IMG/VR virus record: IMGVR_UViG_3300020021_000008
Coordinates: 1-63,215 of that record
Length of the DNA stretch: 63,215 nucleotides
Origin: a virus
Direction: 5' to 3' (one strand)
The translations under genes were made by a program, and so were the position numbers. Positions 1 to 63,215 of this stretch are shown here, piece after piece; positions within the stretch are counted from its first letter, which is position 1; every line of letters starts with the position of its first letter. Below the pieces are notes generated by a model. That model was given only the letters and a program-made list of their open reading frames with translations, did not search any database and had not been told where the DNA came from.

Positions 1-137
1 TGGATTGAGTTCCACACCAATGAGCGTCGTATCCACGAATAGAAACGAGCTGAGATCCCTGGTACGCTGGAGTGTCGCATCCATTTCGCTCGTCGGAAAC
101 ACCTGAGCAACCAGCGCCCTGGGCCGGAGGTTCAGCA
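1..137. repeat. Terminal direct repeat, left copy
   Basis: These bases recur at 63079-63215 with a single difference (T at 11, G at 63089). The frame of the tail-fibre gene continues exactly across the overlap, so the contig closes into a circle. This is expected of an assembled circular or circularly permuted phage genome; a true short terminal repeat is less likely because the repeat sits inside a gene. Confidence 0.9.
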
Positions 138-354
138 GTTCACACTCAACATCACTAGTGCTGTGGTACGCAGGATCCACGACGCGAGTGGGGGTATTGA
201 TCGGCACCATTCCAGGCGTTGGCAGGTGGATTGCTGGACTCGGCTCACCCTGTTCCACTGGAGTTTGCTGGATGTAGAGATTGAGACTCCGCTGCATCCC
301 AGCGATAACACTGCGCGCTACGTATGCCCCACCAAGGAGTTGGATCTTAGCCAT
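1..354 (-). CDS. Tail fibre protein, N-terminal part (continues at 63215-61348)
   Basis: ATG at 354, one base after the stop of the gene above it. Reading through position 137 into 63215 keeps frame and gives a protein of about 694 aa. The first 27 residues (MAKIQLLGGAYVARSV... RSLNLY) closely match the start of the P22 gp10-like protein at 58550-61351 (MTKVFLGGGSYVSQSL... RSLNLY), so this fibre probably docks on the tail through the same N-terminal module. From about residue 76 the 20-residue repeats begin. The two copies of the junction differ by one codon (Glu here, Ala at 63089). Confidence 0.85.
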   Translation of the reverse strand, partial: MAKIQLLGGAYVARSVIAGMQRSLNLYIQQTPVEQGEPSPAIHLPTPGMVPINTPTRVVDPAYHSTSDVECELLNLRPRALVAQVFPTSEMDATLQRTRDLSSFLFVDTTLIGVELNP

Positions 355-355
355 C

Positions 356-1579
356 TCAGTCCAACACCACGAGGAATGGCCGAGTTTGTCCACCGCCAGC
401 ACGGGTAAGAGCAACGGCACTGAGGGGCGTGATTGGGTTTGGTACCAGGGGAGTGGAGCGGCCCAGCGAGGCCGCAGGCAATGCCGAGGGCCGAATTGCT
501 TCGCGAAGCGAGCGACTTCGAGCCACGGCACACACAAGCGCACTGGCAGGCCGCACGGCCTCGGTCATCCCAATAGCAATGTTGGGGAAGCAGTTCAGCA
601 GCGAGACTGGCGCAACATTCTCAGTAAGCGCCCGGCTACGAGCCAACGCCGCCGTCAACAGCGATGTAGATGCCAAATCTGCTTGGAGGGTGCGAGTCCG
701 CGCAACCAGCACCGACACCGGCGTAATAGCCTCCACCAGAGCCCGTCGACGTGCAATCGAAGCAGTCAACGCACTGACTGGTATAATCGCCTCGGCGAGA
801 TCCTTACCCTTCTTGAGCACCGGTGCCACAATCGCACTGGTCGGTACCAACGCTTCACTCAGCACTCCATGCTTGTGCAGCCCAGCAACAAGCAAGCTCA
901 CAGGAATATTTGCGGCGGAGATGTTGCCCGTACGCGCAAGGGCCGCGGCAAGTAGACTAGTCGGGAATACGGCCTCGGCGATTGGTCGTGCTACACCAGT
1001 TGGATCCCAACTGGTAAAACCACTGGGCACCGTACCAACATAGGTGGAGGCACCAAAGTTAACCGTAGCGGTATCGCCTACAGTTTGCAAACTAACTGCC
1101 GCGAACATTGCCCCGGTAGAGCCGTAGCTGAAACCGGAAGTTCCAGTTGCTGGATTGGGAGTTGCAGATGCCGTGAGGTTCCAGTTGGTTGGCGTGCCCT
1201 GTAGGTTAGCTTTAATCCAGAAAAGCTTATTCGTAAAATCTACGGCTACCCCGATAACAACACTCGAGGCCGTCAGCCAAGAACCACTCAGTGCATTCGA
1301 ACCATTGTAGAAAATTCCGAGATCCTGAAATGCCGAGACCCCATTAGTGTCAATGCCAGCATAGTTCGTCAGCGCAGCCGTTGCATTTGCAATACCCACA
1401 CTGATGCGGGCGCTGACCTGATGCACCGCTACTTCGAAATAAAACTTCCCAGAGGATTTACTTGTGGTGCTGCGACAGCTTTTCCAGGCAGAGATGCCCG
1501 TGATGCCAGTGGCAATTAGATTGCCACCTGACATGGTGATATGACTGTCAGTGTCGGACGGGTTCCATGTTGTGGCCAC
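356..1579 (-). CDS. Tail protein with SPRY-like domain and ten 20-aa repeats
   Basis: 407 aa from a GTG start. Residues about 1-180 read as a SPRY/B30.2-type beta-sandwich: N-terminal WNPSDTD, then SGKFYFEV, SVGIANA and FWIKANLQGTPTNW, the usual order of such domains. After it come about ten repeats of about 20 residues with consensus xLxEAIxPVSxLxAxLARSR. The next gene, the tail fibre, carries the same repeats. SPRY domains in virions are likely carbohydrate or protein binding; the role of the repeats is unknown, perhaps a stalk or interlocking interface. Confidence 0.65.
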   Translation of the reverse strand: MATTWNPSDTDSHITMSGGNLIATGITGISAWKSCRSTTSKSSGKFYFEVAVHQVSARISVGIANATAALTNYAGIDTNGVSAFQDLGIFYNGSNALSGSWLTASSVVIGVAVDFTNKLFWIKANLQGTPTNWNLTASATPNPATGTSGFSYGSTGAMFAAVSLQTVGDTATVNFGASTYVGTVPSGFTSWDPTGVARPIAEAVFPTSLLAAALARTGNISAANIPVSLLVAGLHKHGVLSEALVPTSAIVAPVLKKGKDLAEAIIPVSALTASIARRRALVEAITPVSVLVARTRTLQADLASTSLLTAALARSRALTENVAPVSLLNCFPNIAIGMTEAVRPASALVCAVARSRSLREAIRPSALPAASLGRSTPLVPNPITPLSAVALTRAGGGQTRPFLVVLD

Positions 1580-1603
1580 GGCAGAGCCTCATTTGTGGAG
1601 GCC

Positions 1604-1993
1604 CTAGGTGAGCGTGATGGTCAGCGCCCCAATGGCGATCGTAGCAGTGTCGCCAACAGCATAGCTCACCGCCGCACTCACCGTGCCCTGGGCGAGGCAC
1701 ACCCCCGTGGTGACACTGTCCCAGATGGTAATATCCGTGACCGAGCCCCAGTTGCCAGTAGTGTCTGGGCCAAACGAGATGGCACCGCTATTGCTAGCGA
1801 CATTGCCGCTTACCGTGAACGCTACGGCCTGCCGAGCATAGCCGTTGCCACTGATCTCATTGCTCGCACCCGCACCGCCATTCGCGCCAGTGTGCAGCGC
1901 GAGAAACCACGTGGTGGGCCGGGTGGGACTCGAGGTGGTGAAGATCCAATTCAACACCCGGTTTTCGGCAGTGGCTGTGAATGAACCTGCCAT
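1604..1993 (-). CDS. gp80-like tail fibre family protein
   Basis: 129 aa. Its pattern fits a common small phage tail protein: N-terminal MAGSFTATAENRVLNWIF, then WFLALHTGANG, NGYARQAVAF, SNSGAISFGPDTTGNWGSV and a C-terminal GALTITL. Members are usually 110-140 aa and sit beside adaptor and fibre genes, as here. RBS GAGGAGTTCCCTTC precedes the ATG. No catalytic residues are seen. Confidence 0.6.
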   Translation of the reverse strand: MAGSFTATAENRVLNWIFTTSSPTRPTTWFLALHTGANGGAGASNEISGNGYARQAVAFTVSGNVASNSGAISFGPDTTGNWGSVTDITIWDSVTTGVCLAQGTVSAAVSYAVGDTATIAIGALTITLT

Positions 1994-2019
1994 GAAGGGA
2001 ACTCCTCAGTGTTATTGGA

Positions 2020-3081
2020 TCAGGTTCGGTTACCCGATACTGTGACCCATGCGTCGGTGGGAGTGCCCACCACAGAATTAATCGTAAGCGTCACAGTGGC
2101 GCCAATGCCAACGTAGCCATTACCGGGAGTAGTGGTTTTCTCCACGGCCGAGACGAGAATATCACTGAGGCTCACAATCGGCACCCCATCAATGGAGAGG
2201 GTGAAAGTGAACTGGCCCCCGAGACTTCCAACCGAGGTCTCAACGCTCATGATGTTGAAGGCATAGGGGGCGGACCCCGTGAGCACATAGTCCCCGAGCG
2301 TAACCAGAGAGCCTCCGGCCCAGTTTTCGGTGAAACTAACTCCGGTCCAACCACTACCACCGCCAAAGAGCCCAATTCCCAATCCCAGCGGCATCACTCC
2401 CGGCAAGTCCATCGGCATCTGGAGCGTGGCCAACTGGAGGTCCGCCCCTCTCACCACATTGAGCGCATCTCGCGCAAGTCCATCCAGGCCCGTGTCCGCA
2501 GGGAGCTGATAGCTCACTCGCAACCGTCGAGCCAAATTGAAGTGCAGCGCTGCATAGTACTCCGCTGGGAGCACAATGTCATCGTTCACGGTGGAGAATT
2601 GGGGGAGGGTATCTTTGATCGCGAGATGGATCTCGAATAGGCCCGACGCAGGCGTGGGGGTGAATAGCACGTTGCCGAGCGGAAAAGCACTGTCGTAGAA
2701 AATGCTACTCGGGAATGAGGGATAGTCCTTGAGCGTGATGAGGTTGTAGTCCTCTCGGGCCTCGATAATCTCCAGTCCAAAGTCGGCCCGCAGAGATGGA
2801 CTGGCTACCATCTGCCTCACAAATGCACTGGCAATTTTCTCCGGCCGAAGAGGCATGTCGAAATCCCCTCCTGGCCCGATCGTATAGCTGTTGTGGCCGT
2901 TCGACACCAGCGCCATGTCAACCAGATGATACACCAACCAGCGCTTGCGCTGCCATTGGCTTAGCATCCAGTTCATGTCCGTGAGCGCGTCAGCGGTGTC
3001 CTCGGCGAGGGCCGTCTGCCCTACGCCAAGCACTCCCGCTGTCTTGAGCGCCCGCTTGATAATGTCGCCGGCAGTGGGCAC
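2020..3081 (-). CDS. P22 gp4-like tail accessory (head-to-tail adaptor) protein
   Basis: 353 aa from a GTG whose RBS (GGAGCATAACCC) lies in the end of the upstream gene. The N-terminal 100 residues (GDIIKRALKTAGVLG ... ADALTDMNWMLSQWQRKRW) match the helical gp4/tail-accessory pattern, which closes the portal after packaging and begins the tail. The protein is about twice P22 gp4 (166 aa); the extra C-terminal half is a beta-rich domain with LSIDGVPI and VGIGATVTLTI segments that I cannot name. It lies between coat and tail genes, as expected. Confidence 0.65.
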   Translation of the reverse strand: MPTAGDIIKRALKTAGVLGVGQTALAEDTADALTDMNWMLSQWQRKRWLVYHLVDMALVSNGHNSYTIGPGGDFDMPLRPEKIASAFVRQMVASPSLRADFGLEIIEAREDYNLITLKDYPSFPSSIFYDSAFPLGNVLFTPTPASGLFEIHLAIKDTLPQFSTVNDDIVLPAEYYAALHFNLARRLRVSYQLPADTGLDGLARDALNVVRGADLQLATLQMPMDLPGVMPLGLGIGLFGGGSGWTGVSFTENWAGGSLVTLGDYVLTGSAPYAFNIMSVETSVGSLGGQFTFTLSIDGVPIVSLSDILVSAVEKTTTPGNGYVGIGATVTLTINSVVGTPTDAWVTVSGNRT

Positions 3082-3084
3082 GGG

Positions 3085-3387
3085 TTATGCTCCGCGCTTC
3101 GCAGGCGTGTAACCGGAAGTCGCCTTTGGCGAGTCCTCCGCCCGGATCTTGCCCAGGGAGGCCGAGACCGTAGCAATTGCATCAGCGCTAAGCGGCGCCG
3201 ACTCCACCTCAGCCCGGGCCTCAGCCAGGGCCACCTGCGTGTACCAATCCGCTTCTTCCGCCTCGCTCAGCACGGTCGTTCCGACGCCCTCCGCGTCATA
3301 GAGCATCCGGGGATACGGCCGATACTCATAGTCCGGAAACTTGATATGGCTGTACATGTTGTTGGCTTTAACATCACTCTCAGGCAC
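3085..3387 (-). CDS. Small virion-module protein, unknown
   Basis: About 100 aa from GTG 3387, preceded by GGAGGTCTCT; an ATG at 3399 is possible but has no RBS. Tyr/Pro-rich start (YSHIKFPDYEYRPYPRMLY) then an Ala/Glu-rich helix (EAEEADWYTQVALAEARAE). No family recognised. It stops 4 bases before the adaptor gene and contains that gene's RBS, so the two are probably coupled. Confidence 0.5.
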   Translation of the reverse strand: MPESDVKANNMYSHIKFPDYEYRPYPRMLYDAEGVGTTVLSEAEEADWYTQVALAEARAEVESAPLSADAIATVSASLGKIRAEDSPKATSGYTPAKRGA

Positions 3388-3399
3388 AGAGACCTCCAT

Positions 3400-3424
3400 G
3401 AGTTAATGAGGGGCGAAGCCCCTC
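3400..3424 (-). terminator. Hairpin between two virion genes
   Basis: TGAGGGGC-TTC-GCCCCTCA forms an 8-bp stem that overlaps the stop codon of the gene above. There is no T-tract, so it may be an mRNA stability or processing hairpin. Confidence 0.4.
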
Positions 3425-3779
3425 ATGCTGGGTTGGTGTACCACTGCAAAGACACCGGACAAATGAACTCCACGTTCTTGCCCGCCGCCAGCGCATACAC
3501 AGCGTTCGCTGAGAGAGCATTGATCTTGTCCCCGAGCGCAGGAAACACTCCCATCGAATTGGCGCTGCCGTTGATCACATAGTACTTGGCACCAGCCGTT
3601 GCTACCGGCAGCACCGCGCTGTCCGCTGCCGTGGTAACGGTGGTGAACTGCGATATGTCAGCAGAGATCTGGAAGCTATTTCCCTGTACTCCACTGGCCG
3701 TAGCGGTGAGTCCCGCCGCGGTGGAGGGATAAAAATCCTCTCCCTTCATCAGTCGATAACCTGGGGCCTGTCGTGGCAT
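3423..3779 (-). CDS. Putative head-associated (decoration-like) protein
   Basis: 118 aa if it starts at the ATG at 3779, which overlaps the stop of the membrane-protein gene (TGATG) and suggests coupled translation; an ATG at 3794 would add five residues. Beta-rich, Ala/Thr/Val composition with a small-domain look (GAKYYVINGSANSMGVFPAL). The position next to the coat protein suggests a decoration or capsid-stabilising role, but no family is recognised. Confidence 0.45.
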   Translation of the reverse strand: MPRQAPGYRLMKGEDFYPSTAAGLTATASGVQGNSFQISADISQFTTVTTAADSAVLPVATAGAKYYVINGSANSMGVFPALGDKINALSANAVYALAAGKNVEFICPVSLQWYTNPA

Positions 3780-4027
3780 CACACGGTACTCCATAAAAGG
3801 GGCAAGGCCCCAAGTCGCAGTCGTTGTACCCCACCACCATCAATCAACGACAACAGGGCTCCGATGCAAATCAGTGCGATCAGCACTATGAGAACCACCC
3901 TGGCGACTTGCTGAATGGGCGGCGGGATCAGCGTGATGATAGCATTGCCTGCCCACCAGAGCAGCCACAACACCAACACGAAAATCAGTGCGTACACCAG
4001 CAAGTACACCAGGGATGCTATGGTCAT
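3779..4027 (-). CDS. Small membrane protein with two TM segments
   Basis: 82 aa. Two strongly hydrophobic helices: residues about 4-25 (LVYLLVYALIFVLVLWLLWW) and 42-65 (ARVVLIVLIALICIGALLSL). It resembles the small Thivi_2564-type membrane proteins sometimes found near phage capsid genes. It could be a holin, although a second holin candidate lies at 51360. Confidence 0.5.
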   Translation of the reverse strand: MTIASLVYLLVYALIFVLVLWLLWWAGNAIITLIPPPIQQVARVVLIVLIALICIGALLSLIDGGGVQRLRLGALPLLWSTV

Positions 4028-4039
4028 AGCGGCCTCCCG

Positions 4040-5245
4040 TTACGGCACCACGTCAGGGATCACCACCGCCCACTCTGGACGAACGAACAGATAGCCATAC
4101 AGGATATCCATTCTGGTGATGAACGCATCGGTAAGCACTGCATAGGCAGTGATCATACGAATGCTGATACCATCGTACGACTGTCTCGCTGCCTCGTGAA
4201 CACCGCGCGGGAGTTCCAAGTCCGCCGTCGCCATGGTGATGGCCTCAGGGACGAATGCGAAGTTCTTCCGATAAGTGCCAGTAGCAACGAGCCGAATGGC
4301 AGCAGCATCCGCTGGAAGCGACGCCACCGTCTGGTACGCCACGGGGTTGCCACCGCTCGGCCCAATCACCGCCGGATAGAGCGACAGACTCGTGGCCGCC
4401 GTGAGTGCCGCCGCCGTGAGCACGAACTGGGCCAACTGCCCAGTGTCCTGCTTGGTAATGCGGTTCACGGAGTTCACTCCGTCGATGGTCACAATGTCGC
4501 CGACCTTGAGCGTGCCGGTCGTAGCATTGGTCGTCATCGTGAGGCCGCTTTGACTCGCCCCATTGATCGTGCCGGCAGTGAATGTGCCACTGACGTGCAC
4601 CAGAGTCGTTTGGTCCATCATCCACTCAAAACCCAGAGCGGACTTCATGATTCCAGTTTCATACTGCTTGGAGATTGCGGGAGCAGGGTTGAACAACCCG
4701 GCCAGACCGGCGATAACGCGGGCCTCCGTGAACTGCGAGTTCACGATTTTCCGATCATTCATCGGCGAGCTATAAGTGCTGAGTACGGCACCAGCGGTGA
4801 GGTACGTGGTGGCGGTGGGGGTGCTGACCACCTGCGAGGTGATGTTGCCCGCCATGTTGCTGACGCCACCTTCGGCGCCAGACATAATGTCCGCCGCGAC
4901 CGCACCAGCGAGATTGTTCACCGCCGGCCGCAACACCCGCTTGCTGTAGTCGTCCAGCTGCATTGTGCGTTCCACCGAACTAAACGACACGTCGACGCCC
5001 TTCTGAGTGGCGAGCGTCAGCGTGGTGTTCTTTTCAGTGGTGTCCTGCGGAGTCGCCGTCGCACCACTTCTCACCGTATAGTCGTTCGGGAGGCGAATTC
5101 TCAGCGCCGTGCCGATTTTCGCGCCTGTGCGTGCGAACGCATCATCGTACTGCGTGTCGATATTCATCAGAAACGCGTTGGAGTTCTTCCAGAGGCGAAT
5201 TGCCTCCCGCGTAATTTGGCTGATAGTGAGGATTGTGTTGGCCAC
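4040..5245 (-). CDS. Major capsid (coat) protein, P22 gp5-like
   Basis: 401 aa from GTG. It follows the scaffold and portal in the P22 order. The N-terminal arm is followed by LRIRLPNDYTVRSGATATPQ and KGVDVSFSSVERTMQLDDYS, typical of the P22-type coat family, and a central insertion contains KVGDIVTIDGVNSVNR. P22 gp5 is 430 aa, so the length fits. It should form the HK97-fold shell with the scaffold encoded just upstream. Confidence 0.8.
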   Translation of the reverse strand: MANTILTISQITREAIRLWKNSNAFLMNIDTQYDDAFARTGAKIGTALRIRLPNDYTVRSGATATPQDTTEKNTTLTLATQKGVDVSFSSVERTMQLDDYSKRVLRPAVNNLAGAVAADIMSGAEGGVSNMAGNITSQVVSTPTATTYLTAGAVLSTYSSPMNDRKIVNSQFTEARVIAGLAGLFNPAPAISKQYETGIMKSALGFEWMMDQTTLVHVSGTFTAGTINGASQSGLTMTTNATTGTLKVGDIVTIDGVNSVNRITKQDTGQLAQFVLTAAALTAATSLSLYPAVIGPSGGNPVAYQTVASLPADAAAIRLVATGTYRKNFAFVPEAITMATADLELPRGVHEAARQSYDGISIRMITAYAVLTDAFITRMDILYGYLFVRPEWAVVIPDVVP

Positions 5246-5417
5246 GAGTCCTGTCCTAACCGGGGGCGCTCCAGCGCCGGGGATTGAGTTGGACGGGACT
5301 CACTGTTGGCGTCCAGAGGACAGAGCACTTGCTGCTCAGGGAGCGCACGAGGCTAGATGGTTCCTCGGATAACCTGCACGGGATTACGCCCCCGGAGCGG
5401 TGAGGCCCAAGTGCGCC
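5246..5417. other. Spacer between scaffold and coat genes with two hairpins
   Basis: Contains a GGCGC/GCGCC hairpin at about 5263-5281 and TGAGGC...GCCTCA at 5401-5420, the latter overlapping the end of the scaffold gene. Either could tune the coat:scaffold transcript ratio. No clear promoter. Confidence 0.35.
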
Positions 5418-6278
5418 TCAGTGAAAGCCCTGTTCGCGCTTTTCCTTCAAGCCCTTTTCTCTCCACGCAAGCCACTCCTTCATCGGCATCTTATCCGGAT
5501 CTTTCTCGACGGACGTTCCGCCGGAACCGATGGACTTGATGGGAGGGGGAGCGGAAGAGGTCTTAGGAGCAGCAGTGAGCTTGGCAGCGACCTTGGCGAG
5601 CGCCACGGCCTGGCGTGTGGGAGAGAGGACCATGATCCTTGAGGCCTCATCCATGTCCTGAGCCAGCGATTGCAGTATCACATGCGCATCGCCGGCCTCC
5701 ATGGTGGCCTCGATGAACGCCGGAGTGAGGCCCCCCAAATTCGCATAACTCTTGAGCGAGTCATCGAAATCCGGGTACTGTTCCTTGCCCTTGGAGTAGA
5801 TTTCGTTGCAGCTACGATCGAACTCCCTTTGCGCAGCGATTTGCGCAGCACGGCTCTCAACATCGCCGTCGCTCGCGCGCTGCGGCTGTTGCCGCTGCTG
5901 CTGCTGGTCCTCGGGCTTAGCCTCTGGATTTGCTCTGGTGCTGAGGGCCTCTCTTAGCTGCCGGTTTTCTTCGGCGATAGCCGCCGCCTGTCGGATAGTC
6001 TCAGACTTCTCTCGAGTAAGTGCATCGATGCGTCGCTGGAACCATGGGACCTGGCCTTTGGGCTTAGGCCCACCTTCGGCGGGCTTGGCCTCGACGGGAG
6101 GCTTTTCTCCATCAGCTTGTTTGCCAGTGGCATCAGCGTCGCCCTCGGTGTTGGCATCAGACTCGCCGCCTTCCTCTTCCGTGAGTTGTGGAGTCGGCGT
6201 TTCGACCAGACCAATGTCCTCAGTACCCTCAGCGTCTCCGCCTGTGGCCTCGGCATTCGGTTCCGTCTCTCCAGCCAT
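5418..6278 (-). CDS. Scaffolding protein (putative)
   Basis: 286 aa from ATG 6278, chosen for the RBS GGAGTTGCAGCA. Acidic, low-complexity first 90 residues (Glu, Asp, Thr, Ala), then a charged helical region (WFQRRIDALTREKSETIRQ) and a basic C-terminal end with EWLAWREKGLKEKREQ. The position immediately before the coat gene and the basic C-terminal helix (the coat-binding end in P22 gp8) support scaffold. The call rests on context and composition. Confidence 0.65.
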   Translation of the reverse strand: MAGETEPNAEATGGDAEGTEDIGLVETPTPQLTEEEGGESDANTEGDADATGKQADGEKPPVEAKPAEGGPKPKGQVPWFQRRIDALTREKSETIRQAAAIAEENRQLREALSTRANPEAKPEDQQQQRQQPQRASDGDVESRAAQIAAQREFDRSCNEIYSKGKEQYPDFDDSLKSYANLGGLTPAFIEATMEAGDAHVILQSLAQDMDEASRIMVLSPTRQAVALAKVAAKLTAAPKTSSAPPPIKSIGSGGTSVEKDPDKMPMKEWLAWREKGLKEKREQGFH

Positions 6279-6374
6279 TGCTGCAACTCCAGTGAGAATG
6301 ATTGGGCTGTATAATACGCGCGCGAGGCCATACGGCCAACCCACCAACGGTCACAACAGCCCGACAGCGTGGGC

Positions 6375-6665
6375 TCAGTGGAACGCCCCGATAACGCGAC
6401 GACCACCAATCCGCAGTTGGTTATCCAGTATCAATGCCTCCGCCACGAGTTCCTTCTGGTCCTCCGGCAACAGCGAGCCCTCACCAAGCGAGCCCGCGAG
6501 TACCTCTCGAGCCTGCTCTAGCAGCTTCGGCCAGAGCAATCTCACGAAGCGCTTCCTCGAGGGGTTGAGTCGTCGAAACTCGTTGTGGTAGGCAAGGACC
6601 TCGTAGTACTCCTCGGCCATCCCTACGGCGGTATCACGGATCATGGGGTGAGCGACTGTAGCCAT
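6375..6665 (-). CDS. Unknown virion-module protein
   Basis: 96 aa, helical, basic. The ATG overlaps the stop of the gene above (TAATG) and has RBS GGAGACAAAATA. Sequence such as YHNEFRRLNPSRKRFVRLLW is not recognised. Its place between the LPD23-like protein and scaffold suggests a minor capsid or assembly role. Confidence 0.5.
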   Translation of the reverse strand: MATVAHPMIRDTAVGMAEEYYEVLAYHNEFRRLNPSRKRFVRLLWPKLLEQAREVLAGSLGEGSLLPEDQKELVAEALILDNQLRIGGRRVIGAFH

Positions 6666-8527
6666 TATTTTGTCTCCGTGGGAAGGAGGTCCTGCTTGGG
6701 TGAGTTAGTTAAGACACTGCCTCGTATTCTACGGTTTTGATTCTCTAACCAGGCAGGATACCAATCCCTAGTAATACCCGGCCGAGCAACTTCACCAGGA
6801 TTAAGTCTAGTAGGATCGGAGAGCCCCTTAGGAACGACACTTACTTTGTCCTCATCTGGGAAGCCACGAGCAATTAGATCCTCTGGAGACTTGCCATAAA
6901 GAACCGGAGTTCCATTCGGCGATACCAATGTGTGAGAACTGTCACTAAAGTATTTTGCCATGTCCCCTCCCAGTGGGGCACTGTGGTCTTTGTAGACAGT
7001 ATAGCCGTTGCTGAGTGTGTGGGTTGGGTAGTAGCCTTGGCGCACGAGATCCTTTTGATTGTCACTTTTGATCCCGGCAATGAGGCGAGCGTTCTGGATA
7101 TCCTGTATAGAGGTCACTGGACCAACGTTCTGGTTACTGATCGCTGGATCCACTCCCCATCCGCTAGTTTTAAGCCTGTCGCGGATCATGCTGTAGGCTG
7201 GGTCGAATGGGTCGCCATCTACTGGCTCAGCCGCCATGGCACTACCATCAGCACTCTTGGTGTAGAACCGTACAATTTGACCACTTGACGGATAGCCCGA
7301 GGTATCTAGTGGATGGACCGCCCTTGGATCCTCTAACCCCGCTCGGGCCTGTACATTCCTCGCCTCGACCTCACCAGCAATACTCTTGTACTTTGCCATG
7401 GCGTTATCGCTCATACCGCGAAGCAACTTATAATAGTCCATGGCCTTGATGTAAGGACTCAGTACACCATTCTGCATCGCCGCGCCTAGCGTCGCTTGTT
7501 CGCCTGGACTTACATACCCGCCGGACTTGCTGCTCATCACGGCATTCTGGAGATCCATCGGATTCATCGGCGCCCCGGTCACTGGATCTGGAATTTGCTT
7601 GATCTGGGAGTGCAATGCCACGAGTTTATTGATGGCTCCCTGCTCCACTTCTGTGTGCCCCGCAGGCAGAAATTCCATAGGACTGCCGCCAGTAGCGAAT
7701 CCCTCTTTATTTTGGATCTGGTGCTGGACCTCGTGCAATAGCGTGGATTTCATGTCGTCAGGATGACCTGGAGCCAGAGAGATACTTCCGTCCTCATGAG
7801 CAATGCCAAGAATACCTTGGTCAACCAACTTCTGATCAAGTGGCTTGATCGTGGTGTTTTCGAGTTCAGGATAGGCATTGAACAACTTTTCATGCTGCAG
7901 CATATCTCCGAGCTTAGTTGGTCCGTCTATGCTCACACGAGGACTTGGATCGGAGATATCCCATCTGGTCATATCAGCTGGAGCCTGGTCTGGCAGCTTT
8001 AGCTTGGCGTCTTGATCGGGGATCTCGAACTTCCACTTCCCATCCACATCCTGAAACCAGCCAGTACCTCCCCATGAGTCTCCCTCGGCACCTTGAATCC
8101 GCTGTGCTTGCATGAAGCGATTCAACCCGCCCTGTGCGCCGCCCTTACCTCCAGGAAGTGACTCGGCGCTGGCACCTCGTCCGGCAAAAATTCCAGCCGT
8201 GGCATCATCCGCCACCGGGCCTGCCACCACGCCACGTCCCAACGCCACGCTCGCGAGCGCCTGCGTCGCCGCGGGAGTCACCTCGCCGGTCTTAGTGCCC
8301 TGGAGCAGATCCAGAATCCCATTCCCAAAATCTCTCAGTCCGGTCGGAATCCCAAAACCCTGGTCGAGAATTTGCCCCGTATCTGGGTCCTTGCGCATTT
8401 TGATCGGCAACTGATTACCATACGTCCAACCGGGGTCTGGCGTCAACGCGTTACGGAGCGGAGTGAAAAAGGAGTCCGACTGAGCCCCTGCCGTCAGGTC
8501 ATTCTGAACCCCAGTGTCGTCGGCCAT
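6665..8527 (-). CDS. Large virion protein with LPD23-type domain and HEXXH metallopeptidase-like motif
   Basis: 620 aa. At residues about 130-185 TGWFQDVDGKWKFEI matches the GWF...DGKWRFEI pattern of Large Polyvalent Domain 23, which often precedes a zincin motif. The motif follows at about residue 261: LLHEVQHQIQNKEGFATGG (HEVQH). It probably binds zinc and could cut peptidoglycan or virion proteins, or it may be an injected enzyme. The rest is unclassified. Position between portal-side and scaffold genes implies a virion component. Confidence 0.6.
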   Translation of the reverse strand: MADDTGVQNDLTAGAQSDSFFTPLRNALTPDPGWTYGNQLPIKMRKDPDTGQILDQGFGIPTGLRDFGNGILDLLQGTKTGEVTPAATQALASVALGRGVVAGPVADDATAGIFAGRGASAESLPGGKGGAQGGLNRFMQAQRIQGAEGDSWGGTGWFQDVDGKWKFEIPDQDAKLKLPDQAPADMTRWDISDPSPRVSIDGPTKLGDMLQHEKLFNAYPELENTTIKPLDQKLVDQGILGIAHEDGSISLAPGHPDDMKSTLLHEVQHQIQNKEGFATGGSPMEFLPAGHTEVEQGAINKLVALHSQIKQIPDPVTGAPMNPMDLQNAVMSSKSGGYVSPGEQATLGAAMQNGVLSPYIKAMDYYKLLRGMSDNAMAKYKSIAGEVEARNVQARAGLEDPRAVHPLDTSGYPSSGQIVRFYTKSADGSAMAAEPVDGDPFDPAYSMIRDRLKTSGWGVDPAISNQNVGPVTSIQDIQNARLIAGIKSDNQKDLVRQGYYPTHTLSNGYTVYKDHSAPLGGDMAKYFSDSSHTLVSPNGTPVLYGKSPEDLIARGFPDEDKVSVVPKGLSDPTRLNPGEVARPGITRDWYPAWLENQNRRIRGSVLTNSPKQDLLPTETK

Positions 8528-8530
8528 AGC

Positions 8531-9481
8531 CTATGCTCCTGGAGGTGCAAACGGATCGTGGTCCACAGGGTTGTAGCCGTAGCCGGCACTCGCCAGAGGG
8601 CTGTATGCCGCCCCTCCCATTTGCATCAGCGAGTTGGGATCAGACTGCTGCGGAACGTATCCACCGCCCATGGACTGCATCGTGGGGTTGGACTGTTGTG
8701 GAGTGTACCCCGGACCCATCGGTTGCATGCCACTGGTATTGGGTCCAGACATTTGCGGAGTGTATCCGCCTCCCATTTGCTGCATCCCGCTGCTATCGGG
8801 TCCGCCCGTCGAGGGGGCCGTGAAACCCGGCATCTGCTGCATCATAGTGTTGCCACTCAAGTCCAGCGGCAGCGGTTGCTGCATCGGTACGTTGCCGTTG
8901 CCGGGCCAAGCAGTCAGTCCAAAATCAGCAGGGTTTTGCGGTCCCCCTCCACCGAGTCCCGTATGCCCAGGCAATTGCCAACTAGCTGCGCCGGTGTCTC
9001 TTGGGCCGGGTGGTAGCCATCCCCCCGGAGCCGCTGTCGAGCCCCAAGTCCCGGTACCAGTTCCGCCCGTCCCGCCAACTGGAGTAGGACCTCCAACTGC
9101 ACCGCCGACACCAGCGGGGACCGAGCCCAATCCGGTGCCGAACGTGCCGGTGGCCCAGGAATTCGCCGGAGTCACCCCAGAGTTCTGTGCGTACTGCCCC
9201 TGGAGTTGTGACACCGGGTCCCCTCCACTCGACGGACCTCCAGCCAGACTCTGTGTCGTTAGTGGATTGGGAGGGGTGCCGGCGGAGGGAGCGTATTGAG
9301 TTGGCCCCGGTTGCATCGCCGAGGCAGCGGGTGATGCTGCTGTGGGCATATTCATGTAGTAGGTAGGGGAACTGCCGTCAGCACCGTTGATGGTGTTGAT
9401 CATTGGAGCGTCGCCGGTTCCACCCGCCGCCGCCCACTGTTGCATCAACGAGTCCCGGTTGTCAGAGTATGCTTGTGACAT
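8531..9481 (-). CDS. Gly/Pro/Gln/Met-rich low-complexity protein
   Basis: 316 aa. About half is Gly, Pro, Gln, Ser or Thr. The C-terminal third contains about five copies of an MQ(Q/P/S)MGxGYxPQ unit; the middle is Gly/Pro/Thr-rich. The portal C-terminus upstream has the same composition, so the two may share an origin. Probably an unstructured virion or assembly protein. Confidence 0.55.
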   Translation of the reverse strand: MSQAYSDNRDSLMQQWAAAGGTGDAPMINTINGADGSSPTYYMNMPTAASPAASAMQPGPTQYAPSAGTPPNPLTTQSLAGGPSSGGDPVSQLQGQYAQNSGVTPANSWATGTFGTGLGSVPAGVGGAVGGPTPVGGTGGTGTGTWGSTAAPGGWLPPGPRDTGAASWQLPGHTGLGGGGPQNPADFGLTAWPGNGNVPMQQPLPLDLSGNTMMQQMPGFTAPSTGGPDSSGMQQMGGGYTPQMSGPNTSGMQPMGPGYTPQQSNPTMQSMGGGYVPQQSDPNSLMQMGGAAYSPLASAGYGYNPVDHDPFAPPGA

Positions 9482-9482
9482 C

Positions 9483-11828
9483 TCAGCGTCCCCTCTTCAC
9501 GAGCTTGGCGTACTTGCCAGGTCGAGTAGGATCAGGAATGTACCACTCCCCATCAGGGGCTCGGCGAGCGCCGTGGACCGGAGGGAGATCAGATCCGGGT
9601 GCAGCAGGAAGAGGCTGTGGGCCTCCCGGTAGCATTCCACCAGGGCCGACGCCAGGAGGGGGCATGTCGCCCAGATGCTGTGGTAGCGTTGCCCCGACAG
9701 GAGGGGGTGCGGAGCCCATCTGCTGTGCTGGAGGCGTAGGTCCGGTCCCTGGTACCGCCGTACCTCCGGGGCCACTCCCAGCCGCCTCGTCTGCCTGGTT
9801 CATCTGCTGAATGCTGTCGAGGTGGCTTTTGAGCGAGTCCCCCACCAGCTGATGAATCATCGCCGCCAGGCCCTGCGGATCGGTCGGCAGCATTTTCTGC
9901 AGCGCTGCCATGCGCTTGGTCTCGGCCTCATAAACGTCGATATCCCGCATCTGGTCCTTCGAGGCAAGCTTCGCCTTGGCAAAGTCGATCTCCTGTTGCT
10001 GCTGTTGCACTTTACCTGCGAGCATCTTGAGCTGTTGCTGGGCTTGGAGTAGCTGCGGATCGGGAGCATCGCCAAGTGCCTGAGGTGGAACCATCCTTTT
10101 CAGCCGCAGTGCCGCCTCGTCCGCACCGGGGAAGTCTCCAGCCCTGAACAGAATGTCGCCAATCAGTGAGGCCATCTGTGGTGCCTGGGTGAGGATCAGA
10201 GTAAAGGCGTTGAAGGCCTCCTCGCGCCGAGTCGAGTACGCAGGACCCACGTCAGCTTGGACCTCATAGCGTCCGATGTTCGGGTTGAATATCCGCTGGA
10301 CGACCTTGTTAGTGTGGGAGAGCTTTTCGGCATATGCCTTCTGGGCTTGTGGATCAATCTCTACGTCCTGAGTGGTTCCGTCCTCGGCCATAATGAGCAT
10401 CAGGCGTTTGGTGTCGTAGATCTTAGGCACCAGATCCAGAATAATCTTCCCGGTAGTCCGAATTGCTATCGCGAGGTTGTCAATAAAATGGTAAGTGCTG
10501 TTGTCGCCCTTCCGCTGCCTCGCGTTGATGGCCGCCCCGGTCCGCTCTGAACCCTGTTGGCCCATCTGGGGCTCGTATTGCCCCGAGACCATCTGCATTT
10601 CCATACCAGCCGTCTGCATACCCTGGATGTAGGCCTGGGCCATGGTGGGCGGCTCTTGCCGCACCGGCGGAGCGAGTTGTTGGCCCTGATCATCATAGGC
10701 GTTGTACGGCAACACCGCGTAATTCTCTCTATTTCCGGTTTCCCAGTACTTTTCTTGGCCCTCAATGCTCTCAGCACTTGCGATGTAGGGAATTTTGTTC
10801 TGCAGCGCCACATTCTCCACCGCACTCGAGGTCCAGTAGTTGTACATCCGCTGAGCATCCTTGAGTGCCCTCGTGTGGCCCTTCCGATCGAGCTTTCCGT
10901 CGATCTTAGTCTCTTCCCCGACCACCCTCACGAGCGGAATGTACTTTCCAGGCCAAGTTTTGTGCTCCGCAATCTTGTGACCGACGATCTTATACCACTC
11001 CACGGTGGACGACACGGTTTCCCTGGTGGTGGTTTCGGGGTGATCGAGCACACTTTCGCGTAGTTCCTTTGGAATATCCGAGCGAAGGGTTGTTACTCGC
11101 TCTCCAGTTGAGGGATTGGTGAAATTCACCACCACACCTGGAGTGTCGACCTTGCGCCAGTAAGCGGCAATCCTTACAGTATCACCTCTCACCCACTGGT
11201 TTTCATTGCCGAACGGAGGGCTCGGCATATCGTCCACGTACTCGGGGTACTCTTTTTCGAACTCCTTACGCGAAATGTCAATAAACTCAAAAGCGTACTT
11301 CGCGTCCAGGCCATCTTTGCGTTTAATATCCGGGTCGAGGTAGATTAGTAGTGGGTCCGGGACCTCTTCAATGCAAATGTCCTGGTCGCTCGAGGTGTCG
11401 TCGATGTAATCAGTGGAAATTCGCCAATAACCTATGCCCGCTTTGACCTGGAACTCCGTAGCGGTGTCATACGCCACAGATGCGGCGCTCTGATACTCGA
11501 TATAGCGAACCAGCGCAGCGAGAACCTGGGCAGACTCGTAGCTCGCCCCGCCTCCAACCGGGCGCACACTTACGGAGGCCTTGTTCTGCTTGCTATCGTT
11601 GATGATTTGGAGATTGTGCTGGCGAGTTTTGTTGATCGTCAGGCAGGGCTTTTGGTCACTGACTCTCCCCTGCCACAGCATGTCCGGCCACTGCCAGTTA
11701 TTGTCGCTGTCCCCGTTCGCGAACTTGAGGTCCTCCATAAAGAGTTCCCGAGCCGTTGACTCGTAATCCTCGCACCGCTGAAAACGGTCCATTGCCTCGT
11801 CAAGAATGTCGTCGTCCTTCTCACTCAT
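9483..11828 (-). CDS. Portal protein, P22 gp1-like
   Basis: 781 aa; P22 gp1 is 725 aa. The N-terminal region has the P22-type portal look (ELFMEDLKFANGDSDNNWQW, CLTINKTRQHNLQIINDSKQ, AGIGYWRISTDYID), and the middle has a long helix-rich region. The last 100 residues are Pro/Gly/Gln-rich. It should form the dodecameric channel at one capsid vertex and bind the terminase encoded just upstream. Confidence 0.8.
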   Translation of the reverse strand: MSEKDDDILDEAMDRFQRCEDYESTARELFMEDLKFANGDSDNNWQWPDMLWQGRVSDQKPCLTINKTRQHNLQIINDSKQNKASVSVRPVGGGASYESAQVLAALVRYIEYQSAASVAYDTATEFQVKAGIGYWRISTDYIDDTSSDQDICIEEVPDPLLIYLDPDIKRKDGLDAKYAFEFIDISRKEFEKEYPEYVDDMPSPPFGNENQWVRGDTVRIAAYWRKVDTPGVVVNFTNPSTGERVTTLRSDIPKELRESVLDHPETTTRETVSSTVEWYKIVGHKIAEHKTWPGKYIPLVRVVGEETKIDGKLDRKGHTRALKDAQRMYNYWTSSAVENVALQNKIPYIASAESIEGQEKYWETGNRENYAVLPYNAYDDQGQQLAPPVRQEPPTMAQAYIQGMQTAGMEMQMVSGQYEPQMGQQGSERTGAAINARQRKGDNSTYHFIDNLAIAIRTTGKIILDLVPKIYDTKRLMLIMAEDGTTQDVEIDPQAQKAYAEKLSHTNKVVQRIFNPNIGRYEVQADVGPAYSTRREEAFNAFTLILTQAPQMASLIGDILFRAGDFPGADEAALRLKRMVPPQALGDAPDPQLLQAQQQLKMLAGKVQQQQQEIDFAKAKLASKDQMRDIDVYEAETKRMAALQKMLPTDPQGLAAMIHQLVGDSLKSHLDSIQQMNQADEAAGSGPGGTAVPGTGPTPPAQQMGSAPPPVGATLPQHLGDMPPPGVGPGGMLPGGPQPLPAAPGSDLPPVHGARRAPDGEWYIPDPTRPGKYAKLVKRGR

Positions 11829-12030
11829 CGAGGTTACTCCGAGGAACGGGGAAGTAGATCAGCGGAATCACATGCACCCAGATATCTCGCAACACATCGT
11901 AGTGATAGTTTGGGTTCTCGCGCACGATCTTCAGCAGTGCCACATCGTGGAACACATCCATAGCGGTGATGAGTGAAGGTAACACCATCACTGCTGGGGC
12001 TGGAGGTAAAGGTAACACCCTGGCCATCAC
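11821..12030 (-). CDS. Small protein between terminase and portal
   Basis: 69 aa. The start overlaps the terminase stop (ATGTGATGG) and the end overlaps the portal start, so it is translationally linked on both sides. The middle (VFHDVALLKIVRENPNYHYD) has no family I know. Tight coupling supports a real gene. Confidence 0.5.
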   Translation of the reverse strand: MMARVLPLPPAPAVMVLPSLITAMDVFHDVALLKIVRENPNYHYDVLRDIWVHVIPLIYFPVPRSNLDE

Positions 12031-13388
12031 ATTTTCATCCAGTCGTGCTGGTTGCTGGGGGTGTTGTCGCGCGAGAGTCTTAGCGCCGCCTTCACCCGGT
12101 CGAGCACCGCCGCACCGCCTTTCGCAGGCTTTTCACGCAATCCGACCGCGAGATACCGAAACCCATCTGCTCCGTGTGAGGCCCAATCATGAACCGGTTG
12201 ACGGGACAGAGTACCAAGCTCCCCGGCCCGTTGAGGCTCAGAAACGATTTCATACCTGTAGTGACGGAGGGCATTGAGTCCATCAACGCATCGCTCACTG
12301 TCGAAGTAGATATTAGGGAACATGGTTCTGGCGGCATTGATCCCATCCTCCACACTTAGCCTTGGAATGATCCGGACCGTACGACCGGAGGCACGGACTA
12401 TTTCCTCGATACTTTTGCCAGTACCAAGGCTCTTCGCCCGCGCATCTGGCGGCAGCCAGAAGTCCCCATAAATGTAGGGCCGCTGCTGGCACTCCATGAG
12501 GTACCAGCCGATGGGCTTCTGAGTGTTTTCCACATAATCAATAATCCTGATTTCGAACCCCACGAGCTGGGCAAACCAGAGCGAGGTGCTGTCCGCCCAG
12601 CCCAGATCCCAGAACACATGGACGGGTTTGAGCGGCTCGTATGGCACCTTGGTGATGTGACCGCTCATAGTCGCCACCCGCAACTCTGTGGCGTAGACCG
12701 CGCCCTCCATCATCACCCGGCACTTGCCCTCCCAGACATTCAGGTACGCATCTGGGTCCTGGGCCCTCAGGTAGTCCTTCTCCCGCCTCATAGTCTCGGT
12801 GAACCAGGGGTTATCGCGCCACCCGATCTCCATGACCACGCCGTCATTGGGAGGCCGCACTACGAACCGCTGATAGGTGTCATCGGTCTCGAGCATGGGG
12901 TTGAACGAGACCCAAATTTCGCTGCCGATCTTACGTACTGTCGGAATCAATATGTCCCAGGAGGTCTTGGTGACCGCATGGGCCTCTTCCACCCAACAAA
13001 CATCGATGCCCTCGTAGGATTTAATCTTGCTCACATTCTGGCGAATACCCTCGAACGAGAATTCCGTTCCGGTGTTCCGACACTTGATGCTCGTCAGTTG
13101 CACCTCATAGTCGTCCTCCATGCCCAGCAGCACGATCTGATCGCTCAGCAGCTTATGCACCGAGTCCTTGATGGAGTTCTGAAACTCTCTGGCACAGAGC
13201 ACCCGGATGGTGCGCTGGTTGCCGATAATCAGTAGCGCCCTCGCAATACCCCAAGACTTCGCACCGCCACGGCCTCCCCACAAAACCTTATAGCGATGAG
13301 GTTGGAAGAGGAACTGCAGTTTCACCGGGAACTGGGCGATCGGGCCGGAGGGCGTAGCTGCTGCTGCTCCGTGGGGGGCAGTGGTCAT
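12027..13388 (-). CDS. terL: Terminase large subunit
   Basis: 453 aa. ATPase domain: Walker A GGRGGAKS at residues about 38-45, then Walker B-like DVCWVEEA at about 130-137 with the catalytic Glu. The C-terminal half has the nuclease Asp cluster beginning VFWDLGWADSTSLWF. The pattern fits the PBSX-type terminase family. It packages DNA through the portal and cuts concatemers. The small subunit lies upstream, separated by a nuclease gene. Confidence 0.85.
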   Translation of the reverse strand: MTTAPHGAAAATPSGPIAQFPVKLQFLFQPHRYKVLWGGRGGAKSWGIARALLIIGNQRTIRVLCAREFQNSIKDSVHKLLSDQIVLLGMEDDYEVQLTSIKCRNTGTEFSFEGIRQNVSKIKSYEGIDVCWVEEAHAVTKTSWDILIPTVRKIGSEIWVSFNPMLETDDTYQRFVVRPPNDGVVMEIGWRDNPWFTETMRREKDYLRAQDPDAYLNVWEGKCRVMMEGAVYATELRVATMSGHITKVPYEPLKPVHVFWDLGWADSTSLWFAQLVGFEIRIIDYVENTQKPIGWYLMECQQRPYIYGDFWLPPDARAKSLGTGKSIEEIVRASGRTVRIIPRLSVEDGINAARTMFPNIYFDSERCVDGLNALRHYRYEIVSEPQRAGELGTLSRQPVHDWASHGADGFRYLAVGLREKPAKGGAAVLDRVKAALRLSRDNTPSNQHDWMKM

Positions 13389-13885
13389 GGAACTGGACCC
13401 ACGTTCATTCCGTGAATGAACCCACGTTTGCCTGCCGGTTTCGGAGGCCAGGGCCAGTGCAGCGTCGGCAAATGCGAGGACGCAAGTGCGTTCTCAAGCG
13501 TGCCGACCACATTGGTGCTCTCGGGGGTGAGATTACGAGCGACGATAACACCTCTCGCTGGCCGCCCAAACAGGTGCCTCATTACCGGGAGGTACAGCCC
13601 AAGCAACTGCGCCTTGGCTTCCATCACATCGGTGAGCTTACATTCCATCACAAGCACCACGGTGGGCGTGACTCGCAGAAAGTCCGGCTGGCAGTACCCA
13701 ATTCCGCCCTCATCACAGAATTTAAACCACTGGCCGTGGAGCCATCCCGCGCCAAGAGCGCGGGATACCGCACGCTCGTACTGCAGGCCCTTGAGCTTTG
13801 CGCCTCTTGCGCGGGGAGTGCCGAAGGTGCTCGGTCGCTCCGCATGCGCCGTCCACTCGATCTCCCCAGTGATTCTCCGTCCCAT
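13385..13885 (-). CDS. PD-(D/E)XK nuclease-like protein in the packaging operon
   Basis: 166 aa, overlapping both terminase genes by a few bases. Residues about 60-90 give the signature CQPDFLRV ... VVLVMECKLT, i.e. PD then ExK separated by a beta strand, preceded by a helix with an invariant-looking Glu (YERAVSRALG). Such nucleases between terminase genes may resolve branched DNA before packaging; this role is inferred. Confidence 0.6.
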   Translation of the reverse strand: MGRRITGEIEWTAHAERPSTFGTPRARGAKLKGLQYERAVSRALGAGWLHGQWFKFCDEGGIGYCQPDFLRVTPTVVLVMECKLTDVMEAKAQLLGLYLPVMRHLFGRPARGVIVARNLTPESTNVVGTLENALASSHLPTLHWPWPPKPAGKRGFIHGMNVGPVP

Positions 13886-14529
13886 CAGGGGACCTCCTCG
13901 GAGTCCAGATCAATAACAGTGCGGGTAGTGTCGCGGCCCCCTTCGGGGGCCTCCGGAGTCGGAGTAACGAACTGCACCGTGAGGGACATGGACCCCGGGG
14001 GCTTTTGCGCAACGCCCTTAGTTAGTGACCGGTCGAGTGCCATCTCGGCGATTTCCTTTACCTCGCGGTTGGTGATCTTGTGGGGCTCCTCGTCAAGGCG
14101 CTGCTGGAGTTCCTCGACCGCCGTGATCGCCAGGGTGCCGAGGCGCTGGTGCACGTCGAGATAGATCGCCTCCTTCTGAGTCCGGTAGTATTCGATAAGC
14201 TCCTGAAACGCAGGGTCCCCTTTGAGTATGCTGATCCGCGATTGGCTATACCCCGTGATTGCCGAGATCTCTACCTGCTTGGTCCCATCTGCAAGTAACC
14301 TCGCGATGGTGTGGTGCCCGTGGCGGAGTTCCAACACCGTAGGAGTCTGACTCCCCACCTCGGGTGGGTCCAAAATCGCCGGCAGATCCCCATCATCCAA
14401 GTCCCTGACCTTGGCGATCTTTACCGCCCCGCCATGTGTCGGCCGAGCCTTCCGCGATCCCCTGGCGCTCCCGATCACCAGCGTCCGTGCGATCTCCTCG
14501 ACTTCCCGATCCAACTCGTCCATCACCAC
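13885..14529 (-). CDS. terS: Terminase small subunit (putative)
   Basis: 214 aa. Central helix-turn-helix: TIARLLADGTKQVEISAITGYSQS... (about residues 70-95). A helical oligomerisation region follows, and the C-terminus is acidic/Thr-rich. Position upstream of terL and the HTH support DNA recognition for packaging. Confidence 0.65.
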   Translation of the reverse strand: MVMDELDREVEEIARTLVIGSARGSRKARPTHGGAVKIAKVRDLDDGDLPAILDPPEVGSQTPTVLELRHGHHTIARLLADGTKQVEISAITGYSQSRISILKGDPAFQELIEYYRTQKEAIYLDVHQRLGTLAITAVEELQQRLDEEPHKITNREVKEIAEMALDRSLTKGVAQKPPGSMSLTVQFVTPTPEAPEGGRDTTRTVIDLDSEEVP

Positions 14530-14541
14530 AGTCCCATCACT

Positions 14542-14940
14542 CTATTGGTGCCTCAGCGCCCCATCCTGCGTCACTAGCGCATCCTCTGCTGGCCGATACT
14601 CATGCACCGTGTAGGGGTCCTCGCCCGGACCGTGAAGCGGAGCGAACGGGAGTTCCCCACCAATTCGAAACCACTCCCCAAGCTCATGGTTCTCAACCCT
14701 CCTACAGACCTCAAACATCCAGCGAAGCCAAGTGCGTTCGTTGTACGTGGCAGTCGGTACCGGGAAGTAGTGGTCCACCGTGTAGCGCGTGAGCTTATCG
14801 GGCTTCGCCGAGTCCCACCCTTCCACCCTCACCACCAACCTCAACGCCCCATCCTCGTCCTTCAACCTAAACCCCCACCCAGGTTTGCACTTCACCTTCT
14901 CCGCCAGTTCCCAGAGAATCTTATGAGTGTCCTGTGCCAC
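14542..14940 (-). CDS. Conserved phage protein next to terminase
   Basis: 132 aa from GTG 14940 with RBS GGAGTGGAGCC. Contains YTVDHYFPVPTATYNERTWL and a C-terminal PFAPLHGPGEDPYTVHEY block, a pattern I associate with uncharacterised proteins near terminase genes in P22-like environmental phages. It is the first gene of the leftward late operon, so its leader should carry the late promoter, which I could not pin down. Confidence 0.6.
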   Translation of the reverse strand: MAQDTHKILWELAEKVKCKPGWGFRLKDEDGALRLVVRVEGWDSAKPDKLTRYTVDHYFPVPTATYNERTWLRWMFEVCRRVENHELGEWFRIGGELPFAPLHGPGEDPYTVHEYRPAEDALVTQDGALRHQ

Positions 14941-15562
14941 GGCTCCACTCCATCATGACTATCGCCGCATCTCGCCGCTATTGCGCGCGCGCGCGCGAGT
15001 GTGCGCAAGCGCGTTTGAAGAGGTGTGGGGAGGTTCGTGGGTCGAGGAACCTTCTGCTTCTCGTCGGCAATTGCTGTGCCGCCTCTCGGCGGTACTGGTG
15101 TGCTGGTGCATGAGGGGGCGAGGCTGTGGTACGAGTTGGTGGGCCGAAGGCCCACCGGAACGCCCCAGTTGGGTGTGACGTTTGTGGGTAAGCATAAACT
15201 GAAGCTCCGAGTAAAGCGTCTGGGGCCAGGCAATGCAAACCCACTCTCCATGGGTCAGGCCCCCGGCTGCAATCTGCAGTGGAACCCGGTGGGTTCCATC
15301 CCAAGCTGTGGTGTTGGCCGCTGCAATCTGGAGCTGGGTTGGCACGCCGCTTGCAAGGACCTTCGGTCCCCAGTCGGCGGAACAAACTGGGAACAAAAGG
15401 TGTCCGAATGCGATACATCGCAGCGGCCGGGGCGTTGTGGCGGACCCCAGCACCGAACGCGTCCACGGTGCCTTGCGGGCGTGTTTCCGGGCAAGTCCGC
15501 AAGGGGAGGGGCGAAAGCCCCTCTGTTCACATCGCTTCAATGTGACGCTTTAGGCCAAAGTC

Positions 15563-15749
15563 GGTCGGACGGCCGGACGGACAGAGCGATTGGCATGATG
15601 TTTGCAGGGCATGCAAGAAGCGTGCCAGGATTTGTAATATGTCTGTTGTCAGACAAATTTTTTTTTTGAAACCAAACTAGAAAACCCTCCCCAATCTCAC
15701 TCGACCCACAATCCGCCAAGGGGCGGATCGTCCGTCCGGCCGTCCGACC
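15563..15749. repeat. 20-bp inverted repeat flanking a terminator
   Basis: 15563-15582 and 15730-15749 are perfect reverse complements (GGTCGGACGGCCGGACGGAC). They enclose about 147 bp that contain a TGGCA...TGCCA stem and an intrinsic terminator. The right copy can also fold locally (GCCGTCC...GGACGGC), so alternative structures are possible. Confidence 0.6.
15640..15668 (+). terminator. Intrinsic terminator
   Basis: TGTCTG-TTGT-CAGACA is followed by a run of ten T. This is the cleanest rho-independent terminator in the window. No protein gene precedes it on this strand, which suggests that a short RNA from the divergent region ends here. Confidence 0.7.
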
Positions 15750-16119
15750 GCGGACGGCCTTTCGGGTAATAACCACACCATATGAACGCGCGCCCTTCGG
15801 GCGCGTCCTGACGCGCCTAGCACGTGGCGCAAGGGCGCCCCCGCGCACGCACGGGCACGCACGTGAGGGAAACTCGCCCCAAAACTATTTTCGAAAGTTT
15901 GTGAGAAACCCCTTGAACCCGACACACCTACGCACCACATACCTATTGTGGGTGATACGAACCACGCGGCGCAGAACGCGCCACCTACGCGGACGTTGCG
16001 CACGGCCAAGGCCCTTCGGGCTGTTGGGTTATTTGAACCGCAAAGAACCATCGCTCCACGAACGCAGGATTGCGTTCGCAGATGGATCGCGCGGCAGGGC
16101 GCAAGCGCCCTGTTGTTAA

Positions 16120-16170
16120 ACCCCGATGATCATGCCTCACAAGGGACGCGCACAACGCAAGGAACCTGTG
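16120..16170 (+). promoter_or_regulatory. Repeated leader element, copy 1
   Basis: ATCATGCCTCACAAGGGACGCGC...ACGCAAGGA precedes the first early gene. A near copy precedes 16531 and a partial one precedes 16866. It holds the RBS AAGGAACCTGTG. It may be a shared promoter-proximal or operator/leader element. Confidence 0.5.
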
Positions 16171-16443
16171 ATGCAAACTAAACAAACAGACTTCAAAGAT
16201 CCCACCTGTCGGACCGAAGTAATCGTTTACTTAGGTGCAACAGAAACCGTCAGTCTTATTGCCCATCGCAAAAATGCCAAGTTTGAAATTTGGGTGTGGG
16301 CAGACTCCAACGGAGATGGATACGTTACGAAACAACTGGGCAAACGTGCCTTTGGTTGGAAGCTGCATCGCGAAGCCTTCCAATCTTACCCTGCCAATCG
16401 CGGCGATATCTTCGCTGCTTCTAATCGCATTCCTTTCATCTAG
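16171..16443 (+). CDS. Small early protein, unknown
   Basis: 90 aa from ATG 16171 (RBS AAGGAACC); an upstream in-frame ATG at 16126 lies in the repeated leader and is less likely. Beta-rich middle (AKFEIWVWADSNGDGYVTKQ). First gene rightward, so probably early expressed. No family recognised. Confidence 0.55.
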   Translation: MQTKQTDFKDPTCRTEVIVYLGATETVSLIAHRKNAKFEIWVWADSNGDGYVTKQLGKRAFGWKLHREAFQSYPANRGDIFAASNRIPFI

Positions 16444-16454
16444 CAACACTGCGT

Positions 16455-16530
16455 CCCTTATGAGGCATGATCATCAAAACCTGCCATCATGCCTCACAGC
16501 GCGCTTATGCACGCAAGGAGGCACAACGCA
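16455..16530 (+). promoter_or_regulatory. Repeated leader element, copy 2, with inverted repeat
   Basis: GAGGCATGAT and ATCATGCCTC form a perfect 10-bp inverted repeat around a 14-base loop, followed by CACAGCGCGC...ACGCAAGGAGG as in copy 1. It could be a hairpin ending the previous transcript or a dimeric operator. Confidence 0.5.
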
Positions 16531-16785
16531 ATGTCACTTAACCGTAGGCTCTCCAATATCTACCGCGAACTCGGACTCAATCCGAACGCGCACCTACCGG
16601 ACCAAGGGCTCGCGCCCAGGTTTATCAACCACGTTCTCATTTGGGTTGCGCCAAAACACTTATCGAGGCGCATTGCACACCGAGTCATGTGTAGGTGCCC
16701 GATATGCGGAACAACTCTTTCCGCCGGTCGCCTTTACCAACACCAAGGCACCCAAACCTGCACCAACACCCTCAACCACAACTAA
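16531..16785 (+). CDS. Small zinc-finger protein
   Basis: 84 aa from ATG 16531 (RBS AAGGAGG). N-terminal basic helix (SLNRRLSNIYRELGLN). C-terminal finger CRCPICGTTLSAGRLYQHQ ending in TQTCTN gives Cys-x2-Cys ... His ... Cys ligands. Probably a nucleic-acid binding early protein. Confidence 0.55.
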   Translation: MSLNRRLSNIYRELGLNPNAHLPDQGLAPRFINHVLIWVAPKHLSRRIAHRVMCRCPICGTTLSAGRLYQHQGTQTCTNTLNHN

Positions 16786-16865
16786 TCCCCACAACTAATC
16801 CCCCACAACTACTCCCCTAGGCGCGCTTTGAAGCATGATGGCACAACCGAAAGCCGAGTATCATC

Positions 16866-17648
16866 ATGAGCATACTAAAGTTCGAGTCGCGGAACGTATC
16901 AATCCTCTCGCGTACCGTGGACTCCACAGCCGTTGATCCCATCAACGGTATCCCCTACCTCCTCAATTACGGCTTCGCTCAGTCCCTCCAAGACTCCATC
17001 GCGGGTCTTGTCAAGAACCTCAAGCTGGAGTTGCGGGAGGATGGCAAGCGCCACGTGCTCACCAATACCACCAAGGGCATGAGCAACGCGGAGCGGACCG
17101 ATCTCCACACCATCGCCGGTCAGACCTACGGTTACCGCTATTTCACGGCGGCAGCCATGGAGTCCGTCGCTTCCGGTTCGTTCTCCAAGGAGCAATTCAC
17201 GGAAGACGAACTGGCCAAACCGGCCCAGGAGAACCTTTACGACATGGCCGCGATCTACGCCGTGGTCAACGAAACCACCCAGGAGCGGATGGACGATATC
17301 ATCGCCGGCACCGTTGCCGTACGTGCTGCCTCCTCCGCCCCGAAGCTCGACCCTGTTACTCGTCGCATGAAGGAACTGGCTCTCGCCGAAGTGCAGAAGC
17401 GCATCAAGGCCCGAGCCGCTGCCGACCCCACCGCTCCGACCATCCCCGAGGCGGACGTGACCGGTTATGTGGAGTTGTACTTCACGAAGAACTACGAGCG
17501 GCTCAACACCGAAGCCCTGGCGTTTTTCAATCCGCCCAGCGCAACGATCGTTAAGACCCTTGATCTGTCGACCCTTTTTGGGGACGAGCCTGACGAAGGG
17601 GCGTCCGAGCAGTCCAATACCGACGAACCGAAGGAGGATGTTGCGTAA
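16866..17648 (+). CDS. Early protein of unknown function, 260 aa
   Basis: Mostly helical; mid-section TRRMKELALAEVQKRIKAR, an acidic tail and YFTKNYERLNTEALAFF. It resembles in layout the 201-aa protein at 36943 but I see no firm homology. It is followed by a strong terminator, so it is probably expressed as a single abundant transcript. Confidence 0.5.
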   Translation: MSILKFESRNVSILSRTVDSTAVDPINGIPYLLNYGFAQSLQDSIAGLVKNLKLELREDGKRHVLTNTTKGMSNAERTDLHTIAGQTYGYRYFTAAAMESVASGSFSKEQFTEDELAKPAQENLYDMAAIYAVVNETTQERMDDIIAGTVAVRAASSAPKLDPVTRRMKELALAEVQKRIKARAAADPTAPTIPEADVTGYVELYFTKNYERLNTEALAFFNPPSATIVKTLDLSTLFGDEPDEGASEQSNTDEPKEDVA

Positions 17649-17654
17649 TCCAGT

Positions 17655-17683
17655 GAGGGAGGCGAAAGCCTCCCTCTCTTTTT
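17655..17683 (+). terminator. Intrinsic terminator
   Basis: GAGGGAGGC-GAAA-GCCTCCCTC followed by TCTTTTTC. A 9-bp stem with a GAAA tetraloop. Confidence 0.75.
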
Positions 17684-17726
17684 CCGCACCTCGAAGGTGT
17701 TACCTTCTACTCCAGGAGTCCGTCAC

Positions 17727-17984
17727 ATGAAAAACACCACCAGTGTTTCTGCATCCCTGCCGCGTATCATCGGCAGCATTTCCATCGCAATCATCAAGCA
17801 CGTAAACGTGCCCGTCGAGAGCGATCCGTCCGGCCGCTCCATTGGCGAGCTAATCGACGCTCACCTCACCGAGCAGTACAACCAGGGCAACGCGGTACAA
17901 TCCGTCACCCTGGAGTTGAGCGAGCCCCAAGCCCGTCTGGAGGAGTTCCACCAGCACAGTCCCTACGCCCGCGCCGTCGAGTAA
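17727..17984 (+). CDS. Small protein, unknown
   Basis: 85 aa from ATG 17727, RBS CAGGAGTCCGTCAC. Contains SASLPRIIGSISIAIIKHVN and SIGELIDAHLTEQYNQG. Preceded by the small hairpin AAGGT-GTT-ACCTT. No family recognised. Confidence 0.5.
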   Translation: MKNTTSVSASLPRIIGSISIAIIKHVNVPVESDPSGRSIGELIDAHLTEQYNQGNAVQSVTLELSEPQARLEEFHQHSPYARAVE

Positions 17985-17990
17985 CTCCTC

Positions 17991-18125
17991 ATGGTTCAAC
18001 TCCTGGCGTTTCTCGCAATCGCCACAGGGTGTCTCATTCTTGTGTCAGTTGTGCGTATCATCGAGACAATACAACGGGCGTTCAAACGCCCCCACCGTTA
18101 CAAACGCCCGCCACCTCCACCCTAA
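17991..18125 (+). CDS. Membrane micropeptide, 44 aa
   Basis: Starts 6 bases after the previous stop (TAACTCCTCATG). Residues 3-24 (QLLAFLAIATGCLILVSVVR) form one TM helix; the C-terminus is basic and ends in five prolines. Confidence 0.5.
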   Translation: MVQLLAFLAIATGCLILVSVVRIIETIQRAFKRPHRYKRPPPPP

Positions 18126-18130
18126 CCTAA

Positions 18131-18154
18131 ATCCCCCACCAAGCGGTGGGGGAT
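18131..18154 (+). terminator. Strong hairpin
   Basis: ATCCCCCACC-AAGC-GGTGGGGGAT, 10-bp perfect stem, followed by CCTTTC. Weak T-tract. Confidence 0.5.
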
Positions 18155-18177
18155 CCTTTCACCTCCAGGGTGTTACC

Positions 18178-18501
18178 ATGGTGTTACCACCAGCCATCCG
18201 CAATACCACCTTCCGAGCCGCACTTACCTTCATCGGCATCGCCCAGGCACTCGACGTGCTATCCACCCAAACCGCGCTAGCGCACGGCTCAATCGAGCTA
18301 AACCCCGCCGCCCTCTACCTCCAGCAAACCCTAGGTCCAGTGTATTGGGGTGCCCCCAAACTCTTGATGGGAGCCATCGCCATCGCCATCGCGGCGCGGC
18401 TTTCTCCTCACCTCATCACCCCACCAGTCTTCTGGACAGCCCTAGTCATTGCCAAACTCTACGCCATCGTAATCCTCAACAACTACCTCCAACTGGTGTG
18501 A
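18178..18501 (+). CDS. Membrane protein, DUF5658-like
   Basis: 107 aa. The start ATG lies inside a doubled GGTGTTACC motif. Three hydrophobic segments; residues about 18-50 (GIAQALDVLSTQTALAHGSI then ELNP) match the D-T-G-ELNP pattern I recall for DUF5658 membrane proteins. Role unknown. Confidence 0.5.
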   Translation: MVLPPAIRNTTFRAALTFIGIAQALDVLSTQTALAHGSIELNPAALYLQQTLGPVYWGAPKLLMGAIAIAIAARLSPHLITPPVFWTALVIAKLYAIVILNNYLQLV

Positions 18502-18510
18502 CACCAGCCA

Positions 18511-18540
18511 AAGCCCTGCACCAGTGTGCAGGGCTTTTCT
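18511..18540 (+). terminator. Intrinsic terminator
   Basis: AAGCCCTGCA-CCAGTG-TGCAGGGCTTTTCT; 10-bp stem running into a T-tract. Confidence 0.75.
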
Positions 18541-18773
18541 CTGTGGTGTTACTTTCAGCTGTGCTTCTCAGCAAATCAAATCTCCAGTTAGCCAAAACCC
18601 TCCAGCACTAATCACACCTGCGCACGTGCAACACCCACACCCGACCCACCATTCGCCAAAAGAATATGTGTCCACCCCTATACCTCTTGCCAGTTCACAC
18701 CACCTATGCAACAATACAACTCAAGAGGTGCGTTCCGCACCTCTCTCCCCCTCAACTACTGAGGAGCACTCTC
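18541..18773 (+). other. Intergenic leader with hairpin
   Basis: No gene seen. The perfect hairpin GAGGTGCG-TTC-CGCACCTC sits at 18724-18742, just before the RBS of the next gene. A TTGCCA at 18687 could be a -35 box, but no good -10 is at the right distance. Confidence 0.4.
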
Positions 18774-19235
18774 GTGCCCATCCCCAAGGAGCGACTCTTC
18801 GCTCTAATCGACGCCAGCCGTGAAATCCTAGCCACCAGCAAAAACCGTGATGCTGCCATCACCACAGCATTAATCCAGCACTCCGCCCAGCTAATTTCCA
18901 CTTCCCAGTTGGTTCAGCAAATTTACGAGGCCCTCGCGTTTCATCAGCCAGAAGCCCCAGCAATTCTCACCATCCAGCAAGAACACGCGTGGCGCATAAC
19001 CACTGGTGCTCGCAACGAGTACCGCAAGCTCTGGACTCAACAGCACCGGGCCGGACACTGGGCAGAGGCCGCGAGCGGCCTCGCTACTCGTGGATTCTCC
19101 CGAGAAGAGATCCTCGCCGAGTTCCGCCGTGAGAACAACATACCAGACCCCTCAACTATTACCCTCGAGACGCTTGGTCTCGCGGAGCCGCTTGGCTCTG
19201 CCACAATTACACTTAGTGAGGACGACCAGTCATGA
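18774..19235 (+). CDS. Early protein, unknown, 153 aa
   Basis: GTG 18774 chosen for RBS GAGGAGCACTCTC. Helical, with AWRITTGARNEYRKLWTQQH and GFSREEILAEFRRENN. Overlaps the next ATG by 4 bases. No family recognised. Confidence 0.5.
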   Translation: MPIPKERLFALIDASREILATSKNRDAAITTALIQHSAQLISTSQLVQQIYEALAFHQPEAPAILTIQQEHAWRITTGARNEYRKLWTQQHRAGHWAEAASGLATRGFSREEILAEFRRENNIPDPSTITLETLGLAEPLGSATITLSEDDQS

Positions 19236-19711
19236 CCACAGGCCACGTCACCCCAGCCTCGCTCCTCAACCCAACGAACTTTCCCCCTCGCATCGACCGA
19301 TCCACTTCCATTCCCCCTGGCACCAAGCTTATCCTCGCCGCCGACCTCTCCCATCGAGACCTAACCTCCGCCGAGAAGCACGGATTACACTGGGGCACCC
19401 ACATCCTCATTACCCAGGATCGCGTTAACCAGCGCTTTTCAACCTGGGACGAAATCGACCACGCCCGCGCAGTCGTAGCCAGAGCCCTCGCCGACGAGCG
19501 GCGCAAAGCCACCAGAGCAGCGGAACTGGCCGAACGCGCAGTAGCCGGCGAAGCCCCACCACTCAAGCGCGAAACAAGCTCCAAAACACAGTGGCGAGCT
19601 AACCGCTCGCCAGAACAAATTGCCACTGACCGCCAGCGAGATGCAGAGCGCAAGCGGGCGGCACGGAGTGCCGCCAAAGCGGCACCAGTTAGCCAAGGCC
19701 ATTCCAGCTAA
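19232..19711 (+). CDS. Early protein with long basic helical tail
   Basis: 159 aa, coupled to the gene before it (ATGA overlap). From residue about 70 it is Ala/Arg/Glu-rich and probably coiled (DHARAVVARALADERRKATR), with a very basic C-terminal end (QRDAERKRAARSAAKAA). It may bind nucleic acid; function unknown. Confidence 0.5.
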   Translation: MTTGHVTPASLLNPTNFPPRIDRSTSIPPGTKLILAADLSHRDLTSAEKHGLHWGTHILITQDRVNQRFSTWDEIDHARAVVARALADERRKATRAAELAERAVAGEAPPLKRETSSKTQWRANRSPEQIATDRQRDAERKRAARSAAKAAPVSQGHSS

Positions 19712-19797
19712 CACCGACACCCCACTCCGGGCAGCCAAGGCGGAATCAGCATTGACCGCAATCCACCTCCTACAACCTAAGGTTGAGTAGATACCGG

Positions 19798-19825
19798 TTG
19801 CATATGTGTGTCATTGTGGTATCAT
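19798..19825 (+). promoter_or_regulatory. Candidate sigma-70 promoter
   Basis: TTGCAT, 16-base spacer, TATCAT, in a 200-base intergenic gap before the gene at 19913. Fair match to both boxes. Confidence 0.4.
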
Positions 19826-19912
19826 TGGGTTGCGGTCCCATGCCGCCACAGCGCTCCAGCTGGAGTCGAGTCCTAGGACTCGACTCCCCGCAAACTAGGG
19901 AGTACCCAACCA

Positions 19913-20371
19913 GTGTCGCTTAGCCCAACCGGCCTGACCCTCAGCCTAACCTTCGATCTCGGCCCCAGGCACTTCCGAGTGTGGAGCGATCCGCTCTACC
20001 GCACAGCCCTCACCATACAGGAACTCGAACCCGGCGCTCCGCCCCTCCAGCTGCCATTTCAGCGCCACTGGGCCGGGTTCGACCCAGAGCTTATCGTCAA
20101 GCGCGCCCTCTACATCATTGCCCAGGCAGACTATTTCGGCGAGGCTAAGGCCTCGTCCAGCCATGCCCCAGTCCACTACATCCCAGCCCGACAGGCAGCA
20201 GGCCACCGCGACGATTGCACCACCTGCGGTGGCTTTGCCCTAGCCTACAAGCGCAAACACAACCACAGTTGCCCCGGATGCGCAGGCACCGGAGTGAAAT
20301 CCCCCAAGGGGGCCACTTCCAAGCCGTCCAGCCGCAAACCCGCCCTCTCCCTCGCGGACATAGGGCTATGA
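19913..20371 (+). CDS. Zinc-ribbon protein ending in LADIGL
   Basis: 152 aa from GTG (RBS GGGAGTACCC). N-terminal beta region (LTFDLGPRHFRVWSDPLYRT). Residues about 96-125 carry two Cys pairs, CTTCGG and CPGCAGTG, a DnaJ-like zinc module. The C-terminus ALSLADIGL shares its last residues with three other unrelated proteins in this genome. Confidence 0.55.
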   Translation: MSLSPTGLTLSLTFDLGPRHFRVWSDPLYRTALTIQELEPGAPPLQLPFQRHWAGFDPELIVKRALYIIAQADYFGEAKASSSHAPVHYIPARQAAGHRDDCTTCGGFALAYKRKHNHSCPGCAGTGVKSPKGATSKPSSRKPALSLADIGL

Positions 20372-20415
20372 GCATCATATACCTCACATTCCCAAACTAC
20401 CGCCGGAGCAGTCCT

Positions 20416-20526
20416 ATGCCACCTGCCCCAACCACCGAGGGCATAGCAGGGATTATCCTGCTGGTGTTCTCAGCCATCATAGTGGTGACACTCGTCAGCC
20501 TCTTCGCCCTCGCGCTTTTCTCATAG
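20416..20526 (+). CDS. Membrane micropeptide, 36 aa
   Basis: ATG 20416 has RBS CGGAGCAGTCCT; an ATG at 20368 overlapping the previous stop would add 16 residues. Residues 10-34 (AGIILLVFSAIIVVTLVSLF) form one TM helix. Confidence 0.5.
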   Translation: MPPAPTTEGIAGIILLVFSAIIVVTLVSLFALALFS

Positions 20527-20534
20527 GTGTTGTC

Positions 20535-20795
20535 ATGGCCCCTGTTCCGTTCTCCGTTCACGAGCATATTGCAGAACGTGCCCACCACGCTCGACGTGGC
20601 CATCCTGCAATCCCTGCCGGAACCAAGCTATTTCTCATAGCCCTCCCAGGTGGAGGATGGTTCTCCTACTCCTATGTGTTCGAGGATGCTGCAAGGGCAG
20701 TTGCAGATAAGCTCGATCGCGATCGCTCCCTCGATCCTAACTTCAACCGCCGTGCTGACCCTGAGCATTGCCTGCACTCTCACATTCGCGAGTGA
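20535..20795 (+). CDS. Small protein, unknown
   Basis: 86 aa. His-rich start (VHEHIAERAHHARRGHPAIP), then GTKLFLIALPGGGWFSYSYV and a helix. Preceded by GGTGTTGTC, a motif seen in several leaders here. Confidence 0.45.
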   Translation: MAPVPFSVHEHIAERAHHARRGHPAIPAGTKLFLIALPGGGWFSYSYVFEDAARAVADKLDRDRSLDPNFNRRADPEHCLHSHIRE

Positions 20796-20906
20796 GTACG
20801 CGCGCCGAGGCGCGTAACGCGCGCACAGGTGTTCTATTCTTATGGTGTTACGGGCGATCTTCGATCGCCTCCGTCCAACCAAAACCCCAGCCAAGGAGCA
20901 CCTCCA

Positions 20907-21143
20907 ATGAACACCGAATACGATTATCCCGAAGGCTCCGACCCCGACTGGACCGACGAAGAGGGCCACCAGTTCGCCGACCCAGGCGGCCGAAGTGCCC
21001 TGCGCGCCTCTTCGGCCCGCAATCCTCGCAACCTCCCATGTCCGAACTGCGAGGAGCCCAATCGGCTTACTCCCCGTGACCATGCCCTGGGCTACCAGTG
21101 CGACAGCTGCGCCGACTGCGCAGAGCGTGGAGGGGAGTACTAG
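20907..21143 (+). CDS. Small zinc-ribbon protein
   Basis: 78 aa from ATG 20907, RBS AAGGAGCACCTCCA. Acidic N-terminus; residues about 44-72 give CPNCEEPN ... CDSCADC, a likely zinc ribbon. Confidence 0.55.
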   Translation: MNTEYDYPEGSDPDWTDEEGHQFADPGGRSALRASSARNPRNLPCPNCEEPNRLTPRDHALGYQCDSCADCAERGGEY

Positions 21144-21147
21144 CACC

Positions 21148-21366
21148 ATGGAAAAGCGCCTTACCATGCTTGGCGAACTCCAGTTCGCCTTCCTCAATTT
21201 CGCCGAGGCCGGAAACCTCCTCCACGAGGCCATCGACGCCTATCGCGTCGCAAACGAGGACTTTCCAGGTGACTCAATGCTCGAAGCGGTGCAAGTGTAT
21301 CTCGAAACCGCTCCGGATTTGCCTGATATCGAAGGAGATACCTGGCAACCGTATGTAGGACCATAG
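21148..21366 (+). CDS. Small helical protein
   Basis: 72 aa. Helix LTMLGELQFAFLNFAEAGNL and acidic tail (DLPDIEGDTWQPYVGP). No family recognised. Confidence 0.45.
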   Translation: MEKRLTMLGELQFAFLNFAEAGNLLHEAIDAYRVANEDFPGDSMLEAVQVYLETAPDLPDIEGDTWQPYVGP

Positions 21367-21368
21367 CC

Positions 21369-21560
21369 ATGACCATTCCCGAGATCAAACTCCTACCCAC
21401 CTGGGAGGAGTGCGAAACGGCCAGCGCTGCTGGTTCCGCCACTCCCCTCCAACTCTTCATCTACCTCGAGGAGACCGCCGAGCCCGACACGCACCTCTTC
21501 CGCGAGCGCCTAATCGCCCTACTCAACTCAATCACCACAGACACCTGGCAGGAGTCCTAA
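21369..21560 (+). CDS. Small acidic protein
   Basis: 63 aa, begins 2 bases after the previous stop. Contains LPTWEECETASAAGSATPLQ. Unknown. Confidence 0.45.
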   Translation: MTIPEIKLLPTWEECETASAAGSATPLQLFIYLEETAEPDTHLFRERLIALLNSITTDTWQES

Positions 21561-21562
21561 TC

Positions 21563-21748
21563 ATGCAAACCATCTCCATCATGAAGCCCACTCGCGGTAA
21601 CTCTGGTTGGATCGTCTGGATCCAGGTGGATGGCCACCAGTCGGTAGCGGTATTGCACTCTAATGCCGACACCGCAACGCTCCGCGCCTCCACCATCGCC
21701 GGCGTCCTCCGTGATACCCTTTCCCTCCACCCCCACCTAGAATTCTAG
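21563..21748 (+). CDS. Small beta-rich protein
   Basis: 61 aa, RBS CAGGAGTCCTAATC. Contains NSGWIVWIQVDGHQSVAVLH. The stop codon lies inside the 14-bp hairpin at 21738. Unknown. Confidence 0.45.
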   Translation: MQTISIMKPTRGNSGWIVWIQVDGHQSVAVLHSNADTATLRASTIAGVLRDTLSLHPHLEF

Positions 21749-21768
21749 CCCTTCGGGCTAGAATTCTA
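21738..21768 (+). terminator. Perfect 14-bp hairpin over a stop codon
   Basis: TAGAATTCTAGCCC-TTC-GGGCTAGAATTCTA. No T-tract, so it may act as an RNA end-protecting or processing hairpin. Confidence 0.5.
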
Positions 21769-21798
21769 CCCACCACCTGTAACCACGGAGCACCTCCA

Positions 21799-22167
21799 AT
21801 GTATGTTCATGTCGGGAACGAGTGTGATGGCCGCTGGGTCAAAGCCTTCAACACCGAGGCCGAGGCACGCACCAGCATCAAAGCCTATGCTATTATCGAC
21901 GAGTCCGACGCCCTCCCCCGTCGAGGAGTAAGTTACCACAGTGATATCGGCGGAACCCACTCCTACCACCGCCTCCCCCCAATTACTCACGCCACTCTCG
22001 TCGCGGCGCAATTCGAGTCCCTTCTCGATGCCTTCGACTCCCGCGAATGCGGCACCCTCACCGCCGCCCAGGTGGAGTTGTTGGCTCGAGTGGAACCGAC
22101 CTATGCCGAAGAAGAGCGCGGTGCCGCCATTCCAGAGCCGCCGAGAGGCGGCTCGCCCCAGCGCTGA
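21799..22167 (+). CDS. Early protein, unknown, 122 aa
   Basis: RBS GGAGCACCTCCA. N-terminal MYVHVGNECDGRWVKAF then a helix; later ATLVAAQFESLLDAF. No family recognised. Confidence 0.5.
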   Translation: MYVHVGNECDGRWVKAFNTEAEARTSIKAYAIIDESDALPRRGVSYHSDIGGTHSYHRLPPITHATLVAAQFESLLDAFDSRECGTLTAAQVELLARVEPTYAEEERGAAIPEPPRGGSPQR

Positions 22168-22180
22168 TAGGAGCACATTT

Positions 22181-22511
22181 CATGAGCACATTGCAGAGCA
22201 CCTTACTAGCCTATGCTGTTGAGCGAGCGATCACGAGACTCTTCCGAGGGCTTCGCCCTCTCCCTCTTACTCCGGAGTCATTGCAATGCCTTTCGATGCA
22301 GCACCAGAGACCGGCAAAGCCGGTCTCGCTCCCTGGCAAACCCTTCTCCTCGACGCCGCTGATATCATGGAGCGTCGAGGCGGATGTAAAGGCGAGCTTG
22401 TCAACAAGCGTGGCGAGGTGTGTTTCCTCGGCGCCCTGTCCGCCAGCGCATACGGCGATCCCTTCGCCCTCCATCACACCGGGGGTCGTTGTGACCATAA
22501 CTCCCCTTTAA
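22181..22511 (+). CDS. Possible small ORF with strong RBS, largely overlapping the next gene
   Basis: ATG 22181 has RBS GGAGCACATTTC like its neighbours, and the first 20 residues (STLQSTLLAYAVERAITRLF) look like an amphipathic helix. The frame has no stop until 22511 and overlaps the MPFD gene by more than 200 bases, so the natural end is doubtful. Confidence 0.25.
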
Positions 22512-22714
22512 TGCAAGCTGTCAGCGCAATGGCTCGCCACACTCACGCACCTCGCCCCCACGACGCCGAGCAGTACGCTCGCCAGATGAGCCACACAGCT
22601 ACGTGGAACAACTACTACGCGCATACCACCCAGTTTATCGTTGCCACCATGCGAACAGTCGCCGTCCACGGCAGGCCTCACACCAGTCCCTGGGAGGAGG
22701 TCGCCCCGCTCTAG
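22286..22714 (+). CDS. MPFD-family protein, DUF6197-like
   Basis: 142 aa. Starts MPFDAAP, as do three others in this genome. Helix QTLLLDAADIMERRGGCKG, then CFLGALSASAYGDPF matches the C-x-GAL...A signature of DUF6197-type small phage proteins. Function unknown. Confidence 0.55.
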   Translation: MPFDAAPETGKAGLAPWQTLLLDAADIMERRGGCKGELVNKRGEVCFLGALSASAYGDPFALHHTGGRCDHNSPLMQAVSAMARHTHAPRPHDAEQYARQMSHTATWNNYYAHTTQFIVATMRTVAVHGRPHTSPWEEVAPL

Positions 22715-22760
22715 TCACCACTTATCCTGACGCTCAACCGCCTTTCTCGGAGCACTTCTC

Positions 22761-22985
22761 TTGCAGCTCTTTTACATTAACTACACCGAACGGAGCCCGT
22801 CGGGCTCCACTGACACGGATTACCAAGCGGGACCATTCCCCACACCAGCGATAGCGGAGCAACGTATCGCCGAACTCGAATGTGAACCCCGCGTGAGAGC
22901 AATCTATGTCAGCGACTTCCGAAATTGTCGCCGAGCGTTAGTTTCAACCCAAACCACGGAGCCACTCCAATGCCCTTCGACCTAA
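22761..22985 (+). CDS. Small protein from a TTG start
   Basis: 74 aa; TTG 22761 has the local RBS GGAGCACTTCTC. Contains QLFYINYTERSPSGSTDTDY and AEQRIAELECEPRVRAIYVS. Overlaps the next start by 16 bases. Confidence 0.45.
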   Translation: MQLFYINYTERSPSGSTDTDYQAGPFPTPAIAEQRIAELECEPRVRAIYVSDFRNCRRALVSTQTTEPLQCPST

Positions 22986-23344
22986 GCCCTCCAGAGCCCA
23001 CTCCCCGCACCATCTCCACGGTACTACTCAAGGCCGCAGAGTTAATCCGCACTCATGGCCTCGCCAAGTTCCTCCGCCAGGACGACGCCGGCCAGCTCTG
23101 CATCCATGGAGCCATCTGCATGGCCCTCTACAACAACCCTTACGGAGCCAACCGGGACTGTGACATGTACGATCCTGCACAGCACAAAATTGGTCAGCTC
23201 ATCCGACGTGAACTGGGACACGTTAGCTGGCCAGGCGATTGGGGCTGTGCTTACTGGAACAACGCCCCAGAGCGCACCGCCGAGGAGGTCATCGCAGTGC
23301 TCATCAAAACGGCCGCCGCCGAGCACGCCGCAGCAGCGCTCTAG
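22970..23344 (+). CDS. MPFD-family protein, DUF6197-like
   Basis: 124 aa from ATG 22970 (RBS CGGAGCCACTCCA). STVLLKAAELIRTHGLAKFL and CIHGAICMALYNNPYG match the DUF6197 pattern shared with the gene at 22286. Its stop codon abuts the hammerhead ribozyme, so its mRNA would be cut just downstream. Confidence 0.55.
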   Translation: MPFDLSPPEPTPRTISTVLLKAAELIRTHGLAKFLRQDDAGQLCIHGAICMALYNNPYGANRDCDMYDPAQHKIGQLIRRELGHVSWPGDWGCAYWNNAPERTAEEVIAVLIKTAAAEHAAAAL

Positions 23345-23405
23345 GACGAAACGGAGCCCTCTGGGCTCCGTCACGAGGTATTGCCTCGTCTGATGAGTCC
23401 GAGCG
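23337..23405 (+). ncRNA. Type II hammerhead ribozyme
   Basis: All core elements are present in the type II order (stem II open). Stem II 3' strand GGAC (23344-23347) is followed by GAAA (23348-23351). Stem III is CGGAGCCC/GGGCTCCG (23352-23370), then T71-C72. Stem I is ACGAGG/CCTCGT (23373-23389) with a 5-base loop, then CTGATGA (23390-23396) and the stem II 5' strand GTCC (23397-23400). Stem II extends by CGCTC/GAGCG with a UA bulge. Cleavage is predicted after C23372, leaving a 5'-OH RNA 65 bases upstream of the beta-helix gene. It lies in the sense of both flanking genes. Confidence 0.9.
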
Positions 23406-23421
23406 GGCCTTCGGCCCGCTC
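23401..23421 (+). terminator. Hairpin competing with ribozyme stem II
   Basis: GAGCGGGCC-TTC-GGCCCGCTC, 9-bp stem. Its first five bases are also the outer part of hammerhead stem II, so the two helices exclude each other. Confidence 0.5.
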
Positions 23422-23437
23422 CTATGGAGTAATTGCT

Positions 23438-24796
23438 ATGCGAACATCTACAGCAATAGGCTTGGCCCTAGTGGCGTTCGCATACGCCATTCCGCCCAAT
23501 GCCCTTGCGCAGACTGCCAGCCCCACCACCATCAACGCCTGCACCACCGCCCCCAGTGGTGTTAAGGCCTGCGTCACCGGAACCCTCACCATCACCGTGA
23601 CCCCTGCTGCAGTGAGCCCTCCTCCTCCACCTCCCCCACCTCCTCCACCACCGCCCCCACCGCCACCATCGACCAGCTACGTCTGCCTCCGCAACTGGTA
23701 CGTCAGTCCCGGCGGAGGCGGCGCAGGCACCAGCGCCAGTCCGTGGCCCAGCATTTCTGCCGCCGACACCAGCGGAAAGCTCGCCGCCGGCGATTGCATC
23801 AATGTGGCCAGCGGCACCTACAGCAGCGGCCCGACAACACTGTCGCATGGTGGCAACGCCAATGCCGTCAGCGGCTACGTCGTCTATCGGAGCGCTACGA
23901 AGGGCGCCGCTCACCTCGTCGCCACTGGCAGCATGCAGAACTGGATCCAGGTAAACGCCCCCTACGTAGTGTTCGACGGGTTCGACCTCAACGGTGGCAA
24001 CAGCGGGCGAAGCAGTTCCCCTGTGACTGCTGGCGCATGCCTCACCGGCCAAAGCCATCATTTCCAGGCCCTCAACAACACCGCTCACGACTGCGGCGGG
24101 GCCGGCATCGGAGCCCTCTACCAGGATTGGTACTGGTTTGTTGGCAACGTGGTGCATGACTGCGCCAAGTTCTCTGGCTACCAGGAGTCCGGGATCAGCA
24201 TCTACGAACCAGCCAAGGTCACGTTTACCGCAACAGCACTTGACACCAGTGCCACCTACCACATCCAGGTCACCGGGAACACCACCTACTCCAACGCCGA
24301 GACCTACCTCCCAGGAACCGGCCACACGGATGGCAACGGAATTATCCTCGATGATTTCCTAGACGCTCAGGGCAACAATCCCAACGTCCCAGCCGGTACG
24401 GTCTACCCCTACAAGAGCCTGGTTAGCGGCAACACCAGCTACAACAACGGTGGGAGGGGGATACATAGTTTCTCCAGCACCGGGATCACCATAACCGCCA
24501 ATACAGTATACAACAACGTGCTCGACACCTCACTCCTGGGCCAAGAGCGCGGAGGCCTCTCCGTGGTCAACAGCACCAACACCACCATTACTGCCAACAA
24601 AGCCGCAGCACCAACGAGTTCCACGGGCCTCCTCCAGTACGGCACCGCCGCTATGGACAAGCGTTCCAGTGGCTCCACCTGGAGCGGCAACGCCACCTTC
24701 GACCCTCGCAACGGCCAACGCAGCATGAACACCGACAACTCAGCACTTTCCAGCTCATTTCCCGGCAACAACCCACTCGGTGGTCCGTTGCCATAG
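23438..24796 (+). CDS. Secreted right-handed beta-helix protein, paralogue of the tail-fibre tip
   Basis: 452 aa from ATG 23438 (RBS TGGAGTAATTGCT). Residues 1-25 form a Sec signal peptide (MRTSTAIGLALVAFAYAI... ALAQ). A Thr/Pro region with about 18 consecutive prolines follows at about 65-83. The remaining 370 residues are a parallel beta-helix with repeated NNT/NTxYNN turns, ending FPGNNPLGGPLP. The same domain, with the same ending (FPGANPLGGPLP) and many shared blocks (ADxSGKLAAGD, ESGISIYEP-like, HTDGNGIIxDDF), forms the C-terminus of the fibre at 61348-63215. It is probably a polysaccharide-binding or lyase-type domain exported by the infected cell. Confidence 0.8.
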   Translation: MRTSTAIGLALVAFAYAIPPNALAQTASPTTINACTTAPSGVKACVTGTLTITVTPAAVSPPPPPPPPPPPPPPPPPSTSYVCLRNWYVSPGGGGAGTSASPWPSISAADTSGKLAAGDCINVASGTYSSGPTTLSHGGNANAVSGYVVYRSATKGAAHLVATGSMQNWIQVNAPYVVFDGFDLNGGNSGRSSSPVTAGACLTGQSHHFQALNNTAHDCGGAGIGALYQDWYWFVGNVVHDCAKFSGYQESGISIYEPAKVTFTATALDTSATYHIQVTGNTTYSNAETYLPGTGHTDGNGIILDDFLDAQGNNPNVPAGTVYPYKSLVSGNTSYNNGGRGIHSFSSTGITITANTVYNNVLDTSLLGQERGGLSVVNSTNTTITANKAAAPTSSTGLLQYGTAAMDKRSSGSTWSGNATFDPRNGQRSMNTDNSALSSSFPGNNPLGGPLP

Positions 24797-24835
24797 GCGT
24801 GCAAGCGCGCCTACCCTTCACCTGGGAGACTAGCC

Positions 24836-25021
24836 GTGATTGATCTAGCAGACCTTTTCGTCGGGTACGTTATCATCTGCGCGATAATCTATGGCGTGTA
24901 TCGCGTACTCGTAGCGGTCCCGCGCCTCCAGCGGCATAAACCAACTCTCCTGTTGGTGCTCCGCACCAGCGTCATTCTCACGGGCATCCTGTTTCTCATC
25001 AGTGCCATAATCCCCGAGTAA
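24836..25021 (+). CDS. Small membrane protein, two TM
   Basis: 61 aa from GTG 24836 (RBS GGGAGACTAGCC). TM1 LFVGYVIICAIIYGVYRVLV, a basic loop, TM2 LVLRTSVILTGILFLISAII. Unknown. Confidence 0.5.
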   Translation: MIDLADLFVGYVIICAIIYGVYRVLVAVPRLQRHKPTLLLVLRTSVILTGILFLISAIIPE

Positions 25022-25037
25022 GCGCGGAGGCATTCTC

Positions 25038-25286
25038 ATGGACCCTAATCCTCCGACGGAGTTCGAAATCGAAGTATGGAAGCAGAAAATTGCCCGCCTC
25101 ACTCGCGAGGAGTGTGCTCGACTATACCGCTTCGCCCCGACTGGCCATCCGGTATTCAACTCCGAGCTTCCGCTCTACGCCTTGTTCACCGAGCGCTATT
25201 CGGCGCTCGGCGGACTGGACGCAGAACTTTCCCACAAGATCGGATGGAGCGAGGGTCCTCAGGGCATTCCAACCGTGGAGCTGTAA
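25038..25286 (+). CDS. Small protein, unknown
   Basis: 82 aa, RBS CGGAGGCATTCTC. Acidic helical start (TEFEIEVWKQKIARLTREEC). Its last 40 bases overlap the acyltransferase start. Confidence 0.45.
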   Translation: MDPNPPTEFEIEVWKQKIARLTREECARLYRFAPTGHPVFNSELPLYALFTERYSALGGLDAELSHKIGWSEGPQGIPTVEL

Positions 25287-26236
25287 CCAACAATTTCGAC
25301 CTAGCCCGACTACTGTTGGCACTGGATGTAGTCGCCACCCATACCCAAACTCTGTTGCACCTTCCGAGAAGCACTGCAAGTGCAGTGCTTCTCCGTGGCG
25401 ACCTCGCAGTCTACGGATTTTTCATCATCTCGGGGTTTCTGATCTTTCGGAGTGCCCGCCGGAGCGACCTAAAGTCGTATGCACTGAAGCGTCTCCGACG
25501 AGTGTTACCGGCCTATGCGGCCGTAGGAGTGGTCTGTGTGCTGGTCGGTTCACTCATCACCACAGCACCAGTTACGGTCTACTGGATCGACGCTACAAAG
25601 TACCTTCTAGCTCATCTCGCATTCGCCACCTTCGCCCACCCAGGCCTCCTTGGTGTGTTTACCTCGAACGAATTCCACTACGTGAACGGAGTCCTCTGGA
25701 CCCTCAAGATCGAAGTCGGGTTCTACGCCCTGGTGCCGCTACTACTACGAGTTCGGGTTCCATTCAGCGTCACCGCCCCCGTTATTTACGCCGGAGCAAT
25801 CTTGTGGTTTACATTCCTATCCACAACGCACTACACGCTGGCCACCCAGTTGCCCGGTCAACTCTCCTACTTTATGGCAGGAGCGCTCATCGAGCGGTAC
25901 GAGCGAGCCTTCCGCCGCAGCTATGGCGGAGTACTTTGCGTGGCCCTAGCCATCATAGCGTCACAATGGTATCCACTGTTCCCGGCCGCTCTCGCGGTGT
26001 TGGTATTGGGCTTCTGCATAGTATTGCCGCCCCTGGCTCACGCCTCACGCTTCGGAGACTTTTCATACGGAACTTACATCTGGCACTTCCCGACTCTCCA
26101 GCTCATTGCAACGCAACACTGGCCCGCTACTACCAGCACAGCCGTCGCACTTATCGCCATAGGTGTTGCGACAGTGTTCTCTTGGCACGTTATCGAAGAG
26201 CCCTGGTTACGGGGCTCCCCTCGAACCCAGTCCTAA
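25244..26236 (+). CDS. Acyltransferase 3 family membrane protein
   Basis: About 330 aa from ATG 25244 (the start is uncertain; RBS weak). The N-terminus NNFDLARLLLALDVVATHTQ matches the NNFD-R-hydrophobic-H signature of OafA-type acyltransferases, followed by about nine TM segments with FFIISGFLIFRSARR, VNGVLWTLKIEVGFYALVPL and YGTYIWHFP. Such enzymes O-acetylate surface polysaccharides. In phages they typically change the receptor and block superinfection. Confidence 0.75.
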   Translation: MERGSSGHSNRGAVTNNFDLARLLLALDVVATHTQTLLHLPRSTASAVLLRGDLAVYGFFIISGFLIFRSARRSDLKSYALKRLRRVLPAYAAVGVVCVLVGSLITTAPVTVYWIDATKYLLAHLAFATFAHPGLLGVFTSNEFHYVNGVLWTLKIEVGFYALVPLLLRVRVPFSVTAPVIYAGAILWFTFLSTTHYTLATQLPGQLSYFMAGALIERYERAFRRSYGGVLCVALAIIASQWYPLFPAALAVLVLGFCIVLPPLAHASRFGDFSYGTYIWHFPTLQLIATQHWPATTSTAVALIAIGVATVFSWHVIEEPWLRGSPRTQS

Positions 26237-26246
26237 GGATAAGCTC

Positions 26247-26459
26247 ATGCCTTTCATCGCCGACAGCATAGCCATCGCACCACCTCCAGCCGACGACGGC
26301 GAGGAGTGGGTCATCTGCGAGGACGAGTACGGCGACCCCTGGGAGTGCGAGTTCTGCCACAACACTGGCTGGTTGATTTTCCGCAACCACATCACCAAGG
26401 CCGAGCGCGCCGAGGTGTGTAGTGAGTGCGGCAACCCCCACGACCTCCCGAAGCCATAA
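26247..26459 (+). CDS. Small zinc-ribbon protein
   Basis: 70 aa. Acidic N-terminus, then CEFCHNTGWLIF ... CSECGNPHD gives two Cys pairs 20+ residues apart. Confidence 0.5.
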   Translation: MPFIADSIAIAPPPADDGEEWVICEDEYGDPWECEFCHNTGWLIFRNHITKAERAEVCSECGNPHDLPKP

Positions 26460-26475
26460 CCCAGGAGTTACCTTG

Positions 26476-26718
26476 ATGCCTGACACTTCGCCCCCGCCTC
26501 CTTCCGACGACGGCATCCAGCGTGCTTTCGAGGCCATCTTCAAAACCAGCAAAGAGCTTACCGAGGGTCCAGACCCGGTGAATGTCCCGCAGGTCATCCT
26601 CGCCATTACTCGCCTCCTTGGTATCACTCTCGACGCACTGGAGTCCCAGGACCCCGTAAGCGGCTCTCTCCTTCGCCTCGTCGCCCGCGTTACTCTTTTC
26701 TCGGAGCACAAGTTATGA
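26476..26718 (+). CDS. Small helical protein
   Basis: 80 aa, RBS CAGGAGTTACCTTG. Pro/Asp-rich start, then helices (IQRAFEAIFKTSKELTEG, LAITRLLGITLDALES). The next two genes have a similar all-helical plan, so this may be a small paralogous cluster. Confidence 0.45.
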   Translation: MPDTSPPPPSDDGIQRAFEAIFKTSKELTEGPDPVNVPQVILAITRLLGITLDALESQDPVSGSLLRLVARVTLFSEHKL

Positions 26719-27011
26719 CCGACGCACCCGACGGCCCAACTATGCTTGCAGTCATTCGCGCTCTGGATATTCTCGAGGATGCCGCTGATGGCGAGTCCAT
26801 TCGCTTCCTCAATCTCACTCTTATGGTCGTAGTGAACGTGCTGAACAAGATCGGTGTGGAGGAGCGTATGCCAGAGTTGGTCGATGCTTTCAGCGACAAG
26901 CTGCGAAAGAGCATAGCGCTGGTTGCCCAGGCCAAAGCAACAGGCGACATGAGCGACTACGAACGGAGAGTGGAGCGCGATCATGGAGAGGAGCGCGATC
27001 ATGGAGAATAG
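26715..27011 (+). CDS. Small helical protein
   Basis: 98 aa, ATGA overlap with the previous gene. Helices IRALDILEDAADGESIRFLN and RMPELVDAFSDKLRKSIALV. The C-terminus ends in two copies of RDHGE, from a 17-base tandem duplication in the DNA. Confidence 0.45.
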   Translation: MTDAPDGPTMLAVIRALDILEDAADGESIRFLNLTLMVVVNVLNKIGVEERMPELVDAFSDKLRKSIALVAQAKATGDMSDYERRVERDHGEERDHGE

Positions 27012-27276
27012 CATAAGTCGTCTCAAAGTCCTCCAGATCACCGCCGAGCTTATGGCCATCCATGACTCAGCCGAGGCCCTTATAATTCTCGAGGGAGTTG
27101 CCGTCGGAGTGCTTTTTCTGTGCGCAAAGTCGGGCCATCACGACGAGGTGGCGAAGCTGTTTTGCGAGGACGTGCTGAAGCAGATGAAGAGTTTCGAACG
27201 CTTCCACCGAGCCGCTGTGGAAGCCCGCAAGGCAGGTCCCACCGCTCCCACTCCGCCAGAGGATCCCCTAGCATGA
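27001..27276 (+). CDS. Small helical protein
   Basis: 91 aa from ATG 27001 (RBS GAGAGGAGCGCGATC); an in-frame ATG at 26983 arose from the tandem duplication. EALIILEGVAVGVLFLCAKS and KLFCEDVLKQMKSFERF resemble the C-terminal half of the gene before it. Confidence 0.45.
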   Translation: MENSISRLKVLQITAELMAIHDSAEALIILEGVAVGVLFLCAKSGHHDEVAKLFCEDVLKQMKSFERFHRAAVEARKAGPTAPTPPEDPLA

Positions 27277-27530
27277 TTACCGACGATCAAGGCCAAGCAA
27301 TCCTCGACCAGATAGTCGAGATCTCCAGCTCTCCACTGGAGGCCATGGAGTTGTGTGCCTCCATGCCAGCCACCTTTATCTACCACCACATCCCAGTATC
27401 TTCCACCGAGAACTTTCTCGTGGAGTACCTGGCCTCTATCCGCAGGTGCATCGAGGAGCACCAGCGTCTACACAACGCCCCAGACGGAACAGTCGACACT
27501 CCCGATACCGAGGCCAAGGAGCCCCTGTGA
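27273..27530 (+). CDS. Small protein, paralogue of 36160-36387
   Basis: 85 aa. The N-terminus DDQGQAILDQIVEISSSPLE parallels AEQGQALVDQILTLANND in the gene at 36160. Helical, unknown function; coupled to both neighbours. Confidence 0.5.
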   Translation: MITDDQGQAILDQIVEISSSPLEAMELCASMPATFIYHHIPVSSTENFLVEYLASIRRCIEEHQRLHNAPDGTVDTPDTEAKEPL

Positions 27531-27958
27531 TGACCGAGATCCACCTAGTCGCCACCCTCGTTGGAATGCACTTCCGCCCACCAGCCAAGGCCGTGCTCGC
27601 GCACCTCCCCGCCGAAGCCCAAGTCGATCTAATCCCGGAGCCGGACAATCCCTACGACGAGTTCGCGGTCAAGGTGTTAGTCGATCCCGATGCAGTCCCT
27701 GAGGACGAGTACGAGGCGCTGAGAGAGGATCTCGCCGCAAGCGGCTTCGACCTAGAGGAGCTACTCGGTGGCCCCTTCCTCCAGCTTGGTTACGTCGGCT
27801 CCAAACCAGGCAAAGCCGGACCAGTCTTTGGTGTCACCTACGCCCCGGAGTTGCAACCTCAGCTGCTCTCCGCCGAGGACTACAAAGCCACTCTCGGGTT
27901 CGACGTAAGCGGCGATCCTCTAGTCCACATTACAATTATCACCGAGGAGGCAACCTGA
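27530..27958 (+). CDS. HIRAN-domain protein
   Basis: 142 aa. VATLVGMHFRPPAKAVLAHL ... LIPEPDNPYDEFAVKVLVD ... LQLGYVGSKP matches the HIRAN pattern (VxGxxF, L.PEPxNPYDxxAVxV, xGYV). HIRAN domains bind ssDNA 3' ends or damaged DNA, usually inside helicases; here the domain stands alone. It overlaps the next gene by one base. Confidence 0.7.
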   Translation: MTEIHLVATLVGMHFRPPAKAVLAHLPAEAQVDLIPEPDNPYDEFAVKVLVDPDAVPEDEYEALREDLAASGFDLEELLGGPFLQLGYVGSKPGKAGPVFGVTYAPELQPQLLSAEDYKATLGFDVSGDPLVHITIITEEAT

Positions 27959-28824
27959 TGCCTACCAATCCCAACGACCTCAGACCTGATCTGGATCCAG
28001 TCGCGAGGCTGACTCGCGACATTCGCAACGCGGCAAGGACTCTCTCCACCGCCGAGGCGAGGTTCCTCGTCGATAGTTACTACCAAATGCAGCGGGATCG
28101 CATCCGTGCTGCTCACCAAGAGCGAACCCTCTCCGAAGGTGCCGAGCCCCACGACACCATGATGTGGCTGATGGGCCAGCGAGTCACCCTGGAGCAGCAG
28201 GTCGCCAGGGCACTGGACGCCTACAGCGCCAGCCATCCAGTAGGCGACTGGGCACGGAGCATATGCGGCATCGGCCCAGTGATCGCCGCCGGTCTCCTTG
28301 CTCACATCGATATCACCAAAGCCCCCAGCGTCGGTCATATCTGGCGCTTCGCCGGGCTGGACCCAACCGTGAAGTGGACCAAGGGCAACAAGCGCCCTTG
28401 GAACGGCGCGCTCAAGAGGCTCTGCTGGCTCATCGGCGAGTCGTTCGTCAAAGTGTCCAGCAATGAGAACGACATTTACGGCCAGATCTACAAGGCCCGC
28501 AAGGAACTCGAGATCCAGCGCAACGAGGCCGGTCGGTTCGCTGACCAGGCCAAAGCCGCGCTCGCCGAGAAGAAGTTCGGTGCCGACACCGAAGCTCGGA
28601 AGTGGTACGAGCTGGGAAAGTTACCGCCGGCAAGGATCCACCTGAGGTCCGAGCGTTACGCAGTTAAATTGTTCCTATCCCACCTCCACCACGTGATGTA
28701 CGAGAACCACTTTCACAAACCTCCTGAGAAACCCTACATCTTCAACGAGGGAGCAGCTATCGCCACGGGGACCGGACCGCATACCCATTACCTCGCCCCA
28801 CCGAACTGGCCCCGGAGCACCTAG
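27958..28824 (+). CDS. IS110/IS116-type C-terminal-domain (Transposase_20, HhH) protein
   Basis: 288 aa. Residues about 98-165: ICGIGPVIAAGLLAHIDI, then FAGLDPTV and NGALKRLCWLIGESFVK, the helix-hairpin-helix pattern of the Transposase_20 domain. The N-terminal DEDD RuvC-like catalytic domain of full IS110 recombinases is not seen, so this is a domain-only relative. It is followed within 175 bases by the 2.1-kb repeat array. A link to that array is attractive because IS110 enzymes use structured guide RNAs, but it is only inference. Confidence 0.65.
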   Translation: MPTNPNDLRPDLDPVARLTRDIRNAARTLSTAEARFLVDSYYQMQRDRIRAAHQERTLSEGAEPHDTMMWLMGQRVTLEQQVARALDAYSASHPVGDWARSICGIGPVIAAGLLAHIDITKAPSVGHIWRFAGLDPTVKWTKGNKRPWNGALKRLCWLIGESFVKVSSNENDIYGQIYKARKELEIQRNEAGRFADQAKAALAEKKFGADTEARKWYELGKLPPARIHLRSERYAVKLFLSHLHHVMYENHFHKPPEKPYIFNEGAAIATGTGPHTHYLAPPNWPRST

Positions 28825-28826
28825 AG

Positions 28827-28994
28827 GTGCTCCGGCAGTGGCGACACCCAATACTGAAACTAGCATTCCTGTCGGTGTTGGCAGGAGGAGTGGGTTACGT
28901 ACTTGGTGTAGCGTTTCCGCTGCCTTGGAATATAATTGCGTCAACTGTCAGTGGTGTATGTTTCGGGAGGTTCTACATACGCTGGAGCCGATAA
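28827..28994 (+). CDS. Small membrane protein, 55 aa
   Basis: GTG 28827, three bases after the previous stop, with GGAGCACCTAGAG as RBS. TM1 LKLAFLSVLAGGVGYVLGVA, TM2 IIASTVSGVCFGRFYI. Ends 4 bases before the repeat array. Confidence 0.4.
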   Translation: MLRQWRHPILKLAFLSVLAGGVGYVLGVAFPLPWNIIASTVSGVCFGRFYIRWSR

Positions 28995-28998
28995 TGTC

Positions 28999-31094
28999 GA
29001 GAGTACCGTTATAACGGAGTAACTGAGACCACCGTAGCCAGGAGGCGCGAGTGTGCTAATAGTGGAGAGCAGGCCAAGGCCACTTGAGCCATCATCCACG
29101 AGTGTACCAATGAATGGGAGCGAGCCGCAAGCTATGAGTGTACCGGTATTCTGGAGCGAGCTGGAAAACGTGAGTGTACCGTTCTGGACGAGCCGGGGCC
29201 AGACGAAACTACCGAGTGTACCGATTAAGGTGATCGAGCCCAGTCGAATGAGTGTACCAAACTAGGCGAGCCAGCAGAGGTGAGTGTGCCATCAACGCTG
29301 AGCAAGCCGAGAAGTTGGAGTGTGCCGAAAGCTCTGTGCGAGCCGCGTTGTAGGAGTGTACCGCGTCCCACGAGCCCAGACGTGATATCTGAGCGTACCG
29401 ATTAAGGTGATCGAGCCACCACCTTTGAGTGTACCATGTTTGTAGAGCCCGAAGTTGTGAGAGTACCATCTATGGAGAGCATCTAACCGTGTAGTGAGAG
29501 CGTACCGTGCAAGAAGAGCGAGCCGGGAGTCTCGAGTGTGCCATGTTTGTAGAGCGAGCCCGAGGCTTTGCCTCAGCCAGCGACGATGAGAGTACCGCCG
29601 ACATGAAGCAGAGCACTTCGTGCTTCAGCCGTCATACTCGAGTGTTCCGGAGTATCTGAGCAAGCCAGCCCTCGTGAGTGTACCGTCGAACCTGAGCGAG
29701 CCAGGGGACATGAGTGTTCTGGAAGTGTGGAGCGGCAAGTCGAAGCGAGCCGGTAAGTGTGAGTGTACCGTGTGGAGCGAGCCGAGACGTGTGAGTGTGC
29801 CGAAAACTCTGAGCCACGCGCAGCCGTCGTTCGAGAGTGTGCCACAGCTATTGAGCCGGAGCGCGTGAGAGTACCATGTATCGCGAGCAGCCGAGAACTG
29901 CTAGTGTGCCGTGCAGTTCGAGCGGGCCACAGAACCTGAGCGTACCGTGCTATTGGAGCAGGGGCAAAGCCCACTCAGCCCCAACGGCTGAGAGTACCGT
30001 GGCAAACGAGCCGAGAGATGTGAGTGTGCTAGGGCATTTGAGCCAAGATACAGGAGTGTACCGCCCGCAGCGAGCCGAGGCCGCGAAGCGGCCTCTCTAG
30101 CCAATGATATCGAGTGTACCGTGAATAGGGAGCCCCAGAGCCGAGGCCATCGAGAGTACCAAGTTTCGCGAGCCAAAAGCACAGTGTGTACCGTACTGGA
30201 CGAGCCCCGACAGTTGAGCGTGCCGAGGTATCTGATCGAGCCGGATAGCAGGAGTGTACCGAGTTTGGAGAGCCAGGGTACGGGAGTGTACCGCCTGACA
30301 GGAGCTCCAGCGTGAGGCCAGCCGGATTGTCGGAGTGTGCCGCTTCCCACGAGCAAGCCCGGGTTGTTGAGTGTGCCATTTGGGCTGAGCCAAGCCAACA
30401 CCCGTGAGTGTACCAATGTCCTTGAGCGAGCCGACATGTTTGAGTGTACCGGAGTGTCAGAGACCACCAGCCGTGTCCTATAAGTGTGCCACAACTGTCG
30501 AGCCGATAGTCTTGAGTGTGCCAACATTACAGAGCAAGCCAACTGGCGCGAGTGTACCAAGCCTCTGGAGCAATAGTTGCTGCCCTAGCCGGAACAGCTG
30601 AGTGTACCGCCTTGCATGAGCAGCCGCCAAGCTTGAGTGTACCGTAATTACGGAGCCAACTGGTGTGAGTGTGCCAATCCTCTGGAGCCAACTCATGCGA
30701 GTGTACCGTACTTGTGGAGCAGCCGTCGGCCGTGTAGTGTACCGAGTGATGTGAGCAGCCATTTGATGGGAGTGTACCGTGCTGTTAGAGCAGCGAAGCC
30801 ACCTTTAGCCACAACTACTGAGAGTACCGGAATTCTGGAGCGAGCCAAGTGGAGTGAGTGTACCATGACTGCAGAGCCCCACAGACGAATGTCCCGAGTG
30901 TACCATGATTGCTGAGCCGCAAGGTCCGAGTGTGCCAAGGCAATAGAGCCGAGTCGAGGCCCGAAGGGCCTCTAGCCTGAAATCGTGAGTGTACCAAACC
31001 ATAGGAGCTGGGCTTCACCATCAGCCACAAGGGTAGAGTGTACCAAAGTCATGGAGCGGCGAAGCCGCTCTCAGCCAAAACACCAGAGAGTACC
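28999..31094 (+). repeat. Non-coding array of alternating short boxes separated by 9-base variable segments
   Basis: Box A (consensus GAGTGTACC; variants GAGAGTACC, GAGTGTGCC, GAGCGTACC) occurs about 54 times. Between successive A boxes lies one box B: GAGCC, GAGCGAGCC, GAGCAAGCC, GAGCAGCC, or GAGC...AGCC (rarely ...AGAC) enclosing a hairpin such as CGGCGAAGCCG. Hand alignment shows A-N9-B-N9-A throughout, with only about one 10-base exception. The segment after A always begins with a purine. The variable 9-mers are nearly all different. Unit length varies (32, 36 or more), so no reading frame is kept. It lies in the sense of the flanking genes, and its last variable segment contains the helicase start codon. 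Confidence 0.9.
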
Positions 31095-31100
31095 ATCGAT

Positions 31101-32633
31101 ATGGATCGCGCTGACATTATCCCTACCCCAGAACAATCCGCCATCATCGACGCAGCGATCAATTCTCCGCTGTCCCTCATGATCAGCGCCGATGCCGGTT
31201 GTGCCAAGACCACTGCGCTTGAACTCGCCGCATGGGCCATGCCTCCAGGGCCATCGCTCGCCCTCGCCTTCGGAGTGAAAAACAAAACCGAACTCGAGCG
31301 TCGGTTCCCTCCTCACTTCACGGTGCTGACGCTGAATGGCCTCGGCCACCGGGCTTGGGGCCGAGCGTCCCGCCAGACCCTAATAGTCGATGAGCGTAAA
31401 GTCGGAAGGTTGTTAACTGCTGTGGCTAAGGACCAGGGCTATGCACTGTCGAAAGAGCAGTGGAGTGACGTCCGCTCTATCGTGTCGCACGCTCAGCACT
31501 TGGGCCTGGTCCCCAGTGACTATCCTCACAAGGGTCTCATGGTGGACACGCCGGAGAGCTGGGTGGACATTGCCGATGCGCTGCTCGTCACCGACGCCGA
31601 GCCCCTCCTGCCATTGGCCAGATCCGTGCTCTGTGCTGCCATTGCCGAGTCGTTCACGGGCCTGATCTCCTACGACGACCAGATCTACATGAGTGCTCTG
31701 TTCAACGGGAATTTTCCTCGCTTCCCGAGGGTGTTCGTGGACGAGGCCCAGGACCTCTCCCCCATCAACCACCTCCAGATTAAGCGAACCCTCCTCGACC
31801 GTCTCATTGTCGCCGGAGATGACAAGCAGGGGATATACGCCTGGAGAGGTGCCGACAGTAGTTCCATGCGCTCCATGCGAGCACTCCGCAAGGATTGGCT
31901 AGACCTGAGGCTCTCGGTGACCTTCCGCTGCCCGCGAGTCGTAGTGGCTCGCCAGCAGTCCCACGCCCCAGGTTTCACGGCAGCACCAGCCAACGCCGAC
32001 GGCGAGATCTGGGACTGGAGCTTCAACCACGACCGTTGGACCTGGGCCACCATTGGCGCCGAGCCCAAGCAGTCCGTAGCCATTCTCTGCCGCAACAACG
32101 CTCCCCTCATGGCGATTGCCATGAAGCTCATTCGCCAGGGTGTCGGGGCGGTGATGCTTGGGAGAGAGATCGGAAAGGGCCTAGTCTCGCTGGCCAAAAA
32201 GATCATCCCTCTCGATAGCATTCCCGCCTCCGAGTGCCGAAGGTTGATCCTGCAGTGGGCCTCGGACCAGATCGAAGTTGCTGCCGCCAACGACAAGCAC
32301 GAGAAAATCGCCGGTTTCGAGGATCGCCGAGACAGCCTCCTCGCTGTGCTGGACTCCGGTCCGCCTAACTCCGGTGCCATGCGCAAGGCGCTCGACGAAT
32401 TGTTCTCCCGTGCCTCTGGCCGAGTGACCCTCTCCACCATCCACAAGTTTAAGGGCCTCGAAAGTGATATTGTCGTCCACCTCGATCCGTGGCGAGTCCC
32501 CTCGAAGTGGGCGCGCTTAGCGTTGTCTGCCGGCGACGACAGACCCATGATGCAGGAGTTGAACCTTCGCTACGTAGTGGAGACTCGTACTCGCCATACT
32601 CTAATACTTGCCAACTTGGAGGATTTCCAATGA
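31101..32633 (+). CDS. UvrD/Rep-like superfamily 1 helicase
   Basis: 510 aa from ATG 31101, which lies in the last 9-base segment of the array. Motif I SADAGCAKTT (about residue 30), motif II VFVDEAQDLS, motif III GDDKQGIYAWRGAD, motif IV-like VTFRCP, motif V TIHKFKGLE and motif VI-like RYVVETRTR are all present. It should unwind DNA 3' to 5' in replication or recombination. It is shorter than UvrD (720 aa); the 1B/2B insertions are reduced. Confidence 0.85.
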   Translation: MDRADIIPTPEQSAIIDAAINSPLSLMISADAGCAKTTALELAAWAMPPGPSLALAFGVKNKTELERRFPPHFTVLTLNGLGHRAWGRASRQTLIVDERKVGRLLTAVAKDQGYALSKEQWSDVRSIVSHAQHLGLVPSDYPHKGLMVDTPESWVDIADALLVTDAEPLLPLARSVLCAAIAESFTGLISYDDQIYMSALFNGNFPRFPRVFVDEAQDLSPINHLQIKRTLLDRLIVAGDDKQGIYAWRGADSSSMRSMRALRKDWLDLRLSVTFRCPRVVVARQQSHAPGFTAAPANADGEIWDWSFNHDRWTWATIGAEPKQSVAILCRNNAPLMAIAMKLIRQGVGAVMLGREIGKGLVSLAKKIIPLDSIPASECRRLILQWASDQIEVAAANDKHEKIAGFEDRRDSLLAVLDSGPPNSGAMRKALDELFSRASGRVTLSTIHKFKGLESDIVVHLDPWRVPSKWARLALSAGDDRPMMQELNLRYVVETRTRHTLILANLEDFQ

Positions 32634-33031
32634 CCAGCAAGTCCGGAGTGTCTCGGCGGACTACTCGGCCCTCCGAGCCCATCAACCACAACCCCTCTCC
32701 AGCCGTCGAGTACGTCGCAATCCACCCCTCAGGGCGCGAGGACCGCTTTATCGCCCGACTCCCGATCCGCCCCACCTACAACGAAATTGCCAAGGTGGTC
32801 GCCCCGCACTTTCCCAATGCCAAGTTCGAGCACGTAAGTGTCCTCTGGGATCACAAGCCTCTTGATATGTTCGTGGATGAGAGCAGTCAGATTAAAGGCC
32901 TTCCAAAGAACATTCGCGCTACGAAAATCTATCGCAACAACTGGATGCAAACTCACCCAGCAGCAGACCCCGAAGCGTTGCCCGACATTGCTGGACTGGC
33001 GCTATTGTTCTTCCGTCGCATCTGGTACTGA
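32630..33031 (+). CDS. DUF3846-like protein
   Basis: 133 aa, coupled to the helicase by a 4-base overlap. SQIKGLPKNIRATKIYRNNW ... LPDIAGLALLFFR fits the DUF3846 pattern (GLPxNxxATxIY ... DIxGxA). Function unknown. Confidence 0.5.
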   Translation: MTSKSGVSRRTTRPSEPINHNPSPAVEYVAIHPSGREDRFIARLPIRPTYNEIAKVVAPHFPNAKFEHVSVLWDHKPLDMFVDESSQIKGLPKNIRATKIYRNNWMQTHPAADPEALPDIAGLALLFFRRIWY

Positions 33032-33070
33032 GGCGCACTTGCGCCTCACTTTAACTCAGGAGTAACTGTA

Positions 33071-33508
33071 ATGCCCTTCGATGCAACACCAGCGATCGTC
33101 GACACTTACGTCCCCGAGGACCACACCTGGGCCAGCAAACACCTGAGCCCCCGTGAGCACGGAGCCCTGGTTTGCGTTCGCGATGATCTCCGCTCGGGCA
33201 AAATCCCCTCGGAGAACTTCAACATGAACACCTTCACCAGTTCACGAAGCTGCGGCACAGTCCACTGCATTGGCGGCTGGATGACCACCTACATGAGAAT
33301 GGAGTTCAGCGAGGCCGAAGTGCTGCACACCGACACTCGCTTTCAGTCGCTATTCTTCGGCTATTCAAACTGTAGCGATTTCAGTCCGACGGCTGCCGCC
33401 GATACCATCGACCACTTCTTTGCCACCGGGGTTGGCTGGCAACAACTAAGCATCTTTCCCTCACCAGACCAAGGCTACTTAATCCCTCTCAACCTACTTT
33501 TGTTCTAG
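33071..33508 (+). CDS. MPFD-family protein
   Basis: 145 aa, RBS CAGGAGTAACTGTA. Starts MPFDATP; contains HGALVCVRDDLRSGKIPSEN FNM and CGTVHCIGGWM. Paralogue of the next gene (ALxxVRDxLxSGxIxxxxFxM shared) and more distantly of 22286 and 22970. Confidence 0.5.
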   Translation: MPFDATPAIVDTYVPEDHTWASKHLSPREHGALVCVRDDLRSGKIPSENFNMNTFTSSRSCGTVHCIGGWMTTYMRMEFSEAEVLHTDTRFQSLFFGYSNCSDFSPTAAADTIDHFFATGVGWQQLSIFPSPDQGYLIPLNLLLF

Positions 33509-33518
33509 GAGCCCCATC

Positions 33519-33875
33519 ATGCCCTTCGACGCCACTCCCTCCTACGCCCTTCTTAATCTCACTGACGCCGAGCGTGATGCTCTCACTCATGTCCGCGATG
33601 CCCTAGCCTCCGGCTGGATTTCTCCACAGGACTTCGACATGCGTCGCTACGGCAGTGGTCCCTGCTGCATCGGCAAGCACATGCAAAAGATCATGTACGA
33701 TCGCTGCGGAAGCGGTTTTGATCTAATGGACTCTCGCTTCGCAGAACTTTTCCATTTTTGCCAGACTGGCGACAGCCTCGTATACGCTGCCACTCCTGCC
33801 CAGGCCGTTGTCGCCATCGATAGCTTTCTGGCTACCGGCCGTCCCCATTGGGCTCGAGCCCTAGCGTCGGTATAG
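33519..33875 (+). CDS. MPFD-family protein
   Basis: 118 aa, RBS TAGGAGCCCCATC. Starts MPFDATP; DALTHVRDALASGWISPQDF and CCIGKHMQKIM mirror the preceding gene, so the pair is a recent tandem duplication. Confidence 0.5.
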   Translation: MPFDATPSYALLNLTDAERDALTHVRDALASGWISPQDFDMRRYGSGPCCIGKHMQKIMYDRCGSGFDLMDSRFAELFHFCQTGDSLVYAATPAQAVVAIDSFLATGRPHWARALASV

Positions 33876-33889
33876 GAGCACCTCTCGCC

Positions 33890-34216
33890 ATGCCCCGCGA
33901 TTACCGCTTCATCGACAAAGACCCAGTAGTGGACCTGTTGCGAACCCTGCTGGAGGGGCGCCTTCCTCGTGGCACCATCAACCGCCTCGCAGTCGACGCC
34001 CACCTAGCACCCAGCACCATCATGAAGCTCTTCTACGGTGACACCAAGCGCCCGCAGAACTTTACCGTGGACAACCTGCTGAGAGCGATGGGGTACGAGC
34101 GACAGCTGGTGCGATTTGAGGTTCGCACTGTGGTGGATAATGGAGAGGCCAAGGCGGACGAGGTGTCCACCAAGGCCACCACTCCCATTCGGCGCAAAAC
34201 CAAGGAGAAACCCTAA
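33890..34216 (+). CDS. Small helix-turn-helix protein
   Basis: 108 aa, RBS TAGGAGCACCTCTCGCC. LEGRLPRGTINRLAVDAHLA then PSTIMKLFYG, NFTVDNLLRAMGY gives an XRE-like HTH followed by the usual helix. The C-terminus is charged and disordered. Possible transcription regulator. Confidence 0.6.
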   Translation: MPRDYRFIDKDPVVDLLRTLLEGRLPRGTINRLAVDAHLAPSTIMKLFYGDTKRPQNFTVDNLLRAMGYERQLVRFEVRTVVDNGEAKADEVSTKATTPIRRKTKEKP

Positions 34217-34557
34217 TGCCAGCTTACGACGAAATCGCCTGGGAGAAAATCCCAAACCAGCAAAACTCCTTCATGACCACCGCGGTGCAGGAGTACATCA
34301 TGCACGGCAATCACCCAGGAGACTTTTTGCGGTGTTTCCTCTGCAATGACCTCAAAGGTGCTGCCGAGCACGCTGACGACGTGAACGGCCCCTTGCTGTT
34401 CGAATGGGTCAAGTGGTTCTACAACCAGGCCCCCTACGAGTGCTGGGGCTCGTCGCAACGTTTCTACGCCTGGATCCAGAAGGGTGGAGTCCTGGGACGA
34501 GCGCCCCAGGACAACGAGCCCACCACCCCAGAAGTCGAACCGAGGGAACTGCCATGA
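34216..34557 (+). CDS. Conserved small phage protein
   Basis: 113 aa, 1-base overlap with the HTH gene. Trp/Tyr-rich C-terminal half (LLFEWVKWFYNQAP, FYAWIQKGGVLG) resembles uncharacterised early phage proteins. Function unknown. Confidence 0.5.
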   Translation: MPAYDEIAWEKIPNQQNSFMTTAVQEYIMHGNHPGDFLRCFLCNDLKGAAEHADDVNGPLLFEWVKWFYNQAPYECWGSSQRFYAWIQKGGVLGRAPQDNEPTTPEVEPRELP

Positions 34558-34814
34558 CCGCCCCCAACACCATTTCCGAGGTCTGGGCCTGGATATCCTC
34601 CAACGAGGAGGGCGAGGGAGTGCTCGCAATCCAGGCACTCATGGATGGGGAGTTGATGTGGATGCCCCTCATCAGCGCCGACCAAGAGCGCATGGCAGCA
34701 CTCCGCCCTCAGGCGATCGGCATCGCCCAGCGCAAGCAGATGACCATCAAGCTCATCCACCTGAGCACCAGGGAGGATCTCGAGACCATCGAGCCTGGAG
34801 AGCCACTCCCATGA
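34554..34814 (+). CDS. Small protein, unknown
   Basis: 86 aa, ATGA-type overlaps on both sides. Contains ISEVWAWISSNEEGEGVLAI and RKQMTIKLIHLSTREDLET. Unknown. Confidence 0.45.
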   Translation: MTAPNTISEVWAWISSNEEGEGVLAIQALMDGELMWMPLISADQERMAALRPQAIGIAQRKQMTIKLIHLSTREDLETIEPGEPLP

Positions 34815-35275
34815 CCCGCCACACCGACGAGCTACTCGAAAACGCCGTGAGGTTCGCCCACGACTACTACACCACGCAGGAGGAGTTGCTACCGCAGCTG
34901 CTGTTCGAGGACGGCGAGGGCACACCAGTGGTTGTGGTGTTCCCATTCACTAACGATACCGAGAAGCACGCCTCTCTCAGCATTCTCCACGAGATGCTCA
35001 TCAACCATGAGGCCACTAGCTACACCGTGATGACCGAGGAATGGGTATCGATGCACCCAACTCCAGAGGCCAAAGCAGCGGCCGTTAGGCCGTCTCTGGA
35101 CCCGAACCATGTCGAGGTACTCACCATTGCCGTAGTGACGCGGAGTGGCGAACGCGCTGGTGCCATCTACGCAATCGAGCGTGAGGCAAGTGGCAAGGTC
35201 ACTAACCTCATCGACACCGGCGCTGAGGTAATGGCCGGAGGTACGTTCTCGCAGCTTTTCGAGCCCCAGCCATGA
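34811..35275 (+). CDS. Early protein, unknown, 154 aa
   Basis: Alpha/beta layout: LLFEDGEGTPVVVVFPFTND, TSYTVMTEEWVSMHPTP, HVEVLTIAVVTRSGERAGAI. No motif recognised. Confidence 0.5.
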   Translation: MTRHTDELLENAVRFAHDYYTTQEELLPQLLFEDGEGTPVVVVFPFTNDTEKHASLSILHEMLINHEATSYTVMTEEWVSMHPTPEAKAAAVRPSLDPNHVEVLTIAVVTRSGERAGAIYAIEREASGKVTNLIDTGAEVMAGGTFSQLFEPQP

Positions 35276-35463
35276 CCAGGCATCAGCTATTGGCCATTCG
35301 CAAGGCCATTCACGGTGCCTCAGTCGCCATTGAAACCACTCCAGACTACGACGATATCCTACCCTCTACCGCGTTCTGGCTTGGCCGAGTATTAGGCGCA
35401 GCTGGTGCCGCCATCGAGCAGATTGACCGAGACCTTGAAGCAGGTACACCACCCAGGTTATAG
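35272..35463 (+). CDS. Small helical protein
   Basis: 63 aa, ATGA overlap with the previous gene. HQLLAIRKAIHGASVAIETT and a second helix. Unknown. Confidence 0.45.
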   Translation: MTRHQLLAIRKAIHGASVAIETTPDYDDILPSTAFWLGRVLGAAGAAIEQIDRDLEAGTPPRL

Positions 35464-35473
35464 GGAGGATAAA

Positions 35474-35710
35474 GTGAAGCATACGCTAACCACAACTTAT
35501 CAATTGGCAGATGATGAACATCTTCCAGTTGATATTACATTCAGACACTATACTGACAGTGATACGTTAGAATTCATCTGGGCCACTATCCCAGAGAGTC
35601 AACACGCCACCACTCCAAAACTCCGCATCACCATCGAGCGGTGGGCGGCGAACTGGCTCCAGGAGCACAGGGCTGAAGCCCTCGCCATCGCCAAAGGAGA
35701 GGGGCCGTAG
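35474..35710 (+). CDS. Small protein from a GTG start
   Basis: 78 aa, RBS GGGAGGATAAA. Beta start (HTLTTTYQLADDEHLPVDIT), then helix ERWAANWLQEHRAEALAIAK. The opening of this gene is more AT-rich than its surroundings. Confidence 0.5.
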   Translation: MKHTLTTTYQLADDEHLPVDITFRHYTDSDTLEFIWATIPESQHATTPKLRITIERWAANWLQEHRAEALAIAKGEGP

Positions 35711-35719
35711 GCCCCTCTC
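35697..35719 (+). terminator. Hairpin at gene end
   Basis: GAGAGGGGCC-GTA-GGCCCCTCTC, 10-bp stem spanning the stop codon; no T-tract. Confidence 0.45.
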
Positions 35720-35720
35720 C

Positions 35721-35930
35721 GTGGCCAACGAGTACAAACTCACAATCGTGCGCAAGTGCAAGCGGTGTGGCCTCCGAGGCCGTCACACTATAATTCGCAT
35801 GCGCGCGTACTACGGCCGCGAAGCCACAGCAGGGTGTTTGCACTGCGGACGGATCACCAGGGTGTATCTTACGAGGACAGAGCAGGCAAGCTACCGCTAC
35901 GGACTAAGCATAAAGGAGCCCCTAAGATGA
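35721..35930 (+). CDS. Small zinc-ribbon protein
   Basis: 69 aa from GTG. CKRCGLRGRHTII ... CLHCGRITRVYL gives a two-knuckle zinc ribbon. Confidence 0.5.
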   Translation: MANEYKLTIVRKCKRCGLRGRHTIIRMRAYYGREATAGCLHCGRITRVYLTRTEQASYRYGLSIKEPLR

Positions 35931-36004
35931 AGTGGCTAGCTCTTGTACTCGTTGTAGCATTTTTGATCATATTCCTGCTGTTGATTGCGGGACCTGAAGA
36001 CTAG
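35927..36004 (+). CDS. Membrane micropeptide, 25 aa
   Basis: RBS AAGGAGCCCCTAAG. MKWLALVLVVAFLIIFLLLI is almost entirely one TM helix. Confidence 0.5.
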   Translation: MKWLALVLVVAFLIIFLLLIAGPED

Positions 36005-36016
36005 AGAGGTGTTACT

Positions 36017-36160
36017 ATGGCCGAAGCTGCAGACGACGTTCTCGACGGATCGTGCTGTCAACTCTGTGGAGAGTGGTTTGACGATGTGCTTAGCGGCGAC
36101 GAACCTCCAGGGTTCCCACGTACCTGCGAGGCGTGCGAGCAGAGCGGAGTGTCCGAGTGA
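36017..36160 (+). CDS. Zinc-binding micropeptide, 47 aa
   Basis: CCQLCGEWFDDVL ... CEACEQSG, a short zinc ribbon in an acidic peptide. Preceded by the AGGTGTTAC leader motif. The stop overlaps the next start. Confidence 0.5.
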   Translation: MAEAADDVLDGSCCQLCGEWFDDVLSGDEPPGFPRTCEACEQSGVSE

Positions 36161-36387
36161 TGGGCCTCACCGCAGAGCAAGGCCAAGCCCTCGTCGACCA
36201 GATTCTCACTCTGGCCAACAACGACGTAGAGGAGGCCGCGCACATGCTCGTGGAATTATCCGCTACAATGATCTGCGCCGTAATTTGGGACCCGGAACAG
36301 CGTATAGCCTCCGCGGAAGTTTTCCACCGCGGCATGCTCCACTTGATTGCACAACTCCCCACAAAGATCGAGGAGGACACCCCATGA
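36160..36387 (+). CDS. Small helical protein, paralogue of 27273-27530
   Basis: 75 aa. AEQGQALVDQILTLANND matches DDQGQAILDQIVEISSSP in the other copy. Unknown function. Confidence 0.5.
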   Translation: MGLTAEQGQALVDQILTLANNDVEEAAHMLVELSATMICAVIWDPEQRIASAEVFHRGMLHLIAQLPTKIEEDTP

Positions 36388-36725
36388 ACTACTACGACGA
36401 GGGACGACCGCGAGTCAGCTACCGCCCAGCCTACGTCGACAGTGTTGGTCGGCCAATTGCCCCACTTCCCAGCCTGTCGGTGTTACCGCTGCTGAATGGC
36501 GGCTACCGTATTGGAGTATGGGTGCGTACTGATTTCCACTCTGCGCGAGAGCTACACTACAAAGCCGACAGCCCCGATGACCTGTTGCAAATACTCACGA
36601 GCTTTATGAACGACCCAGAAGCTACACTGTTCAATGTGTTCGGCTACGAGGGCATGCTCCGCAACGACCCACCAGCAGGTGCGCCAGTAAAACCCACCTT
36701 ACGACTGAGCGATATCGGACTGTAG
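36384..36725 (+). CDS. Protein ending in LSDIGL
   Basis: 113 aa, 4-base overlap with the previous gene. Beta-rich middle (LNGGYRIGVWVRTDFHSARE). The C-terminus TLRLSDIGL carries the tail peptide shared with 19913, 40226 and 46386. Confidence 0.55.
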   Translation: MNYYDEGRPRVSYRPAYVDSVGRPIAPLPSLSVLPLLNGGYRIGVWVRTDFHSARELHYKADSPDDLLQILTSFMNDPEATLFNVFGYEGMLRNDPPAGAPVKPTLRLSDIGL

Positions 36726-36942
36726 GCGCGATCGGACTGTAGGCGCGGTACTCCAGTAAGGTGGTATCCACTTAGGTTTGTGGGTCAATTCATTCCTTGA
36801 ATGTGTGCCGGGCACTTTTCCCTTGCGCTCGGTCCCCATTGTGTGTCAACATACCCATACAATAAATTGATTGCCTAACTGCTTTCCCCGCCGTACCTTG
36901 CGCCCGAGGCAATCCGTCTCTATTCAGCCCAAAGGACCAATC
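36726..36942 (+). promoter_or_regulatory. Leader of the 36943 gene, possible promoter
   Basis: No gene seen. The sequence GATCGGACTGTAGGCGCG begins as a short duplication of the preceding stop region. A TACAAT at about 36858-36863 would fit a -10 box; upstream TTGTGT is too close (13 bases), so the -35 is unclear. Confidence 0.35.
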
Positions 36943-37548
36943 ATGGCTAAGCCTGCCACCAAGCCCACCACCAATGGCGACAACTCCGCTGACTCTGGCA
37001 CCCAGACAATCCTCATCCAGGGCCTGCAGTTTTCTGCCCCCGCTCCGTACAACGAGGGCCACGTGCTCTCTGAGGCCGAGGCCAACGTGCTGAACCAGAC
37101 CTTCGGCGAGAACCTCCGCAACAACTTCGCCTCGGTGGTCAAGGCGGCTCGGACCGCACTCAATCTCCCTGACAAGACCGACCTCACCGATCCGACGGTA
37201 CTGGGGGAACTGACTGCCAAGTTCGCCGAATACGCCTCCAGCTATACGTTCTCCGGCCGACGGGCGCCGAGGATCGTGGCTGACCCTGTGGAGCGTGAGG
37301 CGATCCGCATTGCCAAGTCCATCGTCACGGAGCACCTGGCTGCTCACAAGGTCCTGGTCAAGAACCTCCCCGAGGGCCGGATGGACTCCCTAGTGTCGGA
37401 ACTCCTCTCGAAGCGCCCTGACATTCGCGTCGAGGCGAAGCGTCGGATCGATGTGACCAAGGACGCTGCGACGGAGGTGCTGGACGATCTGATCGCCAAG
37501 GCCACCGCCCCGGCGACACCGGCTGAGGCTGAGCAGCCCCAGGCCTAA
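36943..37548 (+). CDS. Conserved phage protein, 201 aa
   Basis: RBS AAAGGACCAATC. LSEAEANVLNQTFGENLRNN is a hallmark of an uncharacterised phage family; the remainder is helical and the C-terminus Ala/Pro-rich. Terminated by the structured-RNA array that starts 7 bases later, so the RNAs may be cut from its transcript. Confidence 0.55.
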   Translation: MAKPATKPTTNGDNSADSGTQTILIQGLQFSAPAPYNEGHVLSEAEANVLNQTFGENLRNNFASVVKAARTALNLPDKTDLTDPTVLGELTAKFAEYASSYTFSGRRAPRIVADPVEREAIRIAKSIVTEHLAAHKVLVKNLPEGRMDSLVSELLSKRPDIRVEAKRRIDVTKDAATEVLDDLIAKATAPATPAEAEQPQA

Positions 37549-37554
37549 CACTCT

Positions 37555-37626
37555 GCGGGGATGGTGATACGGCTCGGGTACTTCATCCAACGAAGCGTCC
37601 CCGATCCAGACTTTGTTCCTCTCTGC
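37555..37626 (+). ncRNA. Y-RNA-like unit 1
   Basis: Closing helix GCGGGGA/TCTCTGC, bulged T, GG/CC, then inner helix CGGG/CCCG, TACTTC, and CTTC-loop-GAAG as apical hairpin. GTTCC is the conserved 3' strand. It shares these features with the five following units. Confidence 0.6.
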
Positions 37627-37636
37627 AGTTCCCATT

Positions 37637-37704
37637 GGGAGGTGGTGTTACGCAACGGGTACTTCTTTGGTGAAGCGTTCCCGTAGCACGGTTGTTCCCC
37701 TCCC
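37637..37704 (+). ncRNA. Y-RNA-like unit 2
   Basis: Closing helix GGGAGG/CCTCCC, bulged T, GG/CC, conserved TGTT, inner helix CGGG/CCCG, TA, CTTC-TTTGGT-GAAG. The closing helices of units 1-6 differ in sequence but keep pairing, which is covariation evidence for structure. Confidence 0.65.
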
Positions 37705-37719
37705 GCTTTCGCAACCCCT

Positions 37720-37784
37720 GGCGAGTGGTGTTCGGCACGGTTACTTCAGCGGTGATGGTACCGTACCAGCAGTGTTCCCTCGCC
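37720..37784 (+). ncRNA. Y-RNA-like unit 3
   Basis: Closing helix GGCGAG/CTCGCC, bulged T, GG/CC, TGTT, inner helix ACGGT/ACCGT around TACTTC, 3' GTTCC. Confidence 0.65.
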
Positions 37785-37793
37785 ACCTCACCT

Positions 37794-37874
37794 GTTGGGT
37801 GGTGTTTGCCGCAGTTACTTCGATCCTCGCCATACTTGAGGCTTTACGTACTGTGGCTGCCGTATTCCCCCAAC
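37794..37874 (+). ncRNA. Y-RNA-like unit 4
   Basis: Closing helix GTTGGG/CCCAAC, bulged T, GG/CC, TGTT, inner helix GCAG/CTGC, TTACTTC, then a longer apical part (CCTC...GAGG). The 3' element reads ATTCC. Confidence 0.65.
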
Positions 37875-37886
37875 GCCTCTTCCCTG

Positions 37887-38013
37887 GGTGGATGGTGTAG
37901 TTATCGGTTACTTCAACTTTGGGTCGAGGGTTCAAATCCCTCCAGGTGGTGACACCTGTAGCTCAGTTGGTAGAGCAAAAGTCCTCGTGCCGTAACACTG
38001 CTGTTCCTCCACT
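37887..38013 (+). ncRNA. Y-RNA-like unit 5 with circularly permuted tRNA mimic
   Basis: Closing helix GGTGGA/TCCACT (outermost pair G-T), bulged T, GG/CC, CGG/CCG, TTACTTC. Then, in permuted order: anticodon-stem strand ACTTT (37916-37920), GGGTC, T arm GAGGG-TTCAAAT-CCCTC (37926-37942), stem CAGGTG capped by GTGA and closed by CACCTG (37943-37958), TA, D arm GCTC-AGTTGGTA-GAGC (37961-37976), A, and AAAGT pairing with ACTTT. The acceptor end is closed by a GNRA loop, so this cannot be charged; it is the YrlA-type mimic layout. I could not confirm a Ro60 contact motif. Confidence 0.8.
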
Positions 38014-38040
38014 GGAGGGCCGAAAGGCCCTCCCCTTTTT
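38014..38040 (+). terminator. Intrinsic terminator after unit 5
   Basis: GGAGGGCC-GAAA-GGCCCTCC then CCTTTTT. It separates units 1-5 from unit 6. Confidence 0.75.
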
Positions 38041-38060
38041 GCCCACAGTCACAACCTAGC

Positions 38061-38202
38061 GTTGCGTGGCGTATGGGTCGGTTACTTCGGTTAGAGCGCC
38101 GACGTCCGCTTGTGTCGGAGGTTGTGGGTTCGAGTCCCACTGAGGGTGGCAGTGATGCTGCGCTTATAGCTCAATCCCAACTGTCCCTCCTGTTCCCGCA
38201 AC
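38061..38202 (+). ncRNA. Y-RNA-like unit 6 with tRNA mimic opened in the D loop
   Basis: Closing helix GTTGCG/CGCAAC, bulged T, GG/CC, TCGGTTACTTC, 3' GTTCC. Inside: GGTTA-GAGC (D-arm 3' strand, 38094-38097), arm CCGAC...GTCGG, T arm GTGGG-TTCGAGT-CCCAC (38124-38140), 11-bp stem capped by GTGA (38152-38155), TA, and GCTC (38169-38172) pairing back with GAGC. The mimic therefore keeps an anticodon-like arm and is joined to the Y stem through its D loop. It ends 20 bases before the Ro60 start. Confidence 0.75.
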
Positions 38203-38222
38203 TCGGAGCCCCGGAGCCCATC

Positions 38223-39533
38223 ATGGAACTCAACCGCACAGTCGGTCCCGTCACTTTCGAGGGAGCCCCCGCAGCGCCCACCACTCCCGAGCAGGCTCTC
38301 CGCCGCTCGGTAATGTCGTGCCTGTTGTGGGAGCGTGAGTTCTACGAGGATGGAACAGCAATTGCGGACCGCATAGAGATACTCTGTGCCAAGGTTCCCC
38401 ACAGCGTCATCGCGGCACTCGCCATCGAGGCCAGGCATAAAATGCACCTGCGGCACGTGCCGCTCCTGCTGTTGGCAACGCTTGCCAAGCTGGCCCCGGG
38501 GTCATCTCTGGTGTCCGACACCATCGAAACCACCGTGGCGAGAGCGGACGAGCTTACCGAACTCCTTGCCATCTACTGGCGCCGTGGCAAGTGCCCGCTG
38601 AGTGCCCAACTCAAGAAGGGCCTCGCCAAGGCATTCCGCAAGTTCAACTCCTACCAGCTGGCCAAGTACAACCGCCCGAAGCCAATTCGCTTGCGGGATG
38701 TGATGTTCCTCGTCCACGCCAAGCCGGACGCCGAGAGCGAGTCCACCTATCGGGACCTCGCAAACAAGACTCTTGCCTCGCCCGACACCTGGGAGGTCGC
38801 TCTGAGTGCCGGTGCGGACAAGTGCGAAACGTTCACTCGGCTCATCAAGGCCGGAGAGCTGGGGTATTTGGCGCTCCTCCGTAACCTCCGCAACATGGCC
38901 GAGGCGGGAGTGGACACAGAGCTAGTCCGCAACGCCATTGTCGCAGGGAAGGGGGCGCATCAGGTCCTCCCTTTCCGCTACGTTGCGGCGCTGAGAGCCG
39001 CCCCTCAGTTCGCGAACGAACTCGACTACGCCTTACAGCAGTCCATCGCGAAGCTGCCCCTGCTACTCGGAACCACTCTGGTGGTGGTGGATGTGTCGGG
39101 CTCGATGAACGATACGCTGTCCCAGCGTTCGGACCTCACTCGCATGGACGCCGCTGCGGCCCTCGCCGCACTCATCAACGGGAGTCGCCTCAGGGTATTT
39201 ACCTTCTCCGACAAGGTGGTCGAGTGTGCTCCGTGGCGCGGCCTCGCTGGGATCTCCGAGATCCTTGGCTCCCAGCACCACTCGGGCACGTACCTCGGCC
39301 AGGCCCTTGCCACCATCCTCGCCGCAACAGAGAACCAGTGGGACCGCCTGATTGTCATCACTGACGAGCAGTCCCATGATCGTGTGAGGCACCCTGGCCG
39401 GGGCCGCTGTTACATGATCAACGTCGCCAGTGCGAAGCACGGCGTCGGCTACGGCGAGTGGCTTCACATCGACGGCTTCAGCGAAAATGTGATCCGCTAC
39501 ATCGCCGAGTTCGAAGCAGCTTTGGCCCGGTAA
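38223..39533 (+). CDS. Ro60 / Rsr-like TROVE-VWA RNA-binding protein
   Basis: 436 aa from ATG 38223 (RBS CGGAGCCCATC). The N-terminal 280 residues form a HEAT-like TROVE domain (CLLWEREFYEDGTAIADRIE, LAIEARHKMHLRHVPLLLL, AYNRPK-like KYNRPKPIRLRDVMFLVHAK, KTLASPDTWEVALS). The C-terminal VWA domain has the MIDAS motif VVDVSGSMN, then a Thr/Asp pair. Ro60 rings bind Y RNAs and the 3' ends of misfolded RNAs; in bacteria the gene usually neighbours its Y RNAs, exactly as here. Slightly shorter than Deinococcus Rsr. Confidence 0.85.
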   Translation: MELNRTVGPVTFEGAPAAPTTPEQALRRSVMSCLLWEREFYEDGTAIADRIEILCAKVPHSVIAALAIEARHKMHLRHVPLLLLATLAKLAPGSSLVSDTIETTVARADELTELLAIYWRRGKCPLSAQLKKGLAKAFRKFNSYQLAKYNRPKPIRLRDVMFLVHAKPDAESESTYRDLANKTLASPDTWEVALSAGADKCETFTRLIKAGELGYLALLRNLRNMAEAGVDTELVRNAIVAGKGAHQVLPFRYVAALRAAPQFANELDYALQQSIAKLPLLLGTTLVVVDVSGSMNDTLSQRSDLTRMDAAAALAALINGSRLRVFTFSDKVVECAPWRGLAGISEILGSQHHSGTYLGQALATILAATENQWDRLIVITDEQSHDRVRHPGRGRCYMINVASAKHGVGYGEWLHIDGFSENVIRYIAEFEAALAR

Positions 39534-39540
39534 ATCCTCC

Positions 39541-39777
39541 ATGGAAGAGTACGAAATCCTAGCGCTGCTTTACGATGCTCTGGCCTCGAAGCTGGGGATT
39601 GCAGTCCGAGTGTCACACTTTTCTACAGCGAGTCAGATGCTCGGCAACGCCAGGAAGAAGTGTGGCGATCCGGCCCTACAGTCGCTCCAGTTTCGAGCTA
39701 GCCCATACGCCGAGGACGAGTTGTGGATTGTCCGGGCCGGCGCGGTAAAGCTGCCGCCAGGGGAAGACGACAAGTGA
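39541..39777 (+). CDS. Small protein, unknown
   Basis: 78 aa. YEILALLYDALASKLGIAVR then basic RKKCGDP and SPYAEDELWIVRAG. The RBS is weak. Unknown. Confidence 0.45.
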   Translation: MEEYEILALLYDALASKLGIAVRVSHFSTASQMLGNARKKCGDPALQSLQFRASPYAEDELWIVRAGAVKLPPGEDDK

Positions 39778-39962
39778 CCTTGTACTGGATGAAAGTTCTC
39801 GAGGTTGGAGGAAGCGCGATAGTAATTGCGTTGGGCACGTGGATGTGTTTTCTGCTGATAGAGTGGATGGTGAACGGCCCAACTGTGAAAAATTTACTGC
39901 TGATCGGTGTGCTGGCAATTGCAGTTATTTTAGGCACCGCAGCACTAGCACTGTTGCCGTAA
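39774..39962 (+). CDS. Small membrane protein, two TM
   Basis: 62 aa from GTG 39774 (GTGA overlap, RBS GGGGAAGACGACAA). TM1 SAIVIALGTWMCFLLIEWMV, TM2 LLLIGVLAIAVILGTAALAL. Confidence 0.5.
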   Translation: MTLYWMKVLEVGGSAIVIALGTWMCFLLIEWMVNGPTVKNLLLIGVLAIAVILGTAALALLP

Positions 39963-39977
39963 CCAGAGGGACGAGTA

Positions 39978-40229
39978 ATGCCAAAGTACGAAAGTGAAGA
40001 GATTGCTCGGCGCCACATCTGGTTGTATGCGAGGGATATAGAGCGAACAGAGTTGCTGTTTGGTCGAACGCTGGGCTTCAGTAAAGCGATCCGCCTCATG
40101 GTCAGGAAGTTCCTGAACTCTGTCGAGGCAAAGGGCCTCATCGAGGCCCATCACCCCATCGTCACCGAGAGTGACCTCAAGCTCATGGAAGAGATGGTGG
40201 ACGGAAGCGAGGAGGACACAGTTCTATGA
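39978..40229 (+). CDS. Small helical, possibly DNA-binding protein
   Basis: 83 aa. RRHIWLYARDIERTELLFGR then LGFSKAIRLMVRKFL resembles a ribbon-helix-helix arrangement with an acidic tail. Weak call. Confidence 0.4.
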   Translation: MPKYESEEIARRHIWLYARDIERTELLFGRTLGFSKAIRLMVRKFLNSVEAKGLIEAHHPIVTESDLKLMEEMVDGSEEDTVL

Positions 40230-40429
40230 CAGCCCTTAGCGAGGCGTCACCACAGAGTCTCGACGAACTTTTTAGTCGGGACCCTCTCAAGCTCTCCGAC
40301 GCCGACATTACTGTCATTGTCGTGGAACTCCGCAGACAGCGAGAGAAATGGGAACTGAGCGGAACCAAGAGCAAAGACCCTGACGCCAAGCGTGTTGTTC
40401 CAAAATCACTATCTGACATAGGCCTCTAG
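40226..40429 (+). CDS. Small protein ending in LSDIGL
   Basis: 67 aa, coupled to the previous gene. SLDELFSRDPLKLSDADITV then a charged helix (ELRRQREKWELSG) and C-terminus PKSLSDIGL. The charged linker makes the tail likely to be exposed. It precedes the Cas4-like nuclease. Confidence 0.5.
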   Translation: MTALSEASPQSLDELFSRDPLKLSDADITVIVVELRRQREKWELSGTKSKDPDAKRVVPKSLSDIGL

Positions 40430-40431
40430 CC

Positions 40432-41370
40432 ATGGTCAACAGCTCCTTCTCCACCGTATTGCCAACCCTGCAATTGGCCTGGGACTCCACCAGTCTCGGC
40501 GCCCTCAAAACCTGCGGGAGGTTCTACCAGTACGAACTGATTGAGGGCTGGACTCCCAAGCGCCCCAGCGTCCACCTCGTGTTCGGACAGATTTTCCACT
40601 CGGCTCTCGAGGAGTATGACCGGGCGAGGTTCCTGGGTGTGGACCACGAGGGAGCAACCATCGTTGCCGTGAGGGTGGTCTTGGAGCAGACCTGGAACAA
40701 GAGCCTCAACCGCCCTATCACCTGGGACGACAAGAACAAGAACCGCTTCACCCTGCTCCGCTCGATAGTCTGGTACCTCGAACAGTTCAAAATCGACCCC
40801 ATTGAGACCGTCCGGCTCGCCAACGGCAGACCTGCCGTGGAGTTGTCATTCCGCTACGAGAACGGCTATACCAGCACTCTGACCGGAGAGCCGTTCCTCT
40901 CGTGCGGTCACATGGACCGCCTCGGTACACTGAACGGCCAGACCTACATAGTTGACCGGAAAACGACTAAGTCCACGATCTCCCAGGACTTTTTCGGCAA
41001 GTTCAGCCCGGATAATCAGTTCAGCCAGTACGTGTTGGCGAGTAAGATCGTCTATGGCCTCCCCGTAGCCGGACTGATTGTCGACGCCGCCCAGGTCGCC
41101 ATCACGTTCAGCGCCTTTCAGCGGGGCTTCATCACCCGCACCCCGGCACAGATCGAAGAGTGGCACCAGGACCTTGGCCACTGGTTACAGCTCGCCGAGC
41201 GCTATGCCGCCAATAACTATTGGCCGATGAACGACAAAAGCTGCAACAACTACGGCGGCTGCAGGTACCGGGGGATCTGCAGCAAATCTCCGCAGGTGCG
41301 CCAGCAGTGGCTAGAGGCGGACTACAATAAGCGGGTGTGGGACCCACTCCAAATCCGAGGAGACGTGTGA
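40432..41370 (+). CDS. Cas4/RecB-like PD-(D/E)XK exonuclease with Cys cluster
   Basis: 312 aa. N-terminal TSLGALKTCGRFYQY supplies one Cys; HSALEEY follows; the core reads CGHMDRLGTLNGQTYIVDRK (D...DxK) then QFSQYVLAS. The C-terminus has CNNYGGCRYRGIC, completing a probable four-Cys Fe-S cluster. Such nucleases process DNA ends for recombination and pair with the ATPase encoded at 42119. Confidence 0.7.
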   Translation: MVNSSFSTVLPTLQLAWDSTSLGALKTCGRFYQYELIEGWTPKRPSVHLVFGQIFHSALEEYDRARFLGVDHEGATIVAVRVVLEQTWNKSLNRPITWDDKNKNRFTLLRSIVWYLEQFKIDPIETVRLANGRPAVELSFRYENGYTSTLTGEPFLSCGHMDRLGTLNGQTYIVDRKTTKSTISQDFFGKFSPDNQFSQYVLASKIVYGLPVAGLIVDAAQVAITFSAFQRGFITRTPAQIEEWHQDLGHWLQLAERYAANNYWPMNDKSCNNYGGCRYRGICSKSPQVRQQWLEADYNKRVWDPLQIRGDV

Positions 41371-41642
41371 TGTTAAGTCATTACTTTGGAGTTGACGCCA
41401 TAGAACGTTACCTCAAGGAATTGCAGCAGCAGTGTGCTGCGAACATCAACCAAGCAGGCATGCAGCCCAACGACCCATTCGAGGGTGATCCTGCGGCCAA
41501 GGCACTCCACGACCAGCTTGCCGCGGAGGAGGCCGAGACCGCTGTGTGCCCTCTGTGTCGCGACACCGTTCCGCGCTCCAAACCCCAATGTACCTCAGTC
41601 GCATTCTGCAACTCGATGCCAGTCAGGAGAGCCCCGCTATGA
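41370..41642 (+). CDS. Small protein with Cys pair
   Basis: 90 aa, 1-base overlap with the nuclease gene. VDAIERYLKELQQQCAANIN, then AVCPLCRDTVPRSKPQC: a single zinc knuckle plus a further Cys. Confidence 0.45.
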   Translation: MLSHYFGVDAIERYLKELQQQCAANINQAGMQPNDPFEGDPAAKALHDQLAAEEAETAVCPLCRDTVPRSKPQCTSVAFCNSMPVRRAPL

Positions 41643-41986
41643 GCACAGGATGGATCGGAGTGGACCTCGACGGCACTCTAGCTCACTATGACGGATGGGT
41701 GGACAGCAGCCACATAGGAGCCCCAATACCCGTCATGGTGGATCGAGTTCGTCGGTGGATCGACAGTGGACTCACGGTCAAAATCTTCACAGCTCGTTTC
41801 CACAACGGCCCAAAGGCCATAGCAGTTATCAACGAGTGGAGCCTGTTCCACCTGGGCCAAGTCCTCGAAGTCACCGCAACCAAGGACTTTCGCATGGTGG
41901 AACTCTGGGACGACCGAGCCATTCGAGTTCGCATCAACACGGGAGAAATCATCCTCGGTTCCGATCTATTAGGAGAGCCCTCATGA
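41639..41986 (+). CDS. HAD-like phosphatase
   Basis: 115 aa. Motif I VDLDGTLAHYDGW (DLDGT), motif II IFTAR, motif III/IV TKDFRMVELWDDRAI with the K and DD. This is the compact phage HAD type related to polynucleotide kinase-phosphatase C-domains; it may remove phosphates from nucleotides or DNA/RNA ends. All catalytic motifs are present. Confidence 0.7.
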   Translation: MSTGWIGVDLDGTLAHYDGWVDSSHIGAPIPVMVDRVRRWIDSGLTVKIFTARFHNGPKAIAVINEWSLFHLGQVLEVTATKDFRMVELWDDRAIRVRINTGEIILGSDLLGEPS

Positions 41987-42120
41987 CCTGGGAAAAGCCC
42001 CCTCCACCTCCAGTGCCGTTCGAAGTCCCCACCTCCGTCAACTGGCACTGCACTGCTTGCGGAGCCCGCAATCGCAACCACTGGGACCACTGCTCAGAGT
42101 GTGGTTCGGAGAAACCTCAT
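41983..42120 (+). CDS. Zinc-ribbon ORF with no nearby stop (possible +1 frameshift into the ATPase)
   Basis: ATG 41983 overlaps the HAD stop. About 45 residues look real: Pro-rich start, then WHCTACGARNRNHWDHCSEC, a clear zinc ribbon. The frame has no stop until 42975 and runs through the ATPase gene in another frame, where it reads as shadow. The end given here marks where the ATPase begins. Either an overlapping long frame, a +1 shift near GCC CCC TCT, or a sequence error would explain it. Confidence 0.45.
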
Positions 42121-43024
42121 GCCCCCTCTCAGCCAGCACCAGTCCGCCACAACCACCAAGCTTCTACTTATTGGCGACTCGGGCAGTGGCAAGACGGGGG
42201 CGCTGGCATCCCTAGCTTCTGCGGGGTTCAATCTCCGAGTGCTGGATCTGGACAACGGCCTGGACGTGCTGCACAACCTCCTATCGGATCCAAGAAGTCC
42301 GTATGCGAAGGACTCCCTGGACCGAGTAAAATTCGTCACTCTGACCGAACCTATGAAGATGGTAGGGAAGACCCTGCAGCCGGTCCGAGTGGACGTGTGG
42401 CCCAGGACCATGAACATGCTCTACCACTGGATGGAGCCAGCCACGCCGGACTCCCCGGCCCTGGACCTCGGTTTGTTGACCTCGTGGACTCCGCAGGACG
42501 TACTTGTTATAGACTCGCTATCGACCTTCTCAACAGCCGCGATGAACTTCGTGCTCTCCATGAACGGTCGAGTGGGCAAGGCCCCCTTTCAGTCCGACTT
42601 CGGACAGGCACAGAACCTAGTCGAGTCGGCGTTGCAGATGCTCTTCGACAGCACAATAAAGTGCAACGTTATTGTGACTGCTCATATTGCGTTTATTGGC
42701 GAGGACAACGGGCCACTCCGGGGATACCCGGCCAGCCTCGGGAAAGCACTACCACCGAAGGTCGGGAGGTACTTCAATACTATGTTGGGTGTAAAAAGCA
42801 CGGGGCAGGGCAGTGCGGTCCGGCGCAAGATCCACACCAACACCCAGGGAGTGATCGACCTCAAGAACACGGCGCCCCTCCGCGTCCCGCCGGACTTTCC
42901 CATCGAGACTGGGCTAGCAGAGTACTTCAAACTGGTCCGAGGGGCCGGAACTTCGGTCCCCGTTACAACTGGTAACACCGTCGAGCCAACCCCTGCCATG
43001 GCTGCACTGGAGCCGCCGCGATGA
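42119..43024 (+). CDS. RecA/Sak4-like ATPase
   Basis: 301 aa from ATG 42119 (RBS GGAGAAACCTC); a GTG at 42101 would add six residues. Walker A LLIGDSGSGKTGALASL, Walker B DVLVIDSLST, then VIVTAHIAFIGED, the pattern of phage Sak4-like single-strand annealing/AAA ATPases. Likely a recombination mediator acting with the exonuclease at 40432 and the ssDNA-binding protein at 43438. Confidence 0.7.
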   Translation: MPPLSQHQSATTTKLLLIGDSGSGKTGALASLASAGFNLRVLDLDNGLDVLHNLLSDPRSPYAKDSLDRVKFVTLTEPMKMVGKTLQPVRVDVWPRTMNMLYHWMEPATPDSPALDLGLLTSWTPQDVLVIDSLSTFSTAAMNFVLSMNGRVGKAPFQSDFGQAQNLVESALQMLFDSTIKCNVIVTAHIAFIGEDNGPLRGYPASLGKALPPKVGRYFNTMLGVKSTGQGSAVRRKIHTNTQGVIDLKNTAPLRVPPDFPIETGLAEYFKLVRGAGTSVPVTTGNTVEPTPAMAALEPPR

Positions 43025-43215
43025 ACCGTCGTCACAGGCACGACACTCAATACCTCTCCATCCGTGAGGTAGAGCGCTGGGCGTGGCCGGATCGCACTCT
43101 CATGACCCCTGCCATAGTGCTATTGCACCAGCGCCCTCTCTCGGAGATCCAACTATGCCAACTCCTTCGGACTTGCGTCACTCCGATATCGAAGAAAAGC
43201 ACCGTACACAAATGA
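43021..43215 (+). CDS. Small protein, unknown
   Basis: 64 aa, ATGA overlap with the ATPase gene. SIREVERWAWPDRTLMTPAI. Overlaps the next gene by about 60 bases, so it may be shorter or not translated. Confidence 0.35.
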   Translation: MNRRHRHDTQYLSIREVERWAWPDRTLMTPAIVLLHQRPLSEIQLCQLLRTCVTPISKKSTVHK

Positions 43216-43409
43216 ACGCCCTAGCCGCACTTCTTCAAGACGAGTTCCCCGAGTACGGCTTCGCCCTACTGGTTTTCGACTTCAACAGCCCAGGGAGGAT
43301 GAACTACATCAGCAACGCACAACGAGCCGATATGGTCAACGCACTCAAGGAGCTTATCACCAAGTTCGAAAGTCAAACACATGGCCAAGCACGCACCCCC
43401 ACAACCTAG
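43155..43409 (+). CDS. Small protein, unknown
   Basis: 84 aa from ATG 43155 (RBS CGGAGATCCAACT). Helix LAALLQDEFPEYGFALLVFD then DFNSPGRMNYISNAQRADMV and a second helix. Unknown. Confidence 0.5.
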   Translation: MPTPSDLRHSDIEEKHRTQMNALAALLQDEFPEYGFALLVFDFNSPGRMNYISNAQRADMVNALKELITKFESQTHGQARTPTT

Positions 43410-43437
43410 CGCAACAACCTCCACGGAGTCCACTCCC

Positions 43438-43881
43438 ATGTCCGACAGCAACATCGCCACCGACTTCCGCGCCCTGCTCTCGAAGCCCGCCGACTCGATC
43501 GAGCGTCCGAAGCCCCTCCCTGCCGGAACCTATGAGGGGACCATCACCAAGTACGAATACGGCAAGTCCAAGGAGAAGAAGACCCCCTACGTGAGGTATT
43601 TCGTCCAGGTCAACTCCGCAGGCGAGGATGTGGACCCCGTTGAGATGGACGGAATCGACCTCAGCAAAAAGCAACTCCGTCGCGACTACTACCTCACCGA
43701 CGACGCCGAGTACCGAGTGAAGGAACTGTGGGAGTCCTGTGGCATTGACGGCACGGGGAGGGCTCTCGGCGAAATCCTCCCAGACCTCATCGGGTGCCAG
43801 GTGCTCTTGGAGGTCACTACGCGGAACAGCGACGACGGCAAGGACACCTACAACGACGTAGGCAACCTCAAAGGCGTGTAG
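43438..43881 (+). CDS. DUF669-like putative ssDNA-binding protein
   Basis: 147 aa from ATG 43438 (RBS CGGAGTCCACTCCC); an upstream ATG at 43381 has no RBS. PLPAGTYEGTITKYEYGKSK, TPYVRYFVQVNSAGEDVDP and a C-terminal LEVTTRNSDDGKDTYNDVGN fit the DUF669-type OB-like proteins encoded beside phage recombinases. Followed by a terminator. Confidence 0.6.
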   Translation: MSDSNIATDFRALLSKPADSIERPKPLPAGTYEGTITKYEYGKSKEKKTPYVRYFVQVNSAGEDVDPVEMDGIDLSKKQLRRDYYLTDDAEYRVKELWESCGIDGTGRALGEILPDLIGCQVLLEVTTRNSDDGKDTYNDVGNLKGV

Positions 43882-43886
43882 CTAGG

Positions 43887-43906
43887 GTGGGGGCGAAAGC
43901 CCCCAC
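43887..43906 (+). terminator. Hairpin terminator
   Basis: GTGGGGGC-GAAA-GCCCCCAC followed by TTCC; 8-bp stem. Confidence 0.6.
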
Positions 43907-43932
43907 TTCCGCACTCTGTAGGAGCCCTCGCT

Positions 43933-45324
43933 ATGCCCATCACCGACGACTTCCAAGTAATCCACACTGCCTCCATTATCATCAATCGTGACGAGCGCCA
44001 GCGCAGCAAAATCGACACAGGGTCGCTTCGCGACAGCATCCGGCGCAACGGCCTCATCAGCCCGGTCGTAGTGACCAGGGATCTGGTGCTGGTGGCCGGT
44101 GAGCGCCGCCTTACGGCGTGTCGAGAACTCGGTCACGAGACCATTGCAGTGAGGTTCGTGGAGGATCTCTCGCCCCTGGAACTCATGATCATTGAGCTAG
44201 AGGAGAACCTCAAACGGAGTGATTTGCCGTGGCAGGACGAAGTGAAGGCCGTGGCGAAACTTCACGAGTTGTACTGCACCATCACCCCTGGATGGTCGCA
44301 GGTTCAATCCGCCGAGGCCCTCTCCATCGCCGGCTCGTACTTGAGTTCCATTCTACGCGTAGCACGAGAACTCGATGACCCCCGTATCTCGACGGCTACT
44401 GGGGTGATGCCCGCGTACAACGTCCTCGCACGCATTGATGAGCGCAGGATCGGCGATGCAGTAGGCGCCATCATGGATGCCGGGGAGGAGATATTTGCGC
44501 CGCCATCAATCCCGGCGCCACCGCTCAAGCCCGGCGAGAAAGCCCCACCTAAGGCCACCGTGATCGCCGCTCCGGCAGAGTCAATTCTCCAAACATCCTT
44601 TTTCTCCTGGGCACCCCAGTACACCGGACCCAGGTTCAACTTCATCCACTGCGACTTCCCCTACGGAATGAACGTGTTCGGTGGGGCTATGAGCGGCCGT
44701 GACAAGTGGGCCACCACAGCCCAAGGGAAGGCACCGTATAGTGATAGCAAAGAGGACTACTGGAACCTCATCGCGTGTCTCTGCGATAACCTCGACCGAA
44801 TAATGAGCCCGCAAGGGCATCTGATGTTCTGGTTCTCCATGGAGCACTACGTGGCGACTCTCGAGGCTTTCCGCAAGCAAGCACCATCACTGATATTCAG
44901 CCCTTTCCCCCTAGTGTGGGTAAAGAGCGACAACGTGGGGATCCTCCCCGACTCCAACCGTGGTCCCCGGCGAGTGTACGAGACCGCCCTAGTCGCCTCG
45001 CGAGAGGACCGCTTCATCGTCAAACCTGTTGGCAACGCCATCTTCGCTCCCACCAACAAGGACCACCATCCCAGCACCAAGCCCGAGCCCGTGCTCAAGC
45101 ATTTCTTCCAGATGTTCGTGGACGAGAACACCACCCTGTTCGACCCAACGTGTGGGAGTGCCAGTGCTCTACGCGCGGCGGAGTGCCTCGGAGCGAAACG
45201 AGTCCTTGGCCTCGAGTCCGACATCGAACACCACGCAAATGCGTGCTCAGCGCTCAAGCTCTTTCGCACTCTCCGCGCTGCGGCGAACCTGCTGGCGAAG
45301 CCCGAACCCCTGCCGGCACCATGA
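43933..45324 (+). CDS. ParB-domain / DNA methyltransferase fusion
   Basis: 463 aa. Residues about 20-110 are a ParB/Srx-type domain (DTGSLRDSIRRNGLISPVVV, LVAGERRLTACREL, IELEENLKRSDL). Residues about 230-450 are an N4/N6 methyltransferase: motif IV variant CDFPYGMNVFG (DPPY replaced by DFPY), later HPSTKPEPVLKHFF, and motif I FDPTCGSASALRAAECLGAKRVLGLE. The order IV before I marks a beta-type MTase. It may protect phage DNA from restriction. Confidence 0.75.
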   Translation: MPITDDFQVIHTASIIINRDERQRSKIDTGSLRDSIRRNGLISPVVVTRDLVLVAGERRLTACRELGHETIAVRFVEDLSPLELMIIELEENLKRSDLPWQDEVKAVAKLHELYCTITPGWSQVQSAEALSIAGSYLSSILRVARELDDPRISTATGVMPAYNVLARIDERRIGDAVGAIMDAGEEIFAPPSIPAPPLKPGEKAPPKATVIAAPAESILQTSFFSWAPQYTGPRFNFIHCDFPYGMNVFGGAMSGRDKWATTAQGKAPYSDSKEDYWNLIACLCDNLDRIMSPQGHLMFWFSMEHYVATLEAFRKQAPSLIFSPFPLVWVKSDNVGILPDSNRGPRRVYETALVASREDRFIVKPVGNAIFAPTNKDHHPSTKPEPVLKHFFQMFVDENTTLFDPTCGSASALRAAECLGAKRVLGLESDIEHHANACSALKLFRTLRAAANLLAKPEPLPAP

Positions 45325-46385
45325 GCGGGCTTGCGCCGCCGTTCGCTCACACCAGTGGGCCAAGGGACGCCTCCGTGGTGCTGGTCGGTGAGGCATGGGG
45401 AGAACAGGAAGAACTAACCGGCTATCCATTTGTAGGTGCATCGGGCCAGGAGTTGTCGCGGATACTACTCGACGCTGGCCTTAAGCGCCAGGACCTCCTG
45501 CTGACGAATGTCCTCGCCAAGCGCCCTCCCAACAATAACATCGATCTCCTCTGCGGTCCCAAGAAAGACGCCGGGTTCAACTATGCACTTGCTCCGCTCC
45601 GACAAGGCAAATACCTCATGCCCGAGCATCTCCCAGAACTCGACCGTCTGGGCGAGGAGTTGGCGTTTGCTCCGCGCACTCTTGTTGTGGCTCTTGGGGC
45701 TACTGCTTGCTGGGCTCTGTTGGGCCGTGGTGCTATTGGGAGTTTACGTGGTGTCGTGGCTCGGGGAGTGGGTCCTGGGGAACACCTAAAAGTGCTCCCG
45801 ACCTACCATCCAGCAGCAGTGTTGCGCAACTGGTCCCTCCGCGTAGTGGTGTTGCAGGATCTGCTCAAAGCCAAGCGGGAGGCGCTGTTCCCCGAGATTC
45901 GCCGTCCGCATCGCGAGGTGTTAGTCGATCCGACACTCCCGGAGATAGCGGAGTGGTATCAGGAGGCTTCCCGTGCTGAGTTGCTCGCTGTTGACATTGA
46001 GACTATGCACAAAACAATCTCCTGCGTGGGCTTTGCACGCAGCGCCAATCGGGCTATCTGCATCCCTTTTGCTGATGATCGATTTCTGGCTCGAAGTTAC
46101 TGGCCTACTGTCGCTGATGAGGTAGCGGCGTGGGAGTGGGTGAGGGCGCTACTGCAACTTCCGGTCCCCAAGGTGTTCCAAAACGGAGTGTATGACATTT
46201 CGTACCTCTGGCGGATGGGCCTCCCCGTCCGCAACAGCCTCCACGATACCATGCTTCTTCACCACTCGATGTTTCCGGAATTGCAGAAGAGTCTCGGGTT
46301 TATGGGCAGCATTTATACCTCGGAGAGTTCATGGAAATTAATGCGGCAGAGGAAGAAGGAAGAAGATTTGAAGAGGGAGGAGTGA
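45321..46385 (+). CDS. Uracil-DNA glycosylase fused to the start of a 3'-5' exonuclease domain
   Basis: 354 aa, ATGA overlap with the MTase gene. Residues 1-190 are a family-4-like UDG: VGEAWGEQEELTGYPFVGAS, TNVLAKRPPNNN, and PTYHPAAVLRN. Residues 200-354 are a DnaQ-like exonuclease: Exo I LLAVDIETMH, Exo II FQNGVYDISYL, then HDTMLLHHSMFPELQKSLGF. It stops before Exo III; that motif is in the polymerase gene at 47155. UDG-exo-pol is the order of the SPO1 polymerase. Confidence 0.75.
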   Translation: MSGLAPPFAHTSGPRDASVVLVGEAWGEQEELTGYPFVGASGQELSRILLDAGLKRQDLLLTNVLAKRPPNNNIDLLCGPKKDAGFNYALAPLRQGKYLMPEHLPELDRLGEELAFAPRTLVVALGATACWALLGRGAIGSLRGVVARGVGPGEHLKVLPTYHPAAVLRNWSLRVVVLQDLLKAKREALFPEIRRPHREVLVDPTLPEIAEWYQEASRAELLAVDIETMHKTISCVGFARSANRAICIPFADDRFLARSYWPTVADEVAAWEWVRALLQLPVPKVFQNGVYDISYLWRMGLPVRNSLHDTMLLHHSMFPELQKSLGFMGSIYTSESSWKLMRQRKKEEDLKREE

Positions 46386-46775
46386 ATGCCAGGAGTTATT
46401 CACAGTGTTCCATGCGTTACGAAGCGCTTCAAGCGTCGTCGTTGCAGTGAATGCAAAGAGTTTTTCTCTCCGCGCAAATATGGGCAACGGTGCTGTTCAC
46501 GGAAATGTCAAGGGAGTTGGAACAAAGCACTTAGGAATGCCCTGGCGGAACCGCGATCGGGACCATCACCGGAACCCATCCACGGAAACCCGGTAAATTT
46601 GACCGCCACGGTGGCACGTCCCCTTTCGATTGGGGTAAGACCGTCAAAAGGGGTTGCCCCTTCCTTGCCCGTTTATCCGGGGTTTCCGGCGGGGTGGGCA
46701 AACTGGCCCCGACACCGCCGTCTCCTACACGAGACAGCTAGATTTGGAATTTTGCTCGAAGATATTGGACTATAG
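46386..46775 (+). CDS. Zinc-finger protein ending in LLEDIGL, inserted in the split polymerase
   Basis: 129 aa, RBS GGGAGGAG. N-terminal CSECKEFFSPRKYGQRCCSRKC is a zinc finger of the type seen at the start of some HNH endonucleases, but no HNH core follows; the middle is Pro-rich and disordered. The C-terminus GILLEDIGL shares the DIGL tail. Confidence 0.55.
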   Translation: MPGVIHSVPCVTKRFKRRRCSECKEFFSPRKYGQRCCSRKCQGSWNKALRNALAEPRSGPSPEPIHGNPVNLTATVARPLSIGVRPSKGVAPSLPVYPGFPAGWANWPRHRRLLHETARFGILLEDIGL

Positions 46776-46793
46776 CTTAAGAGGAGATCTTCC

Positions 46794-47135
46794 ATGCTGT
46801 GCGTCTTCATTTGCTCTCCCTACCGTGCCGCCAATTCCGGCACCCATCTCCGCAACACCGACTACGCCCGCCAGGCCATGTTCGACAGCTTTGCCCGAGC
46901 TGAGGCCCCATTCGTACCGCACATCCTCTACCCCCAGATCCTGAACGACGACGACGAGGTGGACCACAATCTCGCGATCGCTGCGGCTAACGCCTGGATG
47001 GAAATGGCCGACACTCTCGCGGTGTATGAGGATCTGGGGATTAGCGCTGGAATGGCGGCGGAGATTAAACTGGCGCAGGAGTTGGACATTCACGTAGAGT
47101 ACCGCTCAATTGCCACAGAAGGAACTGCAGCATGA
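46794..47135 (+). CDS. DUF4406/DUF7768-like (deoxyribosyltransferase superfamily) protein
   Basis: 113 aa, RBS GAGGAGATCTTCC. ICSPYRA at the start, PFVPHILYPQILNDDDEVDH, and LAVYEDLGISAGMAAEIKLA match the pattern of small Rossmann-like proteins related to nucleoside 2-deoxyribosyltransferase. It may act on nucleotides. It lies between the two parts of the polymerase. Confidence 0.6.
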   Translation: MLCVFICSPYRAANSGTHLRNTDYARQAMFDSFARAEAPFVPHILYPQILNDDDEVDHNLAIAAANAWMEMADTLAVYEDLGISAGMAAEIKLAQELDIHVEYRSIATEGTAA

Positions 47136-47154
47136 CCGTTCGGGATAACTAGCC

Positions 47155-48666
47155 GTGCCAGTCATCCGCACCGACGAACTCGTCGAGGGCCAGCGCACCC
47201 CACAGCAGGAGCAGATTTACAATGGTCTGGACTGCTGTGTGACGTTCGAGGTACATGAGGCGCTCCAAACGCTCTTCAACGTGGAGCCTGAGGTCTATGG
47301 GTTTGAGCGGGCGCTCCAGGGACCAGCGCTCGAAATGTCGATGAGAGGGTTTAGGATTGATGAAACCGAGAGGCGAATTGGTGCAGCGGCGCTAAGGCGC
47401 AAGCTCGTCAGGTTAGACAACGTGTTGCAGCAACTCGCGTTCGCCGTGTGGGGAAAGGGCCTTAACCCCAGGTCACCCAAACAGCTGATCGACTTCTTCT
47501 ACGGCACGATGCACCTGCCGGAACAATGGTCCAGCAAGAAGGGCGTGAGGCGGCTCTCCACCGATAGGGAGACCCTGGAGAAGCTCCAGATCTACTTCCA
47601 CGCCCTCCCCATCATCACCACCATTTTGGCAGTTCGTGATTATGCAAAGCAATTGGAGGTACTGGAGACCGAGATCGACCCGGACGGCCGGTTTCGTACA
47701 AGCTTTAATATCGCAGGAACTGAGACATGGCGGTTCAGCAGCTCAGGTAGTGTCACTGGAACGGGGAGAAATATCCAAAACATTGCTCCCGAATTACGCA
47801 AAATGTTCGTGGCGGACCCCGGCTACATTCTGGTCGGTATCGATCTGGAGCAGGCGGAGAGTCGAGAGGTGGGTTGGCTCTGCGGCACCATTCTGGGCGA
47901 TTGGACCTATCTCGATGCGTGTTACAGTGGAGACCTGCACGTTACCACAGCAAAGCTTATCTGGAGAGATCTCGGTTGGACTGGAGATCCGAAGCGCGAC
48001 CGAGCTTTGGCTGACGTCAAATTCTATCGTGAGTTCTCATATCGGGACCTGGCCAAGCGAGGGGGACACGGTAGTAACTATATGGGTACGCCGTGGACTA
48101 TGGCGAGGCATCTCAAAGTGGTGCTTCGTCTTATGGAAGATTTCCAAAGGGCGTATTTCACTGCGTACCCGGCCATTCCCAAATGGCACAGGTGGGTTGC
48201 TACGCAAATCCAAACCACGCACCAGCTCACTACTCCGTGGGAGGTGACGAGGACGTTTTTCGGCAGGCCGAGCGACGACACCACGCTCCGCGAAGCGATA
48301 GCATTCAGCCCACAGAGTTCTACTGCGATGCGGATGAACCTCGGCATGTGGAGGGTCTGGAATGAAATGGGATCGGACGTTCAACTTCTCGCTCAAGTCC
48401 ACGACGCCATTTACTTCCAGGTCCCCATCACCAGCGACATTCCAGCGATTTGTTCTCGTGCCCTCAGTCTCATCGATATCCGTCACAGTCACGGTGGACG
48501 TGAGTTGGTCGTGCCGGGAGAATGCAAGGTTGGATTCAACTGGGCCGCGCACCACGTCCACGACGAGAAGTGTCAGCCCGGTTGCACTCTAACTGTCAAC
48601 CCTAATGGACTGCGGAAGGGCACCGCCCTTCGACCCAGACTGGAGGGCCTCGACCGCGTGTTCTAA
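47155..48666 (+). CDS. DNA polymerase A, polymerase domain with Exo III at its N-terminus
   Basis: 503 aa from GTG. N-terminal QQEQIYNGLDCCVTFEVHEA is the Exo III (YxxxD) end of an exonuclease domain whose first part lies at 45321. Polymerase motif A GIDLEQAESREVGWL, motif B RDLAKRGGHGSNYMGTP and motif C LAQVHDAIYF are complete. The replicative polymerase thus depends on two polypeptides associating, unless RNA or protein splicing joins them. Confidence 0.85.
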   Translation: MPVIRTDELVEGQRTPQQEQIYNGLDCCVTFEVHEALQTLFNVEPEVYGFERALQGPALEMSMRGFRIDETERRIGAAALRRKLVRLDNVLQQLAFAVWGKGLNPRSPKQLIDFFYGTMHLPEQWSSKKGVRRLSTDRETLEKLQIYFHALPIITTILAVRDYAKQLEVLETEIDPDGRFRTSFNIAGTETWRFSSSGSVTGTGRNIQNIAPELRKMFVADPGYILVGIDLEQAESREVGWLCGTILGDWTYLDACYSGDLHVTTAKLIWRDLGWTGDPKRDRALADVKFYREFSYRDLAKRGGHGSNYMGTPWTMARHLKVVLRLMEDFQRAYFTAYPAIPKWHRWVATQIQTTHQLTTPWEVTRTFFGRPSDDTTLREAIAFSPQSSTAMRMNLGMWRVWNEMGSDVQLLAQVHDAIYFQVPITSDIPAICSRALSLIDIRHSHGGRELVVPGECKVGFNWAAHHVHDEKCQPGCTLTVNPNGLRKGTALRPRLEGLDRVF

Positions 48667-48691
48667 TGAACAACGAGAGGGGAACCCCTGG

Positions 48692-49876
48692 GTGGATTGG
48701 ATTGACGACTACTTGGTGTCCACGGAAAATGTGGCCTCGCCAGAGATCTTTCGTCTCTGGGCGGGGATCAGCTGTATCGCCGGGGCGCTCGAGCATCGAG
48801 TCACCGCGAGAACCTCCATGGGGGAGATATTTCCGAACCTCTATGTGCTGTTGGTGTCACCTCCAGGCATTGGTAAGAGCGAGGCACTCAAACCAACCCG
48901 AGACCTCTGGATGGGAACCAAGCATATTAAAGTTGCCCCCAACAGCACCACCAAAGCAGCACTGTTGGACGTGCTCGAGTCCAGCCACCAGATCGAGACG
49001 AACAACCCACTCAAGCTCGTGGAGTACCACTCACTGTCGATGGCCAGCAGTGAGTTCGGAGTGTTGCTCCCCTCGCATGATATGGAGTTCCTCTCGGTAC
49101 TCACCGACATTTACGACAACCCAAAAGTCTTTTCGGAGAGCCGCCGTACCAGCAAATCCGTTGACATTATCAACCCTCAGCTCAACATTATCGCCGGCAC
49201 CCAGCCAGGGTATCTCGCCTCGCTCTTTCCGGAGGAAGCGTGGAGCATGGGGTTTATGAGCCGCGTCATTATGGTGTACGCCGGAGCCGCTCCCCGCCTG
49301 GGGCTCTTCGATGACTACACTCGGCTCTCCACGGATGCACTGCTCACCGGGCTGAAGCAGATGATCACCACCAATGCCGAGTGTGGTTGGGCGCAGAGCG
49401 CCCAGGACGAGCTGTCGCGGTGGTACGACGCCGGGCTGCCACCCATTCCGTCCCACTCCCGCCTGAGCAATTATTGCGCCAGGCGACTGGTCCACGTCAT
49501 CAAGCTCTCGATCATCTCCACCGTCAGCCGTACCAATGGTAGTGGTAATCCCCTGGTGATCACGCTCTTCGACGTCGATCGGGCTCGAAATTGGCTGCTG
49601 GCTGCCGAGGTCGTAATGCCGGATGTGTTCCGAGCTATGGCTGGGAAATCCGACATGACGCTACTGATGGAGATGCACTTCTACTTCTGGCGCTCGTATG
49701 TCGTGGACAAGGCCCCCATCCACGAAGCCAAACTAATCCAGTTCATCTCGGCGAAAACCACTTCAGAGCGTGGCCCGCGACTGCTGGATATTGCCGTGCG
49801 AGTCGGAATGTTCGCTAAAATCCCCGGAACTGATCTCTACACCCCACGCCCACATAGTGACTTCGGAATGGAATGA
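48692..49876 (+). CDS. DUF3987-like ATPase/helicase
   Basis: 394 aa from GTG 48692 (RBS GAGAGGGG); upstream frame overlaps the polymerase end. N-terminal ASPEIFRLWAGISCIAGALE, Walker A LLVSPPGIGKSEALK, then ASSEFGVLLP, TDIYDNPK and GTQPGYLASLFPEEAWSMGF, the pattern of DUF3987 proteins. Likely the replicative primase-helicase partner, although no primase catalytic core is seen. Confidence 0.65.
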   Translation: MDWIDDYLVSTENVASPEIFRLWAGISCIAGALEHRVTARTSMGEIFPNLYVLLVSPPGIGKSEALKPTRDLWMGTKHIKVAPNSTTKAALLDVLESSHQIETNNPLKLVEYHSLSMASSEFGVLLPSHDMEFLSVLTDIYDNPKVFSESRRTSKSVDIINPQLNIIAGTQPGYLASLFPEEAWSMGFMSRVIMVYAGAAPRLGLFDDYTRLSTDALLTGLKQMITTNAECGWAQSAQDELSRWYDAGLPPIPSHSRLSNYCARRLVHVIKLSIISTVSRTNGSGNPLVITLFDVDRARNWLLAAEVVMPDVFRAMAGKSDMTLLMEMHFYFWRSYVVDKAPIHEAKLIQFISAKTTSERGPRLLDIAVRVGMFAKIPGTDLYTPRPHSDFGME

Positions 49877-49898
49877 GGCGGCCCTAGGGCCGCCTCAT
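49873..49898. terminator. Bidirectional hairpin between convergent operons
   Basis: ATGAGGCGGCCC-TA-GGGCCGCCTCAT, 12-bp perfect palindrome overlapping the end of the plus-strand replication operon; the minus-strand late operon ends at 49960. Confidence 0.65.
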
Positions 49899-49959
49899 CA
49901 CACATTCATTCACCGCATGGTGGGCCTGCTATTTCCAGACCCCCATTACTCCCACCCAA

Positions 49960-50403
49960 CTACGGTGCAGGAGTCGGCGGAGTGGTTGTAACCGTTCCGT
50001 CGGTGGCAGTGGTGGTAGTGCTTCCGTCGGAAAACGTCACCGTGACGCTGCCGTCTGCATTGGTCACGGTGGACACCACAGTGGGTGTTCCGACGGAAGC
50101 CGCCGCAGGAGTGTTCGCGACAACCGCCGCCGAGAGTCCTGCCGTGTTCGCCTGGATGTTGGTGAGGATAGCGGTGAGCTTGGTCGGATCGCCGCTAGCA
50201 ATCGCCGCAGTGAGATCAGCGCTTAGCTCGTTGAGCAGCGCAATGACGCTGGCCTCTACGGTTGCTTCCGCCGCTACCGCTGCCGCAATGTCGTCCAAAT
50301 TCGCCATAACCTGTGACTCCTTGATCGTGAGTTGCTGTACCAGTTGAATCAAGTGATCCAACTTGGCATCGGTGTCTCCGTGGACGTAAATGTCGAGTCT
50401 CAC
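49960..50403 (-). CDS. Small helical virion or lysis-module protein
   Basis: 147 aa from GTG; an internal ATG at 50307 has a better RBS (AAGGAGTCACAGGTT) and would give 115 aa starting ANLDDIAAAVAAEATVEASV. A coiled helix with Ala/Thr periodicity, then ANTPAAA and a Thr/Val/Asp-rich beta tail (GSVTVTFSDGSTTTTATDG). Similar proteins occur near endolysin genes. Confidence 0.5.
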   Translation of the reverse strand: MRLDIYVHGDTDAKLDHLIQLVQQLTIKESQVMANLDDIAAAVAAEATVEASVIALLNELSADLTAAIASGDPTKLTAILTNIQANTAGLSAAVVANTPAAASVGTPTVVSTVTNADGSVTVTFSDGSTTTTATDGTVTTTPPTPAP

Positions 50404-50430
50404 CTCCCTATCCTCCCGGGCTGTTGATGA

Positions 50431-51357
50431 TTACTGAGACTTGAGTGGCCGATTGCAAATCTGCGGGTAGAGCGCATTGTCGGTCGGCATTACGGAGTCT
50501 GGAAAGGTCTTGTGCCAGATTATCGAGGTGATCCGCATATCGCTAGCATGGATCAAATTTCGCACAATATCACTCGCACAGAACTGCGTTTCCACCTCAG
50601 CAAGCCGTGAGTCTATCGTCTGCATCTGGCCGTTCCGTGCCTGCTGACCAGCACTGAACATATTTTCAAGGTTTCTGACTCGATCATTGAGTTGTCCTCG
50701 ATCAGACCTACTTTGCACATCAGCCGCCACGGAGCCGTTTGTTACGTTTTCGAGTTGGCTTATCCGCGTCACATCAGTGTTGATCGTTGATTGCATACCA
50801 CTCTGTTGCACAACAACCGGGGTTATGACTGCATCGATTTTGAGTCCAATGATCAACCAGACCCCACTCACCATGAGCAGGAAGAGCGAGCCGACCGAGG
50901 CCATGAGTGGCCAATTGGGCTTGCTCTGATTTTCGATCTTCTCGGAGATAGGTTTAATCTCGGAGTCAAACCGGTTCCCCAGTCCCAAAATCTTGCCATC
51001 GAGCCGCTCAGCTACTGAGCTGATCGCTTTTTGCAGCCCATCCGTTACAATATCGTGCTCGGACCGATTAATGAACTTCGAGGCCTGATCCGTCAGCGTT
51101 CCCCGAAACTCATTAACACTATCAAAGCGCTTCTCATTGGCGACCTCGGCTTTACTAACTGCCCGATCGGCTGCGGCCAGTGCTGCTGCCACCGCCTTTT
51201 CCGCCGCATCAAGCGCCGCACCCAAAGCTTCTTGCTGAGCCGCAAACCGTTGCTCATATCGCAAGTCCCGCTCGCGGTTAATTCGAATAAACAGTTCTCT
51301 CAGTCCTCCAACTGTTAGAGCACCTGCCTCGAGTTCGGTTTCGGTTTCGTCGGGCAC
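50431..51357 (-). CDS. Coiled-coil membrane protein of the lysis module
   Basis: 308 aa. Long Ala/Glu-rich N-terminal coiled coil (about 20-110), one TM at about 150-172 (MASVGSLFLLMVSGVWLIIG), then a second coiled region. Adjacent to holin and lysozyme-like genes; could be a spanin-like or host-envelope protein. Confidence 0.5.
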   Translation of the reverse strand: MPDETETELEAGALTVGGLRELFIRINRERDLRYEQRFAAQQEALGAALDAAEKAVAAALAAADRAVSKAEVANEKRFDSVNEFRGTLTDQASKFINRSEHDIVTDGLQKAISSVAERLDGKILGLGNRFDSEIKPISEKIENQSKPNWPLMASVGSLFLLMVSGVWLIIGLKIDAVITPVVVQQSGMQSTINTDVTRISQLENVTNGSVAADVQSRSDRGQLNDRVRNLENMFSAGQQARNGQMQTIDSRLAEVETQFCASDIVRNLIHASDMRITSIIWHKTFPDSVMPTDNALYPQICNRPLKSQ

Positions 51358-51359
51358 GG

Positions 51360-51908
51360 TTACGCTCCGGGAGACAATAATGGCGGAGTGGACTGTGCCA
51401 GGAGTTCGGTCTTGCGGTCACTTCCAGCACTGGTCCCAAAGTAGTACCCTACACACGAGATCCAGGCAGTACCCAGCACTCCAGTCATTGCAACCAGAAG
51501 ATCGTGGGAGGTCGTTGGGACAGAGGCAAAGCACAAAAATGTGAGCAGGCCAAAAAACCCCACTGTCAAGCCATACGCCAATATCGCTGGGGTGCGATCC
51601 TTGACAGCAGTTTCGCGTTCACGCGCACTTGCGCGGTCCCCAGCAGCTACAGTCTCAGCACTCACATCGAGTTGTTTGAGCGCCAGTGTGAATTGTTGTT
51701 CCGCGCTCTTGATGGCAAGGAGTTGGTCCGGAGTCGCTCCTACGATCGCCGCCGCTACAGCAGGTGCTGGCGTAGTAGGATCCAACCCAAGCGCCCCCAC
51801 CAGCAAATTCGCGGCCAATCCACCGAGAGGTCCACCAACAGCACTACCCAAGGTCGGTGCCACCACACCGAGTACCTGCTTAGCCTCATCCCAAAAAGAG
51901 TTTACCAT
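51360..51908 (-). CDS. Putative holin
   Basis: 182 aa. N-terminal Gly/Ala helix, a charged middle (GDRASARERETAVKD), two TM segments: ILAYGLTVGFFGLLTFLCFA and LVAMTGVLGTAWISCVGYYF. Matches the layout of three-TM-type holins placed next to endolysins. Confidence 0.6.
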   Translation of the reverse strand: MVNSFWDEAKQVLGVVAPTLGSAVGGPLGGLAANLLVGALGLDPTTPAPAVAAAIVGATPDQLLAIKSAEQQFTLALKQLDVSAETVAAGDRASARERETAVKDRTPAILAYGLTVGFFGLLTFLCFASVPTTSHDLLVAMTGVLGTAWISCVGYYFGTSAGSDRKTELLAQSTPPLLSPGA

Positions 51909-51914
51909 GGTCAG

Positions 51915-52391
51915 CTACCCCAGCGGCTTCGCCGCCACAGAGTGAAATGCCAGCGAAACGCCAGCAGCCACCACGGCGCTGCTGTACCACTCCGGCCGAC
52001 CGTATTTCAGCGGATCCCCGAGTTCGAACCGAATGAGGGCCTCGATGAACGCCGGCGCAGTGGCCTCGGTAATGCTGATCGTCTGGTCTGGGCTCAGTCC
52101 CAGTTGCACCGCTACGAACGTGATGTACTGGTCAGTTGGATTGTCGTCGCTAGACGGTGCCCAGCGGTTCATGATCTGGCGAATGGTGTGGAGTCCGTAG
52201 TTCTCCTCGTATCGCAGGAGGATCCGCACTCCGGCCCGAATGCCGTGTTCAGCGTCACCAAACATCAAGTACCCCGGTTCACCGCCTGTGGTGTCGGTTC
52301 CCACTATGCCCTCCCAGGGCTGGCTGGGGCGCAGGTTGAGCGGATTGTTATTGCGATAGCCGCGAGGCAGAGGCTTAGGTGCTGTTGTCAT
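51915..52391 (-). CDS. Muramidase-like lysozyme/virion protein
   Basis: 158 aa. RGYRNNNPLNLRPSQPWEGI, GYLMFGDAEHGIRAGVRIL, YGLHTIRQIMNRWAP and PTDQYITFVA form a pattern common in phage P5-like peptidoglycan enzymes and virion proteins. Catalytic residues are not certain. Next to the holin, so endolysin is possible. Confidence 0.6.
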   Translation of the reverse strand: MTTAPKPLPRGYRNNNPLNLRPSQPWEGIVGTDTTGGEPGYLMFGDAEHGIRAGVRILLRYEENYGLHTIRQIMNRWAPSSDDNPTDQYITFVAVQLGLSPDQTISITEATAPAFIEALIRFELGDPLKYGRPEWYSSAVVAAGVSLAFHSVAAKPLG

Positions 52392-54136
52392 CGCTGTTGT
52401 CCATTCAAGGCGTTGCGGACTTTCGGCTCACCGTACAGGTCAGTCCCTGCCACCGGGGCAATAGCCCCCGCGGCATCAAGGGCATTTATTTGCCCGAGTG
52501 CCCGACGAATGAGTGTGTTGGTGAGTGCGGGAGAGCCCTGGACCTGCCGCCGAGTCGCTTCGAGCAGATACTTGGACCCCGCTGTGGCCAGGCCCGTAAG
52601 CACTGCCTCATGTGGATCGTTCCTCGCAGCGAAATCGACCGCCCCACTCAGCGCTCCGGTAGTAGCACTCTCCCTTGCTGATGGCAGTTTAACTCCGCCA
52701 CCAACCGTAGGAGATGCCAAGAACTTTCCAACCTGCGCCAACTGGTCCATGTCATCCGAACCCCGACCAGCCTTGGCCGCGTTCTGGAGCGTCTGCGGAT
52801 TGATAATTCCAGTCGGACCTGCCGCAAGCGCAGGCTTCTCCAGCCTTAGCGTATCAGCATATTGTTGCCGTAACTGCCCCCAACGGCCTGCATCAGCACC
52901 AGCACCCTGTTCGAACTGGTCGTGGATTAGGTCGAGGAGATCTCCGGAGATGTGAGCGGTGGGAGAGCCGCTCCGGGCATCGCGGCCAAGCATCGAGTGC
53001 GAGTCAGCCAGGCTCTGCAGCGTCGGACCGTCGATTTGCCCAGGGATCAACTGACCGGTGGTCTGGTCATAGCGAGCATTACCGACGGCCCCTCTCAGGC
53101 GATCGAACATCCCGAGCACCTTAGTGCGTTCTGCCGTATCGGTCAGCGAAACCTGCTGCCCACCCTGACTGACAGTTTTACTCGGTTGGAACTCCTCCAG
53201 GGCCTGGTTCCGCAGTGCCGATACTCTGCTGCCAAAATCTGGTGTGGCAATGAGTCCATGCTGCCCCATCAGATCATCCATGCCCTGGCCTACGGCCTGG
53301 AGATTTGCCTGGACCGCTTGCGGAGTCACCCGGTTTCCAGGCATTCCTGCTACATCGGTTGCAGCCTTAGTGAAGTCCTGTAACTGCTCCCGTGTCCCAC
53401 CAACTGGCGCACCTTCGTTGCTAATTTGCGAGGGCAGTAACTTCACCCCAAACCGCTGATCCGCAGCCCGGGCCATCAGTGCCACATCAGGATCCACTCT
53501 TGGCAACAAATAGTTCCCAATCGCTCTACCACCAACTGCCAACGGACCGCCGAGGAGCGCTCCGGTTGCCATCTGCTCTCCAACCGGCACGTCAGGATGC
53601 GCAGACGAGGTTGCCGCCGCCGCAAGTCCACCTTGGAGTGCTCCGGTCAGTGCAGCACCAGTAAGTCCAGTTCCGGCCAGTGCAGTCACTGGCGCCGCCA
53701 CAGCAGCGATTGGTAGCGTCCCAGCTACCTGTCCGGCAAACCGTCCCCACTGCCCAGCATTGCTTTTGCCCTCCGGCGAGGCCTCATAAGCGGTCCGTGC
53801 AGCAGTGCCCTTCGTCGCCAATGCATCAGGGTCGATACCAAGTGCGTCATCAATACGCTTCGCCATCGGGAACTTTTCGTCGGTCCACTTCCCGAGATTA
53901 ACAACCGAGTTTCCAACGTCCTGTAGTCCCTGGTAAGCGCCGCGAACCTGGGCACCAGTCACACCAGCGGGAGGGGGGACCGAAGGTCCCCCCGCTGCCA
54001 CCTCCGCCGGCGAGGGCGTCACATCGGTGCCAAACGCGAGCTTCTCAAACGAGTTTGCTGGGACGGGACCTGGGTCAGGAGTAGCGGGAGCGGCCTTGCC
54101 ACTCCCGAATGCCATGGTTTCGAAATCATCTGCCAT
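52388..54136 (-). CDS. Large internal/ejection protein (putative)
   Basis: 582 aa. Begins with two short repeats of (F)E(T/K)(M/L)AFG. A Gly/Ala-rich amphipathic region at about 140-200 (VTALAGTGLTGAALTGALQG) could insert in membranes; the remainder is helical. Order lysozyme-like, this, transglycosylase, gp7-like fits P22-style ejection proteins. Confidence 0.55.
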   Translation of the reverse strand: MADDFETMAFGSGKAAPATPDPGPVPANSFEKLAFGTDVTPSPAEVAAGGPSVPPPAGVTGAQVRGAYQGLQDVGNSVVNLGKWTDEKFPMAKRIDDALGIDPDALATKGTAARTAYEASPEGKSNAGQWGRFAGQVAGTLPIAAVAAPVTALAGTGLTGAALTGALQGGLAAAATSSAHPDVPVGEQMATGALLGGPLAVGGRAIGNYLLPRVDPDVALMARAADQRFGVKLLPSQISNEGAPVGGTREQLQDFTKAATDVAGMPGNRVTPQAVQANLQAVGQGMDDLMGQHGLIATPDFGSRVSALRNQALEEFQPSKTVSQGGQQVSLTDTAERTKVLGMFDRLRGAVGNARYDQTTGQLIPGQIDGPTLQSLADSHSMLGRDARSGSPTAHISGDLLDLIHDQFEQGAGADAGRWGQLRQQYADTLRLEKPALAAGPTGIINPQTLQNAAKAGRGSDDMDQLAQVGKFLASPTVGGGVKLPSARESATTGALSGAVDFAARNDPHEAVLTGLATAGSKYLLEATRRQVQGSPALTNTLIRRALGQINALDAAGAIAPVAGTDLYGEPKVRNALNGQQR

Positions 54137-56127
54137 TACTGAGCCCCCTCAATGAGGCCCTGGTCATGACCAAGATGCCAACTGGCTTGGAACGCAGCCT
54201 TCTTCGCCGCAGAGAGGCCCTGGTAGTATTTCTGGGTATCGCTTTTGCTGAGGTCCGTCATGAAAGCATGTGGGTCCACCAGCGGTGCATTCTGTGCCAT
54301 CCAGTCGGAGTATTGTGCTGGTGCCGTTTGGGTGTTGGGATGCTGGGTGATGAACTCCTTGGTGAGGGCCTGGTTCATCCGAGTCATGGCGATGTTAGCA
54401 CCAAGAACCGTCTTGGCCGCCTCCGGAGAAATATCCACTGTCGGATTGGCACTCTCTCGAGTGTTCAATTCCTCCACACTCATTCGCCCATTCTTCAGGA
54501 TCAAGCCTTGGAGGTACTTGTTGGCCTCTTCCCGTTTCGCCACGTCCGGCTCACTCATGACGAACGGAATGAGGTTTGCGATCATCGAGGGTGTCATGGT
54601 GCGGATAATAGCGGAGGCCCGATACAGTTGTTCCGACCCTCGACCAGTAGTGGGAGTGCTGCTATCGAGTGCGTTGTACGCCGCCTGCATGGGATAGATT
54701 GCAGTCTGGTAGTTCGCGGCCGCAGTTCGAGCAATGCCAAAATCCTTGGCCGACTGTGCCATCGCCTCATCAGCACCGACCGGCAGTCCAACCGGCATGG
54801 CGCCAGGGACACCACCAGCAGCGGTAGCGGTGGGAGTGGCGGTCGGCCCCGCTGTCGGCGGCAGCAGTGATGGTGCTGTTGGTGCCGCCCCCTTGCCGCC
54901 AGGCATCAACTCACGTCCACCAGCATTCTGCGCCGCCTGAGTCAGCACATCTGACACGGTCATTCCAGCAAGCTTGGGATTTGCGCTCATTGCACTGGCA
55001 CTCAGCACCTGCGACGCTGGTTCGTATCCCGGAGCTTTCAGCAGCGCTGTTGCTCCAGCCGCTCCAAACCCATGCGCAAGGTAGAGGGTGTCAGCCCGAA
55101 TCCCACTCGCCGGAATGCCCCTATTCATCATGTCCTGGGCATTGGTTTGCATATACTGCTGGACCACATCCTTTGTGAGTTGGAGATTCTGGGGATCTAT
55201 GCGCATGGCGTAGATTTGCTGATCGGTTTTCCCCGTCACCAGTTCCGGATGAACTTTCGTAAGCTCTTGTTTCCAAGTGCTGTTAATCATGGCTGCCGCC
55301 CCGGCGGCACTGGAGTTTGGATCCTGCGCCGTCATGCCATAGATGGTGTTCTCGTGGCCGATAATGTGATTGACGAGATCGTCGGCAGTGCGAGTAGGAG
55401 CGCCAGCAGCACCAGGGGTGGGCGCCGGACCAGGACCTGGTGTTGGTACCACTGGTGGTGACGCCGGTGCTCCGAGTCCCCCGATAGGCGGCGGGCCTCC
55501 AGCCAATGCTCCCGTGATCGTCGGGGCTCCCACCAGCCCAGGCGCCACACCCGGTGCCGTAACTGCTGGCACCGTCTGTGCCACACCACCAGGACCCGGA
55601 GGACCAGTAACTCGCGAAGCCTGCTCGGCAGGTCCAGCTTGATTTTGCACCCAAGACTGTACAGGACTAATTGCTCCCGTAAGTTTGTTTCTCAGTGCTC
55701 CGTAGCCGGTCTGCGCACCAGTGTCGACGTTGAAGCCCTCAGGCACTTGGTAGCCGCCCCTGGTGTCGGCGCTCATGAGCGCCCCATTCACCGTGCGTAA
55801 TGCAGCGTCTCGTGCTACCCGATCCTTTTCGGCGTTGCCAGTAGCTGTTGGTAAGTTCGCTGCCATCGCCGCCGCGATGCGATCGGACTGAGGGTCGTTC
55901 AGTGACTTTGCTGCGAGTGTCAGCGCCTTGGCCCCATCTGCGGTTGTGGATCCAGGGTCCTGGAGCGCTCCCGCCAGGGCATTTCGCAGGAAATTCGTTT
56001 TGCCCTGTGCCACATCGAATTGAGTCGCAAGCGTCGATGCCTGCGCCCGGTTCATCTCGGCGCCTTCCAGCGACATTTTCATAATGTCGGGAGGCACATA
56101 CGCAGGGGCGATTGGGAGTGATGACAT
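54136..56127 (-). CDS. Virion-associated lytic transglycosylase-like ejection protein
   Basis: 663 aa. After a Pro/Gly/Ala linker (about 185-255) comes a lysozyme-like domain: LVNHIIGHENTIYGMTAQDP ... SSAAGAAAMINSTWKQ, matching the SLT Glu helix, NP-SSAAG and STW motifs. It probably opens the cell wall during DNA entry. Overlaps the start of the next ejection gene (TAATG). Confidence 0.65.
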   Translation of the reverse strand: MSSLPIAPAYVPPDIMKMSLEGAEMNRAQASTLATQFDVAQGKTNFLRNALAGALQDPGSTTADGAKALTLAAKSLNDPQSDRIAAAMAANLPTATGNAEKDRVARDAALRTVNGALMSADTRGGYQVPEGFNVDTGAQTGYGALRNKLTGAISPVQSWVQNQAGPAEQASRVTGPPGPGGVAQTVPAVTAPGVAPGLVGAPTITGALAGGPPPIGGLGAPASPPVVPTPGPGPAPTPGAAGAPTRTADDLVNHIIGHENTIYGMTAQDPNSSAAGAAAMINSTWKQELTKVHPELVTGKTDQQIYAMRIDPQNLQLTKDVVQQYMQTNAQDMMNRGIPASGIRADTLYLAHGFGAAGATALLKAPGYEPASQVLSASAMSANPKLAGMTVSDVLTQAAQNAGGRELMPGGKGAAPTAPSLLPPTAGPTATPTATAAGGVPGAMPVGLPVGADEAMAQSAKDFGIARTAAANYQTAIYPMQAAYNALDSSTPTTGRGSEQLYRASAIIRTMTPSMIANLIPFVMSEPDVAKREEANKYLQGLILKNGRMSVEELNTRESANPTVDISPEAAKTVLGANIAMTRMNQALTKEFITQHPNTQTAPAQYSDWMAQNAPLVDPHAFMTDLSKSDTQKYYQGLSAAKKAAFQASWHLGHDQGLIEGAQ

Positions 56128-56139
56128 GGAAATTCTCCG

Positions 56140-56928
56140 TTACACAGGTCCGGCCAGCAGTCCGCCCGGCCCAGTCGACACCTGAGGCGTGTACGGGGTG
56201 CCAGTCCCACTACCGCCAAACAGTGAGCCGATGCCCGACGCCAGCGATCCGAGCGCCCCACCACCTTGGATAGTGCTTGCCGCTCCGCCAGGTGCGAACG
56301 CGGCAGTAAGAGGGCCGGTCCCCGTGGCGATGCTACTGCCCAGCGCATTCGCTCCCATAGTATTGTATGCACCAGACGCTCCGGCACCCTGCATACCAAA
56401 TCCGGCCTCGGCCTGGCCGGCGCCAATGACCTGGTTGCCCTGCTGAAGCGCGCCCGAGAGGCCCGTGTTCGTAAGGCCGGTCAGCATGTTATAGTCCTGC
56501 TGGTTCTGGGTGAGGTAGTTCTGTAACTGCTGGTTGTAGGTGGTACTCGCGAGGTTCTGGGCGTATTGGTCTCCGGCTTGGATAGCAGGGCCGCTAACCC
56601 CTAATCCTCTCGCCGTTTGGCTGTTCTGGGTGGCCTTGAGGCCCTGCTGCAGCTGAAACTGATAGCCCGGTGTGGAGGCCAAGTCTGTTGGATTGAACTG
56701 CGCCGTGTAGCCCGGTAGGTTGGCAGCCAGCATTGGCAACGCCTGTTGCGACGGAGCAAAGTATGGGTTCTCCGTATTCGTCGCAGCATTCACATGATCC
56801 TGGAGGTTCTTGGTCCAAGTCCCCACCGCGTTGTTGAGAATGCCTTGGCTACCACCAGTCCCACTGCTCGAGATGGCCCCACCAACGATACTCCCAACCG
56901 CTCCAATAGCTGCACCCCAAGGCATCAC
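56140..56928 (-). CDS. P22 gp7-like DNA transfer (ejection) protein
   Basis: 262 aa. N-terminal hydrophobic Gly/Ala segment (AAIGAVGSIVGGAISSSGTG), then TPGYQFQLQQGLKATQNSQT and ASTTYNQQLQNYLTQNQQDY, typical of short virion proteins ejected with DNA. C-terminal Gly-rich. Confidence 0.6.
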   Translation of the reverse strand: MMPWGAAIGAVGSIVGGAISSSGTGGSQGILNNAVGTWTKNLQDHVNAATNTENPYFAPSQQALPMLAANLPGYTAQFNPTDLASTPGYQFQLQQGLKATQNSQTARGLGVSGPAIQAGDQYAQNLASTTYNQQLQNYLTQNQQDYNMLTGLTNTGLSGALQQGNQVIGAGQAEAGFGMQGAGASGAYNTMGANALGSSIATGTGPLTAAFAPGGAASTIQGGGALGSLASGIGSLFGGSGTGTPYTPQVSTGPGGLLAGPV

Positions 56929-57272
56929 AGATCTCCAGTCAATTCATGCTGCTCCATCACCTCGACCGCACCACTATGCGAGAGGTTATGGATGCAGTAG
57001 AGCGTGGTGTTGTCTTCGAGGGTCTCGAACAGATGTTTGGTGCCGCGCTTGATGACGAGCATGTACGGGGCACTGTAGTTGCCCGTTGGCTCGCCATCGA
57101 TCCAGATAGACACTCGACCAGTAGCGATAAGGGTGCTGTGGTCGTAGCAGTGGGAATGCTGAGGTATGAATGTTCCAGCCTTGCGCACCACCATCTGCTT
57201 CACAAACACACCGTCGACAGTCGTGAAATCCAGCTGTACCGGTTGCACTGCGAGCCGTTGGTACTCGGTCAT
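56925..57272 (-). CDS. Cupin-domain protein
   Basis: 115 aa from ATG 57272, which overlaps the stop of the dioxygenase gene (TGATG). GTFIPQHSHCYDHSTLIATG gives the first cupin motif (H-H...E-like), later GTKHLFETLEDNTTLYCIHN the second. Metal-binding small-molecule or scaffold role; its coupling to the next gene suggests joint function. Confidence 0.65.
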   Translation of the reverse strand: MTEYQRLAVQPVQLDFTTVDGVFVKQMVVRKAGTFIPQHSHCYDHSTLIATGRVSIWIDGEPTGNYSAPYMLVIKRGTKHLFETLEDNTTLYCIHNLSHSGAVEVMEQHELTGDL

Positions 57273-57805
57273 CACTCTACCCTCATGCAAACAATGAGTG
57301 TCACCCGATCACTATCCCCGTGGTTTTGCACCGAGTGCTCTCGCAGATTATCGAAGTACCAAGCTTCGCCCTCACCCATCACCACGTTCTCGCCCTCGCA
57401 GATGTTAACACATCCGGGGTTCGTGGCGATCGGAACGTACAGCTTCACATTCATGTTCTCTGCGTGCCAGGTGCCCCGGTCGTTGTGAGGGAGGATCATC
57501 CCTCCAGCCGGGATGCGAGTAATCAACACCCCGCCGAGAAACGTGGCAGCGACGTGCTGCATCAGCCCGAACACAATAGGCCTCAGCGCGGAGAGTGCGT
57601 GCCAGGCGGGCATCCACTCCGGCAGGAACGGAGCTTCGCCTAGCTCCCCCTCCCGCCACCGAACCCAAATATCACTCGCCTCCCGATGCGGAGACTCCCG
57701 ACCAGTCCGAGCGCGGTGCGCGTTCCAGAGTTCCGGATGCAGAAGGAGTTGCAGTTTCACCCCCTCCACATTGATGCCCCCGGCCAGTCGATGGAAATTC
57801 TGCAT
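57272..57805 (-). CDS. Aspartyl/asparaginyl beta-hydroxylase-like dioxygenase
   Basis: 177 aa. RIPAGGMILPHNDRGTWHAE gives the iron-binding HxD; YVPIATNPGC and GEAWYFDNLREHSVQN supply the distal His, and NHGDSDRVTLIV the Arg that binds 2-oxoglutarate. All expected ligands are visible. Sits among virion genes, so it may hydroxylate a tail or host protein. Confidence 0.7.
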   Translation of the reverse strand: MQNFHRLAGGINVEGVKLQLLLHPELWNAHRARTGRESPHREASDIWVRWREGELGEAPFLPEWMPAWHALSALRPIVFGLMQHVAATFLGGVLITRIPAGGMILPHNDRGTWHAENMNVKLYVPIATNPGCVNICEGENVVMGEGEAWYFDNLREHSVQNHGDSDRVTLIVCMRVE

Positions 57806-57911
57806 CTGGAGTTCTCCACACTATGTCGGGACGCTATCACAACAGGGTGGCCAGGGCCACCCCATACCAACCCACAAACAACCCCCGTGGCCCGAGCCAG
57901 GCTTGCAGCCC

Positions 57912-58550
57912 TCATGGCCCAATCAAATGTAGTGTGGCGAGGTCCAACTCCAACGCCGCCAACCGAGTCGACAAAACCTGCACCTGCACCACCACCGCTT
58001 GAACCTCGGCCTGCGTAGGCGGGTTCGAAATGGTCTGAGTGAACCCAGCATTAAAGGTAGCGCGAGAGACCGTACCAGTTGGGGCTGTCCAGCCAGTCTG
58101 GGTGCCGAGTCCCAGGTTCGTTCGGCTCGTTGCACTGCTCAGCAAATCACCCAGGTTATTAGCCTTCTGGAGTGAGTTATCCGCTTCAGTTCCCTGGGTG
58201 GCGGTGGCAAAGTCAGTCGTGTCGTGGGTTGCCGCCGTGCCCAGGTCGAGATTAAGTCTCGCGGCTACCGCATCCGTAAGGTCGCTGAGATTGGCCGTCT
58301 TCTTGGCTCCGGCGTTCGCTGCCAGCTGGGCCACCTGAGCGGCAAGCTGAGCAATTGCTGCCGCCGTCTGCGCTGCCGCCGCCGCATCAACAGCACTCTG
58401 AGTAATCACCCCCAATGACTGCCCGGTACGGATCCAGAGCGCCCTCAGCAGTGAGTACCAGGTCCCAGTGACTTTGTTGTCCTTGTCCACGAACGGAGAG
58501 CTAGAGTCCGGAAGTCCCTGGTTGGCGGCACTTTGAACTGGATTGGCCAT
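57912..58550 (-). CDS. Tail fibre/tail tip protein
   Basis: 212 aa from ATG 58550 (TAATG overlap with the gene upstream). An Ala/Gln coiled coil (AAAAAQTAAAIAQLAAQVAQ), then fibre-type segments LSDLTDAVAARLNLDLGTAA and NNLGDLLSSATSRTNLGLGT, typical phage fibre repeats, and a C-terminal helix. Confidence 0.6.
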   Translation of the reverse strand: MANPVQSAANQGLPDSSSPFVDKDNKVTGTWYSLLRALWIRTGQSLGVITQSAVDAAAAAQTAAAIAQLAAQVAQLAANAGAKKTANLSDLTDAVAARLNLDLGTAATHDTTDFATATQGTEADNSLQKANNLGDLLSSATSRTNLGLGTQTGWTAPTGTVSRATFNAGFTQTISNPPTQAEVQAVVVQVQVLSTRLAALELDLATLHLIGP

Positions 58551-61351
58551 TAAGTCCCCGCCCTGACTGCGTCGATCCAGGCACCTTGGAGTGCCGTCGG
58601 ACCAGACTGCCAACTGAGCTCGTACACCCGATCCCGAGCCATGCCAAGGCGGCGCCACTGAACGCTGGTGTAGAAATCTCCCTGGAGACCAAGAGTTTGC
58701 AACACCGGGGGGTTCCAGGTAGCGCCGCGAGTGTCGCTCCACCTAAGTGCCATTCCAGCATTACCGGACTCAATATTTCCTACCTGCACATCAGCCACAA
58801 ACCTGTTGTGGACCATCCTACGTCCATCATCGAGTATGTGTGGGAACGAGCGCAGGAATTTCATTGGAGCCCCGTTGTCGGTGTTAACGGTCGGATCGAG
58901 GGCGTAGATGTTGGCGTTCTCCCAGTCCCCAATGATCACCTTGTCGTAGGCAAATGCCACGCAGTTCATCCGATGCCGATGCTCGGTGATACCGTCGTTG
59001 GTGTCCAGCCAACAGCGCTCATGCCAGAACCCAGTGGTAATATCGAACACCCAAGTCTTATCGGCGGTGGGAAACGTGAGGACGTAGAACGCATGGCCCT
59101 GCTGTTGATACACCATCCCAATAGCATCATCAATCACAGCATACCCACTAATCGCCACCTCAATCGCATGAGTACTCACCCGGTTAACTGTGGTGTTTTG
59201 TCCCATCACTACCATAGCGTGGCCAGAGAGGCTCCTCGACAGCCAAATCACCGTCTCGCCGGCCTTCTGTGCCGAGTACTTAGCGGCACAGCCCATGTTG
59301 ACAACGGCGTTGGGAACTCGCTCAAACGGGAACGTCCCTCCAGCCTGTCCACCAGAGTTATACCAGATTTCACTCGTGTAGCGGCCCAGAAGCCAAATCT
59401 CCGAATGCACAATCACCACGGTAATAAGCCCATCGGCATAGGAGACCTTGCTAGCAAAATCGAGTGGATCGAACGTCGTGTCCTCACTCCCACTGCAGTA
59501 GAATATTGGGGTCTGAGGTTTGTTCAGCACAAAGAACGTGTCCACATAGTCCACCTTGTCAGCACCGTAGAACCCCTGCTCATTCGGCGTTGTCGACCCA
59601 GGGTCAATCACAAACATGATCCGAGTCGCGAGATCCACCACATACCCTCCAGTGGTGCCATCCACTAACACGAGTTTCGTTCCGTTGTCGGCCATGGAAA
59701 CTGGCGTAAGCCCCGGTGCAATGGTGCCTAGTGCGGTGAACGTGTAGGTGTCATCGACCCAATAAAGCGTGTCGTAACACACTGCATAGAGGTCGCCGTT
59801 GCCGGCAGTGTAGAGACCTCTTACCGGGCCAGATCTGGGCATAACGACTCCTGGGGCATATTGTAACTGCACGGTCAGGCGGTAGTCGAACGAGGTGGCG
59901 ATGCCGAAGTTGGGATCCGGTATCAGCCCACCAGCATTCTGTGCATAGTACGTGCTTCCAACGCTGTAGGCCATAAACTGCCAGGGCATTGCGAACGTGC
60001 CGTCAGACCCGGAGGGTCCGTCCTCCCCAGCCTCGCCAAGCAGACCAACCCAGTAGTCGCCAACAGGGAGTGCCACTCCAACCGGGAAGTGATAAATTCC
60101 AGGGAGGAACCGAGTATCATCACCTCCAAACCCATTTCCCACTGTCTGTAGTGGTGACTGCGCCAACAGGTCTCCGGGCACTCCAGCGTTATTGCTATAG
60201 ATCACCGCTCGGTATTGCGGCCAGGTAACAATTCCAGTTCCTTGGTGATACAGCACTGCAAGCACATTCGACACAAATCCCTGCTCATGCATGAACAGTC
60301 GACTTACGGCTCGCTGGTTGTAGTCTGGACGAATGTCGCCGTTAATCAGCGTATCCACAAACGGTATAATAACGCTGCTGTGAAACGGGGCAATAGTAAA
60401 GTCGGTCGGATTGCTCGTATTGAGTGATCCGACATAGCGGCTAGTTACCGTGTAGCCCTTGAAACCCTCTGGAGGTGCAAACGCAAAGGGGTCCTGACCG
60501 GAGTTGACTGTAAGCTGGTCCCCAAGTACTCCTGGCTGTGCCGATGGATATGAGGCACTGAGATTGCCGGGGGAGAATGGGTTGAGGTTGATTAGCACTC
60601 CATTCGTGGGATCTGTGCTATCCCATACGTAGTCCGCCACGGGAGTCCCATTCAACCAGGTTCCATTCTTTCCGAACCACACAGTGGATGCATTGAACGG
60701 TACTCCACCAACGTCAACGCTGGCGACCACATATGCAAACTGCAACACGTCACCAGCAACAAAAGGTATTGGACCAGGTTGAAAACTGCCAGGAAAATAC
60801 GTCCCGTCAGCCCGCCAGGCGAAACTCCCATCACTGGTATCAGCCATGGTGGTACAGAAATCTGCCGACATAGTTTCAAAGAAGCTCGTAACTCCCACCG
60901 CCGTCAGTGGCGAGGTACACACATCCACCTGCATTTCCCAATACCAGTTACCAGTATTTTTGATCTCCTGGAACACTGCAGTGGACATCTGCGGGCCAAC
61001 AGCATCGGAGTCACTGTAGGGTCCGAAAGTCCCTCCCTGATCCACCCCTCCAGTCACAGTGCGATCGAAATTACTGATCACAATGAACTCTGGATCCGCA
61101 TTCGCCGTAGTGTCCGGATCGAACGCCACCGCCGTAGGCTGCACCACAAACTGCTCCCCGAGGTTCGTCGAGCCCGGCGAAGAGTAGTAGATGTAAGCAG
61201 GGGATTGAGTGGTGGCGTTGCCAAGCTTTGGTGGAATGGGCTCTCCCTCTGGGGTGGGAATTTCCTCCGCGTAGAGGTTAAGTGAGCGCTGGGCACTCGC
61301 GATTAGCGATTGCGACACATACGACCCACCGCCGAGGAACACCTTGGTCAT
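58550..61351 (-). CDS. P22 gp10-like tail accessory protein with SPRY-like insertion
   Basis: 933 aa; P22 gp10 is 472 aa. N-terminal MTKVFLGGGSYVSQSLIASA and C-terminal two-thirds (VRGLYTAGNGDLYAVCYDTL, WLLGRYTSEIWYNSGG, SLSGHAMVVMGQ, HERCWLDTNDGITEHRHRMN) match the packaged-DNA stabilisation family. Residues about 95-280 are inserted and look SPRY-like (GNWYWEMQVDV, VGVTSFFE, WFGKNGTWLNG). Should form the ring between the gp4-like protein and the fibres. Confidence 0.75.
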   Translation of the reverse strand: MTKVFLGGGSYVSQSLIASAQRSLNLYAEEIPTPEGEPIPPKLGNATTQSPAYIYYSSPGSTNLGEQFVVQPTAVAFDPDTTANADPEFIVISNFDRTVTGGVDQGGTFGPYSDSDAVGPQMSTAVFQEIKNTGNWYWEMQVDVCTSPLTAVGVTSFFETMSADFCTTMADTSDGSFAWRADGTYFPGSFQPGPIPFVAGDVLQFAYVVASVDVGGVPFNASTVWFGKNGTWLNGTPVADYVWDSTDPTNGVLINLNPFSPGNLSASYPSAQPGVLGDQLTVNSGQDPFAFAPPEGFKGYTVTSRYVGSLNTSNPTDFTIAPFHSSVIIPFVDTLINGDIRPDYNQRAVSRLFMHEQGFVSNVLAVLYHQGTGIVTWPQYRAVIYSNNAGVPGDLLAQSPLQTVGNGFGGDDTRFLPGIYHFPVGVALPVGDYWVGLLGEAGEDGPSGSDGTFAMPWQFMAYSVGSTYYAQNAGGLIPDPNFGIATSFDYRLTVQLQYAPGVVMPRSGPVRGLYTAGNGDLYAVCYDTLYWVDDTYTFTALGTIAPGLTPVSMADNGTKLVLVDGTTGGYVVDLATRIMFVIDPGSTTPNEQGFYGADKVDYVDTFFVLNKPQTPIFYCSGSEDTTFDPLDFASKVSYADGLITVVIVHSEIWLLGRYTSEIWYNSGGQAGGTFPFERVPNAVVNMGCAAKYSAQKAGETVIWLSRSLSGHAMVVMGQNTTVNRVSTHAIEVAISGYAVIDDAIGMVYQQQGHAFYVLTFPTADKTWVFDITTGFWHERCWLDTNDGITEHRHRMNCVAFAYDKVIIGDWENANIYALDPTVNTDNGAPMKFLRSFPHILDDGRRMVHNRFVADVQVGNIESGNAGMALRWSDTRGATWNPPVLQTLGLQGDFYTSVQWRRLGMARDRVYELSWQSGPTALQGAWIDAVRAGT

Positions 61352-63215
61352 GGCAGCGGGCCTCCCAGCGGATTAGCTCCAGGGAACGCCGATCGCACCG
61401 TAGCATCGTCAATGTTGAAACTCCGTGCCCCGGTCCTCGGATCATAGGTGGCGTTGTTGGTCCAGGTAATCGAGGTGCTTCGTGCGTGCAACACCGCCGT
61501 GCAGAACGGGTTGAACCCAGTAGTCAGTGATGTGCTCGCCCCCCTGTTGTTGCTCATGGTGCAATTGGTGCTGTTCACCGCACAAATATCTCCCCTCTCC
61601 GTGCCAGTAAGGCCCTGGTCTCGCACGTTATTGTAGGCGATATTACTGTCCATGAGCACCTTGGTCGAGCTAAACACATGGACACCCCTACCGCCATTAT
61701 TGTAGCAGGTGTTGCGTTGGCACAACGAAGTGTGGGTGTAAGCGGTGGCGGCTCCAGGAGGAGTGGTATTGGAGTTGTTTCGCTGCGCCAGCAAAAAGTC
61801 GTCCATGATAATGCCATTGCCATCAGTATGGTTGGTCGAGGTGATCCCACTACCACCCAAAATGATATTGTCATGGCATACATTGTTGATCACCTGGATC
61901 CGGTAAGTAGCGGCGATATCCGCAGCACTTGGAGTGTAAGGGATCTCGGTAGGCTCGTAGATGGAGATACCTGAGGTTTGGTTGCCATTCCAGCAGGAAT
62001 TTGCATAGCACTCATTTCCATCCATAATGTACCAGTCTTTGAAATTGGCCTGGATGCCCGAGCCTCCGCAGTCGTGGATCTTGTTGTTCAGTGCGATTAG
62101 GTGATGGCCCCAGAAGCCGAGGCCCGACCCAATAGTCCGTGCACCTCCGAGCGTCGTCACTCCAGCATTGCCACCATCAATCTCAAAGCCATCGAAAATG
62201 AGATAGTTCCCATTCACATGCACTACGTCATCGGAATTACTGCTGTTAATTACCAGCTTCGCACCATGGAGTACCGTGGAGTAATAGACCACGAACCCGA
62301 TCATCGAGTTGGTATTGCCGCCACGGGAGAGCACCTGGCTGCCAGGCAGATTGTACGTACCGGCAGCAAAATTCACCACATCGCCAGCGGCAAGCTTGCC
62401 GCTCGCATCCGCCCCGGCGAGAGTTTTCCACGGAGATACTGAGGTGCCCTGCCCGGTCGGAGGATCGTTGCCGTTGGGCGCCACAAACCAGTTCCGTACC
62501 GCAGTGTAATACTGTTGGGTGGTTTTGGGTGTGAGCGTGGCGAAAAATGCACTAAGCGGAGCAAGGCCCTCGACCAAGCGGCCAGGGCTCTTCGCCGAAC
62601 CGCTTAAGGCGGACCGAGGCAACAGCGCACCACGAAGAGGCCGCACTCTGCGGGTAGTAAGCGTTGGCACTCCCCTGGGGTTCAAGTTCGCCGCCAGCGC
62701 ATGACCGCGATGAATGCTTCCAACCACCGTCGACGTAGGTGTAAGGTGGCCCTGCAGCCGTGAACTCAGTGCCGTAGCACTAACACTGCTAGTCATCGCA
62801 AGTGTAGCTAGGAGGCGACGCCTACGACGCAGCGTCGCAGCCACAACGCTACTTGGCGTTACCGCCTCGGCAACACGACCGTGCTTGTGCACAGCACCCA
62901 CCACCGTACTGGTACTGCGAAGGGCTTCGCCTAACCCGCCCGCCACAAGTGCCTTGCCAATCGATGCTGACAGCAGTGATGTATCAGTGATGCTCTCGGC
63001 AACGAGAGCCCGAGAACGCCGTTGCGCCCCGGCCACGACGCTGGTCGGTACTGCGGCCTCGGCTAGGGGTTTGAAGAGTGGATTGAGTGCCACACCAATG
63101 AGCGTCGTATCCACGAATAGAAACGAGCTGAGATCCCTGGTACGCTGGAGTGTCGCATCCATTTCGCTCGTCGGAAACACCTGAGCAACCAGCGCCCTGG
63201 GCCGGAGGTTCAGCA
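61348..63215 (-). CDS. Tail fibre protein with 20-aa repeats and beta-helix tip (start at 354 across the junction)
   Basis: The ORF opens through 63215; the GTG at 63180 is internal, the true start being at 354. Together about 694 aa. After about eleven 20-residue repeats (for example KPLAEAAVPTSVVAGAQRRS, ALVAESITDTSLLSASIGKA) comes a right-handed beta-helix from NWFVAPNGND, with KLAAGDVVNFAAGTYNLPGS, GISIYEP, HTDGNGIIMDDF and the C-terminus FPGANPLGGPLP. Probably the receptor-binding or polysaccharide-cutting fibre. A secreted version of its tip is encoded at 23438. Confidence 0.8.
   Translation of the reverse strand, partial: LNLRPRALVAQVFPTSEMDATLQRTRDLSSFLFVDTTLIGVALNPLFKPLAEAAVPTSVVAGAQRRSRALVAESITDTSLLSASIGKALVAGGLGEALRSTSTVVGAVHKHGRVAEAVTPSSVVAATLRRRRRLLATLAMTSSVSATALSSRLQGHLTPTSTVVGSIHRGHALAANLNPRGVPTLTTRRVRPLRGALLPRSALSGSAKSPGRLVEGLAPLSAFFATLTPKTTQQYYTAVRNWFVAPNGNDPPTGQGTSVSPWKTLAGADASGKLAAGDVVNFAAGTYNLPGSQVLSRGGNTNSMIGFVVYYSTVLHGAKLVINSSNSDDVVHVNGNYLIFDGFEIDGGNAGVTTLGGARTIGSGLGFWGHHLIALNNKIHDCGGSGIQANFKDWYIMDGNECYANSCWNGNQTSGISIYEPTEIPYTPSAADIAATYRIQVINNVCHDNIILGGSGITSTNHTDGNGIIMDDFLLAQRNNSNTTPPGAATAYTHTSLCQRNTCYNNGGRGVHVFSSTKVLMDSNIAYNNVRDQGLTGTERGDICAVNSTNCTMSNNRGASTSLTTGFNPFCTAVLHARSTSITWTNNATYDPRTGARSFNIDDATVRSAFPGANPLGGPLP
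63079..63215. repeat. Terminal direct repeat, right copy
   Basis: Matches 1-137 with one difference at 63089. Marks the overlap of a circular assembly. Confidence 0.9.

What the first reader, a model, noticed from the sequence alone, without database searches (positions are those of the whole stretch)
28999..31094. A 2.1-kb non-coding array of two alternating boxes with exact 9-base variable gaps
Seen: about 54 copies of GAGTGTACC (with a few one-base variants) alternate with GAGCC or GAGC...AGCC. The segment after each box is 9 bases long essentially every time, on both sides, although box B itself ranges from 5 to about 30 bases because of inserted hairpins. The fixed 9 is therefore selected, not a by-product of a fixed period. 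Nearly all 9-mers are unique, and all that follow box A begin with a purine. The frame is not kept and both strands are full of stops. It is unlike CRISPR (repeats too short), iterons or coding repeats. Ideas: an RNA with many 9-base guides or binding registers; a DNA platform for a protein that counts 9 bases between contacts; a decoy array. I know of no described element with this layout.
Basis: seen in the sequence. Interest (0 to 1): 0.95.

Follow-up and report, generated by a model that had tools for sequence, protein, structure and literature searches.

The report
Phage TIGR guide-RNA array with TasA
The striking array of fixed 9-base gaps is the guide-RNA array of a TIGR-Tas system, an RNA-guided DNA-targeting system described in 2025, here in a virus that probably infects soil bacteria, with 53 paired guides and unusually variable, sometimes hairpin-bearing loops.

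Summary
Array 28999-31085 parses as 53 units: edge repeat GAGTGTACC, 9-nt spacer A, loop repeat GAGC...GCC, 9-nt spacer B. The exact 9 occurs on each side of 38 of 47 strictly matched edge boxes; 1000 shuffles never gave more than 2 and 4. It is not an undescribed element. The adjacent upstream gene (27958-28824) encodes a TasA protein. Its only significant sequence matches among solved structures are the TIGR nucleases TasR and TasH, then IS110-family recombinases with a profile. Its predicted fold ranks TasR/TasH complexes first to eleventh. Almost all of about 80 IMG/VR relatives carry the same kind of array beside the same gene, mostly with the standard 36-nt period. So this is a TIGR (tandem interspaced guide RNA) array, published by Faure et al. 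in 2025. Unusual here: loop repeats of 5-32 nt, several with strong hairpins. 31 of 53 fall outside the published 8-12 nt. A sister phage shares this; the next relative has mostly fixed 9-nt loops. No natural target was found. Processing and function are inferred.

The parts
27530..27958 (+). small gene whose stop overlaps the tasA start (ATGA); weak HIRAN-domain similarity; operon neighbour, not shown to belong to the system
   Evidence: Pfam HIRAN E=0.012, below the curated cut-off; overlap read from the sequence
27958..28824 (+). tasA: 288-aa all-helical Nop-domain TIGR-associated protein without a nuclease domain
   Evidence: phmmer vs PDB: TasR 9mty 7e-12, TasH 2.5e-9; profile: TasR 2e-28, TasH 8e-16, IS621 1.5e-6; Foldseek top 11 all TasR/TasH; no strands in the model; Pfam Transposase_20 partial, 2.6e-5
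28967..28998 (+). degenerate first unit at the 5' end: edge-like GAGGTTCTA, 9 nt, GAGCC, 9 nt
   Evidence: read from the sequence; [quoted passage not shown]
28999..31085 (+). TIGR array, 53 complete units: edge repeat (GAGTGTACC type), spacer A 9 nt, loop repeat 5-32 nt (GAGC...GCC), spacer B 9 nt
   Evidence: similar arrays beside relatives' tasA genes
30072..30102 (+). 31-nt loop repeat with an 8-bp hairpin (GAGGCCGC-GAA-GCGGCCTC)
   Evidence: (z -2.6)
30946..30977 (+). 32-nt loop repeat with a 7-bp hairpin (GAGGCCC-GAA-GGGCCTC)
31054..31076 (+). 23-nt loop repeat with a 7-bp hairpin (GAGCGGC-GAA-GCCGCTC)
   Evidence: z -3.2; z -2.7 for the whole unit
31086..31108 (+). terminal half unit: edge GAGAGTACC, 9 nt, truncated loop GATCG; overlaps the start of the next gene
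   Evidence: many relatives' arrays end as edge-9-truncated loop just before the next gene
31101..32633 (+). UvrD-like helicase gene directly downstream; probably shares the transcript, not shown to be part of the system
   Evidence: Pfam UvrD-helicase 1.2e-11, PHROG DNA helicase 2.7e-63; no '+' strand terminator between array and gene

Best explanation
This is a TIGR-TasA system of a P22-like phage. Shown by sequence: a Nop-domain TasA gene followed directly by an array of 53 units, each with two 9-nt spacers set between an edge repeat and a loop repeat that share box-D-like GAG and box-C-like CC(R) ends. Inferred from the experimentally studied relatives: the array is transcribed with tasA and cut within the edge repeats into tigRNAs, here about 32-59 nt rather than 36. 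Each tigRNA is bound by a TasA dimer and directs it to an 18-bp DNA site, spacer A pairing with one strand and spacer B with the other. With no nuclease domain, TasA would bind and bend DNA rather than cut it, most plausibly to block competing mobile elements or to regulate genes. Loop length is variable because the loop seems to make no specific protein contacts, so only its GAG and CC ends are held.
For: TasA identity: phmmer against all PDB sequences gives only TasR (7.1e-12) and TasH (2.5e-9) as significant hits. A 15-member profile gives TasR 2.3e-28, TasH 7.7e-16, IS621 1.5e-6 and ISCro4 3e-5. The AlphaFold2 model (pLDDT 82.9, pTM 0.80) matches TasR/TasH complexes at ranks 1-11 and IS110-family recombinases next. 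Array grammar equals the published definition: alternating repeats, 9-nt spacers, beside the tas gene, with 9-nt spacing far beyond chance. Association: in 80 IMG/VR relatives nearly every tasA-like gene has an adjacent array, mostly of period 36 with loop GAGCGAGCC. Isolate Microcystis phage Mvi-JY20 has a tasA-like gene plus an array. Edge and loop repeats share their GAG and CC ends, as reported for box D and box C.
Against: Loop repeats of 5-32 nt depart from the published 8-12 nt dual-repeat rule, so tigRNA maturation and TasA binding are not assured for every unit. No spacer pair has a convincing target: none with 2 or fewer mismatches in its own genome or the nearest sister phage, and no excess over shuffled pairings in 1.76 Mb of phage DNA. 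No terminator ends the array, although TIGR arrays typically have one. There are no RNA data.
Confidence: 0.95

Rival explanations
1. The array is a decaying or partly dead TIGR array: loop expansion and hairpin insertion are the result of relaxed selection, and only a subset of units still yields usable tigRNAs.
For: Nearest relative G007 (TasA 80-82% identical) has mostly regular 9-nt loops, so the variable loops are probably derived. Some edges carry two mismatches, and a few loops lack a clean GAGC or GCC end.
Against: TasA is intact and well conserved. Spacers stay at exactly 9 nt on both sides although loops vary freely, which neutral decay would not preserve. The same loop style is kept in sister phage G001, whose spacers are almost all different.
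Confidence: 0.15
2. Hairpin loops are a functional addition, for example a processing signal, a protein-binding handle or a way to stabilise chosen tigRNAs, giving guides of different classes within one array.
For: About seven loops have strong hairpins. G001 also has hairpin loops. Stem-loop TIGR arrays in other Tas clades show that extended stems are tolerated.
Against: The hairpins share no common sequence, and most loops lack one. No partner protein is identified.
Confidence: 0.25
3. A DNA platform for a protein that counts 9 bp between contacts, a replication or partition site, or a decoy array.
For: Many short repeats in a non-coding stretch.
Against: Loop insertions of 0-27 nt change the helical phase at random. 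The array is strand-polar and sits beside a Nop-domain RNA-binding protein in nearly every relative.
Confidence: 0.02
4. The adjacent gene is an IS110-type transposase and the array is a set of bridge-RNA-like or recombination sites.
For: Pfam Transposase_20 and the PHROG label 'transposase'.
Against: The model is all helical with no room for a DEDD RuvC-like domain. Sequence and fold are closer to TasR/TasH than to IS621. The array has the dual-repeat grammar of TIGR, not a single two-loop bridge RNA.
Confidence: 0.02

Closest known systems
TIGR-Tas, dual-repeat arrays with TasA (Faure et al. 2025, PMC12045711)
   Same: Nop-domain protein without nuclease; adjacent array of alternating edge and loop repeats with 9-nt spacers A and B; shared box D and box C ends; phage location.
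   Different: 53 units, against 'most often 5 to 15'; loop repeats 5-32 nt with some hairpins, against 8-12 nt repeats and a 36-nt unit; no terminator found; the array runs into the next gene.
TIGR stem-loop arrays (same paper, other Tas clades)
   Same: Variable intervening sequence in the loop position; spacers flanked by C and D boxes.
   Different: Here the edge repeats are conserved, short and not palindromic, and only the loop side varies.
IS110/IS621 recombinase with bridge RNA
   Same: Homologous Nop-like RNA-binding domain.
   Different: No DEDD nuclease domain and no bridge RNA; a multi-unit array instead.
Archaeal/eukaryotic box C/D snoRNPs
   Same: Same working principle by the published comparison: a Nop dimer, two guide segments, C and D boxes.
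   Different: No kink-turn, L7Ae or fibrillarin was looked for or is expected; tandem array; DNA target expected.
CRISPR arrays
   Same: Tandem repeats separated by variable sequences next to an effector gene.
   Different: Two alternating short repeats, 9-nt spacers, no cas genes found near it in the searches made.

Membership tests
TIGR-Tas (dual-repeat) | Nop-domain Tas protein encoded beside the array | tested here: met
TIGR-Tas (dual-repeat) | Two distinct alternating repeats separated by 9-nt unique spacers | tested here: met
   104 of 106 spacers distinct
TIGR-Tas (dual-repeat) | Repeats of 8-12 nt giving a unit of about 36 nt (a size norm of the published arrays rather than the core definition) | tested here: not met
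   edge repeats of 9 nt meet it; only 22 of 53 loop repeats are 8-12 nt; units 32-59 nt. Met in G007 and most relatives.
TIGR-Tas (dual-repeat) | Box D and box C motifs shared by edge and loop repeats | tested here: met
   GAG start and CC end in both, kept in relatives with other repeat sequences; contacts with TasA not tested
TIGR-Tas (dual-repeat) | Truncated edge at the ends and a terminator after the array | tested here: inconclusive
   degenerate half unit at the 5' end and truncated loop at the 3' end; no terminator on the + strand
TIGR-Tas (dual-repeat) | Processing into tigRNAs within edge repeats | not testable with these tools
   needs RNA sequencing
TIGR-Tas (dual-repeat) | Tandem-spacer pairing with opposite DNA strands | tested here: inconclusive
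   no target found in own genome, sister phage or 1.76 Mb of phage DNA; binding not testable
TasA subgroup | No RuvC or HNH nuclease domain | tested here: met
   Pfam shows only Transposase_20; all-helical 288-aa model
TIGR stem-loop arrays | Palindromic sequences in place of edge repeats | tested here: not met
   edge repeats are conserved GAGTGTACC-type boxes
IS110 transposon | DEDD (RuvC-like) catalytic domain plus bridge RNA | tested here: not met
   all-helical model; array instead of a bridge RNA
Rfam families | Match to a curated RNA family | tested here: not met
   no match in the whole window

The most novel reading that the evidence does not exclude
A hybrid TIGR architecture in which the edge repeat and the spacers stay fixed while the loop position has become an insertion site for hairpins. 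Guides of 32-59 nt would then share one TasA, and hairpin loops could mark or tether particular guides. Such arrays would diversify by re-pairing single spacers rather than by acquiring whole units.
Probability: 0.25. Interest if true: 0.6.

Novelty: new variant of a known kind. Interest (0 to 1): 0.42.

Why it matters
It identifies one of the largest TIGR arrays among the relatives seen here and shows that the loop repeat can shrink to 5 nt or grow to 32 nt without disturbing the 9-nt spacers, which bears on how TasA recognises and matures its guides. Three related phages (variable, variable and mostly regular loops) give a ready comparison. The excess of singly re-used spacers speaks to the open question of how TIGR arrays grow. 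It also shows that phage genes labelled 'transposase' (phrog_4285) can be TasA.

Tried and rejected
Spacer targets: scanned the target layout A + 0-2 nt + reverse complement of B. My derivation of that layout came from the reported 8-nt 3' overhangs and the C-5 rule. Own genome and sister phage: no hit with 2 or fewer mismatches. 292 units in 1.1 Mb and 1247 units in 1.76 Mb: no excess over wrong-order or shuffled-partner controls. One unit partly shared with G001 (29588) scanned across IMG/VR gave 5 exact hits, about what I estimate chance gives. Three spacer pairs of a related provirus have no exact target in its own Acidobacteriaceae host genome. Rfam and tRNA: nothing. DNA similarity of the array to isolated phages: none. 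tasA homologues in plasmids: none. Coding repeat: rejected (stops, frame not kept). CRISPR, iterons, bridge RNA and DNA platform: rejected as above. Table S1 of the TIGR paper could not be opened, so whether this contig is already listed there is unknown.

Full report
The array is real. Between 28999 and 31094 a program finds 54 edge boxes enclosing 53 complete units of the form GAGTGTACC-9-GAGC...GCC-9. Strict boxes alone show the distance of exactly 9 in 38 of 47 cases on each side. Shuffling the sequence between boxes 1000 times never gave more than 2 and 4. The combined pattern occurs 31 times where 0.09 is expected.

The surroundings explain it. The gene just upstream, 27958-28824, carries a partial Pfam Transposase_20 match and a PHROG label 'transposase'. 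Searched against the sequences of all solved structures it has only two significant matches, 9mty (TasR) and TasH. A profile of fifteen relatives strengthens these and adds the IS110 recombinases IS621 and ISCro4. The predicted structure is all helical, mean pLDDT 83. Foldseek places TasR and TasH complexes at ranks 1 to 11, then IS110-family recombinases. There is no sign of a RuvC or HNH domain, so it is a TasA.

TIGR-Tas was described by Faure et al. (PMC12045711): arrays of two alternating 8-12-nt repeats with 9-nt spacers beside a Nop-domain protein, processed to 36-nt tigRNAs whose two spacers pair with opposite DNA strands. The layout here is that layout. The edge repeat is GAGTGTACC and the loop repeat GAGC...GCC. 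Both start with GAG and end with CC, matching the reported rule that box D and box C motifs covary between edge and loop repeats.

Relatives confirm the association. In IMG/VR 387 stretches encode relatives of the profile and the 80 best were read. Nearly all have an array directly beside the gene, most often with loop GAGCGAGCC and a period of 36. L099 appeared empty only because its contig ends there; its array is L035, at the other end of the same contig. L157 gave only one unit. Some long 'loops' in those parses (27 or 45 nt) are edges missed by a parser tuned to this window. Arrays also occur in Acidobacteriota, Gemmatimonadetes and other MAGs and in one Acidobacteriaceae genome, and in the isolate Microcystis phage Mvi-JY20. 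Phage CGphi29, the source of the published TasH, is also hit. The host of the window's own phage was not established; soil or Acidobacteriota hosts are suggested only by these relatives.

What differs here. Loop repeats have lengths 5 (13 units), 8-12 (22) and 13-32 (18), so predicted tigRNAs are 32-59 nt. About seven of the long loops hold strong hairpins with short GAA, AAA or TTT loops. Sister phage G001 (58 kb, TasA 84% identical, portal 90%) has the same style of loops. G007 (TasA 80-82%) has mostly 9-nt loops over 46 units. The TasA tree joins window and G001 with moderate support, 82/77, and all three firmly, 97/96. The variable loops thus look derived in this small lineage. L125 also has variable loops of 11-33 nt. 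[quoted passage not shown] The paper describes variable intervening sequences only for stem-loop arrays that lack edge repeats, so this combination appears new, though the supplementary figures could not be read. The unit count is high against the published 'most often 5 to 15', but relatives reach 52, 46 and 40, so length is not unique.

Spacer evolution. Between window and G001 only two of 53 B spacers are identical, plus one partly shared unit. Between window and G007 nothing exceeds expectation clearly. Within arrays, single spacers recur with unrelated partners: over the arrays tested, 35 A-A and 29 B-B pairs with at most one mismatch, against 6.5 and 5.7 expected. The window shows 6 A-A and 0 B-B (the pair list, which includes one unit dropped, gives 7 A-A). 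The control shuffled columns and ignores other sequence biases. This suggests that half units are copied or re-paired.

Targets. None found. These searches cover little of what such a phage meets, and they relied on exact or near-exact pairing, so the negative is weak.

Mechanism. Shown: gene identity, array grammar, conservation of the association, loop variation. Inferred: joint transcription with tasA and the UvrD-like helicase (same strand, no terminator found on that strand), cutting in edge repeats, TasA dimer binding, DNA binding without cutting. The biological role, blocking rival elements or regulating genes, is a guess shared with the original authors. Verdict: a confirmed observation, a partly right interpretation, and a known kind of system with an unusual loop variant.

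Noticed in passing
window 38073-39533: The phage encodes a Ro60-like TROVE/von Willebrand protein (Pfam TROVE 3e-12), a second RNA-binding protein in the same genome; no Y RNA was looked for beyond Rfam.
   Followed up: no
window 43933-45324: Fusion of a ParB N-terminal domain with an N6/N4 DNA methylase; it is not in the tasA operon, unlike the published TasParB.
   Followed up: no
window 44916-46385: Uracil-DNA glycosylase domain joined to a weak 3'-5' exonuclease match, near a family A DNA polymerase gene (47155-48666).
   Followed up: no
window 29588-29639 and L035 911-954: One atypical unit with loop AAGC... is partly shared by the two sister phages (GCCGACATG / GCCGACGTG); in the window its spacer B can pair with its own edge repeat.
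   Followed up: partly
L098 (Microcystis phage Mvi-JY20, PP438412.1 about 21367-22300): A tasA-like gene annotated as hypothetical protein is followed by a TIGR-like array that ends in a terminator-like hairpin; an isolate with a known host, useful for target searches.
   Followed up: partly
many relatives, e.g. L101, L102, L107, L124, L130: Arrays end as edge - 9 nt - truncated loop (GAGCG...) only a few bases before the ATG of the next gene, as if the truncated loop doubled as a ribosome-binding site.
   Followed up: no
PHROG phrog_4285 (match: window 27958-28824): This phage protein family, labelled 'transposase', matches TasA over nearly its full length (3.5e-50) and may be a mislabelled TasA family.
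   Followed up: no
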